From NCBI GenBank assembly GCA_014654705.1, contig JACVZY010000027.1, forward strand, positions 1 through 64,000: 64,000 bases of DNA, written 5' to 3'. Shown here in pieces: positions 1 through 64,000 of this stretch (position 1 is the stretch's first letter; the number at the start of each line of letters is the position of its first letter). Below the pieces are notes generated by a model that saw only the letters and a list, made by a program, of their open reading frames with translations, did no database searches and was not told the DNA's origin. The DNA comes from Ignavibacteria bacterium (GTDB lineage: Bacteria > Bacteroidota > Ignavibacteria > Kapaibacteriales > UBA4661). Position numbers and translations under genes: made by a program.

Positions 1-50
1 TTCTATCACGATTATCTGGGCAATCCAGTTTTAACTTTTAATTGGCATTA

Positions 51-593
51 TTAGTGGATAATAAGAAGTTTTTGGGTGAGTGTTTCCCCTGTATTTGTAC
101 GTATCAAACACGTATAAGCACCGGTTGGGACGGATATACTGCCATTATTGAGAGTATCCCATTCTACTTGATGTATTCCGGCTCCTTGAGCGCCAAGCAT
201 GACCGTTTTGATAATTTTGCCCGTAGCATCCGTAATCTGCATTTCAACTTCAGCAGGGCGCACAATTTGATATTCAATAATACTTGTACTGTTTGTCGGA
301 TTAGGATAGGCTTTCAATAATGACAGTGCATTCAGAGCGGATGATTGTTTTGAATCTTTTACACCAGTAGTCAAGGTAAATGTCATTCGATGGAGGTCGG
401 CGATATTTACTACTTGAGTTGTCCGATCCTTTTTGATGAAAGTAACGGTTGTTGTTTGGATAGTTACACTGTCAATATCATTGGTTCTGATTTGTGCCGT
501 ACCGTTTTTTGTCACAAGATTCAGTGTTTGTGCAGACACGACACTTCCTCCTGCTGACAGCATGACAAGGCACAACAAAAAAATATGCTTCAT
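51..593 (-). CDS. Small secreted protein with T9SS C-terminal sorting domain
   Basis: A 180-residue exported protein. Residues 1-21 form a signal peptide ending in VSAQ. Residues about 25-75 carry a short repeat-like stretch (DIDSVTI, then IADLHRMTF) often seen in small Bacteroidota cargo proteins. The last 85 residues are a type A T9SS sorting domain: it starts near YPNPTNS, has the central TDATGKII segment and ends in a basic/hydrophobic LTQKLLIIH tail. Export would use the PorU/PorV system encoded near 46-52 kb. Apart from the sorting domain there is no recognisable catalytic or binding domain, so the function is unknown. It lies about 175 bases downstream of the Spy-like gene and may have its own promoter. 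Confidence 0.85.
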   Translation of the reverse strand: MKHIFLLCLVMLSAGGSVVSAQTLNLVTKNGTAQIRTNDIDSVTIQTTTVTFIKKDRTTQVVNIADLHRMTFTLTTGVKDSKQSSALNALSLLKAYPNPTNSTSIIEYQIVRPAEVEMQITDATGKIIKTVMLGAQGAGIHQVEWDTLNNGSISVPTGAYTCLIRTNTGETLTQKLLIIH

Positions 594-768
594 AATGTTT
601 TTCCTTTTAGTTAATATGTTGATAAAAATAACTTTAATAGCAAGATGCCTCCTCTGCTCTTAAAAAAAACATACAATTCAGCCTACTCAAGCAAAGATTT
701 TGAAAAATCTGCTCTTTTGAAAGCCTTTGACGACAGTCGGCACTCAATTCCTTCGCTTGTTGGGGAAA

Positions 769-1278
769 TTATTGTTCGCGTCCACCATTTGGAAAGCCTT
801 CACGGGGTTTTCGCTGCGGTGGAAGCATCATGCGAGAAAGCTCAGGGAGGAGTTGCTCAAAGGCAGGCTGCTGCTTCGGCGAACAGATGGTTTTGATTTT
901 TGTAAAATGCCGAAAGGTCGTAGAAATTTTTTGACCGTGAAGATTTTCCAAAAGCCTTTGCAACGAATCTCGTCGTGCGGCATCAATACTCGTTCTCAGC
1001 ACTAATAAAAAGTATTGCTCTACTACGTCCCGGTATTCCCTGTCGAGACTCTCCATTGTTAAACGATGCTCGCGTTTGAGCGTTTTGAACGTCGCTTGCT
1101 GTGCCTCGTCCAGATGCAATCGCGTGATAACCAATTCATCAATTTTTTTACCTTTCGGAGGTTTCTCTTCACTCTCTGAGGGCGGGCGATGACTCACAAA
1201 CAAATATGTCATAATGCCGAGATTCAGCACCAAAAGTGCAGCAACAGCGAGCGTTAGCAGTGTTTCTCGTTTCATCAT
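769..1278 (-). CDS. Spy/CpxP-like periplasmic stress protein
   Basis: This 169-residue protein has one N-terminal membrane anchor or signal segment (residues 6-28) and then a highly charged helical domain. The pattern LHLDEAQQATFKTLKREHR, followed later by FRHFTKIKTICSPKQQPAFEQLL, matches the Spy/CpxP (LTXXQ, 'periplasmic heavy-metal sensor') family. These proteins act as periplasmic chaperones or stress-sensing modulators. It is the last gene of a run that begins with yiaA-like and cydB and includes an ECF sigma factor and a probable anti-sigma factor, so a role in envelope stress sensing fits. Two adjacent ATG codons make the start uncertain by one residue. The ligand cannot be read from the sequence. 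Confidence 0.7.
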   Translation of the reverse strand: MMKRETLLTLAVAALLVLNLGIMTYLFVSHRPPSESEEKPPKGKKIDELVITRLHLDEAQQATFKTLKREHRLTMESLDREYRDVVEQYFLLVLRTSIDAARRDSLQRLLENLHGQKISTTFRHFTKIKTICSPKQQPAFEQLLPELSRMMLPPQRKPREGFPNGGREQ

Positions 1279-1306
1279 TTTACCTTGTTTTCAACTAATT
1301 GTAAGG

Positions 1307-1615
1307 CTAGTATAAATCGAAATTAACCGACTCAAGCATGATTGCAGCTTGCAGCGGTGGTACATTGTTTGGGCTGGCTACCTGATTGGATTCAATAAGT
1401 ACCCAAAGATTTACGCAACATAGTACCAAAAATGCCACGACGCCAAGCATCAGTTTTGGTGTGGAAACATATGGATTTCTATTGGTTAGAAGAATACTAG
1501 CTTGTATCCGCGTGAATAAAAATGGAGGTGCTTCTGCTCGCTTTATGCCCTCAAGGCTTGATAGAACATGGTCTTTCCATTGTTCTTTTTCGCTGTTCTG
1601 AATGGTATTTTTCAT
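1307..1615 (-). CDS. Probable membrane anti-sigma factor (small, single TM)
   Basis: This 102-residue protein has a soluble N-terminal half (about residues 1-50), one strong transmembrane helix (KLMLGVVAFLVLCCVNLWVLI, about residues 54-75) and a short outer tail. It follows the ECF sigma gene by 64 bases on the same strand, the usual position and topology of an anti-sigma factor. There is no HxxxCxxC zinc motif, so it is not a ZAS-type anti-sigma factor and the call rests on context. The start chosen is the first ATG; an upstream TTG would add 13 residues. It could instead be an unrelated small membrane protein. Confidence 0.5.
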   Translation of the reverse strand: MKNTIQNSEKEQWKDHVLSSLEGIKRAEAPPFLFTRIQASILLTNRNPYVSTPKLMLGVVAFLVLCCVNLWVLIESNQVASPNNVPPLQAAIMLESVNFDLY

Positions 1616-1679
1616 AGCTTTTCTTAAACGAGGTAATTTCTGCGAATGTGCCAACGATGGATTAGACGACTAAGGAATA

Positions 1680-2258
1680 CTAAATCCTTCGGTCAGGATA
1701 ATATTTTTCGAGTGTGGAGCGTAAGTTTATTTTTGCACGTTGAAGGAGCGACTCAACTGCCTTGACCGAAAGTTGCATGACTTCGGCGACTTCTTTTCTG
1801 GGGAGTTCTTCGATAAAGCTGAGAATATAGGCGGTGCGCTGCTGAGAAGGTAAGTGTTCAAGGGCTTTGAAAAGGATTTTGGCGTATTCCTGACGTTCAA
1901 GGGTAACTCCCGGATGCTCGAAATCTTCAGCATCATGCTGAATCTCGGTGGTATCAGGCTTGAAAAGACTTTTTACTAGCGCAAAACGCTTCTTGCGTTT
2001 CTGGTAGCGGAGTTTGTCGAGGCACTTATTGACGGTGATGCGATATATCCATGTCCGCACGGACGATTTTCCCTCGAATGTTTTTGCAGACTGATAGACT
2101 TCAAGAAATACATCCTGCGTGATTTCTTCTGCTTCCGCGCGGTCGTGTAGGTAGCTGAGTGCAGTATTGAACACAATATTTGCAAACACCCCATAGATTT
2201 CTCTTAGCGCTGCTTCGCTGCCGTGTGCAATTTTTTGTATGAGCTGAAGATTCTCCAT
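1680..2258 (-). CDS. ECF-type RNA polymerase sigma factor
   Basis: A 192-residue sigma-70 family protein of the extracytoplasmic-function class. Region 2 is clear (residues about 20-90: EEITQDVFLEVYQ, then the helix around TFEGKSSVRTWIYRITVNKCLDKLR). Region 4 is clear too (about 125-185: LPSQQRTAYILSFIEELPRKEVAEVM, then SVKAVESLLQRAK). Regions 1.1 and 3 are absent, as expected for ECF factors. It would direct RNA polymerase to a stress regulon, probably held inactive by the membrane protein encoded next. It sits 30 bases after cydB, so it may be transcribed together with a respiratory oxidase subunit. The ATG is preferred over an upstream TTG. Confidence 0.9.
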   Translation of the reverse strand: MENLQLIQKIAHGSEAALREIYGVFANIVFNTALSYLHDRAEAEEITQDVFLEVYQSAKTFEGKSSVRTWIYRITVNKCLDKLRYQKRKKRFALVKSLFKPDTTEIQHDAEDFEHPGVTLERQEYAKILFKALEHLPSQQRTAYILSFIEELPRKEVAEVMQLSVKAVESLLQRAKINLRSTLEKYYPDRRI

Positions 2259-2288
2259 GCGCAAAGATACGCTATCGCCCGATGTTTC

Positions 2289-3323
2289 CTAATAACTCGT
2301 CTCGTCAATTTTCACTTTGCCGCGAAATGTCCAGAAGACAAACGTCGTGTACGTCGCCACGATGGGTACGCCAATCGCTGCAATTGTCAGCATGATGCCC
2401 AGCGATTTTTCTGACGATGCACCGTTGTAGATGGTGATGGAATATGCAGGATTGATGGTCGAAATGACCATGTTCGGATATAGGTAAATTGCTGCCGTGA
2501 CCAGCAAAAGCGCCGAAGTTAGTCCCGACGACGCAAACGCTTTGAAATAGCGCTCTTTCTCAAGAAGTCGCCGAGTGTTAATAATGGTTAGCATGGTGGC
2601 GAAAGGAATCAAAAATAGCACGGGAAACTCACGGAATCGTGCGGCTGTCTGCGGCATATAGACGAGCGTTGCCATCGTGAGCAGCATATAACACATTACA
2701 AAAAAGCGACTCGTATTTTTGGCAAGAATAATCAATTTTGTGTGCAATCGGTTCTCGGTTTTCATTATCAAATACGCCGCGCCGTGCATCATAAAGAGCG
2801 CAACGACGGTGACACCTGTAATCAGCGCGTAAGGATTGAGTAAGTTCCAGAAACCGCCTGCATACTCAAAATCTTTGCCAATGGGAATCCCTTGAATGAT
2901 ATTGCCAAGCACTACGCCAAGTAGAAAAGCAATACTCATACTGGAAATGGAGTAGCTCACATCCCATGTCCTGCGCCACCATGCCATTGGCTCTTTGCTG
3001 CGAAATTCAATAGAAATTGCCCGAAAAATGAGCATGACCAAAAAAAGCATGAACGGAATGTAAAATGCCGAAAAAACTGTTGCATATACCTCCGGGAAAC
3101 CTGCGAACATAGCACCCCCGCCGATAACAAGCCAGACTTCATTGCCGTCCCATACCGGTCCGATGGCATTGAGCGCAATCCGGCGGCTTTCTTCTTTTTT
3201 GAAAAAAAGATGAAGTGCTCCTGCACCTAAATCAAAGCCGTCCAAAATGGTATAGCCCGTAAAGACCGCACCCAGAACAAGAAACCACAATGTGGGATAA
3301 TCGAAGCCAAAGAAGGTTGCCAT
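2289..3323 (-). CDS. cydB: Cytochrome bd ubiquinol oxidase subunit II
   Basis: A 344-residue polytopic membrane protein with the hallmarks of CydB: the N-terminal LDGFDLGAGAL segment in the first loop, GPVWDGNEVWLVIGGGAMFAGFP, and about eight to nine hydrophobic segments. CydB pairs with CydA, which holds the haems, to reduce oxygen to water with quinol at high affinity. The length is normal for the family. No cydA gene is next to it or anywhere in this window; instead a YiaA-like gene lies 14 bases upstream and an ECF sigma gene 30 bases downstream. The partner subunit must be encoded elsewhere, or this is a separated copy. Confidence 0.93.
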   Translation of the reverse strand: MATFFGFDYPTLWFLVLGAVFTGYTILDGFDLGAGALHLFFKKEESRRIALNAIGPVWDGNEVWLVIGGGAMFAGFPEVYATVFSAFYIPFMLFLVMLIFRAISIEFRSKEPMAWWRRTWDVSYSISSMSIAFLLGVVLGNIIQGIPIGKDFEYAGGFWNLLNPYALITGVTVVALFMMHGAAYLIMKTENRLHTKLIILAKNTSRFFVMCYMLLTMATLVYMPQTAARFREFPVLFLIPFATMLTIINTRRLLEKERYFKAFASSGLTSALLLVTAAIYLYPNMVISTINPAYSITIYNGASSEKSLGIMLTIAAIGVPIVATYTTFVFWTFRGKVKIDETSY

Positions 3324-3337
3324 GACAGGTATTGATT

Positions 3338-3772
3338 TTAATGGTCGTTTGTAGTGTGTGCGGTGGTATGTTCGGTAGCATTCATGCTGTCACGGGTGTT
3401 TTTCTGCACAGCTATTGCAGCAAACAAGCTCAAGATAAACGACATTGCGTAGAACCCTTTTTCGCTGAGGCTCAGAACTGCATTCCACAAGCCTACCGTG
3501 AGGAGTACAATAGCAAGCAGCGTCGAAAACCAACTTAGTCCATAGTAGATATTGGTGACGGGTATGTTTTCAAGCCTGTCGCGGACGGTCTTTTGCAATG
3601 AAACGGCAGAAAATAAGCCGTACATGAGTAACGTGAAATAATATCCTTTTTCGCTTAGGTTCATCGCGCTGGCGTTCCAAAGCCCGACGATGTAGAAGAG
3701 CAACCCCGTGAGTAATGCTATCCACGAGGCAGCTATAAAGGCGTTTGATGGTCCTGTACTCCCTGTATTCAT
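3338..3772 (-). CDS. YiaA/YiaB-like inner membrane protein (duplicated two-helix domain)
   Basis: A 144-residue membrane protein with four predicted helices, built from two copies of the same two-helix unit. The first ends in [23 protein letters not shown] plus TVRD; the second repeats the pattern as [23 protein letters not shown] plus NTRD. This matches the YiaA/YiaB two-helix family, whose biochemical role is unknown. It is the first gene of a closely spaced minus-strand run (cydB follows after 14 bases), which suggests a link with respiration or redox stress, but that is inference from position only. Confidence 0.8.
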
Positions 3773-4029
3773 GGTGTTTGCTGTGTAGAGATTGAGAAAA
3801 TGTTCGTTAGTTGACGGGGAAATTATGAATTTCTCACGCCATTCGCAATACTACCGCGGCTTTTTCAATTCGTATTCACCGCTTTCTCTCGTACCCTTTA
3901 CAACAAAAATCAGATTTTTTTTGTGATAAAGTGCTCAAGAGATGTAACTTTTCCTGCAATCTTTCGTAAAGAAACGATTTTCGGTTTCACCTTTTTACCC
4001 ACCCTTCATTGTTTTCAGGAGAATTCTCT
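3773..4029. other. Divergent intergenic region
   Basis: This stretch separates the minus-strand yiaA-cydB run from the plus-strand metalloprotease and must hold both promoters. On the plus strand TAACTTTT near 3944 resembles the Bacteroidota -7 element with its last base changed, and a TTG lies about 21 bases upstream. AGGAGA at 4017-4022 is a good ribosome-binding site for the metalloprotease ATG. No clear minus-strand promoter was found. Confidence 0.4.
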
Positions 4030-6504
4030 ATGAAGAACTTTCGCAACGCCTTGCTAATACTTGTGTTGGCGTGTTCACCAGTTTTGATGTTTGCCCAGCC
4101 AGCCGGTGCACCTCCGGGGGGCGCTCCGAGCGCAGCAGGAGCAGCCGCGGGCGGCATTAAGCCGTATAAAGACGTAATCACGGCTCAGGCAAAAAGCGAC
4201 GACGGTTTATTCACCGTTCACCGCATTGATGAGAAACTCTTTTACGAAATCCCGAATAAGCTGCTCGGCAAAGAAATGCTTCTCGTAACGCGCCAAGCAA
4301 AAACGCCATCTGTGGGCTATGGTGGCGAAGAAGTGAACGAAGAAGTTGTGCGCTGGGAACGCAAATACAACCGCATTTTGCTCCGCGCTGTGAGCTATGT
4401 GAACGTGGCTGCAGATTCCCTCCCAATTTCTAAAGCAGTGAAAAATGCAAATTTTGAGGAAATTATCGCTTCCTTCCCAATTCTGGCGCTGGCAAAAGAT
4501 TCCAACGGCGTGGTGATTGATGTTACCTCCATGTTCACTACCGATATTGGTATTCTCACCCCGCCCAAACCTACGCGCGACCAGTTCCGCATTGGTGCGT
4601 TGGATGCAAATCGCTCGTTTGTGGAATATGCACGCAGTTTTCCAGAAAACGTTGAGGTAGAAAACGTCATCACTTATTCGGCAGAAGCGGCACCGCAGAA
4701 CACGGGTTCGCGTACGATGTCCTTCACGATGCACCACTCGATGATCAAACTTCCCGATGTGCCCATGATGGCGCGTCAAGCAGACCCGCGTGTGGGCTGG
4801 TTCTCGCTTACCCGCACCGACTACGGTCTTCCTACCCAAAAAGCTGAACGCCGCACCATCATTCGTCGCTGGCGCTTGGAGCCGAAAGACGAAGCCGCAT
4901 ACTTCCGTGGCGAACTTGTGGAACCGAAAAAACAAATTACGTATTACATTGACCCCGCAACTCCCGTTCAATGGCGACCAGCGCTGAAAAAAGGCGTAGA
5001 AGCATGGAATGTGGCGTTTGAGCAAGCAGGCTTCAAAAATGCAATTCGCTGTATCGAAGCTCCTACCCCGAAAGAAGACCCCGAATGGTCGCCAGAAGAT
5101 GCCCGTTATTCCGTTATTCGCTACTATCCTTCGCCCGTGAAAAATGCGTATGGTCCTAACGTTGCCGACCCACGTTCCGGCGAAATTTTGGAATCGGATA
5201 TTGGTTGGTTCCATAATGTGATGAACCTTATTCGCGATTGGTACTTCGTGCAAGCAGTCGCTGACCCACGTTCCCACAAAATGCCGTTGCCGGACAGCCT
5301 GATGAGCGAACTTATCTCATTTGTGTCCGCACACGAAGTTGGTCATACGCTGGGCTTCCCGCACAATATGAAGGCTTCCAATGCGTATCCCGTGGATTCA
5401 CTTCGCTCGAAAACCTTTACCCAGCAGTATGGCACCGCGCCAAGTATCATGGATTATGCTCGCTTTAACTATGTTGCCCAGCCCGGCGACGGTGCAGCAA
5501 TGATGCCGAATATCGGTCCTTACGATAAATTTGCAACCAAATGGGGTTACCGCCTTATCAAAGATGCAAAAACGCCGGAAGACGAGCTTTCAACAACTCG
5601 CGCGTGGGCAAAAGAAGCACAAAGCAACAAAATGCTTCGCTTCGGTGCGCAGCAATTTGCCATCACCGACCCACTTTCGCAAACCGAAGATTTGGGCGAC
5701 GACGCGATTAAAGCAACAGGCTATGGTGTGAAAAATCTTGAGCGCGTGATGGGCTACTTGCCGGAAGCTGCTGCTAAAGCAGGCGAGAGTTACGAGGAAC
5801 TGCGCGGTCTCTACGAAGAAGTGCTTGGGCAATGGAACCGCGAAATGGGACACGTTGCGAATTATCCGGGCGGCGTGGACATTGTGCTGAAAGTCAACGG
5901 CGACGAAGGCAACCAGTACACCGCTTTACCGCGTGAACGCCAAAAAGCAGCCGTTCAATTCCTCAGTGATAATGCGTGGAAAGCACCTAAATTCATGCTC
6001 CGCGAAGATGTGATTCGCAAAATCTATCCAAACGGTTCGGTAAAACTGCTCCAAGACGCACAAGCACGACTGGTACGAACGGTTCTCAGCAACGATAAAC
6101 TCTTGCGCCTCTTGGAGCATGAGTCAATGGAAGGTGCGAAAGCATATTCTGTACGCGAACTTTTTGTTGATGTTGAAAACGCCATTTTTAGCGACGTGAA
6201 GCAAGCAAAACCGCAAACCGATGACTATCGCCGCAATTTGCAACGTACGCTTGTGGACGAACTCGGCAAAAAACTCGCTCCGCCGCCACCGCCAGTTGTT
6301 CCGCCGGGTGCAGAAGCGTTTCGTGCGCTTTTTGCTACGCCGGACGTTTCCAACACTGACGTACGCGGACTTGCACGTATGCAGCTTGAGGGCTTGAAAG
6401 CCACGTGCTCAAGTGCATCCGGTAAAGCTGCCGATGCTGTCACAAAGGCGCATTTGCGCGATTTGGCAGTAACGATTGAGAATATTCTTGATCCGAAGAA
6501 GTAA
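4030..6504 (+). CDS. Secreted zinc-dependent metalloprotease (DUF5117/DUF4953 type)
   Basis: An 824-residue exported protein. Residues 1-23 are a signal peptide (ends FAQ), followed by a Gly/Ala/Pro-rich spacer. Residues about 40-90 look like the DUF5118 segment, about 90-390 like DUF5117, and the catalytic part follows with the extended zinc motif HEVGHTLGFPHNM at residues 435-447 (two His and Glu of HExxH, third His in the GFPH part) and a probable Met-turn at SIMDYARF. The family is common in Bacteroidota and thought to act on the cell envelope or outside the cell; the substrate is unknown. The ATG chosen is preceded by AGGAGA with good spacing; an upstream TTG would add seven residues. 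A strong terminator follows. No T9SS sorting domain is present. Confidence 0.9.
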   Translation: MKNFRNALLILVLACSPVLMFAQPAGAPPGGAPSAAGAAAGGIKPYKDVITAQAKSDDGLFTVHRIDEKLFYEIPNKLLGKEMLLVTRQAKTPSVGYGGEEVNEEVVRWERKYNRILLRAVSYVNVAADSLPISKAVKNANFEEIIASFPILALAKDSNGVVIDVTSMFTTDIGILTPPKPTRDQFRIGALDANRSFVEYARSFPENVEVENVITYSAEAAPQNTGSRTMSFTMHHSMIKLPDVPMMARQADPRVGWFSLTRTDYGLPTQKAERRTIIRRWRLEPKDEAAYFRGELVEPKKQITYYIDPATPVQWRPALKKGVEAWNVAFEQAGFKNAIRCIEAPTPKEDPEWSPEDARYSVIRYYPSPVKNAYGPNVADPRSGEILESDIGWFHNVMNLIRDWYFVQAVADPRSHKMPLPDSLMSELISFVSAHEVGHTLGFPHNMKASNAYPVDSLRSKTFTQQYGTAPSIMDYARFNYVAQPGDGAAMMPNIGPYDKFATKWGYRLIKDAKTPEDELSTTRAWAKEAQSNKMLRFGAQQFAITDPLSQTEDLGDDAIKATGYGVKNLERVMGYLPEAAAKAGESYEELRGLYEEVLGQWNREMGHVANYPGGVDIVLKVNGDEGNQYTALPRERQKAAVQFLSDNAWKAPKFMLREDVIRKIYPNGSVKLLQDAQARLVRTVLSNDKLLRLLEHESMEGAKAYSVRELFVDVENAIFSDVKQAKPQTDDYRRNLQRTLVDELGKKLAPPPPPVVPPGAEAFRALFATPDVSNTDVRGLARMQLEGLKATCSSASGKAADAVTKAHLRDLAVTIENILDPKK

Positions 6505-6594
6505 TCTTATATCGTTAATAGCGTAAAAGCTGGCTTCGGTAGCACAGGCATTCTTGTCTGTGTTCCAAGCATCACTGTCCAAATGCCTACAAAA

Positions 6595-6633
6595 ACAGCC
6601 CGAAAGAAATTTCTTCTTTCGGGCTGTTTTTTT
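6595..6633. terminator. Bidirectional intrinsic terminator
   Basis: A perfect 14-base stem (ACAGCCCGAAAGAA against TTCTTTCGGGCTGT, arms 6595-6608 and 6614-6627) with a five-base loop is followed by six T on the plus strand and flanked by A residues on the other side. It can therefore end transcription of the metalloprotease and of the convergent kdsD gene. Confidence 0.92.
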
Positions 6634-6661
6634 GAGAATAAATTTTACGGTAAAAAGCTGC

Positions 6662-7654
6662 CTACAATCCCGCTCGCACAATATCATGCACCCGCACAAC
6701 GCCCACACAGCGATGTTCTGTGTCCACAACCGGTAAGGCGCTTATTTGCCTGTCACGGCGTTCCATTTCGGCGAGTGCTTCGCCCAAGAGCGCATCATGG
6801 CTGGTGGTAAGCGGTGAAGCCGTCATAACGTCTGCCGCCAAGAGCGGACGAATATCGTCAAAACGCTCCAATGCGCGGCGAACATCGCCGTCGGTGATGA
6901 TTCCTACAAGGTGCATAGTTTCCTGACTTTCGACCACACACACGCAGCCCAGACCTTTGCGCGTACTTTCGACTAATGCCTCGCGGAACGTTGCCGCCAC
7001 GGTAACAAACGGAATTGCCCCGCCAACGTGCATGACTTCGCCAACTCTGAGCGTAAGATTTTTTCCTAATTGCCCCGATGCGTGTACCGACGCAAAATCT
7101 TCTGCTCGGAAACCCTTCAGTGACATCAGTGCGCCCGCCAAAGCGTCTCCCAAAGCCATTGCGACGGTCGTGCTGGACATGGGCGCAAGCCCAAGCGGAC
7201 AGGCTTCGCGCTCTACCGAAGCATCTATCACGCAATCGCAAAGCGTCCCAAGAGGCGAGTCCACCACGCCCAGAAGTCCAATCGACCGAATCCCGCGCAC
7301 GTTCAGACTAGGCAGCAAGGAAAGAAGTTCAGCAGTTGTACCACTCTTGGAAATGAGAAGCGACACGTCGCCGCGCTCCGCAATGCCAATATCGCCGTGA
7401 AGCGCCTCCACCGGATGCACCGAGATTGCCCGTGAGCCTGTGCTGGTGAGCGTCGCCGCGATTTTTTGCCCGACAATACCGGATTTTCCAATACCAAAGA
7501 CCAGTATTGTCCGTGCTGCACTCAGCATTTGCACGGCGCGAATGATTCTATCCGCAAACTCGGAGGTGGAAAAGCGCTCCACCACGTGCGCCAGAGCCGT
7601 TTGCTCGTCGTGGAGTATGCGTTGTGCTTCGTACAGGCTGGCAGTAATATCCAT
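6662..7654 (-). CDS. kdsD: D-arabinose-5-phosphate isomerase (KpsF/GutQ family)
   Basis: A 330-residue SIS-domain isomerase with two C-terminal CBS domains. It interconverts ribulose 5-phosphate and arabinose 5-phosphate, the first step towards Kdo for lipopolysaccharide. The sugar-binding region shows GIGKSGIVGQKIAATL, HPVEALHGDIG and SKSGTTAELL (residues about 45-110); the CBS pair begins near VMHVGGAIPFV and VMTASPLTTS. Length and order match the family. The ATG at MDITAS is preferred because a longer start would place 18 residues within the upstream A-rich terminator tail. No other Kdo genes are next to it. Confidence 0.93.
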   Translation of the reverse strand: MDITASLYEAQRILHDEQTALAHVVERFSTSEFADRIIRAVQMLSAARTILVFGIGKSGIVGQKIAATLTSTGSRAISVHPVEALHGDIGIAERGDVSLLISKSGTTAELLSLLPSLNVRGIRSIGLLGVVDSPLGTLCDCVIDASVEREACPLGLAPMSSTTVAMALGDALAGALMSLKGFRAEDFASVHASGQLGKNLTLRVGEVMHVGGAIPFVTVAATFREALVESTRKGLGCVCVVESQETMHLVGIITDGDVRRALERFDDIRPLLAADVMTASPLTTSHDALLGEALAEMERRDRQISALPVVDTEHRCVGVVRVHDIVRAGL

Positions 7655-7671
7655 GCTGTTTTTCTGCAAAA

Positions 7672-7739
7672 AAAAATTATACAAAAGCCCGACACTGCTT
7701 TTTCGCAATATATGTTTGCGATGTAAGCGTTGTCGGGCT
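7672..7739 (-). terminator. Nested intrinsic terminator for the 143-residue exported protein gene
   Basis: The nine-base arms AGCCCGACA (7686-7694) and TGTCGGGCT (7731-7739) enclose a smaller CGCAA/TTGCG stem (7704-7708 with 7716-7720). Read on the minus strand the hairpin is followed by TTTTG and then a run of T residues, as expected for an intrinsic terminator placed just ahead of kdsD. Confidence 0.75.
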
Positions 7740-7770
7740 GATATTTTTAGCCACTATTTTTACAATGGCA

Positions 7771-8202
7771 TTATTTCATCGTATCAACAATATCGGCGAG
7801 AAGGACGGTCATGCCGCCGCGCGACACTTTTTTGCCAATCACGCCAACGGACGCATCGGCAAGACGTGCCAAATCATCACCAACGCTGGAACCGTCTGCT
7901 TTGACGACGTAGTAAATCTTTGAGCCAACGAGAAAGCCTAATGCGCTTTTGTTCGTCATCGCGCTTGCTTCTTGAGCGGTAACGCGCTTGAGGGTCAGAA
8001 GACTTACCACATAGCCTTTGGTAGGTTTGGAGGTCTTCGTTGTTACCTTTGTATAGGTCGTAGAAGTAGTTTTTGTTACCGTCGAGGTTGATTGTGGCTC
8101 TGATTTGACAGGCTCGGAAGCGGGTGTTTTTGATTGGGCAATGCCGGAAAGTGGCATGAGAACTGCACAAGCAAGTGCAGCGATTGATAGACGGAAGTTC
8201 AT
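7771..8202 (-). CDS. Exported protein of unknown function
   Basis: A 143-residue protein with a clear signal peptide (residues 1-22, ends GIAQ), then a Thr/Ser/Lys-rich low-complexity linker (about 25-62), then a compact domain of about 80 residues (GYVVSLLTLKRVTAQEAS, SALGFLVGSKIYYVV, then a Gly-rich end). I do not recognise the domain. No cysteine, metal motif or sorting domain is visible. The linker suggests attachment of a small globular domain at a distance from the membrane or wall. It lies 53 bases after the lipoprotein gene on the same strand and ends at a strong terminator, so the two probably form one transcription unit. Confidence 0.75.
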   Translation of the reverse strand: MNFRLSIAALACAVLMPLSGIAQSKTPASEPVKSEPQSTSTVTKTTSTTYTKVTTKTSKPTKGYVVSLLTLKRVTAQEASAMTNKSALGFLVGSKIYYVVKADGSSVGDDLARLADASVGVIGKKVSRGGMTVLLADIVDTMK

Positions 8203-8255
8203 AGTTGTCTTTAGGTGAGAAAGTGAAAAAATATACTTTTGATGAAAGGAGATAA

Positions 8256-9182
8256 TTACGGAGTAACTTTTGTGAACGTCACGCCGTCAATAAATCCTTT
8301 TGTTGCCGTCGGATTCAAATTTGGAGCAAGAGCATAAGGAACATTCGCTACGGGTTGGTAGGAAATTTCTACTTCAACATAGCGGTTCGGCGCTGTGCCT
8401 TGAAGGATTACGCCAGCCGACGATGCTTTGAAGAAGACTTTCGCAAAATTTCCCTCTACGGTTTGAAATGCACCAACAAAGCCTTTTGTGGTGTTGCGCA
8501 GAATAATAGCATAATTGCCACCTGCTGCATCCATCTGAACTTGGGTGTCAAAAACTTGATTAAGGCTGTCAACATTGGGATAGAGATTAGCGCCTGATTT
8601 TGTTTTACGAGGGTTTGTGATAGCGGAATAGCCAATAAAGTCTGGAGTACCGATGAGTAAGGTATCGTTAGAACGGGTATTGATACCCAAATCCCACTCA
8701 TTGCCACGTGCGACAGTAAGGTTCAATGCCGTTCCACCCTGAAAGCGCAAACCACTCCCAAAACCGGAAGCCGTCTCATAAATACGAATAACCCCGCCTT
8801 GCATGGTCGTAACGCGTACTGCGGGAGACCAGCGGATTTCTCGTGCAGTGCTGACGGTATCAGCGGTGCGGGTCTGCACACGGAAGAGATAGACCGTACC
8901 GGCAGTCAAGCCATTCACATCAATAGTAGTACCGGAGACGTTGGTTCTGCCAATTTCAGCACCGGAAACGGTGTTGAGAATAGTAACGCGGTAGCCGTTG
9001 ATATTGGTGGTGGTGGAAGCGTTCCACTTTAGGCGCACGGTGGCGGCATCAATGGACGTAGCTTTTAAGCTATCCACGGGGTTTGGGGTTGTCACGGTAA
9101 CGGGAGTTACGGGGTCGCAGGCTGCAAGGATGACGAGAGTCACTGCCACGAACGAGGTAGCAAAAAAACGAATGAGTTTCAT
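8256..9182 (-). CDS. Fibronectin type III lipoprotein
   Basis: A 308-residue lipoprotein. The signal peptide ends in the lipobox LAAC, so lipidation would be on Cys22. Residues about 35-125 form a fibronectin type III domain (NPVDSLKATSIDAATVRLKW, INGYRVTI, GLTAGTVYLFRVQTR). The remaining 180 residues are a beta-rich domain beginning GGVIRIYETASGFGSGL that somewhat resembles the HmuY-like haem-binding domain found after FnIII domains in Bacteroidota, but no haem ligand can be assigned. The start is the ATG directly before the signal peptide; a longer reading adds 34 residues that do not look like a signal sequence. Role unknown; probably on the outer face of a membrane. Confidence 0.8.
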   Translation of the reverse strand: MKLIRFFATSFVAVTLVILAACDPVTPVTVTTPNPVDSLKATSIDAATVRLKWNASTTTNINGYRVTILNTVSGAEIGRTNVSGTTIDVNGLTAGTVYLFRVQTRTADTVSTAREIRWSPAVRVTTMQGGVIRIYETASGFGSGLRFQGGTALNLTVARGNEWDLGINTRSNDTLLIGTPDFIGYSAITNPRKTKSGANLYPNVDSLNQVFDTQVQMDAAGGNYAIILRNTTKGFVGAFQTVEGNFAKVFFKASSAGVILQGTAPNRYVEVEISYQPVANVPYALAPNLNPTATKGFIDGVTFTKVTP

Positions 9183-9564
9183 AGAAAAACCTTTTGGAAA
9201 GTGTGATGAGGAAAAATAATTGAGCTGTCGGGTGTATTGAGGGACGTTGCTTGAAGAAAGCAAGATTACAACACTGAATTGCATTGTGTTTTAACAGATG
9301 TGCAATTTAGGACACTTTAGTAAGATACACAAGCCATGAACAAAGTTTAATGCGGGGTGGTGTGTTTCTCATCTTTATTTTGTGAGGACTGTCGCCAAGT
9401 CGTCCTTTGCGAAAGCCCGGACGGAAGTTCGGTGAGCAGGGAGAAGCCAGTATCTATAGAAACTTCGGACTGTATTCCGGTTTGTTTGCGAAAGCCCTTT
9501 TTCTAATCGTTGTGGGAGCTGCGAGAAGTACAAAAAAATATTTTGCGGTGGTATAAAAAAAAAC
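9183..9564. other. Gene-free stretch with two imperfect direct repeats
   Basis: About 380 bases between the lipoprotein gene and the tRNA-Gln promoter hold no convincing gene. Two imperfect direct repeats (9386-9418 and 9467-9497) share GGACTGT at one end and TTTGCGAAAGCCC at the other. The lipoprotein gene's promoter should lie here; a TAAACTTTG-like element on the minus strand near 9345 is one base too long for the usual -7 form. No known RNA family was recognised. Confidence 0.5.
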
Positions 9565-9595
9565 TTGCGTCTAAAAAAAAATACCAATATATTTG
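9565..9595 (+). promoter_or_regulatory. Bacteroidota-type promoter for tRNA-Gln
   Basis: TTG at 9565-9567 and TATATTTG at 9588-9595 are separated by 20 bases, matching the -33 TTG / -7 TAnnTTTG promoter of the Bacteroidota housekeeping sigma factor. The tRNA starts about 48 bases downstream of the -7 element, leaving a short 5' leader. Confidence 0.8.
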
Positions 9596-9643
9596 CAGTC
9601 TATTTTGGAAAATAAATGTACACAAGGTGCATTTATCCAAAAC

Positions 9644-9715
9644 TGGGGTGTCGCCAAGTGGCAAGGCAGCGGTTTTTGGTACCGCCATTCGTTGGTTCGA
9701 CCCCAGCCGCCCCAG
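9644..9715 (+). tRNA. tRNA-Gln (anticodon TTG)
   Basis: A complete 72-base cloverleaf. The acceptor stem pairs TGGGGTG with CGCCCCA, the D arm is GCCA/TGGC-like, the anticodon stem is GCGGT/ACCGC with the loop TTTTGGT giving anticodon TTG, and the T arm is GTTGG with CCAGC around TTCGACC. The discriminator base is G, as usual for glutamine tRNAs. CCA is not encoded at the normal position. A promoter lies upstream and a hairpin with a T run (9784-9830) follows. Confidence 0.96.
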
Positions 9716-9783
9716 CACCACGTGTAGCGCTTCGTACGCTACATCTCTCAGTGTTTCGAGATACACACTGAAACAAAAGAAAT

Positions 9784-9830
9784 CAAGCGCTTGTACGCGG
9801 CTGTTTATCTGCGGGGCGCTTGTTTTTTTT
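9784..9830 (+). terminator. Terminator after tRNA-Gln
   Basis: CAAGCGC (9784-9790) pairs with GCGCTTG (9816-9822), and eight T residues follow directly. Two smaller hairpins (GTAGCG/CGCTAC near 9723-9743 and CAGTGT/ACACTG near 9750-9771) lie between it and the tRNA. This would separate the tRNA transcript from prs. Confidence 0.75.
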
Positions 9831-9893
9831 ATATGCCGATGTGTCTCTGTCATCCGGTACTTCGTCTTTGAAGATGTTTCTCCCCAAACAACT

Positions 9894-10916
9894 ATGGCGA
9901 AAAAGAATAAACTGAAAATAAAGCCAAACTTTCGTCTCGCAGCAGGGCGTTCCAATATGGATCTCGCCCACAAGATTGCCAAGGCGGTAGAAAAAAAATC
10001 TACCGACAATAAAGGCAATATAGATTGTGCGGAGCAGCTGGACAAAACGGTTATTCGTAATTTCAGCGATGGCGAGATTTGGGTGAAGTATGAAGACAGT
10101 ATTCGTGGTGGTGATTTATTCATCATCCAATCGACCCATGCTCCCGGGGATAATCTCGTTGAGCTTCTGATGCTTATTGACGCTGCCCGTCGTGCTTCGA
10201 CTGACCGCGTTACTGCCGTTATACCGTACTTCGGCTATGCCCGCCAAGATCGCAAGGATCAGCCGCGCGTCTCAATTACGGCAAAACTCATGGCAAATTT
10301 GATTGTGGAAGCCGGAGCAGATCACATTATCACGATGGACTTGCACGTCCCGCAGATTCAAGGCTTTTTTGATATACCGCTTGACCATTTGTATTCTTCG
10401 ACGGTATTGGTAAAAAAATTGCGCAGCCTTGATTTGCCAAACCTCGTCGTGGCATCGCCCGACGTGGGTGGTGCAAAAACGGCGCGAGCATACGCAAAGC
10501 GTCTCAATGCCGGTTTGATTCTTATTGACAAGCGTCGTCCGGCGCACAATGTTAGCGAAGTCTTCAATATCATCGGCGATCCCAAAGGCAAAAATGTTAT
10601 TATTATTGACGACTTGATTGATACCGGCGGTACGTTTGTTGCTTGTGCTCGTGCGCTGAAAGATGCCGGAGCCGAGCAAATTTTTGGTGCTTGTACGCAC
10701 CCGGTCTTTTCGGGGCAGGCGCTCGAAAAAATTGAGGATAGTGTTGTTTCTAAACTCTTTGTAACCGATACTATTTTCTCCACGAATCCGATGTTTGAGC
10801 AAAGCACGAAAATTGTCGTTCAGTCTGTCGCCGACCTCTTTGCGGAAGCTATTTTGCGGACGCACAACAATGAGTCCATCACGTCGCTTTTCGATACCGA
10901 TCTTATTCCAACCTAA
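9894..10916 (+). CDS. prs: Ribose-phosphate pyrophosphokinase
   Basis: A 340-residue PRPP synthetase, which makes phosphoribosyl pyrophosphate from ribose 5-phosphate and ATP for nucleotide, His and Trp synthesis. Diagnostic segments are FSDGEIWVKYEDSIRGGDLFI (family signature start), YFGYARQDRKDQPR (ATP-binding flexible loop), HIITMDLHVPQIQGFFDIP (metal/ribose site) and the PRPP loop VIIIDDLIDTGGT. Length is slightly above the usual 310-320 because of an N-terminal extension rich in Lys. The reading frame is open upstream through the tRNA gene, but the ATG before AKKNKLKIK is the sensible start. rplY follows after 86 bases, a common prs neighbour. Confidence 0.96.
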   Translation: MAKKNKLKIKPNFRLAAGRSNMDLAHKIAKAVEKKSTDNKGNIDCAEQLDKTVIRNFSDGEIWVKYEDSIRGGDLFIIQSTHAPGDNLVELLMLIDAARRASTDRVTAVIPYFGYARQDRKDQPRVSITAKLMANLIVEAGADHIITMDLHVPQIQGFFDIPLDHLYSSTVLVKKLRSLDLPNLVVASPDVGGAKTARAYAKRLNAGLILIDKRRPAHNVSEVFNIIGDPKGKNVIIIDDLIDTGGTFVACARALKDAGAEQIFGACTHPVFSGQALEKIEDSVVSKLFVTDTIFSTNPMFEQSTKIVVQSVADLFAEAILRTHNNESITSLFDTDLIPT

Positions 10917-10946
10917 GCGAGACCAAGCGCAGCAGTTGCTTCTCGC
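10917..10946 (+). other. Hairpin between prs and rplY
   Basis: GCGAGA (10917-10922), starting immediately after the prs stop codon, pairs with TCTCGC (10941-10946). No T run follows, so it is more likely an RNA-processing or mRNA-stability structure than a full terminator. Whether it affects rplY expression is unknown. Confidence 0.4.
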
Positions 10947-11002
10947 ACCACAGAAATCGTTCAATACAACATTGTTTCATTTGTTCAATTCGGAGTATAA
11001 TC

Positions 11003-11590
11003 ATGAGTGCTATTTCACTCGAAGCAAAAAAGCGTGAGCTTGGCAAAAAAGCCTCCAAAGCCGTTCGCAATTCCGGATTTATCCCCGGTATTTATTATGC
11101 AAAAGGCAAAGAACCGCTTGCCATTGCTACTACCTTCAAGCAAATTCGTCCGGCTGTGTACACATCTGATACACACATTATCACTCTCAAAGTTGAGGGT
11201 TCAGCGCCGGTGGATTGTGTTATGAAAGATGTAGAATTCGACCCCGTGAGCGAAGAAATTGTGCACTTTGATCTGCTTGGCATTATTGAAGGTCAGACGC
11301 TCCACGTTGAAGTACCGATTGTTCTCAAAGGTACTGCTAAAGGTGTGAGCATCGCCGGTGGTCTGCTTGAGCACATCTTGCACAAAGTGCAAATTGAGTG
11401 CCTTCCTGCATCGCTGCCGGAACACATCGAAATTGATGTTACCAATCTTGAAGTAGGCAAATCTGTTCACATTGGCGACTTGAAAGTTCCGGGCGTGAAA
11501 TTTATGATTCCTCCTTCGTCCAGCATCGTTGCCGTCCACGCAAAGCGCGGACGTGATGAAGCGGCTGCGGCAACCCCAGCTAAGGCATAA
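11003..11590 (+). CDS. rplY: 50S ribosomal protein L25 (Ctc form)
   Basis: A 195-residue L25 of the long Ctc type. The N-terminal 95 residues are the 5S-rRNA-binding L25 domain (AKKRELGKKASKAVRNSGFIPGIYYAKGKE, VDCVMKDVEFDPVSEEIVHFDL), and the C-terminal part is the TL5-type beta domain (VPIVLKGTAKGVSIAGGLLEHIL, IEIDVTNLEVGKSVHIGDL), ending in an Ala-rich tail. It binds 5S rRNA at the central protuberance. GGAG lies seven bases ahead of the ATG. It follows prs, a frequent arrangement, but the usual next gene, pth, is absent. A strong terminator ends the unit. Confidence 0.95.
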   Translation: MSAISLEAKKRELGKKASKAVRNSGFIPGIYYAKGKEPLAIATTFKQIRPAVYTSDTHIITLKVEGSAPVDCVMKDVEFDPVSEEIVHFDLLGIIEGQTLHVEVPIVLKGTAKGVSIAGGLLEHILHKVQIECLPASLPEHIEIDVTNLEVGKSVHIGDLKVPGVKFMIPPSSSIVAVHAKRGRDEAAAATPAKA

Positions 11591-11637
11591 AAGAGCTACA
11601 CGCACGATTGCTAAGAAAATCCCCGTACGTTATCAAA

Positions 11638-11670
11638 GCGCACTATTTAGAAGTAATAGTGCGCTTTTAT
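11638..11670 (+). terminator. Intrinsic terminator after rplY
   Basis: A perfect ten-base stem (GCGCACTATT at 11638-11647 with AATAGTGCGC at 11655-11664) and a seven-base loop are followed by a T-rich tail. Confidence 0.9.
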
Positions 11671-11713
11671 TTTGTTTTTTTTTCCTCATTGTGTTTTGTG
11701 AAGGTGAGAATAT

Positions 11714-13015
11714 ATGCGCCTGTACACCGGTTTTCTTGTTCATCCGCTTCCGCAAGGCGGTCTAGAGTATCTACTTGATGGAGCGCTTGTCGTGAGCGAT
11801 TTCGGACAAATTGTCTTCATGGGAGCGCGTGCTGATGCACTCTGTGACTATGCCGATATTCCTGAGGAACACTGTGAAAATGCGGTAATTTTGCCCGGGA
11901 TGGTGGACACGCACGTCCATCTGCCACAGTATGAAGCAGCTGCTATCGGGACAGGTGAGTTGCTGAATTGGCTGAATACCTATATTTTCCCGCTCGAAGC
12001 TCGCTTTGCCGATGAGGAATATGCGCATATCCAGTCGCAGCGTTTTTTTTATGATGCCGTACGGCTCGGCACGACAACGATGTCCGTCTATTGTTCGTCT
12101 CACAGGCGGGCTACCGATATTGCCTTTGAAGCGGCTTTCCATGCGGGCTTGCGGGTGTGTATGGGCAAAACAATGATGGATAATAACGCTCCTGAAAATA
12201 TTTTGTATTCGCCTGATGAAAATATCAACGATAGCCTCGCGCTGGCAAAAGCATGGCATGGCGCGGGCAATGGGCGATTGCAGTACACACTTACACCACG
12301 GTTTGCGGGCAGCTGCTCCCGTGAACTTCTCAAAAAAACGGGTGAAACCGCACACGCGGAGGGCTTGCGCATTCAAACGCATTTGTCCGAAAATCCTTCA
12401 GAACTTCGCTTTATTGCAGAACTTTTTCCTGAACACGCTTCTTACACAGACGTTTACCATGCCTACGGTCTCTTGACAGACAAGACCATTATGGCGCACT
12501 CTATTTATCTGAGTTCGCAGGAAAAATCGCTCCTCAAGGCTCACAACTGCGCCATTGCACATTGCCCTTGTTCCAACCGTTTTCTGCAAAGCGGTGTGAT
12601 GGCATTGCGGCAAATGTTGAACGAAGGTCTTCGCATTGGCTTGGGAAGCGATGTAGCGGGCGGTTCGTCGTTGTCTATGTTCAATGAAGCAAAGGAAGCT
12701 GCCGAAAGTTCAAAAACGTGGAATATACTGCATCGTGCACAGGAAATGCCAACGGTGGGTGCCGAAGAGGCGCTTTGGCTGGCAACATTGGGCGGAGCAC
12801 GGGCACTGGGCTTGGATGAGGTAATTGGCAACTTTACGGTCGGTAAAGATGCTGATTTCATTGTTTGTGATCTGAATGAGATTCTGCCGCAAAAGAGTAG
12901 TTTTGTGTCGCCGGAGAATATAATTTCTCGCCTCGTCTATGGTGCGCATCCCCACGTAGTTTCTAAAACTGTTGTGCAAGGAAAGGTCGTTTATCAAAAA
13001 CAAAATTCTCGATGA
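11714..13015 (+). CDS. guaD: Guanine deaminase
   Basis: A 433-residue amidohydrolase that converts guanine to xanthine and ammonia. The family landmarks are all present: zinc site PGMVDTHVHLPQY with the following guanine-deaminase-type GTGELLNWLNTYIFPLE, TMMDNNAPE, QTHLSEN, MAHSIYL, HCPCSNRFLQSG and the LGSDVAGGSS catalytic Asp segment. Length is typical of the bacterial enzyme. AAGGTG lies just upstream of the ATG. It stands alone between a terminator and a convergent gene, so it is probably a single-gene unit for purine salvage or nitrogen supply. Confidence 0.93.
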   Translation: MRLYTGFLVHPLPQGGLEYLLDGALVVSDFGQIVFMGARADALCDYADIPEEHCENAVILPGMVDTHVHLPQYEAAAIGTGELLNWLNTYIFPLEARFADEEYAHIQSQRFFYDAVRLGTTTMSVYCSSHRRATDIAFEAAFHAGLRVCMGKTMMDNNAPENILYSPDENINDSLALAKAWHGAGNGRLQYTLTPRFAGSCSRELLKKTGETAHAEGLRIQTHLSENPSELRFIAELFPEHASYTDVYHAYGLLTDKTIMAHSIYLSSQEKSLLKAHNCAIAHCPCSNRFLQSGVMALRQMLNEGLRIGLGSDVAGGSSLSMFNEAKEAAESSKTWNILHRAQEMPTVGAEEALWLATLGGARALGLDEVIGNFTVGKDADFIVCDLNEILPQKSSFVSPENIISRLVYGAHPHVVSKTVVQGKVVYQKQNSR

Positions 13016-13064
13016 TTTTGTGATGCTGCTCTACAAAGAGACAGAATCATTTATCATCGAGAAT
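13005..13064. repeat. Inverted repeat overlapping the guaD stop codon
   Basis: ATTCTCGATGAT (13005-13016) and ATCATCGAGAAT (13053-13064) are exact 12-base inverted copies with a 36-base loop, and the left arm includes the guaD stop codon. It lies between convergent genes and may act as a weak bidirectional terminator, though no long T run follows. Confidence 0.6.
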
Positions 13065-13095
13065 CGTTTGATGTATCTGGGAAATGTTCAATTTT

Positions 13096-16000
13096 CTAGC
13101 GAATGACCGAAAGACGAATCGTCGAGATATTACGGTTTGAAAGCGCACCGTTACTACTTTGGATGCGGCAAACATACATTCCTGTCGGCAGGCTCTCTAT
13201 ATCGAAATCCAGACGTTGCACGCCTGCGGGCTGATAACCGGATGCGAGCGTTGCGACACGCTGCCCAAGCATATTCCATATTTCCACATCCACTTGCCCC
13301 GCATTTGGTAATGTGTATGTAATGAGACCTCTATTCGCTACGGGGTTTGGAATGATACGAGCATCAAAATAATTAGCCTCAATACGTGTGGCAACGGTAT
13401 AGTTTTGTGTCGGCTTGCACGGATCATCTTCGAGAACTGGAAGGCTGGTAATGATAGCCTGGTCAATGGGCCAAAGTCCGGGTTGAACATTTGAGAAATA
13501 TATAGCTCTCATACGCCGTGAACTACGTTCAATATTATCAATATAGCGAATATGAATTGGTGCAGAGGGCTTCATTCCTGGGATGTCGTTTTCTTTATCT
13601 TCACCCCAAACCGGCAATACGGCATTATTTCCTGTCCACACAATAGAACCAACGCAATCACAATTTTCATTGAATGCACCTAATTCACCACTGAACGCCG
13701 TTAGTGAAGGATTTTTGTCAGTATTGGCAGGTGGTAATCCTGCAAAAGCAGCTAATGTAGTCTGCGTCTCAATCACGATAGCAGCATTGATATTGGTATT
13801 GAAATTTCCTTTCGGGCGAATAAACTGTGTTGGTGTGGCAAAGGGACGACTCACGGTAACACGAAATGATGCAGTTGTCGTGCCGCCACGGTTATCATTT
13901 GCGGTAATGCTCACCATTGTATTTCCTTCAGAGAGAGCATCAATAAGGAGCGTATTGTTGCGAATGCGTGTGCGCAGAAGCGTGGGGTCTTCGACTGTGG
14001 TTGTCAGCAGCAGTGTGTCATTATTGGGGTCAGCAAAGACAGATGCAAGTGGCACAGGAGTCGTCGCTGCCGCTATGACGGGAATATCATTAAGACGTGT
14101 CTGAATGAACGGTGGACGATTTGCAACGTCGCGCTTGAGACGGGCAACAAAGTTTTGATTGCGAGTGCTATTACCGCCAAGAATACTTGCTGTCAGTGTT
14201 TCCGGTGTGAACACATATCCTTCAAGAATGGGGGTAATGCGATAGGAGCCATTCGGCATATTGGACAACGTATAGTTCCCATTTCCATCTGTTTGAGTGC
14301 TTCGTGTACCATCGCTCAGAACTACCTTGCCTAGACCAACCTCACTTCCATCATCGGCAAAGACTATAACTCTGCCCCCCACCGTGGATAAGGGAAGTGT
14401 GTTGGTGGTAGAGGTAGCTCGGAAGTCCATATTGTTTAGTATCGGCGTATTGATGTTTGTGACAATCAGCCTTGCGGGAGGCGAAAATGCAGTATCTTCC
14501 AACGAAGGAAAAATAAGCCATCGGCTGTCGGGATACTGCCCACCAACCGCCATAGAATATCTACCGTTCGCATCTGTTATTGTGCTGACACCATTTGCAG
14601 CACCGCCGACGCGCAGAGTTACACCCGGAACAGGAATATCTAAGAGAGTCTGAACACGCCCCGAAACCAAGATTGGAGCGAGCGTTGCTTGAAAATTAAA
14701 TTCCGCCGCAGCATCGCGCGGCATAAATACTTCAATCAAGGATGGACTAAAAACTAAATTGGTAGAGCGTAGCGAAATGCGAAAAACACCTGAGGTAACG
14801 CCAGCGATACTATATCTGCCGTCAGCACTTAGTGTAATGGGAACTTCTTGCGTTACGACTGCCGATGAATTAGCATTGGTCACAATAGCAACAATGGGAG
14901 CCTGAACAGGAAAACGATTAGGATATAAAACACGTCCTGTTACTGGATATTCGGGTGGGGGCGGAGGTACTGCAATAATCTCACCCAGCGTGGTATCATC
15001 ACGCAGCCCGTTGAGGACAATTTCGCTATTACTTACTCCACTATTATACCGCAGCGTATAGCCGGGCAATGTTACAATAAGCCGCAGCGTAATGGCTGTA
15101 AATCGAGCCGCTTCTAATCGCAACGTAAAATTTCCTTGGTTGTCAGTGGTGGCGCTTGTAATAGAAAGATTGGTATTAAATTGCTCAAGACGTATTGGCA
15201 CTGATGGCATAGCAACACGTGCTGTGCCAGTTGTACTGATTATTCGTCCTTGAATGAGATAACGCCGATTCGTAATGACTACATCTTCCACGTCTGTATT
15301 GGCATCGTTGATAGTCACAATGCGACTGCTCGGTGTAATGGTATAAAAAGAAGGGAAGGGTGAATCAAATGATGTCGTGATGCTATAGGTTCCACTTGTT
15401 GCAGACAGCACAAATTCTCCGCCCGCAGCACTCACAACTGCTGTTGTTACCTGAAGACCAATCACCGAGCCGCTTGCGGAGAGTGTTTGTACTCGAATAA
15501 GCGAATTTCCTGTTAGTGGGTCGCTGGGAAGACTGCGCACCACCCCGCGTAAGCGGTATTGTGGTACAAAAGCGACAAAAGTAGCGGGAGAATTTGAGAC
15601 ATTACCATTGGCATCAACAGATGCTCCTACCTGCGTTGGTGTAAAAATGTGTCCGACGCGCAAGGTTGATGATGTAGGAGTAACGAAATAATTTCCGGTT
15701 GTGGAGACAGCAATCCGAAAGCGACTATCCGCATCAAGAAAGAGATTGAATTGTGCCTGAGCGCTTACGATGCTGACCTGTGCAAAAGGGAATGGTTTGC
15801 CGGTCTCAGCTGAAAGAATTTGCCCAGTGATGACTGGTAAAGGCGGAATAAAACTAAAATTTGCTTGAGCAATACTCTCTGTCGAAATGGTTATCGTCGT
15901 AATGCTGGGAAAAAACACCCCGCCACTGATGGAAGGAATCACTTGATAGGTTCCGGTCGTAATACTGGCTAGAGAAAAAGTGCCTCCAAGAGTTGTCGCT

Positions 16001-16290
16001 GTTGAAAGAACAATCGTACCGTCAGAACTTACAACCCTAATTGGCACACCACCTAATGTTCCGGTAAGTGTTGCGACGGTAGAAGGAAGCGTTAGCGTTC
16101 CACTCATTTTGCTCACCTGCTGCGCCTGAAGCCTGTGGGGGAGTAGGGTGACAATTCCCAAAAGCAGTGCCATGATAGGGCGAAGGCTCTTGAGAGAAAA
16201 TACTCTTTGTATAACTCTTTGCACAGAGGTTGTAAAGACTAACCGACCGATATCATCGGCAGATTCGAGAGGAGAAAATATAGTTTTCAT
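13096..16290 (-). CDS. Large T9SS cargo protein with repeated carboxypeptidase-regulatory-like domains
   Basis: A 1064-residue secreted protein. The N terminus has a long charged region before the hydrophobic core (MALLLGIVTLLPHRLQAQ, about residues 39-56), so the true start could be later. Residues about 60-780 hold about eight beta-sandwich units of the CarboxypepD_reg/SpaA-like type, recognisable by repeats such as ADGRYSIAGVTSGVFRI, DANGRYSMAVGG and DGNGNYTLSNMPNGSYRI. Residues about 785-870 are a cadherin-like or Ig-like domain (NRPPFIQTRLNDIPVI, TANDNRGGTTTASFRVTV). The last 85 residues are a T9SS sorting domain (IIPNPVANRGLITYTL, WNMLGQRVATL, SLPTGMYVCRIQ). It is probably a cell-surface adhesive or structural protein; no enzyme domain was seen. 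Confidence 0.88.
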   Translation of the reverse strand: MKTIFSPLESADDIGRLVFTTSVQRVIQRVFSLKSLRPIMALLLGIVTLLPHRLQAQQVSKMSGTLTLPSTVATLTGTLGGVPIRVVSSDGTIVLSTATTLGGTFSLASITTGTYQVIPSISGGVFFPSITTITISTESIAQANFSFIPPLPVITGQILSAETGKPFPFAQVSIVSAQAQFNLFLDADSRFRIAVSTTGNYFVTPTSSTLRVGHIFTPTQVGASVDANGNVSNSPATFVAFVPQYRLRGVVRSLPSDPLTGNSLIRVQTLSASGSVIGLQVTTAVVSAAGGEFVLSATSGTYSITTSFDSPFPSFYTITPSSRIVTINDANTDVEDVVITNRRYLIQGRIISTTGTARVAMPSVPIRLEQFNTNLSITSATTDNQGNFTLRLEAARFTAITLRLIVTLPGYTLRYNSGVSNSEIVLNGLRDDTTLGEIIAVPPPPPEYPVTGRVLYPNRFPVQAPIVAIVTNANSSAVVTQEVPITLSADGRYSIAGVTSGVFRISLRSTNLVFSPSLIEVFMPRDAAAEFNFQATLAPILVSGRVQTLLDIPVPGVTLRVGGAANGVSTITDANGRYSMAVGGQYPDSRWLIFPSLEDTAFSPPARLIVTNINTPILNNMDFRATSTTNTLPLSTVGGRVIVFADDGSEVGLGKVVLSDGTRSTQTDGNGNYTLSNMPNGSYRITPILEGYVFTPETLTASILGGNSTRNQNFVARLKRDVANRPPFIQTRLNDIPVIAAATTPVPLASVFADPNNDTLLLTTTVEDPTLLRTRIRNNTLLIDALSEGNTMVSITANDNRGGTTTASFRVTVSRPFATPTQFIRPKGNFNTNINAAIVIETQTTLAAFAGLPPANTDKNPSLTAFSGELGAFNENCDCVGSIVWTGNNAVLPVWGEDKENDIPGMKPSAPIHIRYIDNIERSSRRMRAIYFSNVQPGLWPIDQAIITSLPVLEDDPCKPTQNYTVATRIEANYFDARIIPNPVANRGLITYTLPNAGQVDVEIWNMLGQRVATLASGYQPAGVQRLDFDIESLPTGMYVCRIQSSNGALSNRNISTIRLSVIR

Positions 16291-16550
16291 AGTCGTTGTG
16301 TCCTGCTAAAAGCTCGTAAGAACAAAATATATCTGACCCACGGGCGGCTCTGTATGCCGCTTATTCCTGTATGCGATTGTGTGCGAGAAAGAAGCGTGTT
16401 GAGAACACTATCGGTTGTGACAGATGTTTTTTCTGTTCTGACTACACCGTTAGTTGCGACTAATTTCGTAAAATTTTTCGTCGTGTGAAAGTAGCAAAAA
16501 GTATGTTTTTTTTATGACCAAAAGTCATACCGAGTAAGAGGGTGCTGAGA
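16291..16550. other. Intergenic region upstream of the 1064-residue cargo gene
   Basis: This space lies between the cargo gene and the outer-membrane efflux gene, both on the minus strand. On the minus strand TATATTTTG near 16323-16331 is close to the usual -7 element but one base too long, with no matching -33. No clear terminator for the upstream efflux unit was found. Confidence 0.3.
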
Positions 16551-17963
16551 TTACTCCGCTAATTGAGCAATAGTGCCGATTGACCAGACGTAGAGCACCC
16601 AAGCGCGAAGACAATCGGCACGGGCAGAAACCATCCGAGCGCGGGCTTCGGCAGCCGCCCGTTCGCGAAGGTTGACAATAAGAAGCGATGTTTCGCCTGC
16701 CAAAAAGCGTTTTCGTTCCCCTTCTTCCATTTGATTAGCAAGCGCTGTTTCTTTTTCGGCAGCATCCAAGCGCTCGACGGCACGCTGAAATGCTGAAACG
16801 GTGTTATCAATTTCGGCATTGATAAAACGCGAGGTTTGGGCAAGTTGGAGGCGAGTACGTTCCAGCGAAATCGTAAAAAGCTCCGCTTGTGCCGATGCAG
16901 TACGGAAAAATAACGGCATAGAAAAATCTAGTCCGACTTTGAGGTTGTCATTATTGCTGCTTCCCGGATAATACAGCCATTGTGTCTTCGCTTCAATTAC
17001 TGGTTTTTGGCTTTCGCGGGCAAGACTAAGATCAAGCGAAGTACTTTGTTGGGTGAATTCTAATCGTTGTATTTCCGGGCGCATTGCCATAGCGCGCTCG
17101 CGGTCGGCACGAATTTGGAGCGAATCCATCGTAGGGAGATTCGGAAGCCTATACGGCTCTTGCTTCAAGGCACGGGGAATACCGGTGTCCGTCCAAAAAT
17201 ATACCGAAGCGTCTATATTGGCTTGCTCTACTGTGCGGCGTGCCCGAAAGACCTCACCACGCCGACGCTCTACTTCTTGCAGAGCCTCAACGCTATCAAG
17301 CGGAGCAACTTCACCACGCCGCGCACGTGCGGAGATAAACGCTGCACGCTGTGCAGCCAGAGTGAACACATTTTCCGTAATGCGCAGTTGCTCCAATGCC
17401 TCTGCCCAATTCCAGTACTGGATGGCGGCGGCACGAAGCAAATTGTTCTGTTCAAAACGTTGGTTGGCAGTAGCAAGGAAGGGGCGTAATTGTGCTTTGT
17501 TGAGGTTTGTTCGGCGGCGGTCTGTCTGAACACCGGACCAAAGCGGAAGCGAAACGCCCACCATGCCCTGTCCTGCGAGTGGTGTGCGTTCTTCGGGGTT
17601 AATGCTGGAGCCGATGGCTCGGTCAAAACCGACCATGATTTTGGGACCGAAGAGTGTATTAAGCGGCATTTCGACACCGGCAGAAAAATGGTTAATACGA
17701 TCTGTTGTACTTTGCCAACCTTCATATTTAAGTTCGTATTGGCTGCGCAGCGCGGGGTCGAATCCGCCCAGAGCGCTCTGGATTTCGGCATCAGCAATGT
17801 TGCGTTCCAATGCCGCAGACTGCAATGCCGGATGGGCGGCAAGAATACTTTGAAGGAATTGTTTGAGGCTTAAGGTATCGGTCTGCTGCGCATTCACCGA
17901 ATAGACCGCAAAGAGGCTGCCGAAGGAGAAGATAATACAGAAGCGAATGGCGTGTTTGAGCAT
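16551..17963 (-). CDS. TolC-family outer-membrane efflux protein
   Basis: A 470-residue protein with a signal peptide (ends VNAQ at residue 26) and two long helical repeats of the outer-membrane efflux (OEP) fold, with segments such as ALERNIADAEIQSALGGFDP, and LRAAAIQYWNWAEALEQLRITENVF. It would form a trimeric channel-tunnel through the outer membrane for export. It lies 51 bases downstream of an HlyD-type adaptor gene, so the pair probably works in type I-like export. No inner-membrane ABC or RND pump is beside them. The substrate is unknown. Confidence 0.9.
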   Translation of the reverse strand: MLKHAIRFCIIFSFGSLFAVYSVNAQQTDTLSLKQFLQSILAAHPALQSAALERNIADAEIQSALGGFDPALRSQYELKYEGWQSTTDRINHFSAGVEMPLNTLFGPKIMVGFDRAIGSSINPEERTPLAGQGMVGVSLPLWSGVQTDRRRTNLNKAQLRPFLATANQRFEQNNLLRAAAIQYWNWAEALEQLRITENVFTLAAQRAAFISARARRGEVAPLDSVEALQEVERRRGEVFRARRTVEQANIDASVYFWTDTGIPRALKQEPYRLPNLPTMDSLQIRADRERAMAMRPEIQRLEFTQQSTSLDLSLARESQKPVIEAKTQWLYYPGSSNNDNLKVGLDFSMPLFFRTASAQAELFTISLERTRLQLAQTSRFINAEIDNTVSAFQRAVERLDAAEKETALANQMEEGERKRFLAGETSLLIVNLRERAAAEARARMVSARADCLRAWVLYVWSIGTIAQLAE

Positions 17964-18014
17964 AGTGTCGGCAATTAGTTTCGTATCGTTGGTGTGAAAA
18001 TAATATAAATGGTT

Positions 18015-19385
18015 CTACTTTTTCTTTCCATCCTTGTCTGCCTTATCGGACGCATTCATCTTGTGTGGCAGAACGGGCGGGAATCCGTTGAGCTGCCGCC
18101 AAATCTCGAAACCGATTGGTACTTCATTGAGTAGAATCCATGAATTTGTCGGTGTACCTTGGCGAAGGTATTGCGAAGATGGCCATTTACCCTGCTTTTG
18201 TGTCGAGTCCGGTACAATGAGTACGCGATAGTAACCACTTCCGTCGTCAACTGCATCAACAACGGCAACGCGACCGCCAAAAGTGTTAATGGTGAAATTG
18301 TCCCACCCGGGATTAAAAACAAAGGCGGGGAAGCCGGAAAACTGCAACCGCACGGGGCGACCAACATCCACAATTGCGGCATCACGGCTACTAATAAACG
18401 CCTCGACCGCTTGGTCTAACCCACCGGCAGTAGGTACCAGCATAGCGAGCATTTCACCGTCTTTGACGGTCTGCCCGGCTCCGACCTCCGCAATACGCAC
18501 CAAATAGCCGTCCACAGGCGCTGTGATTACACTTGCTCCGCCACGCTGACGGGCATTTGCTACGCGAAGCTCAATTTCAGCAATCGTTGCATCTGCCTGC
18601 TGTAAAACTCGGCTTTCCTCGTTCTTGGCTGCTTCTACATCGCGCCGTGCAGACTCCAAAAATGTTTCTGAGCGAATAGAATCTGCTTGTGTCTTCTGAA
18701 GGTTCAGAAGTGCCGTTTCCATTTCACGCTGTGAAGCCAGACCCTCTTTGGTAAGCTCTTCTGCACGTTTGTAGCGGATGCGAGAGGTTTGTATTTCGAT
18801 TTTTGTATTCTCCAGTGCCGCTTTTGCCGCCAGCTCGCGCTGTTCGGCTTGAATCGTTCGCTGGCGTGCTGTTTCGACAGCCATATTCTGCGCTCCGACA
18901 GTTTTCTCGCGAACGCGCTCAATTTTTTCCATGAAATCAGCATCCATAAAATTGACGTTTAAGTCCTGAAGAATAGCAATGGTATCTCCTGCTTTAACTG
19001 CCATTCCTTCATTGACAAACCAACGCACAATACGCCCCGTTATCTGGGCATCAATTGTTTGCGGGCGAACACCCGGCACAAATGATGTTACCTTTCCACT
19101 ACCGGTAATATTCTGCTGCCACGGAACAAAAACAAGGAACAGCACTAATACACCCAGAATACCCACAATTGCAAGCGAAGTCGTTCCAAGCCAGAAAGGT
19201 GTTCGTGCACGTTCCAAGGAGTGTATTTCGGTGATAATTTCTACATGACCGTCGGAAAGAATGTTCTGTACCTGAACGTAGCCGTTATGTGCATTGCCGT
19301 TGGCGGGTTGCAGCATAGCGAGAGCCTCTGCAGAAGGCACTTGTGCTGGTACTATTGGTGCAGTTTTATTTTGGATATTACTCAT
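18015..19385 (-). CDS. HlyD-family periplasmic adaptor (membrane fusion protein)
   Basis: A 456-residue adaptor that joins an inner-membrane exporter to a TolC-type channel. It has a short cytoplasmic N terminus, one transmembrane helix (LAIVGILGVLVLFLVFVPW, about residues 65-83), a first biotinyl-lipoyl half (ITGRIVRWFVNEGMAVKAGDTIAIL), a long coiled-coil (about 140-265, rich in A, E, R, K), the second lipoyl half (ITAPVDGYLVRIAEVGAGQTVKDGEML) and a beta-barrel part. The start at MSNIQNK follows GGAG at short distance; an ATG 18 codons upstream is also possible. The C-terminal tail is lysine- and aspartate-rich. The matching ABC transporter is not in the window. Confidence 0.88.
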   Translation of the reverse strand: MSNIQNKTAPIVPAQVPSAEALAMLQPANGNAHNGYVQVQNILSDGHVEIITEIHSLERARTPFWLGTTSLAIVGILGVLVLFLVFVPWQQNITGSGKVTSFVPGVRPQTIDAQITGRIVRWFVNEGMAVKAGDTIAILQDLNVNFMDADFMEKIERVREKTVGAQNMAVETARQRTIQAEQRELAAKAALENTKIEIQTSRIRYKRAEELTKEGLASQREMETALLNLQKTQADSIRSETFLESARRDVEAAKNEESRVLQQADATIAEIELRVANARQRGGASVITAPVDGYLVRIAEVGAGQTVKDGEMLAMLVPTAGGLDQAVEAFISSRDAAIVDVGRPVRLQFSGFPAFVFNPGWDNFTINTFGGRVAVVDAVDDGSGYYRVLIVPDSTQKQGKWPSSQYLRQGTPTNSWILLNEVPIGFEIWRQLNGFPPVLPHKMNASDKADKDGKKK

Positions 19386-19720
19386 GGTCTCCACTGATTG
19401 TACAACTCTTTTGGGTACTATGCTCTCATTGCATGGCATGACGCTAATAAGAAGGAATTATTGTAGAGAAAATTTGCTGCTGTCATAAATAAAATGCAAA
19501 TGAAAAAGCCTGATTGCCAAGATTAAGTCTGCATGAAGAAATATTCGTAGGCGTTTTGTTGAGAGGATTTCGATAAATGGCATACAAATTGAATATCCTC
19601 TTTATGCTTTCAATCGCCAACTTCTCTCAACGCTAAAAGTCAATGTATAAATGCTGAAATATGCGGTTTTGAATGCTATACCGCTTCTGCATAATACTCA
19701 CAGCACAATAGAGGCAATCA
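19386..19720. other. Divergent control region between the HlyD-like gene and ftsK
   Basis: The space holds no credible gene. It must contain promoters for the minus-strand export genes and the plus-strand ftsK. A sigma-54-like element with one changed core base (TGGCATACAAATTGAA, 19578-19593, plus strand) lies about 130 bases before ftsK. GAGG precedes the ftsK ATG by about six bases. No clear TAnnTTTG element was found on either strand. Confidence 0.35.
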
Positions 19721-22700
19721 ATGAACATCACATCACGCGATACCTTTGGCTCAAATACAATGCACCGTCATGGAAACACCACACTTCCAAACGGATTTAC
19801 GCCGCAAAACAGTACCCCGCCACCACCGGCGGGGCAAAATAATGACTCTGTGAAGCGAAAAGAGACTGCAAAATCTTCTCATAAAACCACTCCTAAAGAA
19901 ACACCGATAGCTCAGCCTAAGCCGTCGCCGATTCCAAAGGCGAAACTGGCTCTTACAGGTGTTCAACTTCAGTCCGTTTTGTCATTTTGCCGGACGTATA
20001 GCCGCGAACTTGGTGCTGCGCTCTTGGCGATTTTCGGTGTATTGCTCTTACTGGCTCTTGTCTCATACGACCCTGCTGACCGTTCTAATGCCCACGTTTC
20101 GCTTTCCTCGGAACAATCTCAAACGGTCGCTACGCCGCACAATACCAATACTCGTGCCGTCGTACCTGCTCCGGCACAAGGAGAGTATGTCGTCCAGAAT
20201 TGGCTTGGTTATGTGGGGGCTACGGTTGCTCATTTTGTCTATAACTACACCGTTGGTTATGCCGCATTGCTTTTTCCGGCAGTAATGTTCTTTTGGACAT
20301 TGGCTATTATCCGCGAAAAAGTTACCGATCGCCTGCTTCTTGCGACGGCACTTACGTTCGTTGGTGCAGCACTTGTGGCAAGTTTTGCCGGTGTTCTGCA
20401 ACTCGTCCAGTGGATGCCGCCGATGCGCCCCGAATGGAGCGGTTCGGTCGGACAATTTATTGCGCGTATGCTTTGGCAGATTATCGGTACCGTGGGCGCT
20501 TTTATCGTGCTAACCATGAGTCTTGTGGCAACGCTTTTTGTTGCGCTCGACCTGAACATTGAAAAAAGTATTGCTCGTTTCAGAGCCGAAAAAACACGAT
20601 TGGCGACACTCAAGACCAAAACACAATCCAATATCAACGACGCAGTACGCGAAGAACAGGCGTTTACAAAAGATAATCTCTCGCAAGCAAACGATGCAGC
20701 CGCAATGGCTGCTATGTTCACTGATGAAGTGCTATCGGCAAAAGACTATGATGATTATCATGTAGAAATGCCGTCTCAGCCCGCAGTTCAGGCTCAAGCT
20801 GCAGCGAAATCCGCTATGGCAAAATCTGCTCCGGTAAGCCCATCGGCACAAGAAAATACGGATGATGGTGAAATTCTTAGCGCTCGCACGTCAACAACCT
20901 CAAAGACCTCATTTGCCGATGCCGATGAACCCATACGGTTCATGCGTCGCACGGCTCAAAGCCCTGATGCCACATCCCTTCGCCGTGATCTTATTAGCAA
21001 ATACAGTGAAGACGATGCGCATATTCCGCAGGCAGCCAATATGCAAGAGCAAGCACCTGTTTTAAGCGCTCCTGCTGTTGCACCTGCTGCGATTGAGCCT
21101 GTTGTCGTGGAGCCTGTTGTTGTCGAGTCGCCTGTTTCACTTGTGCCAACGCCCACACCTGCAGCCTCAGAGCTTGTAGCTTCAACGCTTTCCGCCTCAT
21201 CTCTTTCAGCGTCGCTTACGGAAAAGCGTGTGAATACCGGTGCAGGCAATTCTCCAACAATTAGTGTCAGCACACCGCAAACAACGGTTTTTACCAACGG
21301 CTTTTCCTATCCGGCGCAAGCATCCATCACTTTTGTAGAAACGCCGAAAGAAGATCTGTCAAAAAAAAACGATGAACCTGACGAAATCACGGCTGCAAAA
21401 AATACAAATTTCGTAGTAACTGAGCCTGTGCTCGCACAAGCAGCACAAAATCAGGGCTTCTCAGAGGAAGACCGGACTGCACACCGCCGAAATACTGAGC
21501 ATTTGGCGGGTTTGGTCGCCGGGCAGGTGGCTGAAGAAATTGCGCAAAGTATTGCTACGCAAGTTGCTACTGAAGTAGCAGGCAGAATTGTCAATGAGGC
21601 TATTGAAAAAGCCGCCGAAAAAATTGCAGAGCAGAAAATTGCGGAACAACAGGTAATATCACAACAGCTGACTCAACCTGTCTTGGCAGCACCAGCACTA
21701 CTGTATAGTATTGGCAATATGGCTTTTGAAGTTGATGCGAAGGAAGCCGATGATGCTAACGACAGTGCATTGCTGGGCGTTACACCCCTTGCTACTCCCA
21801 CGCTGGAAGTACCGATAATGATTCGTTCAGGCAACAACGCCCAATCAGTTATTCCGAAGCCAATGTTTCTCCCGGCGAACGATGAGATTTTGCGGGAAGA
21901 AATTCGCTATGAGCCGCCAACACTAGAGCTTTTAGTACCGCAAGAACTATGCGATGACGTGAGCGAAGAGGAATTGCAAAACAACGCCCGCGTGCTGCAA
22001 GAAAAGCTAAAAACCTTCCGCATTGAAATCGAGAACCTGCAAGTTACGCCCGGACCGGTCGTTACGCAATACGAATTTGTCCCTGCCTCGGGGGTGAAAG
22101 TCTCGCAAATTGAGAATTTGTCCGACGATATGGCGCTGGCACTGAAAGCACGCGGTATTCGCATTATTGCTCCCGTACCGGGGCGTGGAACGGTGGCGGT
22201 GGAAATCCCAAACGCCCGCGCAACGGCTGTGCGCTTTAGCAGCATTGTGGATTCAGCAGAATTTGAAGACTCGCAGCTCCGCTTGCCGCTTGCTCTTGGC
22301 AAGACCATTCATGGCGACGTGTTTACCGCCGACCTCGCAAAGATGCCGCACTTGCTGATTGCAGGCGCGACAGGCTCCGGTAAAAGCGTTGGTATCAATT
22401 CCATTATTGCCTCGCTGCTCTACAAAATGCACCCTCGCAATTTGAAGTTTGTGATTATTGACCCCAAGCGCGTGGAAATGACTCAGTATCGCGCTCTGGC
22501 GAATCATTTCCTTGCCGTTTGTCCTGATATTGACGAAAAAATTATTACCGACCCGCAAAATGCCGTTATCGCCCTGAAATCGGTTGTTGCTGAGATGACG
22601 CGCCGTTACGAGGTCTTGCAAAAAGTCGGTCAGCGTAATATCGTTGATTACAATCAAAAAATCCGCGATGGCAAGTACAAAGACACATCCGATTACGTTC

Positions 22701-23377
22701 ATCACGAGATGCCATATATTGTTGTGATTGTGGACGAGCTTGCTGACCTGATGATGACTGCTTCGCGCGACGTGGAAGAACCTATTTGTCGGCTGGCGCA
22801 ACTTGCGCGGGCAGTCGGTATTCATCTCGTGGTGGCAACGCAGCGTCCATCGGTGGATGTAGTAACAGGGCTTATCAAAGCGAACTTCCCTGCACGGATT
22901 GCGTACCAAGTGGCTTCCAAGATTGATTCCCGCACGATTCTGGATGCAAGCGGTGCGGAACATCTTTTGGGTAACGGCGATATGCTCTTTACGCCGGGTG
23001 GCGCGGGTAAGCCGATGCGCCTCCAAAATTCGTATCTTTCCACAGATGAGGTGGAACGCATTTGCGAGCATATTGCCGCACAGGAAGGTTACTCGCAGCC
23101 GTATATGTTGCCGTCGGTCAGCGAAAAAACGCAGCGTGGCGGTGCTTCCGGCAGCGACGACGACCGTGATGACCTTTTTGAAGAGGCGGCGCGATTAGTT
23201 GTGCGCCATCAGCAATGCTCAACCTCGCTTCTTCAGCGCCGCATGAAAATCGGTTATGGACGTGCAGCCCGCATTGTTGACCAGTTGGAAGAAGCCGGAA
23301 TTATCGGCACAATGGACGGTAGCAAAGGCAGAAGCGTTCTGGTGGACAGCGAAGCCGCATTAGGCGCTATTCTGTAA
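19721..23377 (+). CDS. ftsK: DNA translocase FtsK/SpoIIIE
   Basis: A 1218-residue FtsK. Residues about 1-90 are a cytoplasmic Pro/Lys-rich head, about 90-290 hold four transmembrane helices (e.g. LGAALLAIFGVLLLLALVSY), about 290-740 are a long low-complexity linker, and about 745-1130 are the motor with Walker A GATGSGKS at residues 882-889 and Walker B IVVIVDELADLMM. The C-terminal gamma winged-helix (VRHQQCSTSLLQRRMKIGYGRAARIVDQLEEAGI) reads KOPS sites and contacts XerD. It anchors at the septum and pumps chromosome ends during division. The linker is unusual: a helical Ala/Glu/Ile-rich stretch near residues 593-655 looks like a coiled coil. A strong terminator follows. Confidence 0.96.
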   Translation: MNITSRDTFGSNTMHRHGNTTLPNGFTPQNSTPPPPAGQNNDSVKRKETAKSSHKTTPKETPIAQPKPSPIPKAKLALTGVQLQSVLSFCRTYSRELGAALLAIFGVLLLLALVSYDPADRSNAHVSLSSEQSQTVATPHNTNTRAVVPAPAQGEYVVQNWLGYVGATVAHFVYNYTVGYAALLFPAVMFFWTLAIIREKVTDRLLLATALTFVGAALVASFAGVLQLVQWMPPMRPEWSGSVGQFIARMLWQIIGTVGAFIVLTMSLVATLFVALDLNIEKSIARFRAEKTRLATLKTKTQSNINDAVREEQAFTKDNLSQANDAAAMAAMFTDEVLSAKDYDDYHVEMPSQPAVQAQAAAKSAMAKSAPVSPSAQENTDDGEILSARTSTTSKTSFADADEPIRFMRRTAQSPDATSLRRDLISKYSEDDAHIPQAANMQEQAPVLSAPAVAPAAIEPVVVEPVVVESPVSLVPTPTPAASELVASTLSASSLSASLTEKRVNTGAGNSPTISVSTPQTTVFTNGFSYPAQASITFVETPKEDLSKKNDEPDEITAAKNTNFVVTEPVLAQAAQNQGFSEEDRTAHRRNTEHLAGLVAGQVAEEIAQSIATQVATEVAGRIVNEAIEKAAEKIAEQKIAEQQVISQQLTQPVLAAPALLYSIGNMAFEVDAKEADDANDSALLGVTPLATPTLEVPIMIRSGNNAQSVIPKPMFLPANDEILREEIRYEPPTLELLVPQELCDDVSEEELQNNARVLQEKLKTFRIEIENLQVTPGPVVTQYEFVPASGVKVSQIENLSDDMALALKARGIRIIAPVPGRGTVAVEIPNARATAVRFSSIVDSAEFEDSQLRLPLALGKTIHGDVFTADLAKMPHLLIAGATGSGKSVGINSIIASLLYKMHPRNLKFVIIDPKRVEMTQYRALANHFLAVCPDIDEKIITDPQNAVIALKSVVAEMTRRYEVLQKVGQRNIVDYNQKIRDGKYKDTSDYVHHEMPYIVVIVDELADLMMTASRDVEEPICRLAQLARAVGIHLVVATQRPSVDVVTGLIKANFPARIAYQVASKIDSRTILDASGAEHLLGNGDMLFTPGGAGKPMRLQNSYLSTDEVERICEHIAAQEGYSQPYMLPSVSEKTQRGGASGSDDDRDDLFEEAARLVVRHQQCSTSLLQRRMKIGYGRAARIVDQLEEAGIIGTMDGSKGRSVLVDSEAALGAIL

Positions 23378-23530
23378 GCCGGATGATAACCTTGTTCCCA
23401 ACAATCGAAAACAATCTGAAAAACCCTATCGAACCCCTCATCATTCATTCGTGTTGAGGCTTGGCAAAAGCGAGAGCACATTTGTCAAGACTATGCTACG
23501 AAAATGTGCGCGGAGGGGCGCACTATCTCC

Positions 23531-23577
23531 AAAAAAAAGCCGATGCTGACGATTCCCGTCTTCATCGGTTTTTTTTT
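23531..23577 (+). terminator. Intrinsic terminator after ftsK
   Basis: CCGATG (23540-23545) pairs with CATCGG (23563-23568); the stem extends through a G-T pair into an eight-A run opposite nine T residues, so it may stop transcription in both directions. A separate small hairpin GTGCGC/GCGCAC lies at 23506-23523. Confidence 0.85.
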
Positions 23578-23587
23578 GTTTCATTTT

Positions 23588-23644
23588 GGTAGGGGCAAGG
23601 CAGATTGGTAAGGGCAAGGCAGATTGGTAGGGGCAAGGCAGATT
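23588..23644 (+). repeat. Three tandem 19-base direct repeats
   Basis: The unit GGTAGGGGCAAGGCAGATT occurs three times in a row (23588-23606, 23607-23625, 23626-23644); the middle copy has one G-to-A change. The array sits between the ftsK terminator and the hslO promoter. It may be a slipped-strand duplication or part of an interspersed family. Confidence 0.95.
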
Positions 23645-23672
23645 TTTTGGGAAGATTTTGCTAAAAAGTGCG

Positions 23673-23680
23673 TAATTTTG
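23673..23680 (+). promoter_or_regulatory. Probable -7 promoter element of hslO
   Basis: TAATTTTG matches TAnnTTTG. The nearest suitable TTG (23647-23649) is 23 bases upstream, slightly more than the 20 seen at other promoters here. Its position argues that the GTG at 23668 cannot be the hslO start, because it would lie upstream of the -7 element. Confidence 0.55.
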
Positions 23681-23721
23681 CATCCACCATTTTATTTCTT
23701 TTTCCGGAAAGGCGCTCTATC

Positions 23722-24666
23722 GTGGAATTTTTACCGCAGAACCCAGATAATTCATCACCACAGGCAATTAAGAAACTCTACACCCAGCGTGACCGCGTTG
23801 TCAGAGCTATGACCGAAGACGGTTTTTTTCGTCTTGCGGCGGTGCGTAATTCTAAAGCTACTCTTTCGGCGCAGGAGCGTCATGGGCTTAGCCCGCTTGC
23901 CTCGGTTCTTTTGGGAAGGGCAATGTCGGGTGCGTCGCTTCTGGCAGCATTTCTCAAAAGCGAAGAGCGCATCATTCTGGATTTCTCCGGTAATGGTCCC
24001 GCGGGCAAGGTATTTGCTGAGTCGCTTCATATAGGTGAAGTGCGGGGCTATGTGCAGAATCCGGAATGTGTCTTGGATTTTTCCGATAGTACTGCGTCGC
24101 TTGGAAGTGGTCTTGGAATCGGGCTTTTGCGCGTATCAAGAGTTTTGTATAACCAATATGAACCTGTCGTGGGCGTAGTGGAGTTGTTTTCGGGCGATAT
24201 TAGTACGGACTTGGCGTATTATCTCACGCAATCGGAGCAGATTCCTACAGCCGTCATGCTGGATGTAAGTATTAACAAAGAGGGGCAAGTCGAGCAGTCC
24301 GGCGGGCTGATGGTGCAGGCAATGCCGGGTGCACCGGAAAGCCTGATTCAGACAATGTACGGCAATCTCAAGAAAATAGAAAATCTTTCCGATATGCTTG
24401 CAACGGGCTACTCACCGCAAGAAATACTCAAAATAATTTCCGATACGGAACTTATAGAAATGTCGGATACGCCCATTGACTTCTTTTGTCGCTGCTCACT
24501 CGACCGCTTCAAATCTGCTCTGACAACGCTTGGTGCGGAAGAAATTAAAGAAATGCAAGCCCAAAATCAGCGCGAACTTGTTTGCCGCTATTGCAATTCG
24601 CACTATAACCTGTCCGATGATGATTTTAACGATATTATCAATGGTTTGCAGGCAAAAAATAATTGA
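23722..24666 (+). CDS. hslO: Redox-regulated chaperone Hsp33
   Basis: A 314-residue Hsp33 holdase chaperone, activated by oxidation when four zinc-binding cysteines form disulfides and the C-terminal domain unfolds. The N-terminal chaperone domain contains GRAMSGASLLAAFLK, GPAGKVFAES and GSGLGIGLLRVSR. The redox switch is at the C terminus: FFCRCSLDRF gives C-x-C and LVCRYCNSHY gives C-x2-C. The start is taken as a GTG with GGAAAGG upstream; another GTG 18 codons earlier is less likely because it overlaps the promoter element. It stands alone between ftsK and an outer-membrane protein gene. Confidence 0.93.
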   Translation: MEFLPQNPDNSSPQAIKKLYTQRDRVVRAMTEDGFFRLAAVRNSKATLSAQERHGLSPLASVLLGRAMSGASLLAAFLKSEERIILDFSGNGPAGKVFAESLHIGEVRGYVQNPECVLDFSDSTASLGSGLGIGLLRVSRVLYNQYEPVVGVVELFSGDISTDLAYYLTQSEQIPTAVMLDVSINKEGQVEQSGGLMVQAMPGAPESLIQTMYGNLKKIENLSDMLATGYSPQEILKIISDTELIEMSDTPIDFFCRCSLDRFKSALTTLGAEEIKEMQAQNQRELVCRYCNSHYNLSDDDFNDIINGLQAKNN

Positions 24667-24735
24667 TAGTCGCTGAGCGTTGTTGTTGATACTACATTGT
24701 GCCGGAATCTTTTTCCGTTCTCTTAAACAAACATT

Positions 24736-25308
24736 ATGCGTTACCAACCCGTTATTTCTGCTGCTTTTGTAATTGCGCTTTGTCTTGGATTTGTCCCGAT
24801 GCAGCGCGGTATTGCACAGGACATGCGCCAGTATAGCCCTGAAGAGCGCTTCGCTCTTGCGGCAAAGAACTCCGTTTTTGTGGAAGGTTTGGGAAATGGT
24901 GGTTTGTATTCTTTCAACTACGACCGCCGCATCGCGCCAACGTGGAATGTGCGCATTGGCTTCAGTAATTATCGGGTGGATGCAAACTTAGCCGACGTTC
25001 TTTCCGGTAGCGCAAGTGCAGTCATTGTGCCGCTTGTGGGGAGTTATTTGTACAATTTTCCCGATAGTCCGAGTTATCTCGAAGTGGGTGCCGGGATTTC
25101 TTCAGCATTTTTGAGTGTATCTGCTTCAACGGTTGCACCGACCGCCACAACTGCCTATGTTCCCATCCCGACGGTGGTGGCAATGTATCGGCTTATGCCC
25201 ACTGAGGGCGGTTTTTCCTTGCGGGCAGGTGTTACGCCATTATTTCTTCCGGGACTCTTTTTGCCGTGGCTTGGCGTTAGCCTCGGTTGGACGTTTGGTG
25301 GCTTTTAG
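24736..25308 (+). CDS. Small outer-membrane beta-barrel-like protein
   Basis: A 190-residue protein with a signal peptide (residues 1-27, ends GIAQ) and an alternating polar/hydrophobic pattern of short strands separated by Gly/Asn/Pro turns (e.g. NSVFVEGLGNGGLYSFNYDRR, TWNVRIGFSNYRV, FSLRAGVTPLFLPG, WLGVSLGWTFGGF). The final residue is an aromatic Phe, as expected for a barrel inserted by BamA. It resembles the small eight-stranded barrels common in Bacteroidota but has no functional motif I recognise. It ends 25 bases from the convergent giant gene, with no obvious terminator between them. Confidence 0.7.
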   Translation: MRYQPVISAAFVIALCLGFVPMQRGIAQDMRQYSPEERFALAAKNSVFVEGLGNGGLYSFNYDRRIAPTWNVRIGFSNYRVDANLADVLSGSASAVIVPLVGSYLYNFPDSPSYLEVGAGISSAFLSVSASTVAPTATTAYVPIPTVVAMYRLMPTEGGFSLRAGVTPLFLPGLFLPWLGVSLGWTFGGF

Positions 25309-25333
25309 GACGACGCACCAATTCCCTGTTTTG

Positions 25334-28300
25334 TTATTTTACGATATTTACTTGTTGAGTGGTAGTCTCATTGTTTGTTCTAAGGCGGACGTGATACATC
25401 CCGCTTGCCAGCCAGCCCACTTTTACGCGGAGTGTGTGCTTCCCGGCGGTTTGTACTTCATTCAGTACGCCAAGTGTCTCATTCCCACGTGCATCCAGAA
25501 GCGTAATGCTCACTAAATCGCTTTCTGCAAGAGTGTAGGTGATTTCAATTTCATCCTTCGCAGGATTCGGTGCAATGGCGGTGAGTTGCGTTGTGCCGCC
25601 CGACGAGATAAGTCTCTTCCCGCCTGCTCTGGATGTACGTGCCGTAAAGGAGCTATCCAGTACCGTATCTAAAATTACATTCCCTGTACCCCATTGCACA
25701 TCCTCGATTTTGAGCGCTGTGTAGTCGGTGTTGCCCGCCACGACAACGCATTGGAACTGTGCGACTACATTTGTTCGCGGGTTCCAAGTTGTTGCCGGCA
25801 CGATAAAACGTATCATGCGATTGGTGTCCAGTTGCTGCATACGCACAAAGGTCTCATTCGGACTGAGCGCCAGTACATTTTTGTCTGCACGAATGATGGC
25901 TTTAATAAACGGATTTGCGGCGTTAAACACGCTATCAAGCGTGGTATTTCCTGTCGGAATGATGAAAATCTCCATCGTTACTCCGCTCCCGGGCGGTAAG
26001 TTGTTTTGTTGCGGGCGAATGCCAAGATTCACGGCTACGTCCTTGGGAGTACGGTTGCGGGAAAACGCCTCCAAAGGTGCATCAATTCTCTCCAACGTGG
26101 TTTGGACGCGGAGTGTGTCGCGTAAGTACCTATTCGCTTGCTCCGTGCTGCAACTGACCGGAATAACCAGCGTGTCACTTGCTGCCATTTCCACGCGCTG
26201 TATGCCGCCAGCGCGGAGCGTAAAGCCCTCGCCGCCGCGCAGGATGGTGAGATTATTGATTTCAAGGGGACTACCGCTAACATTCAGAAGCAGTGCCGAG
26301 ACAATTTTCGTTGTCCGCACTGGAATCGTATCGAACACAGGTGGAATGAACTTGAGCGCCCCGCCCCGCCCACGTAAGCGGTCTTGGAAGGTTTGTGTTT
26401 GTAATGCGCCCGACGGCAAGCCATTTACATCAATAGCACGGAATTGAGCGGTAAGTGCAGACTGCACCTCGCCAAGTGCGGCGGGCAGGAAGCCTGTGCT
26501 CACGGTTGTGTCTCGCCCCGGAGCGAGTGTGAAGGCACGTTGCAACCCTGCGCGAAAGACTGTACTCGCGGCAGTAAGATTCTCAATTCTGAGCGTTTGT
26601 GTGCTGATATTGCGCACGGTGAGCAGACGTGTTGCCGTGTCGCCACGTGGTATTCTGCCAAAGTCTAAACGATCTGCCGTCAAAAGCGCATCGCCGGCAG
26701 CTGTTGTGAAGTCACTGCTGCTTGGATTGCCAGCACCCCGCGCATTTTCAGCCCGGACACGCCAGAAAATTCGCGCCGATGAAGCAAGCGGAAAGCCGAT
26801 TGTGCCTTGTGCTGAAAATTCCACGCGCCCGCTTGTGAGTGCTTGCGCCGTTTGCGGTACACTCACGCTTGCCAATAGTGTGGTGAAGCTGGGTGTTCCC
26901 GATACCTCCAACCTGTACTGACGCGCTCCCGCAGTGCTTGTCCATACAAAAGTCGGCACAGGCGATATGTCCTCCGCCGCAAGCGCAGGCGCTATCAGAA
27001 CGATACTGTCTTGCGGTGGGAATGCAGGCGTGAACGTGGTTACGCGCAGCGGTGGTGTGGTCAATTTCAAATCCGGCAGCAGCGTATTCGAGATAACGCA
27101 TTTGTACGAACCGCTATCGCCGGGTGCAACCGACGGAATAAGCAATGTTGCTGTGGGCGAGGTTGCCTGAATCAGTACGTCGTCTTTCCACCATGAATAA
27201 CGATTGTTTATGCCCCGTGCTGCAACGCGCAGTCTGAGAGAGGCATCCAGCGCAACGCTTGTATCGGTGCGGTCGGATATACGCACATTGGGGCTTTGAG
27301 ATGTGTACGAGAAGATTGGTGTACTCAAGATCGCTTGCTGTGCGCCTGCCGAAGGACGCACGGGCACTTGCGATTCAATCGTGGCGAAGTCAAAACGGTT
27401 GCCCGCCAGACGCAGGGTGAGGCGTGGAATGGCAGTAAACGACGGCGATTCGAGAAGTTGATTCTGCTCCACATCAAGTATTTGCAGCGTATTCAGTTTT
27501 GCAAGACCGCTTGGTATCTCGCCACTGAGCGTGTTTCCGTTCAGCAAGAGTTCACGAAGATTGGTGAGTGTGCCAAGCTCGGCAGGAATCATGCCGCTCA
27601 GCTGGTTATTGCTAAGGTCGAGGCTTGTCAAATTCGGTGTTGTTGCCAATAGTGCTGTTTTTGCGGTCGTGCTGCTTGTGCCAAATGTTGTGGGGATGCG
27701 CCCCGTAAGGCGATTTCCACCCAAACGGAGCGACTTTAATTGCTGAAGAGTGCCGATTTCGGGAGGAATGCTATCCGAAAGCAGATTCCGACTGAGGTCG
27801 AGAGTGAGAAGGTTCGCCAGACGCGCAACATCGCGGCTAATGCGCCCCGTGAAGCGATTCCCGCTCAGATTCAGGCTCTCCAGTCCCGTAACCGTCCAGC
27901 ATTGTCCCAGCGTATCCGAGAGTAGATTATCGGACAAGTCCAGTTCCCGTAAGCGTGTAAGCGCTGCCATGTTTTGCGGTAGTGTACCGGTGAAGTGGTT
28001 CTGACCAAGGCGTAGTATCTCAAGGCTCGACGCTTGTGCAAGTGCTTGTGGTAGTGCCCCGCCAATACGATTGTTGCCTAAATCCAATGCCTTCAGTGTG
28101 CGCAAATTTTGCATTACAAACTCAGGAATGGAGCCACTTACATTGTTCTTGGGCATTCGGATTTCCACAACGCGGTCGCCTTCGACCTTCACACCAAAGC
28201 GCATTGCTGCCGGAACTCCCTGAACCGTCCAGTTTGTGGAAGTCGTCCAGTCCAAGCCAACAGTGGCGACATAAAACGCATCCAGTGCAAGCGAGTCTTC

Positions 28301-31300
28301 GCGGCGCATTGGGGGAAAACATTGGAACGTGGGGTCGAAGCTGAACATTGCGGATGTGGAAATCGCACCGACAGTCGTAACAATACTGACCACGCCGCTT
28401 CTGACCGTTCCTACCGTCGCCAGAATTTGCGTGGGCGAGACGACGCGGAATGCCTGCACGGGAACACCGCCCACCAGAACATTTGTAACTTTGCCACGCG
28501 GCTCCAAGCCAAGATTTTGCCCGTTGATGCTGACGGTTGAACATGTCCCGCCGAGCGGTGGCGTGAAGGTCGTGAGTGTCGGTAAGAAAGCTGCTTGTAC
28601 GGGAAGTTGGAATGTTGCGGTAGTGGCAATACCGCCGATGGCAAGGCTGAACACCAGCGACGGTGTGCTTTGTAGCGTTATTGGGACAATCCCGACGGGA
28701 AGACGGAAGCGCAGTGTCGCTGTGCCGGATGTGTTCTGCACACTCGCAATCGTCGCCGTAATGCCGTTTACGGTTAGTGTCAGTGTCGCTCCGGTGGGGA
28801 TGTTTGTGGCAAGAAGAGCAATTTCATTGCCTTCTTGGAGCGTTGCCACTGAGTTGGGGGGGAGAGCAGCAATAATGCTTGGTTGCGGAACACCTTCAGG
28901 AACACCGCCCGCGCTGTATCGTTGCGTGAACAGCGCCACGCCGCTTCTGGTTTGCACGGTAATTGTCCCAATCGTGCCATCGGCGTTGAGATTCTCTATC
29001 ACCCGCACTGCAAGGCGCTGCGCGAGGCTGTCAATTTGCCACGACGTGCTGTCTAAACGCATATTGGCGGCAGTTACCGAAAGCACATTGAGATAATGTG
29101 CGCCAAAAATCGTGAAAGTCTCGCCATTCCTCGCTTGTGCAGGATTAATGCTCTGAATCGCGGGTGGCGGAATCGTGCGAAGGACAAAGGACGACGTCGT
29201 AGAGCCATTGGGCGTTCGGACAATAAGATTTCCTAAGGCATTTGCAGGAAGAACGATGGTAAGGCGCGTGGTAGAATTGAATGTTGCCGAGAGTTGTAGT
29301 GTGCCGATGAAGACTGTCGTTGCGCCTGTTGCAAAATTTGCCCCTGTCACGGTGATAATTTCTCCGGCAGCGCCCGTGAGCGGTGCTACGGCTGTGACTA
29401 TCGGCGGGGGTGTGTAGGGTACGAGTGCCCGCACAGAATCTCGGCTGATGGCAGTGCCGTCAATGTTGGTCAGCACAACCTGCCCAATACTCAAGCCTGT
29501 GGGCAGAATAACGTTTGCTTGCGTAGCAGAAAGAATACTCACGGTCGTAGAGATACCGCCGATACTTGCTTGCGAGACATTGGTGAAATTCAAGCCCGAC
29601 ACGGTAACGGGTGTGCCGATAAGCGCGGCATTGGTCGAAAGTGCCGTGATAACGGGCGGCGTGGGGATGCGCGGCAGAACGGCAACGCCCGTAAGCGTGA
29701 GTGTGAGCGGCGTGGCACTGGCAGAGGTTACCGTTACCGTTGTCGTGAATATGCCGTTGGTAGAGGGTGTGAAGGTTGTTTGGAAAGGGATAGTAAGCGA
29801 TGTCGCGCCGGAAATGGTGACTGTACCTTGTGTTTGACTGATTCCCGTGTTCACAGCATAAGAAAATGCGGACAGAGTTGCCCGCGTAATCCCTGCCGTA
29901 ATAGCGCCGACAAGGTTTGTACCGTTTATTGTTGCCGAGAGCGAAGAGCTTTGACCGACGGTTACCGAACCAAAATCCAGCGTTGTCGGTGATGCAGTCA
30001 GCGTTGGTGCGGGTTGGTTCAAAAAAGGTACCAGTTGCATTGCCGCATCGGTCGTCAGAAGGTCAAGATCACCGTCGCGGTCTATATCGGCAGCAATCGG
30101 GAATGAAGATAGCGCACCGTTCCCGATACCGCTTTGGGTAAAGCTGCCCGAACCGTTATTCATCCAAATTTGAATCGTTCCCTGCACATCGCCAACAGCA
30201 ATATCCAAACGTCCGTCGCCATTAAAATCACCTGTTGTAATGCCTGTTGCCGCACCAGAACCGTAATTTGTGATACTAAAACCACCCGCACCATTGCCGA
30301 GCCAGACGCTGAAGAGTCTCGCCGGATTGGCTGAAAATGCCGCAATATCCATAATGCCGTCACCATTAAAGTCGCCTTTTTCCGCCATTTCCGGAAATGC
30401 AAGCGCAGCGCTACCCGCAACAACTACACCAGCATCAAAGGTAGCTGTTCCGCCCGGATTAAGCCCACTATTACGGAAAAGCCTAGCATCAGCACCGGGA
30501 GACATTACCAGAAGGTCTGTTCTACCGTCATTATCAAAATCAGCAGCAGCAAGACCTTTGAAATTTAGGGCGACGGGTATTTGTTGCGGCGCTGAGAAAC
30601 TACCGTTATTGGCTCCGTAATAGACATGGACGTGTATGAATCCAGCATCTCGTACCACAGCAAAATCCAATGCACCATCGCTGTTGAAATCGGCAACAGT
30701 AATTTGCAGGGGGGTCAAAAACATCATGGATGATGGAGTGAACACACCGCCTGCATTCATCAACACCACAACAGTACCCGAGACGTAACACGACACCACC
30801 ATATCCGGTCTGCCGTCGCTATTAAAATCGCCTACCGCAAGATGACTCGGCTGCGTTCCTCCGCCAAGCCCCACAAGCGGACCAAGCGTAAACGTCCCTG
30901 AAGCGCTTCCTTGCATGATTTGTATGGCGTTTGCTGCATCATTGACAAATGCCATATCCACAAAGCCGTCGCTGTTGTAATCCAGCGCCACAGAGCGTCT
31001 GATGGTGGAAGACATTGTCCCGGCTTGCACGGGTGCGGCAGCAAAAAACGTTGCCGGACCCACGCCTGCTCCGGCACGGTATTGCAACGTGAGCGGTCGT
31101 GCAGCGATACTGTTAGCATTTTGCGCGTTGGTAACGCTTACAAAAACTTCTTCATTCGGCAGGAGCGGTGGCGAAAGCGTGAGTTGCGCCGAAGCCGCGC
31201 CTGTGGGCTGCGAATACGTCCCGCTCCGAAAGCCCCGCATACCGCCCCAGACGCGGAAGGGCTGTACGGAAGCGGTTGCGGTGGTCATGGTCTGGTTGTA

Positions 31301-34300
31301 GGTGAGATTTATTGCGGCGTTTGGTTGCAGCGTTTGGGTGTTGCGCGTGGGGGAGAAGGATGTAAGGATGGGTTGGGTGGCGTTGAGGAAAATATTAACA
31401 TCCGGTGTACCTTCACTTCCGGCAATGAAGTCTATATCGCCGTCGCCATCGAGGTCGCCCGATGCAATGCCGAATGTGCCTCCAATTGTCGGATATGGAG
31501 AACCTACGGCAGAGATACTAAAATCGCCAGATCCGCTATTAAGCCGAACAATGAGCGCACCACCTGTTCTTCTTCCTGTTGCTACATCAAGATCTCCGTC
31601 TCCATCAACGTCTGCAAGCACAATCATTGCCGAAGAATTATCGGGGCTAGGCACTTGAAAAGGCGCTCCCGGAGCGGAATTACCAAAGCCGCCCGAACCG
31701 TTGTTGAGCCGAACATCAACTGTTCCAGTGCCAGCAATACCTTCTGCCACAACCGCTATATCCAAATAACCGTCTCCGTTTACATCACCCAATGATACGG
31801 AGGTGGGAGTAGCAGTATTGGTTGCAGCAACCCAGGTTCCTGAAAGTATCGAAACATCAGGAAGTGGGAATACACCTTGCCCATTATTGAGCATCACCGA
31901 AACAGTATGACTACCGTTGTTAGTTACAACGACATCAATATCGCCGTCGTTATCAACGTCGCCAAGGGCAATGCCATTAGGAACACTACCGCCTGTGGAA
32001 TAATCAATTGTTGGCGCAAGTGATCCGGTACCGTTATTTAGCAAAACGCTGATATTACCGCCATTGTTATTGGCAGCAACTACATCTAAATACCCATCGC
32101 CATTAACATCACCAAAGTTAATAACAGAATAGTCAGTGGCGCAGTTGAATGGTCCAAGAGGCATACTAAAATTACCGATGCCACCATTGCGCCAAATGGT
32201 AATCTGGCTTGGAAACGTTGTCACATTAACTACTGCCAAATCAAGGTCGCCATCATTGTCCATATCAGCAAAGAAGCAGCCCCCGGGACCGCCCGTAAAA
32301 GTACCTCCTGATGTGAAGTTTGCTTTACCATCATTCAGCAAGATTTCTACCAATGCTCCTTCGGTTGCTGCAATATCAAGGTCGCCGTCATTATCAACAT
32401 CACCAACGGCGACAATACCAGTAAAGTTGAGTGCTGAGGTAGATTTACGAACAAACGTTCCCGGTCCCACCCCCGCCTTTGCCGTGAAGCCATACACAAA
32501 GTTCTTTGCAGGTATAGAGGACGTGCTTTTAGCGGACTGGTGCGTTACCCACACCTGCTCGCCCGCACGGAAGCCGCCCACATTTGCCGTTACCGTGCCG
32601 CCCGCCACAGCGCGCGTCCCGCCTGTTTTGTAGCCCGAGAAGCCGCCCCAGATGTTGAGTGCGGGTACGTTAGCACTGGCAGGAGCCATATTTTGGTTGT
32701 AGGTGAGTGATACGGCGCTGGTGTTGGGTGCTGAAGATGTGTTGCGTGCCGGGGAGAGTGTGGTGAGAGTCGGTTGGACGGCATTTTTGAGGACAGAAAC
32801 AAGATTACTCGCGCCGCTATTTGTTACCGCCAAATCAAGGTCGCCGTCGCCATCAAAATCGCCCGCGGCAAGATAGTTAGGAGCGCTAAGAGCAGGATAT
32901 TTTACAGCATTCGTAAATGAGGCGCTGCCGTTATTGAGCAAAATACTTATATCGGTAGAGCCGTAATTTACTGCGGCAAGGTCAAGAGTGCCATTGCCAT
33001 CAAAGTCTGCCATTGATACAAATACAGGACTGGGAAATGCCCCAAACGTAGGATATGATGCGAGGCTCATAAAATTTCCTGCGCCGATATTCTTAAAAAT
33101 TTGTACTGTATTTAGGTCGGAGTTCGTCACAGCAAGGTCTGATTTCCCATCACCGTCTAAGTCTCCGGCTGCTACAAACACAGGGTTTGCCCCTGCCGTC
33201 GTAATATTTGGTGCAGCACTAAATGTCCCATCCCCATTATTCAGCAAAATGCTTACCGTGCCACCAAGGTTATTTCCTACAGCTAGATCGATATCGCCGT
33301 CGTTATCCAAATCTGCTGCCGCCACACAGCGCGGGTTAGAGCCTACCGTAGGATTTGTCCCGGGAGTAAATGTTCCATTGCCATTATTCAATAAAATGTT
33401 TATCGTAGTACCAGTGGTATTAGCTACAAGGAGGTCAAGATCACCATCACCATCAATATCCGCAGAGGTAAGGTGCCAACATTGTCCGATACCTGTAACA
33501 TAGTTACTCGACACAGCAAAAGTGCCTGTGCCATTGGCATTATTAAAAAGAATATACACTGCAGAAGAACCACCAGTACCTGTAACTGCAAGGTCTGAAG
33601 AGCCGTCATTATTAAAGTCACCCGCAGTAACAGTCCACGGATTCAGCCCTCCCAGTGCTGCACTGAGAATTTGGCTTCCCGTTGTAAATGTTCCTGTGCC
33701 GTCATTAAGTAAAATATCTACTTGCGATGGACTCCCTACGGCAAGATCAAGGTCGCCGTCGCCGTCAAAATCTCCCGTCGCCGTTGTGCGAGCATCAACA
33801 CCGACTACAGGCGTAGAAGTTTGATAAAACGTCGCCGGACCTGTGCCTGCCTTTGTTCTAAATCCATACACCGTCGGCTTTGCCCGTACACCGCTTGTCG
33901 CCTGAGCATTGACTACCGTGACAGATACTTCTTCACCCGGGCGGAAAGGACGTGCGGCATTCGGCATGAACGTTGTCGTGTTACCGCTTTGTGTGGCTGT
34001 TCCACCGATATTTCCGGATAACGGCAAACTTCGGTATCCAGACATACCACCCCAAACATAGAGATTATGCGCTATGGAAGCTGGCGACGGCAATGAAGCG
34101 GTTGCTGTAGTCATCGGCTGCGACCATGAAAGCGTAAGGCTTGTGGGCGTTTGTGTGTTGGAATTGCGGGCGGGATTTGTAGAAATAAGCAGTGTTGAAG
34201 GTGCATTGATGAGTATAGAAACATTGTTTGTCTGATTATTGGGGGTAGCAATATCAATATCACCATCATTATCAAAATCAGCCATTGTTATCCCCCAAGG

Positions 34301-36742
34301 AGTATTACCACCAACGGGAAAAGGAGAACCCGTTGCAAATGTAAAGGAAGCAACACCATTATTGATAAGCACAGCTACGTCATTAGACGTACTGTTTCCT
34401 GTTGCAATATCCAAATCCCCGTCCCCGTCCACATCTCCTAGTGCAATTGCACGAGGATTAGCTCCAAGTGCAAGAGGGAACGGCGAACCGACAGCAGCAC
34501 TAAACGAACCCGCACCATTATTCAGCAATACAGCAACCGAGCTTATTCCGGCATCATGCGCCGTTGCAATATCCAAAAAACCATCACCATTCAAGTCACC
34601 AACGGCTATGTTATTATTATTGAATCCTCCAGTGCCATAGCTATTTGAGGCAAATGTTCCCGATCCATTATTACGGTACACATTCACGCTGCCTCCGGCA
34701 GTTGCTGAAATTATGTCAATATCACCGTCATTATCTACATCGCCTGTCGTCGTCGTATGTCCGCCGCCAATGCTTGTTGCAGTACCGAACGTTCCTGAGC
34801 CGTTATTCAGGAGAATTTGAACACCATTGCTATTCCCACTAACAATTAGATCGAGGTCTCCATCAGCGTCAATATCTGCAACAGTAACGCTAACTATATC
34901 AATCAATGTAGTTCGTGTAATTACACTCCCAAAACTACCGGAGCCGTTATTTAGCCAAATGAGTGCAATGCCGCCTTGATCAACAGCAATAATGTCCTGC
35001 CAACCGTCGTTGTTCACATCCCCCGTTGTAACAGCACGAGGATTATAGCCTGTACACGAATACGGCGTTACGGTAAAGGTTGCTTGTCCGTTATTCGTCA
35101 AAACAGAAACACGCTGCGCAGCACCAAAATTATCTGCCGTTACAAGGTCGGCATCGCCGTCATTGTCGAAATCTGCTGTGGCAATGCCGATGGGTGTTGT
35201 TGGTGTCCCCAAGTAGAATGGCGAGAATAGCGCTTGCCCGGGAAAACTGCCAGAACCACCCGTCGCCTTCGCTCGAAACTGCATCACGTGCGGGCTTGTG
35301 GGTGTACCGATGCTAGACTGCGCCCCGCACAGCAGCGTTGCTGAGACGAGTTCGCCCGGGCTGTACGGCTTTGTGGGCGTGAAGGAGATAGCCGAGGAGC
35401 CGCCACCTGAGTACGTCCCACTCCGCAAGCCTGACATTCCGCCCCAGACGCGGAAAGCGCTTTGGGAGGCAGTGGCGGCGTTCATGGACTGGGTGAAATT
35501 GAGGTTGAGCGGTGTGGAAAGGGCGGCGGTGTTGCTGTTGCGTTGGGGGCTTGTGCCGGAAATCGTTACGGGCACGGAAAGCTGGATACGGGCAATTCTG
35601 GTAGCGCTAACGCCGTTGTAGGTAGTAAAGCCTGGTCCATATCCGCCAATAATTCCCGTACCATCCGCAAGAACAAAGCCTATGGTCGAAGCCAAGTTCG
35701 TGCCAGTGCCGGGACTAAAGCTGATGTCAATCGTCCCGTCGCTATTGGCACGGGCAATGTTATTGCTGGTAATACCGTCATATGTGCTGAATGAGCCGGA
35801 CACAAGAATTTTACCATCACTTTGCAGCGCTACATTGCACGAAACACCATTGGGACCAAGCGGATAGAAGGCATTATCCAGTGAGCCGTCGGTGTTGATG
35901 CGGGCAATGTTGTTGCGGGCAAAACCGTTGTATGTTCCGCTTAATCCGACGACAATTTTGCCGTCGGGCTGAATAGCCATTGACTCGACATAGTTGCTTG
36001 CACCGCTACCACCGTTATTGAAAGTCACATCCAGTGAGCCATCTGTGTTGATGCGAATAAGTCCTCTGGGTACGGTAGCATTTTTATACGCAGTGAAATC
36101 GCCTGCCAGAAGAATCTTGCCGTCCGATTGAATTTTAAGATTGTATGTGCCGACACCAGTAAGCCCAGACGTTGCGCCGCTATTGAATGTGGCATCCAGC
36201 GAACCGTCAGCGTTCAGGCGTGCAAAACTATTGATTGTGATTCCATCGTATTGGGTAAGCATGAAGCCGCCGCCGATAACAATTTTTCCATCGGCTTGCA
36301 TGGCAAATCTCAATATGCGTCCCGCATTACCACCCACACCTGTTGCAAAGGTTGCATCTAACGTACCGTCAGCATTGAGACGGGCTATACGCCCTTTCGG
36401 GGTGCCGTTATAGGAAGTAAATAAGCCCGAGATGAGAATCTGCCCATTGGGCAAAACAGCCATGCAGTCAATGGAAGCGTTTGCTCCAATACCGGGAGTA
36501 AACGTCGCATCCAGCGTCCCATCAGCATTCAGACGGCAAATACGGTTTACGGGCGTACCGTTATAGCTGGTAAAATCTCCCGCACAGAGAATTTTTCCCG
36601 TCGGTAAGAGAATGAAAGAATTGGTATTACCGTTAAAGCCCATGCCAGTATTGAAGCAGGGAACAAGCTGCCCAGGCTGCGCCGAAAGTGAAAAAGCGCT
36701 GCAAAGAAAGAGAAGGGCAAAAGAGGTAAGAAAAGAGCGCAT
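25334..36742 (-). CDS. Giant multi-domain T9SS surface protein (3802 residues)
   Basis: A secreted protein of 3802 residues. Signal peptide 1-21. Residues about 25-390 are delta-60 (DUF5122) beta-propeller-like repeats (LNADGTLDATF repeated). Four modules follow, each an SbsA-like Ig domain (marker VWGGMSG or VWGGMRG, IWGGFSG once) plus a block of FG-GAP/VCBS repeats with the Ca-binding pattern DxDxDGDxD; markers lie near residues 432, 896, 1365 and 1831. Next come a choice-of-anchor-like domain (about 2245-2340), about four IPT/TIG domains (2340-2810), plant-like LRRs (LxxLxLxxNxLxGxIP, about 2815-3115), an Ig domain ending GDSGSYKCVISN, an FnIII-like and an ASH-like domain, and a T9SS sorting domain in the last 85 residues (APNPAKDEIEITYTL). 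Likely an extracellular calcium-binding adhesin or gliding/attachment protein; no enzyme domain was seen. Confidence 0.9.
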   Translation of the reverse strand: MRSFLTSFALLFLCSAFSLSAQPGQLVPCFNTGMGFNGNTNSFILLPTGKILCAGDFTSYNGTPVNRICRLNADGTLDATFTPGIGANASIDCMAVLPNGQILISGLFTSYNGTPKGRIARLNADGTLDATFATGVGGNAGRILRFAMQADGKIVIGGGFMLTQYDGITINSFARLNADGSLDATFNSGATSGLTGVGTYNLKIQSDGKILLAGDFTAYKNATVPRGLIRINTDGSLDVTFNNGGSGASNYVESMAIQPDGKIVVGLSGTYNGFARNNIARINTDGSLDNAFYPLGPNGVSCNVALQSDGKILVSGSFSTYDGITSNNIARANSDGTIDISFSPGTGTNLASTIGFVLADGTGIIGGYGPGFTTYNGVSATRIARIQLSVPVTISGTSPQRNSNTAALSTPLNLNFTQSMNAATASQSAFRVWGGMSGLRSGTYSGGGSSAISFTPTKPYSPGELVSATLLCGAQSSIGTPTSPHVMQFRAKATGGSGSFPGQALFSPFYLGTPTTPIGIATADFDNDGDADLVTADNFGAAQRVSVLTNNGQATFTVTPYSCTGYNPRAVTTGDVNNDGWQDIIAVDQGGIALIWLNNGSGSFGSVITRTTLIDIVSVTVADIDADGDLDLIVSGNSNGVQILLNNGSGTFGTATSIGGGHTTTTGDVDNDGDIDIISATAGGSVNVYRNNGSGTFASNSYGTGGFNNNNIAVGDLNGDGFLDIATAHDAGISSVAVLLNNGAGSFSAAVGSPFPLALGANPRAIALGDVDGDGDLDIATGNSTSNDVAVLINNGVASFTFATGSPFPVGGNTPWGITMADFDNDGDIDIATPNNQTNNVSILINAPSTLLISTNPARNSNTQTPTSLTLSWSQPMTTATASLPSPASIAHNLYVWGGMSGYRSLPLSGNIGGTATQSGNTTTFMPNAARPFRPGEEVSVTVVNAQATSGVRAKPTVYGFRTKAGTGPATFYQTSTPVVGVDARTTATGDFDGDGDLDLAVGSPSQVDILLNDGTGTFTTGSQILSAALGGLNPWTVTAGDFNNDGSSDLAVTGTGGSSAVYILFNNANGTGTFAVSSNYVTGIGQCWHLTSADIDGDGDLDLLVANTTGTTINILLNNGNGTFTPGTNPTVGSNPRCVAAADLDNDGDIDLAVGNNLGGTVSILLNNGDGTFSAAPNITTAGANPVFVAAGDLDGDGKSDLAVTNSDLNTVQIFKNIGAGNFMSLASYPTFGAFPSPVFVSMADFDGNGTLDLAAVNYGSTDISILLNNGSASFTNAVKYPALSAPNYLAAGDFDGDGDLDLAVTNSGASNLVSVLKNAVQPTLTTLSPARNTSSAPNTSAVSLTYNQNMAPASANVPALNIWGGFSGYKTGGTRAVAGGTVTANVGGFRAGEQVWVTHQSAKSTSSIPAKNFVYGFTAKAGVGPGTFVRKSTSALNFTGIVAVGDVDNDGDLDIAATEGALVEILLNDGKANFTSGGTFTGGPGGCFFADMDNDGDLDLAVVNVTTFPSQITIWRNGGIGNFSMPLGPFNCATDYSVINFGDVNGDGYLDVVAANNNGGNISVLLNNGTGSLAPTIDYSTGGSVPNGIALGDVDNDGDIDVVVTNNGSHTVSVMLNNGQGVFPLPDVSILSGTWVAATNTATPTSVSLGDVNGDGYLDIAVVAEGIAGTGTVDVRLNNGSGGFGNSAPGAPFQVPSPDNSSAMIVLADVDGDGDLDVATGRRTGGALIVRLNSGSGDFSISAVGSPYPTIGGTFGIASGDLDGDGDIDFIAGSEGTPDVNIFLNATQPILTSFSPTRNTQTLQPNAAINLTYNQTMTTATASVQPFRVWGGMRGFRSGTYSQPTGAASAQLTLSPPLLPNEEVFVSVTNAQNANSIAARPLTLQYRAGAGVGPATFFAAAPVQAGTMSSTIRRSVALDYNSDGFVDMAFVNDAANAIQIMQGSASGTFTLGPLVGLGGGTQPSHLAVGDFNSDGRPDMVVSCYVSGTVVVLMNAGGVFTPSSMMFLTPLQITVADFNSDGALDFAVVRDAGFIHVHVYYGANNGSFSAPQQIPVALNFKGLAAADFDNDGRTDLLVMSPGADARLFRNSGLNPGGTATFDAGVVVAGSAALAFPEMAEKGDFNGDGIMDIAAFSANPARLFSVWLGNGAGGFSITNYGSGAATGITTGDFNGDGRLDIAVGDVQGTIQIWMNNGSGSFTQSGIGNGALSSFPIAADIDRDGDLDLLTTDAAMQLVPFLNQPAPTLTASPTTLDFGSVTVGQSSSLSATINGTNLVGAITAGITRATLSAFSYAVNTGISQTQGTVTISGATSLTIPFQTTFTPSTNGIFTTTVTVTSASATPLTLTLTGVAVLPRIPTPPVITALSTNAALIGTPVTVSGLNFTNVSQASIGGISTTVSILSATQANVILPTGLSIGQVVLTNIDGTAISRDSVRALVPYTPPPIVTAVAPLTGAAGEIITVTGANFATGATTVFIGTLQLSATFNSTTRLTIVLPANALGNLIVRTPNGSTTSSFVLRTIPPPAIQSINPAQARNGETFTIFGAHYLNVLSVTAANMRLDSTSWQIDSLAQRLAVRVIENLNADGTIGTITVQTRSGVALFTQRYSAGGVPEGVPQPSIIAALPPNSVATLQEGNEIALLATNIPTGATLTLTVNGITATIASVQNTSGTATLRFRLPVGIVPITLQSTPSLVFSLAIGGIATTATFQLPVQAAFLPTLTTFTPPLGGTCSTVSINGQNLGLEPRGKVTNVLVGGVPVQAFRVVSPTQILATVGTVRSGVVSIVTTVGAISTSAMFSFDPTFQCFPPMRREDSLALDAFYVATVGLDWTTSTNWTVQGVPAAMRFGVKVEGDRVVEIRMPKNNVSGSIPEFVMQNLRTLKALDLGNNRIGGALPQALAQASSLEILRLGQNHFTGTLPQNMAALTRLRELDLSDNLLSDTLGQCWTVTGLESLNLSGNRFTGRISRDVARLANLLTLDLSRNLLSDSIPPEIGTLQQLKSLRLGGNRLTGRIPTTFGTSSTTAKTALLATTPNLTSLDLSNNQLSGMIPAELGTLTNLRELLLNGNTLSGEIPSGLAKLNTLQILDVEQNQLLESPSFTAIPRLTLRLAGNRFDFATIESQVPVRPSAGAQQAILSTPIFSYTSQSPNVRISDRTDTSVALDASLRLRVAARGINNRYSWWKDDVLIQATSPTATLLIPSVAPGDSGSYKCVISNTLLPDLKLTTPPLRVTTFTPAFPPQDSIVLIAPALAAEDISPVPTFVWTSTAGARQYRLEVSGTPSFTTLLASVSVPQTAQALTSGRVEFSAQGTIGFPLASSARIFWRVRAENARGAGNPSSSDFTTAAGDALLTADRLDFGRIPRGDTATRLLTVRNISTQTLRIENLTAASTVFRAGLQRAFTLAPGRDTTVSTGFLPAALGEVQSALTAQFRAIDVNGLPSGALQTQTFQDRLRGRGGALKFIPPVFDTIPVRTTKIVSALLLNVSGSPLEINNLTILRGGEGFTLRAGGIQRVEMAASDTLVIPVSCSTEQANRYLRDTLRVQTTLERIDAPLEAFSRNRTPKDVAVNLGIRPQQNNLPPGSGVTMEIFIIPTGNTTLDSVFNAANPFIKAIIRADKNVLALSPNETFVRMQQLDTNRMIRFIVPATTWNPRTNVVAQFQCVVVAGNTDYTALKIEDVQWGTGNVILDTVLDSSFTARTSRAGGKRLISSGGTTQLTAIAPNPAKDEIEITYTLAESDLVSITLLDARGNETLGVLNEVQTAGKHTLRVKVGWLASGMYHVRLRTNNETTTQQVNIVK

Positions 36743-36925
36743 AATCGTAAGAATATAAGGATGCTAAAGGCAGAAGAAATATGCAGTTGTGAATGGTCGC
36801 GACAAAAAGCAATAAGTCAGAGATTGCCATGCTTTTTGCAAGCAGCAATATAGGATTTTTTACCTAAAAAGGAGGACGTTTTTATACGAAGAATATAGAG
36901 TTTGCCACGTTGAAGTAGTCTTTCT
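36743..36925. other. Leader region of the giant gene
   Basis: About 180 bases separate the giant gene from the 244-residue membrane protein gene on the same strand. It must hold the giant gene's promoter or be transcribed through from the operon upstream. No TAnnTTTG element or intrinsic terminator was found on the minus strand. Confidence 0.35.
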
Positions 36926-37660
36926 TTAGGCACGTGCTTCTTGCACTTTTTCTCCCACCCAGCCGCCTAATAGTGTCATGAGTATCCCCAGCACGAGACC
37001 GCTTAAAATAATTGTAATGTCTAACATTCCGAGAGCAACACAAACTATGTCGATGTTCAGCACGACCGCCAGAAAGCCCGCCACTCCTGCTTCCTTCACA
37101 GCAACGCCCGGCGAACGATACCCAATAATGAAACCCGCAATAAACAAGCCCAGAAAAAATGCCAGAAAGTGATTGGTAAGATGATACCCCAGCACAACCA
37201 CCAGAGAACTGGCGCAGAGCATCGTAATCGTCGTCGCAAGCGCCGCGCCGCACATCACCCAACTCCAATCTATCGGGCTTTCGTCCGGGATGTCGTCGTC
37301 GAGCGTTCCTTGCAGCTTTTCACCCACCCAGCCCCCAAGAGCTGATAAAATCACACCGTTGATGAGCATGACCACCAGCACGGCACTATCAAGGTCGCGA
37401 AAGCCGCGAATGTTCATCATTGGCAGCACGATGAAAAGTACGATGCCCACCAATACCGCACCAATAGCGGGTTCCAGTATTGTTACGCCTTTAGAGAGGA
37501 TTCCTTCGACGATGCCTGTTACGACAAAACCCGACAAAATAGCAATAATGGGAAACGGCAGCGCTGAAAAAGATGAGCCGCTAATGTATGCCAGAAATAG
37601 CGTAATGACCGAGCCAACAAAGGCAGAAATAGAAGCACTTTGGAGGTCAATGAACTTCAT
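36926..37660 (-). CDS. Internally duplicated polytopic membrane protein, unknown function
   Basis: A 244-residue, very hydrophobic protein with about eight predicted helices in two homologous halves. Each half ends with the same motif: SALGGWVGEKLQGT near residue 115 and TLLGGWVGEKVQEA at the C terminus; GFVVTGIVEG and GLFIAGFIIGYRSPG also correspond between halves. The Gly-rich helices suggest tight packing. I do not recognise a transporter family. It is the last gene of the efp-accB-accC-GNAT-gcvH-ccmC-like run, 21 bases after ccmC-like, so it is probably co-transcribed, but no functional link can be drawn from that. Confidence 0.7.
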   Translation of the reverse strand: MKFIDLQSASISAFVGSVITLFLAYISGSSFSALPFPIIAILSGFVVTGIVEGILSKGVTILEPAIGAVLVGIVLFIVLPMMNIRGFRDLDSAVLVVMLINGVILSALGGWVGEKLQGTLDDDIPDESPIDWSWVMCGAALATTITMLCASSLVVVLGYHLTNHFLAFFLGLFIAGFIIGYRSPGVAVKEAGVAGFLAVVLNIDIVCVALGMLDITIILSGLVLGILMTLLGGWVGEKVQEARA

Positions 37661-37681
37661 TGCGGGCTTTCGGAAAAAGGA

Positions 37682-38731
37682 TTATTGCTGTTTACGAAGT
37701 TGCAGCGTCTTAATGCGCACTTGCAGCGAAAGCATCCAGAAAAAGAGCATGGTAAAGCCGCCAAATGCCAACGAGAAAATAACCTGTTTGATAAGATTCA
37801 ATTCTTCCTTCTTTGTGCTGAGTACCGGTCCCACGCTGCCGTCATTGCCAGCGCCCGGGTGCAAACCGTCCATAATGCGAGGCATGATGAACATGAGGAA
37901 CACAGCCGGCACAACGGCAAAAATCACATACACCGCCGAGAGCCGTCCGCGACGTTCTTCGTTGTCAACAGCTTGGCGCAAGGCGAAGTATGCGCCGTAC
38001 ATGAGCAAAAGAATGAAAATTGAGGTTTCACGCGGATCCCAATTCCAGAACGAGCCCCAATTGAACTTTGCCCAAATCGCGCCTGTGATAGTCGCAAGTA
38101 AGGTGAACAATGTTCCCAATGCCGCAGCCGACGATGACTTGATGTCGTACGCAATATCGCGTGTTTTCAAATACCGAAAGCCATAGACCATCGCTACGAT
38201 GTAGGCGAGCATTGCTACCCACGACATCGGGACGTGGAAGTAGAGATTTCGCGCTCGTTCCTCGAGTTGTGGAATAAACGGCAAGGTCAGAAGCGGGTTT
38301 GCAACGATGAGGCTTTTTGCAAGGAACACATTGTCCGTCGCCGTGCTGTCGCGTTCTATTGCGAGTACTGCCGTTTTCATGCCGACAAGTTGCGGGGCGA
38401 GAGTCATCGGCACACGCACAAATGCTTGTGTTGGTTCGCCTTCGCTAAAGTCCGTCATTTTGACGACAATCGGCTCATTTTGCGATGTTGTTGCTGGCAT
38501 CTCGTCAAGATGAACTTTGATAGGCACGACGGGATTTGCACCCGCGCGGCGCATAATCACGGCATCGGCAAATGTTCCGGCTGTGTGCGGGGCGAGCGCC
38601 AGTACGACCGTGAGCGTAAGTACAGAAGCCAGTATCCAGCGCCACCACGTGGGGCGTGGTTTGTCGAGTGCGGGATATAACCCAAGATACAGCCCTAAAG
38701 CCACGCCGGAGAATTGAATGAGATATTTCAT
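37682..38731 (-). CDS. CcmC/CcsA-type haem-handling cytochrome c biogenesis protein
   Basis: A 349-residue membrane protein. The C-terminal two thirds match CcmC: conserved histidine segment YFHVPMSWVAM, the tryptophan-rich haem motif WGSFWNWDPRETS and the final helices. CcmC delivers haem for cytochrome c maturation. It is longer than the usual CcmC of about 240 residues: about 150 extra N-terminal residues carry two hydrophobic segments and a soluble, beta-looking stretch (VVPIKVHLDEMPAT to VFLAKSLIV), probably periplasmic. No ccmA, ccmB, ccmE or ccmF is adjacent. It lies 21 bases after gcvH. Naming it ccmC or ccsA would need a phylogeny. Confidence 0.85.
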   Translation of the reverse strand: MKYLIQFSGVALGLYLGLYPALDKPRPTWWRWILASVLTLTVVLALAPHTAGTFADAVIMRRAGANPVVPIKVHLDEMPATTSQNEPIVVKMTDFSEGEPTQAFVRVPMTLAPQLVGMKTAVLAIERDSTATDNVFLAKSLIVANPLLTLPFIPQLEERARNLYFHVPMSWVAMLAYIVAMVYGFRYLKTRDIAYDIKSSSAAALGTLFTLLATITGAIWAKFNWGSFWNWDPRETSIFILLLMYGAYFALRQAVDNEERRGRLSAVYVIFAVVPAVFLMFIMPRIMDGLHPGAGNDGSVGPVLSTKKEELNLIKQVIFSLAFGGFTMLFFWMLSLQVRIKTLQLRKQQ

Positions 38732-38752
38732 AATGATTGTCTTATGCGGAGG

Positions 38753-39133
38753 TTATTGTCCGATGAGAGCCTTATAGGAAGCCACATCAAGCAATGCTTC
38801 GGTTTCTTCAGGGTTAGAGAGTGCAACTTTGATAATCCAACCCGTACCGTAAGGGTCATCATTGATGGCTTCGGGAGCGTCGTTGACTGCTGTATTAAAC
38901 TCAGTGATAGTGCCGCTTACGGGAGCAAAAAGATCAGCAACGGTCTTGACGGCTTCAATCGTACCGAAAACATCGCCTTGCTTCACGCTTGCGCCCGCAT
39001 CGGGAATATCCACATAGACAATATCGCCAAGTTCACCTTGCGCGTGGTCAGTGATGCCAACTGTGGCAGTATTGCCTTCAATGCGCACCCATTCATGTTC
39101 TTTGGTATATTTTAGGGTTTCGGGGAACGTCAT
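38753..39133 (-). CDS. gcvH: Glycine cleavage system H protein
   Basis: A 126-residue lipoyl carrier of the glycine cleavage complex. It shuttles the aminomethyl group from P protein to T protein. The N terminus [13 protein letters not shown] and the lipoylation segment [12 protein letters not shown] are canonical; the lipoyl lysine is Lys63. Length is normal. No gcvP or gcvT is nearby. It is placed between a GNAT gene and the ccmC-like gene in a long minus-strand run, so it is probably co-transcribed with accB and accC, the other swinging-arm cofactor proteins in the cluster. Confidence 0.97.
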
Positions 39134-39187
39134 ATTGCCTCCAAGGGAAAAAAGTTTGATGAAAGTGTGTTAGTTGGTAGTCGTTTT

Positions 39188-39682
39188 TTAATGTGTCAAA
39201 TCACATTCCATGTAGTAAATATCAGGGAATGGATTTACATTATACGGCGGAATTTCGTAAAATCCAAGTGATGAATAGATAGCAATGGCACGGTGCATCT
39301 GTTCGCGTCGGGTGTCGAGGCGCATCAAGCGGTACCCGCTCCTTTTCGCCGCCTTTAGAATATGTTCGCTCAGAAGTTTTCCCAGTTTCAAGGAGCGAAA
39401 GGCGGGGCGCACATACAAGCGCTTCATCTCGCAAACGCCATCTTCCAGAGGGCGCATGGCAACACATCCTGCGGGATCGTCGTTTACAAAAGCCAAGAGT
39501 ATTGCGCCCGCAGGCGGGGCGTACTTGCCGGGCAAATGCGCCATTTCGTCGTCAACATTTTGAAAACTGAGGTCGAAGCCGTACTCTGTCAAGAGTTCCC
39601 CTGCTAATACCCGAAAGAGTTGAATTGTTTCGGGGGTATCTGCTTCAGTTATCGTGATAGTTGGGGGAGCAGATGAATTCAT
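39188..39682 (-). CDS. GNAT-family N-acetyltransferase
   Basis: A 164-residue acetyltransferase. The acetyl-CoA-binding motif A is visible (KRLYVRPAFRSLKLGKLLSEHIL), followed by the beta5 region (YRLMRLDTRR) and a C-terminal FYEIPPYNVNPFPDIYYMEC end typical of the subgroup annotated as small-molecule or amino-acid acetyltransferases. The acceptor substrate cannot be told from the sequence. It starts 26 bases after accC, which suggests co-transcription with the fatty-acid genes. Confidence 0.9.
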   Translation of the reverse strand: MNSSAPPTITITEADTPETIQLFRVLAGELLTEYGFDLSFQNVDDEMAHLPGKYAPPAGAILLAFVNDDPAGCVAMRPLEDGVCEMKRLYVRPAFRSLKLGKLLSEHILKAAKRSGYRLMRLDTRREQMHRAIAIYSSLGFYEIPPYNVNPFPDIYYMECDLTH

Positions 39683-39708
39683 TGTTGTTGCTGTAATGCG
39701 CTACCAAC

Positions 39709-41052
39709 TTAGAAGTCTTGCCAATTATGGGTGTCGAGATATTTGGTATCAAACTCGCCGGAGATAAAATCTTTGTTGTCCATCATTTTTAGGTGGAACG
39801 GGATGGTCGTTTGAATACCTTCGATGACAAATTCCTGCAAAGCACGTTTCATGCGGGCAATAGCTTCGGTGCGATTCTCGCCGATAGAAATGAGTTTCGC
39901 AATGAGTGAATCGTAATAGGGAGGAATTGAATAGCCTTCGTAGATATGAGAATCCACGCGGACTCCGGGACCGCCGGGAAAATGGAGCGCCGTGATTTTA
40001 CCGGGCGAAGGACGATAATTATGGTAAGGGTCTTCCGCATTGATACGACACTCAATCGAATGACGACGTGGCGCACCGCCTGAGATAGAGAGCGGTTCTC
40101 CGGCAGCTACGCGGATTTGCTCTTTCACAAGGTCAATGCCGAGCGCCTCTTCAGTAACGGGATGTTCTACCTGAATACGAGTATTCATCTCCATAAAGTA
40201 GAAATTGCGGTGCTTATCCACGAGAAACTCGATTGTTCCTGCGCCTTCGTAATCTACTGCTTTTGCAGCTTTGACGGCTGCATCGCCCATTTTTTTTCGC
40301 AACTCCTCGTCCAAAATTGGCGATGGTGCTTCTTCGATGAGCTTTTGGTGACGGCGCTGAATTGAGCACTCACGCTCGTTGAGGTGAATCACGTTGCCGT
40401 GTTGGTCGCCAAAGACTTGAATCTCAATATGGCGCGGCTCTTCGACAAATTTTTCAATATAAAGGTCGGGATTGCTAAAGGCGGCTTCGGCTTCATTGCG
40501 AGCCGTCACAAATGCTTGTTCTACGCCATCAAGCGATGTAACAAGGCGCATCCCCTTGCCACCGCCACCGGCGGAGGCTTTGAGCATGACCGGCACACCA
40601 ATTTCCGCCACAAGGCGCTGTGCATCTTCCAGAGTCGAAACGATACCTTTGCTGCCCGGAATTACCGGTACATTGGCTTCGCGCATGGTTTCTTTGGCAA
40701 CGGATTTGTTGCCCATTTTGGAAATAGAGAAGGGCTTGGGACCGATAAACTTGAACCCGCAATCGGTGCAAATTTCGGCGAAGTCGGCATTTTCGGAGAG
40801 AAAGCCGTAGCCTGGATGGATAGCGTCTGCTTCGCTAATTTCGGCTGCGGCGATAATGGAAGGCACGTAGAGGTAGCTTTGCTTGCTTGCTGCCTGACCG
40901 ATACAAATCGCTTCATCGGCAAAGCGCACGTGGAGTGAACTGCGGTCAGCTTCGGAATAGACAGCGACAGTTTTTACACCGAGTTCGCGGCAGGCACGGA
41001 TGATGCGCAAAGCAATTTCGCCGCGATTAGCAATGAGAACTTTCTTAAACAT
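39709..41052 (-). CDS. accC: Acetyl-CoA carboxylase, biotin carboxylase subunit
   Basis: A 447-residue ATP-grasp enzyme that carboxylates the biotin on BCCP, the first half-reaction of fatty-acid synthesis. Clear landmarks are the N-terminal [23 protein letters not shown], the [10 protein letters not shown] segment, the glycine-rich ATP loop [12 protein letters not shown], and the catalytic [14 protein letters not shown]. Length is the usual 445-450. It follows accB on the same strand after 114 bases that hold an imperfect inverted repeat. The carboxyltransferase genes accA and accD are not in the window. Confidence 0.97.
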
Positions 41053-41059
41053 AGCGTCA

Positions 41060-41166
41060 AGGAATTACGAATGAAGAATTACGAATTGCGAATGAGCAAG
41101 GTGCTTCAAAGCGTTGGTCTCGTCGTTCATGCTCGTAATTCGTCATCCGTAATTCATTAAGTATCT
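41060..41166. repeat. Imperfect inverted repeat (hairpin element) between accB and accC
   Basis: The sequence contains two copies of GAATTACGAAT-type units on one side (about 41061-41098) and their near inverse on the other (GCTCGTAATTCGTCATCC then GTAATTCATTAAG, about 41130-41160), separated by about 30 bases. Folded, it would form a long stem with several mismatches within the accB-accC transcript. AATTACGAAT units of this kind are common as interspersed intergenic repeats in other genomes; whether this copy is mobile or regulatory is unknown. Confidence 0.7.
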
Positions 41167-41682
41167 TTAATCTAGTTCGACCAGCATAAGTGGTTGGTTG
41201 TATTCGACGGGTTGACCGTTTTCTACAAGAATTTTTACGACTGTGCCCGAGACATCACTTTCTATTTCATTCATCAGTTTCATTGCCTCAACGATACAAA
41301 GCGTAGCGCCTGCTGTAATGCGTGAGCCTACTTGGACAAATGAATCAGCATCAGGCGCAGGAGCGCGATAGAACGTTCCGACAATAGGCGAACAAATTTG
41401 ATGTGCCTGCTTACCTTCTGGTACTGACGGTGCGCTTGGTGCAGCGGCTTGTGAGGCAGGGCTTTGTGGCTGTGGTGCGGCTGCGAACTGCGGTGCTGCC
41501 ATAGCAGGAGCGGCGTGTGCGGACGAAGGTATGTGAATTACCTGCGGAGCGCTTGCGAAGGCGGCTTGATGCTCAGAGAATTTGGAAAGGCGCAGTGTTA
41601 TTCCCTCTTCTTCGATTTCTAAGTCAACGGCTGTGCTTTCATCAAAAATTTTGAGCAAGCGTCGAAGATACTGCAAGTCCAT
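41167..41682 (-). CDS. accB: Biotin carboxyl carrier protein of acetyl-CoA carboxylase
   Basis: A 171-residue BCCP. The N-terminal part ([24 protein letters not shown]) is the usual dimer/AccC-contact region; residues about 45-90 are an Ala/Pro/Gln-rich flexible linker; and the C-terminal 80 residues are the biotinyl domain with [13 protein letters not shown], biotin being attached to Lys135. It carries the carboxybiotin between AccC and the carboxyltransferase. It is encoded 74 bases after efp and ahead of accC. The efp-accB-accC order is a common arrangement in bacteria. Confidence 0.97.
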
Positions 41683-41756
41683 AGCGGGTAGGAATGAGGT
41701 TGAACGATGATATTTTCTGATGTCGGCGAAATTGAAGTCCTAGTTGAGCGGAAGGA

Positions 41757-42320
41757 TTAACCCTTCACACGCTCAATATATGCGCCATTGGAGGTGTCAA
41801 TGCGAATCATATCGCCTTCGTTCACGAAAATCGGCACAGGAATTTCAGCGCCGGTTTCCATGATGGCAGGCTTCATGATGTTGTTCACCGAGTCACCCTT
41901 GACGCCCGGCTCGGTCTGTGTAACGCGCAGAATGACGTGCGAAGGCATTTCGATAGATAAGATGTCTGCTTCATTGAAGGTAATATAGGAATCAGAGCCT
42001 TCTTTGAGATATTTAGCGTAATCACCAACAATCTTGGGATCTACCGACACTTGGTCGTAGCTTTCTTTGTCCATGAAGACGTAGCTGTCGCCGTCTTTGT
42101 AGAGAAATTGGTATTCGCGCTTTTCTACGCGCAAAAACTCCAATGTCTCGCCAGAGCGGAAGCGTGTTTCGGTGAGCTTCCCACTGCGAAGATTACGCAT
42201 CTTTACTTGATAGAAAGCACGAAGATTGCCCGGTGTACGGTGCTCGGATTCTAAAATAAGGCAGGGGTCGTTGTTGAATTTTAGGACTGCGCCTTTTCTC
42301 AAATCTGCGGTTGTAGCCAT
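41757..42320 (-). CDS. efp: Translation elongation factor P
   Basis: A 187-residue EF-P, which rescues ribosomes stalled at proline runs. KOW-like N domain, two OB domains and the C-terminal signature IRIDTSNGAYIERVKG are all present. At the tip loop the sequence is HRTPGNLRAFYQ: the residue aligned with the modified Lys34 of E. coli is Asn32. This PGN-type loop is, to my knowledge, shared by Chlorobi-like relatives, so it is probably lineage-typical and means that neither beta-lysylation nor rhamnosylation at that residue is expected. The ATG at MATTADL is chosen; a longer reading would run into tRNA-Cys, which ends 31 bases upstream. Confidence 0.96.
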   Translation of the reverse strand: MATTADLRKGAVLKFNNDPCLILESEHRTPGNLRAFYQVKMRNLRSGKLTETRFRSGETLEFLRVEKREYQFLYKDGDSYVFMDKESYDQVSVDPKIVGDYAKYLKEGSDSYITFNEADILSIEMPSHVILRVTQTEPGVKGDSVNNIMKPAIMETGAEIPVPIFVNEGDMIRIDTSNGAYIERVKG

Positions 42321-42351
42321 AATGCAAATGATGGGTGAAAACAAAAAAAAG

Positions 42352-42422
42352 AGGAGACGGGCGGATTTGAACCGCCGTAGAAGGTTTTGCAGACCTCTGC
42401 CTAACCGCTCGGCCACGTCTCC
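42352..42422 (-). tRNA. tRNA-Cys (anticodon GCA)
   Basis: A 71-base cloverleaf read on the minus strand: acceptor GGAGACG pairs with CGTCTCC, D arm GCCG/GGC-type, anticodon stem GAGGT/ACCTT (with a T-G edge) and loop CTGCAAA giving anticodon GCA, T arm GGCGG/CCGCC around TTCAAAT. The discriminator is T (U73), the key cysteine identity base. CCA is not encoded. Only 31 bases separate it from the efp ATG, and a promoter at 42491-42521 reads through both, so tRNA and mRNA probably share one primary transcript. Confidence 0.96.
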
Positions 42423-42490
42423 TTGATTGGTTCGCAGTGTTGTCTAGTGCGTAGATGACGCTGCGAGAGTACATTTTCAAAAACAGACTG

Positions 42491-42521
42491 CAAATGTAGA
42501 ACTTTTTTTTGTAATCACCAA
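42491..42521 (-). promoter_or_regulatory. Bacteroidota-type promoter for tRNA-Cys and efp
   Basis: On the minus strand the -33 TTG (42519-42521) and the -7 TACATTTG (42491-42498) are separated by exactly 20 bases, the same spacing as at the tRNA-Gln promoter. The tRNA 5' end is about 69 bases downstream. Confidence 0.8.
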
Positions 42522-42546
42522 ATGGTAACTGTGGCAAACGCAATTT

Positions 42547-44829
42547 CTATTCCTCAAAGCGTTCTACTGTTTTTACACCTTTGATTTTACGCAATTTCAA
42601 GAATAGGCGCTCCAAATGCTCTGTATTTTTGACATAGACCGTGACGATACCCTCAAATATTGAATCAAAGGAGTCAATGTTCACACCGCGAATGTTTGTG
42701 TTGTTGTAAGATGCAATCGCAGAGGTAATATCGTTCAGCATTGCTGTTCGGTCTTCGCCCGTGATGCGAATTGCTGCCAAAAATTTACCGTCGTTCTCGT
42801 TCTGCGACGACCAGTTTACCTCGATAATGCGGGGCTGGAGCGCTTCGGACATCGTTTTGATGTTCTTGCAGGCGCGGCGGTGAATTTTTACACCACTCCC
42901 AATCGTCACCACGCCTACAATATCGTCGCCCGGAACGGGATTGCAACATCGTGCGTAGGAATACAGAATGTTGCCACCACTGCCGTTCAGCGTAATGCTC
43001 GTTTCGGTGCGGGCTTTGGAGGTGAATTTGTCAATCGTGATGATACTGTTTTCTTTTTCTTTTTCGCTGATAGCCGGAGGTGGTGCGGCTTTGGTCTTTG
43101 CCGGATTCGCCGGATAGCGTTCTTCGGCTACCTTTGCTACCACGTCCACATCCAGCGTACCTGCTCCCAGAGCCGCATACAGATCGCCTTTGTGTGGAAA
43201 CTTGAATAGTGCCGCCAGTTTTTCCATGTCGTCGTCGTTCATTCGCACGTCGAGCTTCTTTATTTTGCGTTCCCAGAGTTCGCGCCCGTCTGTTGCCAGT
43301 TTCCGATTTTCTTCATTGAGGAATTTGCGGATAGCAGCTTTTGCTTTGTGTGTCGTTACGAAGCGCTCCCAGTCCTTGCTGGGCGACTGATTCTTCGATG
43401 TCAGCACATCTACTTGATCGCCGCTTTGGAGCGTGTAGTTGAGCGGTACGATGCGCCCGTTCACTTTTGCGCCAATGCAGTGATAGCCAACTTTGCTGTG
43501 AATATCGAACGCAAAATCCACCGGTGTTGCGCCTTTGGGCAATATCCGTAAATCGCCTTTGGGCGTGAAAACGTAGATCTCTTCTTGGAAAAGATTCAGT
43601 TTGAAACTCTCAAAGACCTGTTCGCTGGCTTCGTCGCCGGCATTTTCAAAAATATCGCGTACCCACTGTGCCCATTCTTCCAAGTCCTTGTCTTCCACGT
43701 AGGAGCCGTTGGTGCGCTCTTTGTACTTGAAGTGAGCAGCCACGCCGAGTTCAGCGATTTCGTGCATGGAGCGAGTGCGAATTTGCACCTCCACTTTTTT
43801 GCCGCCGGGACCAATCACGGTCGTATGCAGCGACTGGTAGCCGTTTTTCTTGGGAACGGAAATATAATTTTTGAAGCGCTCCGGCACGGGCGTATAGATG
43901 TCCGACACGATACCATAGACCACAAAGCAATCATTGACGTTATCGGTATCTAAAATAATACGAATGGCAAAAAGGTCGTAAATATCATCCAGCGATTTGA
44001 CGCGCTTGAGCATTTTGTTGAAAATCGAGTACAAATGCTTTGCTCGCCCGCTAATGTCAGCTTTTAAGCCATATTCACGCAAGCGCTCTTCTATCGGCTT
44101 GGCAAAGTCTGCAATGTAGTCCTCGCGTTCGCCGCGTTTGGTATTGAGTGCGTTTTTGAGCTGGTCGTATGCTTCGCGGTTGATGTATTTGAAGGATAAA
44201 TCTTCCAGTTCCCATTTGATAGTGCCAAGCCCGAAGCGGTGTGCGAAGGGCGCGTAAATGTCTAGTGTCTCCTGCGCCATACGCTTTTGCTTGTGTTCGG
44301 GCAAAAACTGCAAGGTGCGCATATTGTGAAGGCGGTCGGCAAATTTGACCAAAATCACGCGCACATCGCTTGCCATCGAAAGCAAGAGTTTGCGGTAGCT
44401 GGCGGCTTGGCGGACTTCATGGCTTTTGAACACGTCGCTGATTTTGGTCACGCCGTCCACGATTCTTGCTACGTCCTCGCCAAATTCTTCTTTGATGTCT
44501 TTGAGCGTGTATTCGGTATCTTCCACCACGTCGTGCAGCAGCGCCGCTATGACCGAAACATCGTCAATACGGACTTCGCGGGCAACGATTGCGGCTACTT
44601 CGGCGGGATGGGTGTAATAGGGTTCGCCGGAAGCGCGTAAATCCAGCGAGTGCGCTTGAACGCAAAAGCGAAATGCTTTTTCGATAAGTCCTTCATTGAG
44701 CTGGCGCAGATTGTTACGGCACTCTTGCAGCAAATACTGAAGCGTATCTTCGATATGCTGCTGTATCTGCTCCGGTGTGGGGTTAGCAGGAAATGGTGGT
44801 TTACTGGATTGTACGGCGATTGCTGGCAT
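42547..44829 (-). CDS. rsh: Bifunctional (p)ppGpp synthetase/hydrolase (RelA/SpoT homologue)
   Basis: A 760-residue Rsh enzyme that makes and degrades the alarmone (p)ppGpp. Domains in order: HD hydrolase with the metal-binding HDVVED at residues 99-104, so hydrolysis should be active; synthetase (about 255-390; YDLFAIRIIL, KNGYQSLHTTVIG, EVQIRTRSMHEIAELGVAAHFKYKE); TGS (YVFTPKGDLRILPKGATPVDFAFDIH); a helical/zinc-finger-like part with YARCCNPVPGDDIVG; and a C-terminal ACT domain. It is the full-length form usual for species with a single Rsh. It is divergent from the exonuclease gene and its 3' end abuts the tRNA-Cys promoter. Confidence 0.95.
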   Translation of the reverse strand: MPAIAVQSSKPPFPANPTPEQIQQHIEDTLQYLLQECRNNLRQLNEGLIEKAFRFCVQAHSLDLRASGEPYYTHPAEVAAIVAREVRIDDVSVIAALLHDVVEDTEYTLKDIKEEFGEDVARIVDGVTKISDVFKSHEVRQAASYRKLLLSMASDVRVILVKFADRLHNMRTLQFLPEHKQKRMAQETLDIYAPFAHRFGLGTIKWELEDLSFKYINREAYDQLKNALNTKRGEREDYIADFAKPIEERLREYGLKADISGRAKHLYSIFNKMLKRVKSLDDIYDLFAIRIILDTDNVNDCFVVYGIVSDIYTPVPERFKNYISVPKKNGYQSLHTTVIGPGGKKVEVQIRTRSMHEIAELGVAAHFKYKERTNGSYVEDKDLEEWAQWVRDIFENAGDEASEQVFESFKLNLFQEEIYVFTPKGDLRILPKGATPVDFAFDIHSKVGYHCIGAKVNGRIVPLNYTLQSGDQVDVLTSKNQSPSKDWERFVTTHKAKAAIRKFLNEENRKLATDGRELWERKIKKLDVRMNDDDMEKLAALFKFPHKGDLYAALGAGTLDVDVVAKVAEERYPANPAKTKAAPPPAISEKEKENSIITIDKFTSKARTETSITLNGSGGNILYSYARCCNPVPGDDIVGVVTIGSGVKIHRRACKNIKTMSEALQPRIIEVNWSSQNENDGKFLAAIRITGEDRTAMLNDITSAIASYNNTNIRGVNIDSFDSIFEGIVTVYVKNTEHLERLFLKLRKIKGVKTVERFEE

Positions 44830-44986
44830 GATAACATCTCTCGTTCGTCCTGCAATGATTATGCAAAACGTGGTTGTGCAGACTTTGTGAGCAAAATTTG
44901 TTCGTGGTAGTGCCGTATTGTACGCATTTTTTCGGCAAAAGTCAAGTAATTGCTTTTCTTCGGCAGAATAAACCCGCTAAAAACCG

Positions 44987-44994
44987 TATATTTG
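44987..44994 (+). promoter_or_regulatory. Probable -7 promoter element of the exonuclease gene
   Basis: TATATTTG, followed by CAG exactly as at the tRNA-Gln promoter, lies about 57 bases before the start codon. No TTG is found 20 bases upstream, so the -33 box is weak or absent. Confidence 0.5.
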
Positions 44995-45051
44995 CAGCAT
45001 TGTTGTTTCTTACTGCACAGAATTACCGATTATTTCCAAAGGATGTACTCC

Positions 45052-45810
45052 ATGAAATTTCCCTACTATTTTGTATTCGACATCGAAACTGTCGGCTTCC
45101 CGATTGACCATTTCGACGAAGCCCAACAAGAATATCTCCTGCGCGGCGCACAAACAGATGAAGAACGTGCAAAAAAAATCCGTGAGTTCTCACTTGCGGC
45201 GCTCACGGCAAAGATTGTTTGCATAGGCATTGTGGTGATGGAGTGGCAGCCCGGCTCAGAACCAAAGAATGTTTGGCAAAGTGCTCTCGTTCTGGACGAA
45301 ACGCTGACTGCCGGTGAAAAGAAGCGTATGGATTTGCCCGGCGGAACGGTTGCCTACGCCTTTGATGAACCCACAATGCTTTCTGCATTCTGGAAGACGT
45401 TGGGAAAATATTTCGACAATGCCCATTTGGTGAGCTTCAATGGTAAAGAATTCGACGCACCGTTTCTGATGTTGCGCTCGGCGGCTTGCCGAGTGCGCCC
45501 TTCTAAAAAGATTGTGGAGATTGACAAAAGTTGGGATAAAACAAAAAAGCATATTGATTTGCTAAAGGAGCTTACCTTCAATGCTTACGGCGCAAACATG
45601 AGCGGCGCAACGCGAAAGTACAATTTCGACTTTTACGCCCGCGCGTTCGGTATCCCCTCGCCCAAGTCCGAAGGCGTTCACGGCGGAAATGTCGCTGAAT
45701 ACTACGCTGCGGGGCGCACGGAAGAAATTGCAGACTACTGTATGCGGGATGTTCATGCCACGTGGGAATTATTTCGATATTGGCATGAATACCTGGATTT
45801 TGGGGAGTAA
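45052..45810 (+). CDS. Stand-alone DEDDy 3'-5' exonuclease (PolB-like exo domain)
   Basis: A 252-residue nuclease resembling the predicted 3'-5' exonuclease related to the proofreading domain of family B polymerases (PF10108-like). The three exonuclease motifs are present: FDIETVG (Asp and Glu), VSFNGKEFDAPFL (Asp) and the DEDDy motif III YCMRDVHATWELF (Tyr and Asp). There is no polymerase domain. It would remove nucleotides from 3' ends of DNA or RNA, with an unknown role in repair or degradation. AAAGGA sits eight bases ahead of the ATG; an in-frame ATG three codons upstream is possible. It is a single-gene unit, divergent from rsh. Confidence 0.88.
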   Translation: MKFPYYFVFDIETVGFPIDHFDEAQQEYLLRGAQTDEERAKKIREFSLAALTAKIVCIGIVVMEWQPGSEPKNVWQSALVLDETLTAGEKKRMDLPGGTVAYAFDEPTMLSAFWKTLGKYFDNAHLVSFNGKEFDAPFLMLRSAACRVRPSKKIVEIDKSWDKTKKHIDLLKELTFNAYGANMSGATRKYNFDFYARAFGIPSPKSEGVHGGNVAEYYAAGRTEEIADYCMRDVHATWELFRYWHEYLDFGE

Positions 45811-46302
45811 GTGCCTACCGCCTTCAATCTATGATTCTTCTACAGAACTTCGGAAATTTTACAGGTATGGAATCACAGTCGTTTCCAATCTACATTGCCA
45901 GTCTTAGGATGATGTTGTGCAAGCAAGCATTTACGTCACACCTGTTAAAATTTCCGGATTTCTCAGTCACGAAAAAAAAAGAAAAAATTTACTCAGTGAT
46001 AAACCTAAAGTGGTGAGAAGAAATATTTGTTGTATATTGCAATCTCAAAATACAGCGATGCCTCGCGTCCTAATAAACGGCGCACAATTATTGTCGAACC
46101 TCAAAACCCAGACCGCTAGCGCTCCACTCCTTTACCCTCTGTACAAATACTGTCGCGTTTTTAACTTTGCAGTATTCTTGCTTTAACGAGATTCTTTCGT
46201 ATTCTTTCGGACGAACCTATTGCAGAGCGCATCTATACAATGCTTCCCGCTACAATAGGTTTCGTATTAATCGCTGTATTGTTTCACTATTTCTGGATAT
46301 TC
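45811..46302. other. Gene-free region upstream of porU
   Basis: Nearly 500 bases without a credible gene. It includes an A-rich stretch near 45965-45990, a duplicated ATTCTTTCG (about 46190-46210), and the probable porU promoter element at 46162-46169. No terminator with a T run was found after the exonuclease gene. Confidence 0.5.
46162..46169 (+). promoter_or_regulatory. Probable -7 element of the porU-porV promoter
   Basis: TAACTTTG, again followed by CAG, fits TAnnTTTG. A CTG at the 20-base spacing (46139-46141) is a one-base variant of the -33 TTG. The element lies about 130 bases before the preferred porU start. Confidence 0.5.
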
Positions 46303-49300
46303 ATGCTTAATACGTGCAGTTGCATCGCTTCGCGTGCTGTCTTACTATGGCTTTTTGTGGGCTTGAGTATTGTGGGAGCATCGTACACCGTTTCCGCTCA
46401 ATCTCCCCAAGCACCATCAATTTCCGTCTCTACGCCTGATAACTGGTCGTGGTGTGGTATTACCGTTGTAGAATCATCGCCAATGCGCCTTGTGCTGGAC
46501 TATACCCCACAAGTCAAAGGTTTCGATACGGTACGTATTGATGGCAAGAACCTCTTGCGCCCGAAAATCCTTGGAGCAGCTCTTGAATCAAGCCATATTG
46601 GCGCACCTCTTAGTGCGGAACTCCGTGTGCCTATAACTGTGCCATCGCCTAATGGCTTCGGTATTGCTTCCTACAGCGCTCGCAGTGTGAAATCAACTCG
46701 CTCCCTCATGGCTCCGCGCTTGGGAATAAACAAAAAAGGCGAACCGGAATATCGCTTGCTCAATGATGTTTATGTTGCCGAAACTATGCCGGAATGGTGC
46801 AATATCACCTACTCTGGTATTGGTAGAGACCGTCATGTCGCCACACTCAAACTCCGCGCTGCACGATACAATCCCGAAACATCGTCCATTGAAATACCGC
46901 AAACGATGCGTATTGTCGTAGAGTTTACGCCGGAAGGTATATCGCAACTCGCTCCGCAGGAAGCATCCACAAAGAATACCAAAACAGGCTTTGTAAGTAC
47001 CATTAACCACGCCCAAACAGACATCTGGCGCGTCGTCTCCAACAGCGGGGCAAGCAGCACAACAGCCTCTCTCGGAAGCAGCATTGCGCCACCTCCCGAC
47101 CTCATGCCTTCAAAAAAAGGCTCCACACTCCAAGCCATAAGCGGGCGTTGGCTCAAAATTGGCGTGGAACGCGATGGCATCTATCGCATTACCGCCCAGC
47201 AACTGCGCGATGCCGGGCTGACAGTCGCTAACAGCGAAGTACCTTCAATAAGCCTGTTCGGGAATGGTGGCACAGAATTGCCGGAGCGCGTTAGCCTTTC
47301 TGCCGCGAACACCATGAACGAGCAACCGCTTATTGTGGAAACCGATGCGGGCGGCGCACTTGTAGCTATTTCATTCTTCGGAGCAGCGCCAAACGGTTTT
47401 GTCGCGCTGCCCGCTTCTTCTGCTTCCCAAGCGCCGACTATTCAGCACTTCGTGAACACTTACTCTCGTCGGAATTACTATATGCTGAACGTCGGAAGTA
47501 CAACGCAAGGACGGCGTGTTACCTTTGCTGAATCTCCGGTGCAAGCGACGATTACACCTTCGTATCATATTTCGCGGGTATTCAAAGACGATGACCTTGT
47601 TAATCCTTTTGATGTTGGTCTTTCGGGTTCGGGGCGACGTTGGTTTGGGCAGAATTTTACAAATAACCGCGCAACCCGCTTTGAAACTGCATTACCTAAT
47701 CTTGTCCGAAATGCTGTTCCTGTGAACTACCGTATCTCTGCAGCATGGAATAATCCAAGTGGCATAGGTGTAGGGGGCAAGATTTATGTGCGCGAGGGTA
47801 GTACAGAACTTTTTGCAACACCTTTCGATTTCTTCGGCTCAGGAGATGACTATACGGTTGGTACGGTAACGACACGTTCCGCGACTGCGTCTTCATCTCT
47901 CATTCAAAACAATCGTAGCATTCTTGAGTTTCTCTATGTTAGTAATTCGGGCGATGATAGTCACGGTATTCTGGACTGGTTTGAAATCCACTACCCGCGC
48001 GAGTTTGTTGCCGCTGACAATCAACTTAACTTTTTTACCGATACACCCGAAAATTTCTCCGGCGTGGCGGAGTACACCGTGCGTGGCTTTTCTGCTAATC
48101 AGATTTATGTGGTGGATGTAAGCAACCGTGCGAATCCGCAGTTTATTCGCAATCTTTCGCAAATCGGTGGGCAAGCCACATTTCGTGCCGCCATCGCGCC
48201 ACAAGCACCGCGTAATTTTTATCTCTCCTCACAAACAGCCTCAGTCGCTTCCATAGAACGAGCTGACGAGGTGGCTGATTTGCGGGATGCGGCAGGTGGT
48301 GCAGACCTTATTGTGATTACTGACAAAGATCTCTTACCTTCGGCAGAAGCATATCGTACCTATCGTCAAGCGCAGAGCGGCTTAGCTGTGCGTATTGTGA
48401 CCACTGACCAAATTTATTATCAATTTAACGGCGGCACACCCGACCCGACAGCTCTCCGTGATTACATTGCATTTGCATATCGCATGTGGGCGAAAAAACC
48501 AAGTTACGTCTTGTTTTGGGGTGACGGACACTTTGATTATCGCAGCTTAACGCCCGGTATCACGGCAAAAAACTTCGTGCCGACGCATCAAACATACGAT
48601 GCTGACGGCGATATGAATTCCGTTAATACAAACATTATGACCGAAGACTATTTTGTTTGTGTCAACGGTGATGACGACCTTGTGGATATGGCGCTTGGGC
48701 GCTTGTGTGTTCGCTCAAATGATGAAGGCGCGACGATTCTCTCGAAGATTCGCCGCTACGAAACTGCTTCTTCCGTTGATAACTGGCGTACCCAACTCTT
48801 GCTGACAGCCGACGACGCGCCAACGAAAAGCCTTGCCAATAGCGACCGTTCCTTGCATACGGGGCAGTCGGAAGATTTGGCAAACTTCATTTTGCCGATT
48901 GATGTGCGCCAGCACAAAACGTATTTACCGGACTTCCCACCGGAAAATTCTCCCGGCGGTCGCCGCCGCCCTGCTGCGACGCAAGATATGATAGCAGCTG
49001 TTAACGAAGGGGTACTTGTTTTCAATTGGATAGGACACGGCAATCCGCGTTTGTGGGCAAATGAAGATTTTTTACTGCGCGACCTGACTATACCACAGTT
49101 CACGAACCTCGACCGTTTATTTTTCCTTGTTGCCGCCACCTGCGATTTTGCCCGTTTCGACAACTACAAAGAACAAAGCGGCGCAGAAGAAATGATAAGC
49201 AGCCCGCGCGGTGGTGCTATTGCTACTTTTGCAGCAGGACGTACGGTCTATGCCGTTGACAATGCTGCTATTAGCCAAGAACTCTTTCGGCAAATCTTCC

Positions 49301-50523
49301 GTAATACCAGCGGTGAAGCAGCTCCGCGACTTGGCGATTTACTGTTTCGTGTAAAACAAACATTTTTCTCTGGCTCCTATAGCAACGACCGCAAGTTTTG
49401 CTTGCTTGGCGACCCCACCGTACGCCTTGCACTACCGGAGCAGCCTGTGGTCATTGACACACTGAACAGCGTCGCACTTCAAAGCACAACAGCACAGCCA
49501 CAGGTAAAAGCACTCTCGCAGCTTTCGGTAAGTGGTTTCATTGCATCACCGTCGTCGCAGTCGGTGGATGCGTCCTTCACAGGTAGCATTCTTGCTTCGC
49601 TCTACGATACAGATATTCAGAAAGCCATTACCGACATTGACCTCGACCGAACGATACACCGCTTCAATACACTGGGTGGGCTGCTCAATATCGGCGCGAG
49701 TCAAGTGCGCAATGGGCGCTTTAGCTTTACGATGCCAATTCCAAAAGATATTAGCTTTTCTAACCAGACTGGAAGGCTCTTTTTGTATGCCGTTAGTGCT
49801 GATGGACGCAAGTTCGGGCGCGGTGCGACGATACAATTCACCGTCGGCGGTATCGATGAAACTGCCGTGAATGACGGTATTGGACCCGAGATTCGTCTCT
49901 TCATGGATGAGCGTACATTCCGTGCGGGCGACTTTGTGAGTACCACGCCGACGCTTCTGGCAGATCTGTACGATGCGACAGGTGTAAACGCAACTGGCAC
50001 GGGAATTGGGCACGATATTCAATGCTGGGTGGACAATAGCCCTATTCCGATAACGCTGACCCAAAGCTATCGTATCTCTCTCGACGACCCGCGTCGAGGC
50101 ACGGTTGAGCGCATTTTGCCGAGCCTTGCGCCCGGCTTACATCGAGTAAAAGTTCGCGCGTGGGATATTTTTAACAATTATTCCGAAAGTGAAACGTATT
50201 TTCGTGTTATCGGAGCAGATTCAAGTCTTGTTCTTGCCGAACTTGTGAATTATCCGAATCCGTTCACAGAAGCTACGACTATTCGCTTCCGGCATAATCA
50301 ATCCACCGCACAGCCGTATAGCATTGGTATTTATTCGGCACTCGGAGTTCCCGTAAAAGTTCTAACTGGCACGACCACTGCCCGAACCATGGAAGTTTTA
50401 TGGGATGGACGCGATGAATCCGGCTCAACTATTTCAAGTGGTGTTTATCTGTACCAGGTGCGTGTGAGCGGCGCGGACGGGCAGACACAATCGGCATCGA
50501 GGGGGTTTGTGAAAGTTCGATAA
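46303..50523 (+). CDS. porU: T9SS sortase PorU (gingipain-type C25 peptidase)
   Basis: A 1406-residue secreted cysteine peptidase that removes the sorting domain from T9SS cargo and attaches the cargo to surface lipopolysaccharide. From the ATG at MLNTCSC the first 33 residues form a normal signal peptide (ends VSAQ); an ATG 21 codons upstream gives a less likely double hydrophobic start. The C25 domain has the catalytic pair His912 (in WIGHGNPRLW) and Cys947 (in AATCDFARFD), plus VLFWGDGHFDYR. The C terminus carries its own FlgD-like/T9SS sorting domain (YPNPFTEATTIRF, SSGVYLYQVRV), as in known PorU proteins. porV follows after 78 bases with a small hairpin (50532-50552) between. Confidence 0.95.
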   Translation: MLNTCSCIASRAVLLWLFVGLSIVGASYTVSAQSPQAPSISVSTPDNWSWCGITVVESSPMRLVLDYTPQVKGFDTVRIDGKNLLRPKILGAALESSHIGAPLSAELRVPITVPSPNGFGIASYSARSVKSTRSLMAPRLGINKKGEPEYRLLNDVYVAETMPEWCNITYSGIGRDRHVATLKLRAARYNPETSSIEIPQTMRIVVEFTPEGISQLAPQEASTKNTKTGFVSTINHAQTDIWRVVSNSGASSTTASLGSSIAPPPDLMPSKKGSTLQAISGRWLKIGVERDGIYRITAQQLRDAGLTVANSEVPSISLFGNGGTELPERVSLSAANTMNEQPLIVETDAGGALVAISFFGAAPNGFVALPASSASQAPTIQHFVNTYSRRNYYMLNVGSTTQGRRVTFAESPVQATITPSYHISRVFKDDDLVNPFDVGLSGSGRRWFGQNFTNNRATRFETALPNLVRNAVPVNYRISAAWNNPSGIGVGGKIYVREGSTELFATPFDFFGSGDDYTVGTVTTRSATASSSLIQNNRSILEFLYVSNSGDDSHGILDWFEIHYPREFVAADNQLNFFTDTPENFSGVAEYTVRGFSANQIYVVDVSNRANPQFIRNLSQIGGQATFRAAIAPQAPRNFYLSSQTASVASIERADEVADLRDAAGGADLIVITDKDLLPSAEAYRTYRQAQSGLAVRIVTTDQIYYQFNGGTPDPTALRDYIAFAYRMWAKKPSYVLFWGDGHFDYRSLTPGITAKNFVPTHQTYDADGDMNSVNTNIMTEDYFVCVNGDDDLVDMALGRLCVRSNDEGATILSKIRRYETASSVDNWRTQLLLTADDAPTKSLANSDRSLHTGQSEDLANFILPIDVRQHKTYLPDFPPENSPGGRRRPAATQDMIAAVNEGVLVFNWIGHGNPRLWANEDFLLRDLTIPQFTNLDRLFFLVAATCDFARFDNYKEQSGAEEMISSPRGGAIATFAAGRTVYAVDNAAISQELFRQIFRNTSGEAAPRLGDLLFRVKQTFFSGSYSNDRKFCLLGDPTVRLALPEQPVVIDTLNSVALQSTTAQPQVKALSQLSVSGFIASPSSQSVDASFTGSILASLYDTDIQKAITDIDLDRTIHRFNTLGGLLNIGASQVRNGRFSFTMPIPKDISFSNQTGRLFLYAVSADGRKFGRGATIQFTVGGIDETAVNDGIGPEIRLFMDERTFRAGDFVSTTPTLLADLYDATGVNATGTGIGHDIQCWVDNSPIPITLTQSYRISLDDPRRGTVERILPSLAPGLHRVKVRAWDIFNNYSESETYFRVIGADSSLVLAELVNYPNPFTEATTIRFRHNQSTAQPYSIGIYSALGVPVKVLTGTTTARTMEVLWDGRDESGSTISSGVYLYQVRVSGADGQTQSASRGFVKVR

Positions 50524-50601
50524 AACAAAACGCCCTCAGCAAAAGTCAGGGCACATTCGTAGCAAACAATTATTTCTTTTCTCATTTTTTGTCATCTTTC
50601 T

Positions 50602-51765
50602 ATGAAATCATCTGCAAAAAACCTTGCGCTGCGCATGAATACACGCTTTGTATTGCGTTGTGCATTGCAAGCTGCAGCACTCGTAGCGGCAGTACTCACA
50701 ATGTACGAATCAGCACAAGCACAAGCGCCGCTCGGAGGGCAACCGGCGGTACCGTTTATGCTTATTGGTCCCGATTCTCGTGCAAATGGTATGGGCGATG
50801 CCAATACCGGTATGGCAGAAGACCTGAACGCTGTCCACTGGAATCCGGCAGGGCTGGCATTTCAGTACGACCGTCAGGTATCGCTTGCGTTCTCACGCTG
50901 GCTTCCTCAGTTCAATGCTGATTTGTACTATGCTCGCGGAGCATATTCGCAGTATGTACCGGGTCTTCAAAGTACGATTGCTGTGGATTTCCTTCTTTTC
51001 AATTTAGGACAGTTTGTCCGAACCGACATACAAGGACGCGAACTTGGGCGCTTTAATTCTTTCGAGTTTGCGCTCACCGGAGCCATTGCTACGCAGGTAA
51101 CAGACGATATTGGTATTGGAGCCGGAATTAAATACATTCAGTCGAATTTAGGTGCAACTGCAGACAACGCAGGTGGTGGAGTTGGTCAAACAGTAGCATT
51201 CGATATTTCTGCGCTTTGGAAGCCACTAAAATTAAAAATTGGCGAAGCAGATCTAAGCGATCGTATTTCTTTCGGTGTCAATTTGAAAAACCTTGGTCCC
51301 TCGATGACCTACAATCAATTTTCTGACCCGCTTCCGATGCAAATGCGTTTTGGTCTTGCCGGAACACTTGTCCGTGATGAATTTAATGAGCTGAATTTTG
51401 CTGTTGACTACGCAAAACAGCTTGTTCGCCGTGATTCGGTCGGTGTTGGCTTTGACCGCGTTATTCCGGCAATCTTTACCGGCTGGGGTACGCGCGAATT
51501 TGAGCTTTCCGGTGGCTTGGAATACTGGTATGACCGTACCGTTGCTCTTCGTGGCGGCTATTACTTTGAGCCGGCACGTGTTTCCAACGCCATTCGCAAC
51601 TACTTTACCGTCGGTCTTGGCGTTCGCTTCGATATTTTCGAGGGTAATTTTAGCTATGTGCTGCCAACCCAAGTAAACAACCCGCTTGCAAACACCCTTC
51701 GTTTCTCGCTCATGGTCAACTTCAAAGACGGCAAGCAGCTATTGGGCATTAAGCCAGCAAAATAA
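50602..51765 (+). CDS. porV: T9SS outer-membrane protein PorV
   Basis: A 387-residue outer-membrane barrel of the FadL-like PorV/PorQ family. PorV collects cargo from the SprA translocon and hands it to PorU at the surface. Signal peptide residues 1-40 (ends SAQAQ). Typical segments are VPFMLIGPDSRANGMGDANTG, the first family signature, then AVHWNPAGLAF and many amphipathic strands to a C-terminal FSLMVNFKDGKQLL. The porU-porV order matches the well-studied Porphyromonas gingivalis arrangement. It ends at a strong bidirectional terminator. Confidence 0.95.
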   Translation: MKSSAKNLALRMNTRFVLRCALQAAALVAAVLTMYESAQAQAPLGGQPAVPFMLIGPDSRANGMGDANTGMAEDLNAVHWNPAGLAFQYDRQVSLAFSRWLPQFNADLYYARGAYSQYVPGLQSTIAVDFLLFNLGQFVRTDIQGRELGRFNSFEFALTGAIATQVTDDIGIGAGIKYIQSNLGATADNAGGGVGQTVAFDISALWKPLKLKIGEADLSDRISFGVNLKNLGPSMTYNQFSDPLPMQMRFGLAGTLVRDEFNELNFAVDYAKQLVRRDSVGVGFDRVIPAIFTGWGTREFELSGGLEYWYDRTVALRGGYYFEPARVSNAIRNYFTVGLGVRFDIFEGNFSYVLPTQVNNPLANTLRFSLMVNFKDGKQLLGIKPAK

Positions 51766-51780
51766 ATGTCCACCACAATA

Positions 51781-51818
51781 AAAAAGCCGTACAGGAAATA
51801 ATCCAGTACGGCTTTTTT
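51781..51818. terminator. Bidirectional intrinsic terminator between porV and tdk
   Basis: AAAAAGCCGTAC (51781-51792) pairs fully with GTACGGCTTTTT within 51806-51818, with a 13-base loop and T or A runs on both flanks. It serves the two convergent genes. Confidence 0.93.
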
Positions 51819-51838
51819 CGTTTAGAGTGTTTGTTTCT

Positions 51839-52432
51839 TTATTCCTCAATTGGCGATTCATAAAACGCTCTGTGCCGCGCTTCGTACTGGTCGCCATGAC
51901 CGACGACCACTAGTTCGTGGCTGTTCGTCATGCGCTGCGTCCGTGATGCCGGCAGTCCTGATTGCATACAGACAGCCATTGTTTTGGTGACGTATTCTGC
52001 GACAGCCATCAGATTCGGCATTGGACCAAAGGGTTTGCCGCGATAGTCCAGATCAAGTCCTGCTACAATCACACGCTTGCCCTCATTTGCCAGTTTCTCG
52101 CATATTTCCACAATACCGTCGTCGAAAAACTGTGCCTCGTCCACACCGATAACATCTGCATCCTGCGCCAATGCCACAATTTCAGATGAGTGCTTGACCA
52201 CGCGAGATTCTATGCGATGTTGGCTATGTGAAACGACCTCCGTTGCGCTATAACGGTCATCAATGATAGGCTTGAAGATTTCCACGCGCTGCTTGGCAAT
52301 TTGAGAGCGCCGCAGACGACGAATCAACTCTTCGGTTTTGCCGCTAAACATACATCCGGCAATGACTTCGATAGAGCCGTAGGGCAGAACATGGCGCTCT
52401 GTGGCAGGACGTTCGGTAAATGGCGTATTCAT
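51839..52432 (-). CDS. tdk: Thymidine kinase with degenerate zinc site
   Basis: A 197-residue type II thymidine kinase for dTMP salvage. The P-loop (GCMFSGKTEELIRRLRR), the ADVIGVDEAQFFDD segment with the catalytic Glu, and AGLDLDYRGKPFGPMP are intact. The C-terminal lasso/zinc part is not: relatives have CxxCG and, later, CxxC, but here the first reads AVCMQSGLPASRTQR (only the first Cys) and the second reads YEARHRAFYES (none). Three of four zinc ligands are thus replaced. The start is the ATG at MNTPFTER; a longer reading adds 28 residues unlike the family. Activity is still likely because all catalytic residues remain. Confidence 0.93.
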   Translation of the reverse strand: MNTPFTERPATERHVLPYGSIEVIAGCMFSGKTEELIRRLRRSQIAKQRVEIFKPIIDDRYSATEVVSHSQHRIESRVVKHSSEIVALAQDADVIGVDEAQFFDDGIVEICEKLANEGKRVIVAGLDLDYRGKPFGPMPNLMAVAEYVTKTMAVCMQSGLPASRTQRMTNSHELVVVGHGDQYEARHRAFYESPIEE

Positions 52433-52611
52433 GCTGCTTTGGGGGGAGAATATGTAAAAAAAATGCTCACTCTGCAAGGAACAAAGAAGCGGCTTACAAA
52501 TTACAATTTCCCACACGGAGCAAAAAATAACATTTTCAACAGAATGTACACATTGTTCCCAGGTTTGTGGTTCTTGCGGTTGTGGTTTTCAGGCTTTTGC
52601 TCAAAAACGCT

Positions 52612-53805
52612 CTAAAACTCCAGGTTGAAAAGATAGTTGAATTGCCGCTTTGCGGCGGATTTAGGCGCAAGGCTGACAGCCATGTTCCGCAAATGCGCTT
52701 TGGTTCCGCCCCAATTCGTGATTTTACCAATTCGGTACGATGTATTGACCACAAAATGCGCTTTTTTCATTCGGCTAGTCTCGTAATGCTTGAAAGCAGC
52801 ACCCAGACTTGTCTCCAGTGAAAGTGCTTCCGCTAGTGCATAAGCGTCTTCAATAGCTTGGCAGCCGCCTTGCCCCATATTGGGCGTTGTGGCGTGTGCG
52901 GCATCGCCAAGCAGCACGACACGCCCTTTGTGCCACGAAGAAATCGGCGCAAAATCCCAAATGTCATTCCGTATAATTTTCGATTCATCCGCCGCCGCAA
53001 GCATTTCCAGCAAGTACAGCGGGAAATCGCTATACAGTTCTGCCAGGCGCTGACGAATTGTTCCGGGGGTATCGTTACCGCCGTGCGGTGCACAGGTTGT
53101 TGCGTAGAAATATACTTGCTCGGCGTTCACGTGCGAGTATCCGAGTCGTACTCCGGGCTTGGTGCTCCACATTTCCGTTGCCGCGCTTGCTTCCGGCATC
53201 CTAAAATTCACAATCCCCCGCCAACACGTTTGCCCCGAATAACGATAGTCCGTCGCGCCAAAAAGAGCTGTCCGCACCACCGAACGAATACCATCTGCGC
53301 CGATAAGAATATCGCCCATTGCGGTAGAACCGTCTTCAAATTGTACAGTGACACCGTTTTCATGTTGCTCTATGCCCGTACACCGTTTTGCGAGATGCAG
53401 TGTATTTGGTTTGAGTTGTGCTATAAGGTGTTCTTGTAGCACGGCACGATGAATGGGTACGAGCGGCAGACGGCTTGTGCTCATCTCTGAGGGAGAAAAA
53501 CTTTGCAACATTCGCCCTGTTGTGTCAGAAATGCAACTGCTTGTCACATTAAAACCACCGGAAATAATTTCGTCCAAAAATCCCAAACGCTGAAAAACTG
53601 TGAGAGCATTCGGCGCAACCCATATTCCTGCACCAACGGCGTGTATTTCCGGTGCAGCCTCATAGACGTGCGCATCCACGCCGCGCTGCTGCAAGGCAAT
53701 GGCAGTCGTCAAACCGCCAATACCCCCACCGATAATAACGGCTTTCCGAGCAAGTGTTTGTGCGATGGATATATTTTTCGTGCCTGTTTGTGTGTGCATA
53801 TTCAT
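52612..53805 (-). CDS. FAD-dependent aromatic-type monooxygenase
   Basis: A 397-residue group A flavoprotein hydroxylase. It has the Rossmann dinucleotide motif VIIGGGIGGLTTAIALQQRG (residues about 23-42), the DG motif IGADGIRSVVR and the GD motif VVLLGDAAHATTPNMGQGGCQAIEDAYALA. Relatives include salicylate- and 3-hydroxybenzoate hydroxylases, zeaxanthin epoxidase and TetX-like enzymes; the substrate cannot be chosen from the sequence. No N-terminal signal peptide. It is transcribed divergently from a TetR regulator, and an operator-like palindrome adjoins its promoter, so it is probably induced by its own substrate or a toxic compound. Confidence 0.9.
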   Translation of the reverse strand: MNMHTQTGTKNISIAQTLARKAVIIGGGIGGLTTAIALQQRGVDAHVYEAAPEIHAVGAGIWVAPNALTVFQRLGFLDEIISGGFNVTSSCISDTTGRMLQSFSPSEMSTSRLPLVPIHRAVLQEHLIAQLKPNTLHLAKRCTGIEQHENGVTVQFEDGSTAMGDILIGADGIRSVVRTALFGATDYRYSGQTCWRGIVNFRMPEASAATEMWSTKPGVRLGYSHVNAEQVYFYATTCAPHGGNDTPGTIRQRLAELYSDFPLYLLEMLAAADESKIIRNDIWDFAPISSWHKGRVVLLGDAAHATTPNMGQGGCQAIEDAYALAEALSLETSLGAAFKHYETSRMKKAHFVVNTSYRIGKITNWGGTKAHLRNMAVSLAPKSAAKRQFNYLFNLEF

Positions 53806-53832
53806 TTTTTTTGTAGTTTTGAATGGGACAAA

Positions 53833-53849
53833 TGACCTAAATTAGGACA
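53833..53849. promoter_or_regulatory. Candidate TetR operator
   Basis: TGACCTAAATTAGGACA is an almost perfect palindrome (exact core CCTAAATTAGG at 53836-53846). A second TTAGGACAAA copy at 53861-53870 touches the -7 box of the monooxygenase promoter. Length and symmetry fit a TetR-family dimer; that the neighbouring TetR binds here is inference. Confidence 0.65.
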
Positions 53850-53866
53850 AAAGGACTATTTTAGGA

Positions 53867-53897
53867 CAAACATACTAAAACTATTTCCCCTTGCCAA
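53867..53897 (-). promoter_or_regulatory. Monooxygenase promoter
   Basis: On the minus strand TTG (53895-53897) and TATGTTTG (53867-53874) are 20 bases apart, the same form as at both tRNA genes. Its -7 box overlaps the second TTAGGACAAA operator half-site, which fits repression by blocking RNA polymerase. A weaker plus-strand -7-like TAGTTTTG for tetR lies at 53814-53821. Confidence 0.7.
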
Positions 53898-53913
53898 GTA
53901 AAATCGTTGTACG

Positions 53914-54669
53914 ATGAAAACTAACACTTCAAACGCTCACATAATCTCTCCCAAGCCCCTGACAACCAAAGGGCGCATCTTGGAAGCCGCACGTATTCTC
54001 TTTAATCAGCACGGTACGGACGAAGTGAGCACGCGCCAAATCGCCACAGAACTCGGCATCAGTCATGGAAATCTATGCTACCATTTCCCTCACAAGGAAG
54101 ACATTATCGAAGCGCTCTACAAGCAGCTTGCTGAGGCGATGAACGCTCAGGTCTTGGCGCTTCAAGCTGTGCCGGAGAAAGAGCCGACGACGCAAAAAAC
54201 AAAGCGCACTTCCACAAAAAAAACTCATCTCCCCATAGTACCTGAAAACCAAGCGCCCATCTCGCTCCAAGGGCTACTTGCAGGAACGGTCAGTAGTTTC
54301 GAGATACTGTATCAATACAAATTTTTGATGCTGGATTTTGTCAGTGTGATGCGCAAACTGCCGTCAGTGCGGGCGCACTATACAGAATTGGTACGGCTTC
54401 GGAAGCAGCAATTCGCTGCACTACGTGAGCAATGTGTTCGTGAGGGCTGGATGAAAGCAGAAGTAGCGGGACGGCTTGATGAAACGATGAACGAGGCGCT
54501 GTTTATTGTAGGAGATTTTTGGATGGCATCGGCAGAAATTTTGTACGAAGGTGAGGAAAGCAAAAAAATTCCATACTATGCAAAGGTCATGGAAGCTTTG
54601 ATGGTACCGCTTCTCACGGAAAAAGGCTTGCGTGAACTGGCAGCGACTACCCCCGCCGAAGCCGTGTAA
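53914..54669 (+). CDS. TetR-family transcriptional regulator
   Basis: A 251-residue regulator. The N-terminal helix-turn-helix is clear (TKGRILEAARILFNQHGTDEVSTRQIATELGISHGNLCYHFPHKEDIIEAL, residues about 20-70). The C-terminal ligand domain is longer than usual because of a Lys/Thr/Pro-rich insert (about 90-120). It probably represses the divergent FAD monooxygenase through the palindrome in the 108-base gap. Its last 23 bases overlap the 3' end of the convergent miaA gene, so the two transcripts are complementary at their ends. Confidence 0.9.
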   Translation: MKTNTSNAHIISPKPLTTKGRILEAARILFNQHGTDEVSTRQIATELGISHGNLCYHFPHKEDIIEALYKQLAEAMNAQVLALQAVPEKEPTTQKTKRTSTKKTHLPIVPENQAPISLQGLLAGTVSSFEILYQYKFLMLDFVSVMRKLPSVRAHYTELVRLRKQQFAALREQCVREGWMKAEVAGRLDETMNEALFIVGDFWMASAEILYEGEESKKIPYYAKVMEALMVPLLTEKGLRELAATTPAEAV

Positions 54670-55639
54670 TGATGCTGTGCGCAATCTCCTCCGGTGTTCC
54701 CGATAGCCATTCTATGCGGTCATCGCGGCGGAACCATGTCATTTGGCGTTTTGCGTAGCGACGTGTGTTTTGCTGTGTTAGCTCCACTGCGCGCTCCAGC
54801 GTTATTTCGCCGCGAAGATGCGACATTGCTTCCTTGTAGCCAACGGTGTTGAGGGAGTTCAAATCGGGCGAGTACCCAAGTGCAAGAACAGAAGCCATTT
54901 CTTCCAGAAGTCCATCCGTGAACATGGCGGCAGCACGAGCATTGATGCGGGCGTACAGTTCTTCCCGTTCAACGTGGACACCGAAAAAGCGCGTCTTAAA
55001 TGAACGCCCTACGTGCGATGTGGTATGAGCCTCCGAAAGTGCAACACCAGTTGCACGATAGTATTCAAGCGCACGAATGATGCGACGTGGGTTCATGTCG
55101 GTATATTTCTTTGCCGATGCAGGGTCAACTTTTTCCAACTCCGCGAAAAGCGGTACTATGCCTTGCGTCTCAAACTCTGCTTGCAAGGCAAAGCGCTCTT
55201 TTTCAATAATCTCATTGTACGCCGCATCATCACTTACTTCCGATGCTTCTTCAAAAAAACCATCACAGAGCGCCTGTACATACAGCCCCGCACCGCCAAC
55301 AATAACAGGCAGTTTACCGCGCTGGCGAATAGTGAGAACCGTTTCTGCGGCTTCAGTGCCAAAATCGCCCGCGCTGAAGCGCTCATCAGGGTTTTTACAA
55401 TCAATAAAATGGTGCGGCACGGTCTCTAAATCTTCCCGCGACGGCTTCGCAGTGCCAATGGTGAGGTAGCGATAGATTTGGCGGGAATCAGCAGAAATAA
55501 TTTCGACGGGAAAAGCAAAATCATTATGCAAGCCCAGCAAAAATGACAGTTCAAGTGAGGTTGCTGTCTTGCCGGAAGCAGTCGCTCCCACAATCGCAAT
55601 AGCGTCGGGTCGCTGTGATTCCACGTGTTTGTTCATCAT
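54647..55639 (-). CDS. miaA: tRNA dimethylallyltransferase
   Basis: A 330-residue MiaA that adds the isopentenyl group to A37 of tRNAs reading UNN codons. The P-loop IVGATASGKTATSLEL, the ISADSRQIYRYLTIGTAKPS segment, and VGGAGLYVQALCDG are canonical, as is the C-terminal QQNTRRYAKRQMTWFRRD tRNA-binding part. The start is the ATG that overlaps the pcm stop codon (TAATG), implying coupled translation; an ATG four codons earlier is also in frame. The 3' end overlaps the convergent tetR gene by 23 bases. Confidence 0.95.
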   Translation of the reverse strand: MMNKHVESQRPDAIAIVGATASGKTATSLELSFLLGLHNDFAFPVEIISADSRQIYRYLTIGTAKPSREDLETVPHHFIDCKNPDERFSAGDFGTEAAETVLTIRQRGKLPVIVGGAGLYVQALCDGFFEEASEVSDDAAYNEIIEKERFALQAEFETQGIVPLFAELEKVDPASAKKYTDMNPRRIIRALEYYRATGVALSEAHTTSHVGRSFKTRFFGVHVEREELYARINARAAAMFTDGLLEEMASVLALGYSPDLNSLNTVGYKEAMSHLRGEITLERAVELTQQNTRRYAKRQMTWFRRDDRIEWLSGTPEEIAHSIITRLRRG

Positions 55640-56337
55640 TACTCGCTCCATCCCTGAGCACCCAGAAGCGGCACAAAACGGAAGGTTTGGAATTCCTCTG
55701 CCTGAAAAGCATCCGCTCCTATGCCTGCATGAAGCCTTGTGATGCGATACAATCGTTGGTACGCCTGGGAACCGACCGGCACGACCATCCTCCCACCAAC
55801 AGCAAGCTGCTGTGCGAGTGCTTCCGGCACATCCGGCGAACCGGCAGTAACAATGATTGCATCAAACGGCGCATTCTCACTCCAGCCGAGTGTACCATCG
55901 GAAAGACGCATTGCAGCTTGCACTTCAAGCATAGCAAATCGTTTTTGGGCTACTGCGAATAGTTCGGGAACGCGCTCCACCGTAAAAATATGACGAACGC
56001 CCATTGCAGCAAAAATAGCAGCCTGATAGCCGCTCCCTGTGCCGATTTCGAGCACTTTGTATGCTGGAATTTGTTCGGGTGCAGGCGCAAGTAGTTCGCT
56101 CATAAACGCGACGGTGTACGGCTGCGAAATTGTCTGCCCCGCGCCAATGGGCAGCGAGACGTTCTCATAGGCGCGTGCTTGCAATGCTTTGGGCAGAAAA
56201 TCCTCACGTGGTACGGCAGCAAGTGCTTGCAAGACCAGATTGTTCTTGATTCCCTTCGTACGAAGCTCCTTCAAGAGCGCTTGCTTTTGCGCCTCTCGTA
56301 CGGTTGAGCGGGTGAATGTAGATACGTGGTCAAGCAT
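55639..56337 (-). CDS. pcm: Protein-L-isoaspartate O-methyltransferase
   Basis: A 232-residue SAM-dependent enzyme that repairs isoaspartyl damage in proteins. The N-terminal helix and PREDFLPKALQARAYENVSLPIGAGQTISQPY match the family's substrate region; the SAM motif is VLEIGTGSGYQAAIFA, followed by FDAIIVTAGSPDVPEALAQQL and LAVGGRMVVPVG. Length is typical. It overlaps miaA by a TAATG junction, so both are probably translated from one mRNA. Confidence 0.95.
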   Translation of the reverse strand: MLDHVSTFTRSTVREAQKQALLKELRTKGIKNNLVLQALAAVPREDFLPKALQARAYENVSLPIGAGQTISQPYTVAFMSELLAPAPEQIPAYKVLEIGTGSGYQAAIFAAMGVRHIFTVERVPELFAVAQKRFAMLEVQAAMRLSDGTLGWSENAPFDAIIVTAGSPDVPEALAQQLAVGGRMVVPVGSQAYQRLYRITRLHAGIGADAFQAEEFQTFRFVPLLGAQGWSE

Positions 56338-56373
56338 TTGCCGTTGAAATAAAGAGAATGTACGATAAATTTA

Positions 56374-57495
56374 TCATCTGGGCACAGCACCAATGCCGGG
56401 AGCGCTTGGAAGCGTGATTTTTCCATCCACAAAGGTAATCCCTTTGAAGGCATCGTTTTTGATAAGCAGTGCGCCGTCGAGGTCAGCCCAATCCACCATC
56501 GGCGTTAAGTGTGCTGCTGCTGTAATCCCGCATGAAGTCTCGGTCATGCAACCAATCATCACTTTCATCCCGAATGCCCTCGCAAGCGCTATCATTTTGT
56601 GCGCCTCGCGTAAACCTGCCGTTTTCATCAATTTCAGATTCACACCGTGATATGCGCCTCTCATTTTCACTAGGTCTGGCAAGCGCTTAATTGCTTCATC
56701 CGCCATGACCGGAATGGGGCTGCGTTCGGTAATCCATGCGTTTTCGTCCACCATTTCTTTCGGCATCGGCTGTTCAATCAGCACGGCACCTTTTTCTTTA
56801 AGAAAATGAATCGTCTCCAATGCTTTTTCTTTATTCTTCCATCCTTGATTTGCGTCGGTGACAAGCGGTTTGTCGGACACCGAGCGCACAGCTTCAATGA
56901 TTTCGCGGTCGTTGTCGCGCCCCAGCTTGATTTTGAGCAATTTGAACTGCGGGTCAACTTCTTGGACTTTTTGTCGAACCACTTCCGGCGTGTCAATGCC
57001 AATCGTGAAGACAGTATTCGGCGTTTTTGCTTTGTTGAAGCCCCACATATTGTACAAAGGCTGCCCCATAATTTTTCCTGCCAAATCGTGCAGGGCAATA
57101 TCCACCGATGCTTTCGCGGCAGTATTGTTCACATCAATCGCGTCAATATCACTCAAAATCGTTTCCAATTCGAGCGGATTTTCATATTTCGACAAATCTA
57201 CCTTGCTGAGAAATTTCGTCACGCTTTCTTGCGACTCGCCCAAGTACGGCGGCATTGAGGCTTCGCCGTAGCCTTTGAATTTACCGTATTCTATCGTCGT
57301 CAGCACAACAGGCGTAGTCGTGCGGGTATTGACCGCAACGCCGAATGGATGCCGCAATTCAAGCGTATAGGGCTTGAAGGTGAGTTTCATCCGTGCCGCA
57401 GGAACGGCATTCGGATAGGCAAAATTGAGCGATGGCGTAAGCACGGAAGCGGCTCCGCCGAGAGCTGTGGTCGCAAAAAAATCGCGTCGGTTCAT
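56374..57495 (-). CDS. Tat-exported dipeptide epimerase (enolase superfamily)
   Basis: A 373-residue member of the mandelate racemase/muconate-lactonizing enolase superfamily, closest in pattern to L-Ala-D/L-Glu epimerases. Catalytic features: KLLKIKLGRD (KxK), DANQGW (metal Asp), EQPMPKEM (metal Glu), ADEAIKRL (metal Asp) and LKLMKTAGL (the opposite-face Lys). The N terminus NRRDFFATTALGGAASVLTPS has the twin-arginine signal form (RRxFF) and suggests export after folding, where it may recycle peptidoglycan peptides. Other dipeptides cannot be excluded. It sits just upstream of pcm on the same strand, 36 bases apart. Confidence 0.88.
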   Translation of the reverse strand: MNRRDFFATTALGGAASVLTPSLNFAYPNAVPAARMKLTFKPYTLELRHPFGVAVNTRTTTPVVLTTIEYGKFKGYGEASMPPYLGESQESVTKFLSKVDLSKYENPLELETILSDIDAIDVNNTAAKASVDIALHDLAGKIMGQPLYNMWGFNKAKTPNTVFTIGIDTPEVVRQKVQEVDPQFKLLKIKLGRDNDREIIEAVRSVSDKPLVTDANQGWKNKEKALETIHFLKEKGAVLIEQPMPKEMVDENAWITERSPIPVMADEAIKRLPDLVKMRGAYHGVNLKLMKTAGLREAHKMIALARAFGMKVMIGCMTETSCGITAAAHLTPMVDWADLDGALLIKNDAFKGITFVDGKITLPSAPGIGAVPR

Positions 57496-57641
57496 AGTGA
57501 TTAGCTCGTTTCAAAAAGGGGAAATAGTAGTTCAGTTTTTGGGGGCACGGATTTTGACGGAGAAACGGATATTCACCGATGGAGAAATATCTGAATCCGT
57601 CCAAATCCTTCGACTATCCGTCCCATCTGTGTCCAAATCTT

Positions 57642-58709
57642 TTACGCATGGTGCGCAAGTACACCACGCAATGCCGCTAGAAAATTTTCAATATCCTCTT
57701 CGGTTGTGTCAAACGCTGTCATCCAGCGCACTTCGTTTTTAGCTTCGTTCCAGACATAAAAAAAGTATTGTTCCTGAAGCGGCGCAATACAGTCATGCGG
57801 AAGCGTTGCAAATATCGCATTTGCTTGAACACGCTGCGTGATGCGTACTTGCGAGAACGCCCCAACACCTTCCGCCAAGCGCTGCGCCATGCTATTGGCG
57901 TGGGAGGCATTTTTCAGCCAAAGGTCTTCTTCCAAGAGCGCGAGGAATTGCGCCGCCGCAAAGCGCATTTTTGAGCAAAGCTGCATACTTTGTTTGCGAA
58001 GGAAAGGTGCATCGGAAGCAAGCTGGGAAGCGGTGTCGGGGTTACAGAAAACGACAGCTTCGCCAAACATCAAACCATTTTTCGTACCACCAAAACTCAC
58101 CGCATCAATCCCCACATCGGTCGTAAAAGCGTGAATTGGCAGATTGAGACTCGCCGCAGCATTGCTGAGACGCGCCCCGTCCATAAAGACGTACATCCCG
58201 TGTTTACGCGCAAGAGCAGTAATGGCACGGAGTTCCTCCGGCGAATAGACAGTTCCGTATTCGCTCGATTGCGTCAGGACAATGACTTTCGGCTGCGAAT
58301 GATGCTGGTCGCCGAAGCCGTACAGGTGCGGCTGTATCAACTCCGGCGTGAGTTTGCCATTGGGAGCAGCAATGGTGATAAGTTTGCAGCCCGTAAATTT
58401 TTCGGGAGCGCCACATTCATCTGCGTTCACGTGCGCGGTCTCGGCGCAGATGATGGCGTGAAAAGGTCGCGTCATGGCTTGCAGCGCAATCACATTCGCC
58501 CCAGTGCCGTTGAAGGCAAAAAAGACGCGACTGTGTTCGCCGAAGTGTGATTGTATGCGTTCTGTTGCTTCTTGTGTGAGCGGGTCAGCGCCGTAAGCGA
58601 GTGCGTGCCCAGTGTTGGCGTTTGCGAGTGCTGCGATGACCGCAGGATGCGCTCCGGCGTTGTTGTCGCTGGCAAAACTTTTGAATGTGGTGTGCGAGGT
58701 ATTCTGCAT
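57642..58709 (-). CDS. ltaE: Low-specificity threonine aldolase
   Basis: A 355-residue PLP enzyme of the beta-eliminating lyase family that splits threonine or allo-threonine into glycine and acetaldehyde. The N-terminal FASDNNAGAHPAVIAAL, the HALAYGADPLTQEA segment, HVNADECGAPE (His stacks on PLP), the MDGARLSNAAASL metal/PLP region and the Schiff-base lysine in SFGGTKNGLMFGEAV are all recognisable. Length is normal. No neighbour suggests a dedicated pathway; the epimerase gene downstream is 146 bases away. Confidence 0.92.
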   Translation of the reverse strand: MQNTSHTTFKSFASDNNAGAHPAVIAALANANTGHALAYGADPLTQEATERIQSHFGEHSRVFFAFNGTGANVIALQAMTRPFHAIICAETAHVNADECGAPEKFTGCKLITIAAPNGKLTPELIQPHLYGFGDQHHSQPKVIVLTQSSEYGTVYSPEELRAITALARKHGMYVFMDGARLSNAAASLNLPIHAFTTDVGIDAVSFGGTKNGLMFGEAVVFCNPDTASQLASDAPFLRKQSMQLCSKMRFAAAQFLALLEEDLWLKNASHANSMAQRLAEGVGAFSQVRITQRVQANAIFATLPHDCIAPLQEQYFFYVWNEAKNEVRWMTAFDTTEEDIENFLAALRGVLAHHA

Positions 58710-58862
58710 AATATTGGGAAGTAATCAACAAAAAATGCCGCCGCAATTTGGTAATTATTTGGGAGATTTCATAATTCCGCTGCGCCGAAGAGTGAGGAAT
58801 TACGCCGCCTTTTCACTGGCAGATACAACAACGATTCAAAGAATCATCATGCTTCCTCTACA

Positions 58863-60368
58863 TTAGTCGCCACTTTCACCATTTATTGCTTTGAGCATTT
58901 TCAGCAGACCGGGATAGGAAATTCCAAGATGCCGCGCAGCCTTTGTTTTATTGCCATTATATTTCTGCAACACCTCGCGGATAAGCCGTGCTTTAACGCC
59001 ATCTAATTCATCAAACGTTCCTTCGCGGAAAGTGCTGTGCATAAAAGCTATTTCACTGCCCGTATCTTCTCGTAATGCAGATGAGGAGCTACTTTTCTGA
59101 GGTTGCTCAATCCATGTTGCGACATCGCGCTCGTCGGAATGTTCACCGAATAGACACCAGCGACGAATTACGTTGGAAAGTTGACGGATATTCCCTTCCC
59201 AGCGCTGTTGTTTGAGAACATTCATTACCACAGTAGGTATAGGAACTGCGGAAATTCCAAGCTGCTGTTCATATAATTTGACAAAATGCGCAGTGAGCAC
59301 AGGAAGGTCATCGAGACGCTCCCGAAGCGGTGGCAGGACAAGTTCGACAGCCGCAAGCCGATGATACAAATCCAAGCGTAAAAACCCACCTTCGATAGCC
59401 TCGCTGATAATACGATTAGTGGAGCAAAGGATTTGCACATCTATTGACTTTGCATCAGCAGCGCCGACACGACGTATCATTTGCGACTCCACGACGCGGA
59501 GCAGTTTTGCTTGGAGGGCAAGTGGTATTTCGGTCAATTCATCCAAAAAAATAATCCCGCCATTTGCGACCTCAAAAAGCCCTGCACGAGCTTCACTTGC
59601 TCCGGTAAAGGCTCCTTTTTCATATCCAAAAAGCTCTGATTCAAAGAGTGATGGCGAAAGAGCAGCACAGTTCACCGCCACAAAAGGCTTGTTTGCACGT
59701 GTACCATGCTGCCGGATGTACTGCGCCATCATTTCTTTACCGGTGCCGCTTTCTCCACGAATAAGAGCATTGATACTATGCTGCCCGACTTTATCGGCTT
59801 GAGCAAGGCATTTTTGCAAAACCGAAGACTCACCAATAAGCCCTAACGTTTCAACTTTGATACGTTTATTGAGTTCGCGATGAAGAATAGTATTTTCAGT
59901 TTGCAAACGCTCACGAAACCGTTGATTTTCCTCTTCAAGGTCAAGCATTTTCACCGCTCGACCAACGGCGTGAAGTAATTCTCCTTCGCGATACGGTTTT
60001 TTCAGAAAATCGTCCACCCCCAAGCGCAAGGCACGAATAACAGAGGATTCGTCGGCATATCCCGTAACAATAATGAATTTACTGGATACGTTGCGTTTTT
60101 TACATTCTCCTATAAACTCCAATCCATCCATCACCGGTAGCTTTACATCACTAATAATGACATGGAATCGGCTTGTTTCCAATGCTTTGAGTGCTTTGTT
60201 TGCGGTAGGGAAGCCTTGCACGTCATAACCCTTACGCCGTAAAGTGGTCAAAATATTTTGCAGCGCAAACGTATCATCTTCCACTACCAGCACTGATGCT
60301 TGTTTGTCGGTAGATATTTCCGAGCTTGTGAAGTGAGAAGCATCGGGTGAAATTTGTTCGATAGTCAT
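58863..60368 (-). CDS. Sigma-54-dependent response regulator (NtrC type)
   Basis: A 501-residue regulator with an N-terminal receiver domain (phosphorylatable Asp74 in IISDVKLPVMDG), an AAA+ sigma-54 activation domain (Walker A RGESGTGKEMM, the sigma-54 contact loop YEKGAFTGAS, Walker B GGIIFLDELTEI, R-finger region) and a Fis-type helix-turn-helix (KARLIREVLQKYNGNKTKAARHLGISYPGLLKML). Once phosphorylated it would open sigma-54 promoters. It follows the kinase gene by 54 bases. The ATG is chosen over a TTG nine codons upstream. Its targets are unknown; divergently placed DUF4402 genes are the nearest candidates. Confidence 0.93.
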   Translation of the reverse strand: MTIEQISPDASHFTSSEISTDKQASVLVVEDDTFALQNILTTLRRKGYDVQGFPTANKALKALETSRFHVIISDVKLPVMDGLEFIGECKKRNVSSKFIIVTGYADESSVIRALRLGVDDFLKKPYREGELLHAVGRAVKMLDLEEENQRFRERLQTENTILHRELNKRIKVETLGLIGESSVLQKCLAQADKVGQHSINALIRGESGTGKEMMAQYIRQHGTRANKPFVAVNCAALSPSLFESELFGYEKGAFTGASEARAGLFEVANGGIIFLDELTEIPLALQAKLLRVVESQMIRRVGAADAKSIDVQILCSTNRIISEAIEGGFLRLDLYHRLAAVELVLPPLRERLDDLPVLTAHFVKLYEQQLGISAVPIPTVVMNVLKQQRWEGNIRQLSNVIRRWCLFGEHSDERDVATWIEQPQKSSSSSALREDTGSEIAFMHSTFREGTFDELDGVKARLIREVLQKYNGNKTKAARHLGISYPGLLKMLKAINGESGD

Positions 60369-60422
60369 AGAAATGAAGAAGATAGAAATTTTCAATCAAA
60401 GATTTGATAAGACCTAAATTTC

Positions 60423-61568
60423 TCACAACTCTGCGAGTGGAAGAATCATAACAGCTTCGGCTCCCCCGCCCTCGCGGTTGCGCATAACAATACCACCACC
60501 AGCTTTCTTGAGAAGTGAACGTGTCACCCACAGACCAAGCCCCGTGCCTTTACCTTGTTCTTTGGAGGTGACAAAGGCATCGAAAAGCCGACTTTCGACC
60601 TCAGCCGAAATGCCGGGACCGTTATCTTGTATAGTGATGATGCAATGCGACGTATCGGCTTCTGCCCGAAGCGAAATATGACGCTCTTTCTCTTCTGTAT
60701 TTTCAATTAATGCATCGCGAGCATTCATCAGTACGTTTGTGAGTGCCTGACTGAGTGCGGCATAGCTCAGTGCAACAGGACGGGTTTCTTCGACAACAAA
60801 TTTATACTCAATTCCATACAACTCCAATTGCTTCTTGTACAATCGCAACCAACCATCAACAACTTCGACGACATGACAGGTCTCATTTTCACCGGGAGTT
60901 CTCGCCGATATTAATAGGTCTGCGACAACCGCACGTGAATGAAGTGCCGCCCGAATAAGAAGATCAATATCTTCCTGTAACTCTTCGTGAGCTGGCATTA
61001 CATTCTCAAGAATGGCTTGTACACGTTCGGCAGCATTCAGGATTGCGCCAAGCGGGCTGTTTAATTCATGTGCTACACTACCAGCAATGGCACCGAGAGT
61101 GGCGAGTTTTTCGGTTTGAATGAGCGCTGCATTAGTTTCCACAATTTGCTGTTGTTGTCGTTTTAAGCGACGTTCCAAATGCAGAATACGCTCTCCCGCA
61201 CGAATGCACACCCGTAACTCGCTTTGGTCGAAAGGTTTGCCCAAAAAATCATCTGCACCTGCTTCCATACCAGCTATCATATCGGCTTTTTCAGTATTGG
61301 CTGTAAGAAGAATAAAGTAGATATACCGATCAAATGATGCGGCGCGAATGCGGTTACATAACTCCAATCCGTTCATGACAGGCATAGACCAATCGCTCAC
61401 AACAAGACTGATGTCGGATTGCAGGAGTATATTCCACGCCTCTTCACCGTCACGCGCCTGCACCACCGTATAACGCCATGAACGCAAAAAAGCGGAAAGG
61501 CTCAACCGAATTTCCTCGGCATCATCGACAATAAGAATTTTTTGACCACTTGTGCTTTCACGACTCAT
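60423..61568 (-). CDS. Hybrid receiver-histidine kinase
   Basis: A 381-residue soluble kinase with the receiver domain first (Asp59 in VVSDWSMPVMNG), a short coiled coil (about 130-155), then HisKA (phosphorylated His167 in GSVAHELNSPLGAI) and a complete HATPase domain (NVLMNARDALI, DNGPGI, GTGLGLWVTRSLLKKAGG). It has no transmembrane segment or sensor domain, so it is probably itself controlled through phosphorylation of the receiver by another kinase, and then passes phosphate to the sigma-54 regulator encoded next. No separate receptor kinase is in the window. Confidence 0.93.
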   Translation of the reverse strand: MSRESTSGQKILIVDDAEEIRLSLSAFLRSWRYTVVQARDGEEAWNILLQSDISLVVSDWSMPVMNGLELCNRIRAASFDRYIYFILLTANTEKADMIAGMEAGADDFLGKPFDQSELRVCIRAGERILHLERRLKRQQQQIVETNAALIQTEKLATLGAIAGSVAHELNSPLGAILNAAERVQAILENVMPAHEELQEDIDLLIRAALHSRAVVADLLISARTPGENETCHVVEVVDGWLRLYKKQLELYGIEYKFVVEETRPVALSYAALSQALTNVLMNARDALIENTEEKERHISLRAEADTSHCIITIQDNGPGISAEVESRLFDAFVTSKEQGKGTGLGLWVTRSLLKKAGGGIVMRNREGGGAEAVMILPLAEL

Positions 61569-62053
61569 GCGTACTCCTGTTTTAATATGCCTACTTTATA
61601 GTTATACAAAGTATAAAATTCTTCTACTTTTTATCGTTTTTGAAGTCCCACATAATTTTCTTCTATTTTGCACAAAAATCATGTAAATACTTAAAAAACA
61701 ATGAATTACAGATGATGCAGAACAGCCAATACCTTTTTGGCACACAAATGCCACTAGAGAGAATATCAACGACAATAAATGAAACAAAAAAGATACAGCT
61801 AACTACTTTTACAACAATATATTACGCAAGAAATATGCGCCGATTTAACCGAATTTACAGAAGCCCGCCAAGCACAGGATTCAACAAGACTTATGTTGGC
61901 AGTTACGGCAATAGCGCTGTTATCCAATCTTTTATAGCGGAACATTTGCTATCAATAAATATATGTAATTCATCGACAAAACCGTATAGAAACTCATAAA
62001 CAAACACAAATACTTTTCTCTTTTTTAACTCTCTTTCTTTTTGAGGTATTACC
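61569..62053. other. Divergent control region between the kinase and the DUF4402 genes
   Basis: The 485 bases are AT-rich and hold no convincing gene. Between the two divergent units an inverted repeat TGGCA/TGCCA (61738-61742 and 61749-61753) resembles a sigma-54 promoter shortened by one base (TGGCAC, five bases, TGCC). No exact TAnnTTTG element was found on either strand. The last 59 bases (from 61995) are the leader that is repeated before the second DUF4402 copy. Confidence 0.5.
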
Positions 62054-62542
62054 ATGAAACGCATCCTTTTCCTTCTCGCAGCAGTCGTCTTCGTTACGGC
62101 TCCTTTCTTGTCCTTCGCACAAAATAGTGCTTCGGAAAACGCCTTAGTCTCAGCGCGAGTTATCTCCTCTCTGAGCATCGCCAAAAACAAAGACCTTGAT
62201 TTTGGCAAAGTAGCCCAAGGTGTCGGCGCGGTAGCAATCGCCCCCGACAACACCAAAGCCGTCAAATTCACCATCACTGGTGAGCCGAGCGAAAGCATCA
62301 AAGTAACCTTCACTTCGCCAGCAAATCTTGTTTCCGGCTCGAACACACTTCCTTTCACCTCCAACGTCAAAGCCAACACTGCGGATGTCGTCGCAAGCGC
62401 TGCGGCTCTGACTTCTGGCTCAAATCTCAGCCTTGGCTCGGACGGCAAAGCCTACGTGTACTTGGGCGGTAGTATCAACGTCGGAGCAACACAACCTCGC
62501 GGCAGTTATACTGGTACTTTCGCCATCAACGTCGAGTATTAA
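62054..62542 (+). CDS. Exported DUF4402 protein, copy 1
   Basis: A 162-residue protein with a signal peptide (residues 1-22, ends SFAQ) and a beta-rich DUF4402 domain: VSARVISSLSIAKNKDLDFGKVAQG, VKFTITGEPSESIKVTF, and YVYLGGSINVGATQPRGSYTG plus TFAINVEY at the end. The fold resembles small pilin-like or surface subunits; the family has no proven function. GAGG lies about ten bases before the ATG. It is followed directly by a near-identical copy. Its product differs from copy 2 only at residues 119-120 (LS here, MD there). Confidence 0.92.
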   Translation: MKRILFLLAAVVFVTAPFLSFAQNSASENALVSARVISSLSIAKNKDLDFGKVAQGVGAVAIAPDNTKAVKFTITGEPSESIKVTFTSPANLVSGSNTLPFTSNVKANTADVVASAAALTSGSNLSLGSDGKAYVYLGGSINVGATQPRGSYTGTFAINVEY

Positions 62543-62603
62543 CATAAACAAACACAAATACTTTTTTCTTTTCTTTAACTCTCTTTCTTTTTGAGGTATT
62601 ACC

Positions 62604-63092
62604 ATGAAACGCATCCTTTTCCTTCTCGCAGCAGTCGTCTTCGTTACGGCTCCTTTCTTGTCCTTCGCACAAAATAGTGCTTCGGAAAACGCCTTAGTCT
62701 CAGCGCGAGTTATCTCCTCTCTGAGCATCGCCAAAAACAAAGACCTTGATTTTGGCAAAGTAGCCCAAGGTGTCGGCGCGGTAGCAATCGCCCCCGACAA
62801 CACCAAAGCCGTCAAATTCACCATCACTGGTGAGCCGAGCGAAAGCATCAAAGTAACCTTCACTTCGCCAGCAAATCTTGTTTCCGGCTCGAACACACTT
62901 CCTTTCACCTCCAACGTCAAAGCCAACACTGCGGATGTCGTCGCAAGCGCTGCGGCTCTCACTTCTGGCTCAAATATGGATTTAGGCTCGGATGGTAAAG
63001 CGTATGTGTACTTGGGCGGCAGCATCAACGTCGGAGCAACGCAGCCACGCGGCAGCTATACCGGTACTTTCGCTATCAACGTCGAATACTAA
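62604..63092 (+). CDS. Exported DUF4402 protein, copy 2
   Basis: A second 162-residue DUF4402 protein, equal to copy 1 except Met-Asp in place of Leu-Ser at residues 119-120. The first 356 coding bases are identical to copy 1, while the end has 22 base changes that are otherwise silent, so selection keeps the protein sequence. It has its own copy of the leader and ends at a strong terminator (63113-63148), so both copies may come from one mRNA starting before copy 1. Confidence 0.92.
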   Translation: MKRILFLLAAVVFVTAPFLSFAQNSASENALVSARVISSLSIAKNKDLDFGKVAQGVGAVAIAPDNTKAVKFTITGEPSESIKVTFTSPANLVSGSNTLPFTSNVKANTADVVASAAALTSGSNMDLGSDGKAYVYLGGSINVGATQPRGSYTGTFAINVEY

Positions 63093-63112
63093 AAGCATAC
63101 ACACCCTTCGGC

Positions 63113-63148
63113 ACGGCGTGGACGCGGATGGCGTTCACGCCGTTTTTA
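63113..63148 (+). terminator. Intrinsic terminator after the DUF4402 pair
   Basis: ACGGCGTG at 63113-63120 and ACGC at 63122-63125 pair with GCGT at 63131-63134 and CACGCCGT at 63136-63143, leaving one mismatch and a five-base loop; five or more T residues follow. Confidence 0.9.
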
Positions 63149-63186
63149 TTCCTACCATTTTACTGACGCTCTATTTTTATACCGCT

Positions 63187-63735
63187 ATGAAACCCATGAC
63201 TGCTTTTTCCCAGCTTGCTGTCTGTATGATGTGTGTAGGATTTTTTTTCATAACAGCACAGAACACAAGCCTCGCACAGCAGCAAATACCTACGGGAATA
63301 TCCGCAAATGCCCCTGCTCCACAAAACATTTTGTCGCTTTTGCGCATACAACGCCTTACAGACCTTGCTTGCGGCGTTACGATACTTGGTTTTCCCAAGG
63401 AAATTCGCTTTAGCGATGCGGCTGCTGCACGCTTTCGGATTATGGCTCCCCCTGCATCTGAAATTTTGGTAGCACTTGCTTTACCTCTACGGCTGCTTTG
63501 CGACAAGGCAGAAACCCCTTTAACCTTTGGTGCAGCCAGCGCTGCATGGTCTGAACGTGATTCTCCCTCACTGGGCGTTACCACTTTTAATCCGATGTTA
63601 CCACAACGCCTTAAAGTACCTGCATCGGGAGTCATCTTTATTTGGATTGGCTGTTCGGTGTCTCCCGCAAAAACATTGCGCAGTGGTCGCTATACCGCAT
63701 TAGTGCAGGTGGAAGCAACTCTGATGAATCGCTGA
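63187..63735 (+). CDS. Diverged DUF4402-like exported protein
   Basis: A 182-residue protein with a signal peptide (residues 1-30, ends SLAQ). The rest follows the DUF4402 layout: an early LLRIQRLTDLACGVTIL strand pair, a RFRIMAPPASEILVALALPLRL segment, and a Gly/Tyr ending RSGRYTALVQVEATL. Identity to the tandem pair is low, so the relationship is inferred from pattern. It lies past the terminator of the pair and should have its own promoter, which I could not find. It may be a minor or tip subunit if the pair are major subunits; this is speculative. Confidence 0.65.
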   Translation: MKPMTAFSQLAVCMMCVGFFFITAQNTSLAQQQIPTGISANAPAPQNILSLLRIQRLTDLACGVTILGFPKEIRFSDAAAARFRIMAPPASEILVALALPLRLLCDKAETPLTFGAASAAWSERDSPSLGVTTFNPMLPQRLKVPASGVIFIWIGCSVSPAKTLRSGRYTALVQVEATLMNR

Positions 63736-64000
63736 AATGAAAACGTATTCTTGCGCAGCAATTCAAACTTTATACACAATATGAATACTTTGTATTTGTT
63801 TTGCATACTGTGTGTTCATTTTGTGAGAATAAATAATTCTGCCTTTGAAAATCGAAGCTGCTATTTGACAAGCACTTACAGGAAAATCATACAGATATTC
63901 TTCTCTTGGCATGATGCTTGAATTTTCTAGGGTATAATAGTGAATGTACATCGTCAACGCGGTAATTCATTCATGATTACGTTGAATATTTTTTTACCAT
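63736..64000. other. AT-rich end of window, possible promoter region
   Basis: No credible gene begins here. Two promoter-like elements are visible on the plus strand: TGGCATGATGCTTGAA (63907-63922), a sigma-54-like match with one core base changed (GA for GC), and TATAAT (about 63933-63938) inside GGGTATAATAG. Both could serve a gene that starts beyond the window. Confidence 0.4.

Follow-up and report, generated by a model that had tools for sequence, protein, structure and literature searches.

Recombination between bacterial paralogues has already been described. Intragenomic gene conversion and concerted evolution of paralogues are documented for rRNA operons (PMC8022953), long-lasting concerted evolution is known for bacterial genes (PMC6053082), and gene conversion between paralogues occurs in the PPE genes of M. 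tuberculosis (PMC12046097). The gene pair analysed here resembles these cases in that, over a bounded tract, the two paralogues are more similar to one another than either is to the orthologue, with older divergence outside it, and the event belongs to a class already known. Unlike the known cases, it concerns a two-gene tandem array of pilin-like genes from the genome of an uncultured Kapabacteria bacterium, with a single tract in one assembly.

The surrounding locus is best compared with archaic and alternative chaperone-usher pili (Csu of Acinetobacter, CFA/I; PMC4654587, PMC9452303), which have the same gene order subunit - chaperone - usher. In fold, the subunit model resembles Csu, FimG, PapA and Caf1, and the usher-like model resembles FimD/PapC. 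Unlike the described pili, the locus has no Pfam match for an usher and no sequence similarity of its subunit to E. coli pilins. It also differs in the C-terminal CarboxypepD_reg/SdrD_B domain of its usher-like protein and in the adjoining sigma-54 regulator genes. A literature search retrieved no paper naming DUF4402, the domain of the subunit, and nothing on the source genome.

Layout of the tandem pair

The window is the whole stretch of 64,000 nt that was analysed (contig JACVZY010000027.1, positions 1 to 64,000). Coordinates refer to the window unless given as contig positions. The source assembly is MAG-like and comprises 5.72 Mb in 118 contigs.

Copy A (62054..62542, plus strand) and copy B (62604..63092, plus strand) are 489-nt open reading frames, each encoding a DUF4402 protein of 162 aa; that of copy A has a signal peptide and a predicted pilin-like beta-sandwich. 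The repeated unit begins at 61995 (CATAAACAAACAC...), and its second occurrence starts at 62543, right behind the stop codon of copy A. Its start is the leader of copy A (61995..62053, plus strand), which is 59 nt long and contains a GAGGT ribosome-binding site. The leader of copy B (62543..62603, plus strand) forms the tandem junction and abuts the stop codon of copy A. Apart from a single substitution and a 2-nt indel within a T-rich stretch, the two leaders are identical. No further DNA copy of the DUF4402 gene was found in the assembly.

Alignment of the open reading frames bore out the sharp boundary described in an earlier, sequence-only reading. Nucleotides 1-356 are identical (62054..62409 in copy A, 62604..62959 in copy B, both plus strand). 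All 22 differences lie within nucleotides 357-486 and hence in the 133-nt divergent 3' part (62410..62542 in copy A, 62960..63092 in copy B, both plus strand). As that reading had also stated, the protein is altered from Leu-Ser to Met-Asp only: 18 codons are changed, and just two of these affect the product, codon 125 (CTC in A, ATG in B; L/M) and codon 126 (AGC in A, GAT in B; S/D). The two proteins share 160 of their 162 residues. Since the leaders nearly match, the homogenised tract measures about 387 nt of exact identity, or about 415 nt with the leader.

Statistics of the identity boundary

A bounded tract of identity lies beside clearly divergent sequence to a degree beyond chance. For 22 randomly placed differences, all 22 of which fall into the last 133 of 489 sites, P is 9e-14. 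Counted at silent sites, copies A and B show no difference among the roughly 90 sites of codons 1-118 and 17.5 differences among the 35 of codons 119-162 (Fisher P ~1e-11); at 95% confidence, silent divergence in the 5' part is at most 3.3%. Conversion tracts were tested for by a GENECONV-like permutation on three sequences (A, B and the orthologue of the congener G007). The longest run of sites with A identical to B comprised 33 of the 71 polymorphic sites and was matched in none of 200,000 shuffles.

Chance clustering of the differences was rejected on the basis of the P value, the silent-site contrast and the permutation. A simple recent duplication was likewise rejected, as a silent-rich divergence of 16% is confined to one end.

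Comparison with a congener

The sole close orthologue used was that of G007, a multi-contig Candidatus Kapaibacterium MAG. This orthologue is without codons 30-57, and the comparison spans codons 58-162. In codons 58-118, copies A and B are identical (dS 0) and each is at dS 1.19 from G007, with 33 nucleotide differences in the 185 nt of the 5' part that were compared. In codons 119-162, dS between A and B is 0.82, and the values to G007 are 1.20 and 1.27; here A and B differ at 22 of 133 nt, A and G007 at 29, and B and G007 at 27. Measured against this one orthologue over codons 58-162, the two copies resemble one another more than they resemble G007 within the tract and show an old split outside it.

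Of the 22 sites that separate the copies, G007 shares the base of A at 9 and that of B at 11, and it matches neither copy at the other 2. From this split it follows that both 3' ends are old and that neither arose recently from the other. The regional contrast in dS indicates that the duplication is old and that only its 5' part was homogenised recently. The orthologue comparison called for by the sequence-only reading therefore dates the two ends apart (dS 0 versus 0.82), and its exclusion of a simple recent duplication holds. That reading had left a choice between homogenised 5' parts and ends of different ancestry. The difference in age between the ends was substantiated, and one orthologue cannot fully separate these two options. 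Strong selection on the protein at the 3' end, which had also been proposed, is supported by the estimates for A and B there (dN 0.048, dS 0.82).

Origin of the mosaic

The preferred explanation, to which we assign a probability of roughly 0.7, is an old tandem duplicate whose 5' part was recently homogenised by gene conversion or by an unequal exchange with the same effect. A DUF4402 pilin-like gene would have been duplicated in tandem long ago, at an age that, judged by the 3' ends, is roughly comparable to that of the divergence from G007. We infer that at least 387 nt of one unit, reaching from the ribosome-binding leader as far as codon 118-119, later overwrote the corresponding part of the other. 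The route would be homologous recombination, either as gene conversion or as two successive unequal crossovers by which a unit was gained and then lost; the product of such crossovers would be indistinguishable from that of conversion. The last 133 nt would have kept their older silent divergence. Because the two proteins are nearly the same, the likeliest role of the pair would be to raise the dose of a single main fibre subunit in a divergent chaperone-usher-like pilus locus.

The near-equal three-way distances of the 3' parts (22, 29, 27) are also what import from a congener would give, and there is no third copy in the genome from which the divergent end could have come. Both observations suit a recent tandem duplication after which one 3' end was replaced by recombination with DNA of a related lineage. 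Such an allelic import requires an unseen donor lineage and an import ending exactly inside the repeat, and the two leader differences suggest that the units are not brand-new duplicates; we regard it as unlikely. Selection at the DNA or RNA level, preserving the 5' identity without recombination, could be considered because the leader and signal peptide are homogenised too. It is scarcely credible, given that the same 5' codons differ from G007 at 60% of silent sites. Constraint on the sequence of the 5' part was accordingly rejected, as codons 58-118 are free to change silently. The idea that one 3' end was donated by a third copy within the genome was rejected as well, no such copy being present in the assembly.

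An effect of assembly was also weighed, in which a short-read assembler collapsed truly different 5' parts into one sequence (bubble popping) or the copy number of the array is wrong. The genome is in 118 contigs, the contigs of G007 break in the same gene, which marks the region as hard to assemble, and an array of more than two units is possible. On the other hand, the same assembler kept the 3' parts apart, and complete identity at about 90 silent sites would put any true 5' divergence far below the 3' value. In addition, one contig crosses both units, and unique flanks fix their order as A-B. This explanation was judged to be quite unlikely, marginally more so than allelic import. Homogenisation of the 5' part of an old duplicate would make the pair a clean, datable case of partial homogenisation between tandem bacterial genes, in which an orthologue shows that the ends are of different age.

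Identity of the subunit

With Pfam PF14352 (DUF4402), a family to which Pfam assigns no function, both copies exceed the curated cut-off by a wide margin (60.3 bits for copy A and 60.5 bits for copy B, cut-off 25.2). An AlphaFold2 model of copy A reached a pLDDT of 77; its core (residues 41-162) folds as a beta-sandwich, and residues 1-33 are of low confidence. The best PDB matches of the model were mostly chaperone-usher pilins (Csu, type 1, P, CFA/I, Caf1), with middling Z scores of about 8. Profile comparison of the subunit with E. coli K-12 pilins gave no sequence match.

Surrounding pilus-like locus

The divergent neighbour of the locus is a receiver/histidine-kinase protein (60423..61568, minus strand), followed by a conserved sigma-54-dependent response regulator (58863..60395, minus strand). 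The intergenic region 5' of copy A (61740-61990) is about 200 nt longer than that of G007 and mostly unalignable with it. Behind copy B lies a strong terminator-like hairpin (63113..63143, plus strand), the stem and position of which are conserved in G007. It precedes the gene for a third secreted protein of 182 aa (63187..63735, plus strand), which is weakly DUF4402-like and has a 57% identical orthologue in G007. This protein had no Pfam match and is possibly a minor or tip subunit. Its similarity to the DUF4402 proteins of G074, a distant relative from another family, is faint (22%).

A sigma-54-type -24/-12 element (TGGCATGATGCTTGAA; 63907..63922, plus strand) is located 5' of the chaperone gene and is conserved in G007. 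A second match to this type of element was seen at 19578-19593. The genes for the PapD-like chaperone (286 aa; contig positions 64013-64873, just past the window end) and the usher-like protein (930 aa; contig positions 64976-67768, beyond the window) were located at L016:4013-7768; the usher-like protein carries the C-terminal domain mentioned above.

Alignment of the chaperone to E. coli K-12 chaperones with hhalign gave an E-value of 3.7e-6 and a probability of 87%, and Pfam PapD_N stayed below its cut-off. By sequence, the product is classed as a PapD-like periplasmic chaperone encoded in the operon. For the usher-like protein, hhalign to E. coli K-12 ushers gave an E-value of 5.6e-4 over 630 columns with a probability of 30%. 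Its structural model is of low confidence (pLDDT 64). Foldseek matched it to FimD/PapC with an E-value of 1e-22 and TM-scores of only 0.2-0.36, and its 18 best matches were all ushers (FimD or PapC). The Pfam usher model PF00577 matched 0 of the 123 genomes of the order. The locus is probably a very divergent chaperone-usher-like system with the DUF4402 pair as its major-subunit genes. It offers a testable function, as pilus subunit of a chaperone-usher-like system, for a domain of unknown function. We consider this divergent pilus locus a more useful by-product than the recombination event, which is neat but ordinary.

Occurrence in other genomes

DUF4402 was present in 63 of 395 sampled genomes of the phylum (about 1 in 6). 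The order DUF4402 - chaperone - usher-like was also found in four other genomes (G007, G016, G024 and G074), all with a kinase nearby and most with a sigma-54 regulator nearby. In a survey of ten genomes of the family, a DUF4402 gene together with an usher-like gene occurred in the source genome and G007 only. Searches of the eight others, two of which are less than 90% complete, returned neither gene.

In G007, one contig stops at nucleotide 87 of the DUF4402 gene and another starts at nucleotide 171, with the flanking synteny kept. The chance of a contig break in that stretch is about 1.3%. A repeat would be a natural cause of a break inside the same gene (low coverage is also possible), and G007 may carry the repeat there too. 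In G074, two DUF4402 genes stand in tandem with a spacing of 565 nt. Their 5' ends and signal peptides are divergent and nucleotides 271-384 are identical, which amounts to a weaker, reversed mosaic; outside the signal peptide, the run test gave a P of 0.02 only. In a survey of about 20 further DUF4402 clusters across the phylum, most adjacent pairs were old, with about 45-65% nucleotide identity and no homogenised tract.

Recurrence of partial homogenisation is suggested by these data. A wider and rather doubtful proposal is that the major-subunit genes of the DUF4402 type undergo recurrent concerted evolution in Kapabacteria, with the source genome, G074 and probably G007 as instances, and are part of an unrecognised, highly divergent Bacteroidota chaperone-usher pathway missed by the standard usher model.

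One further pair came out of the survey of clusters: two neighbouring DUF4402 genes (L052, G469:C322) share 95% identity in their first 60-nt block, 80% in the second and about 55% thereafter, and are possibly another 5' mosaic.
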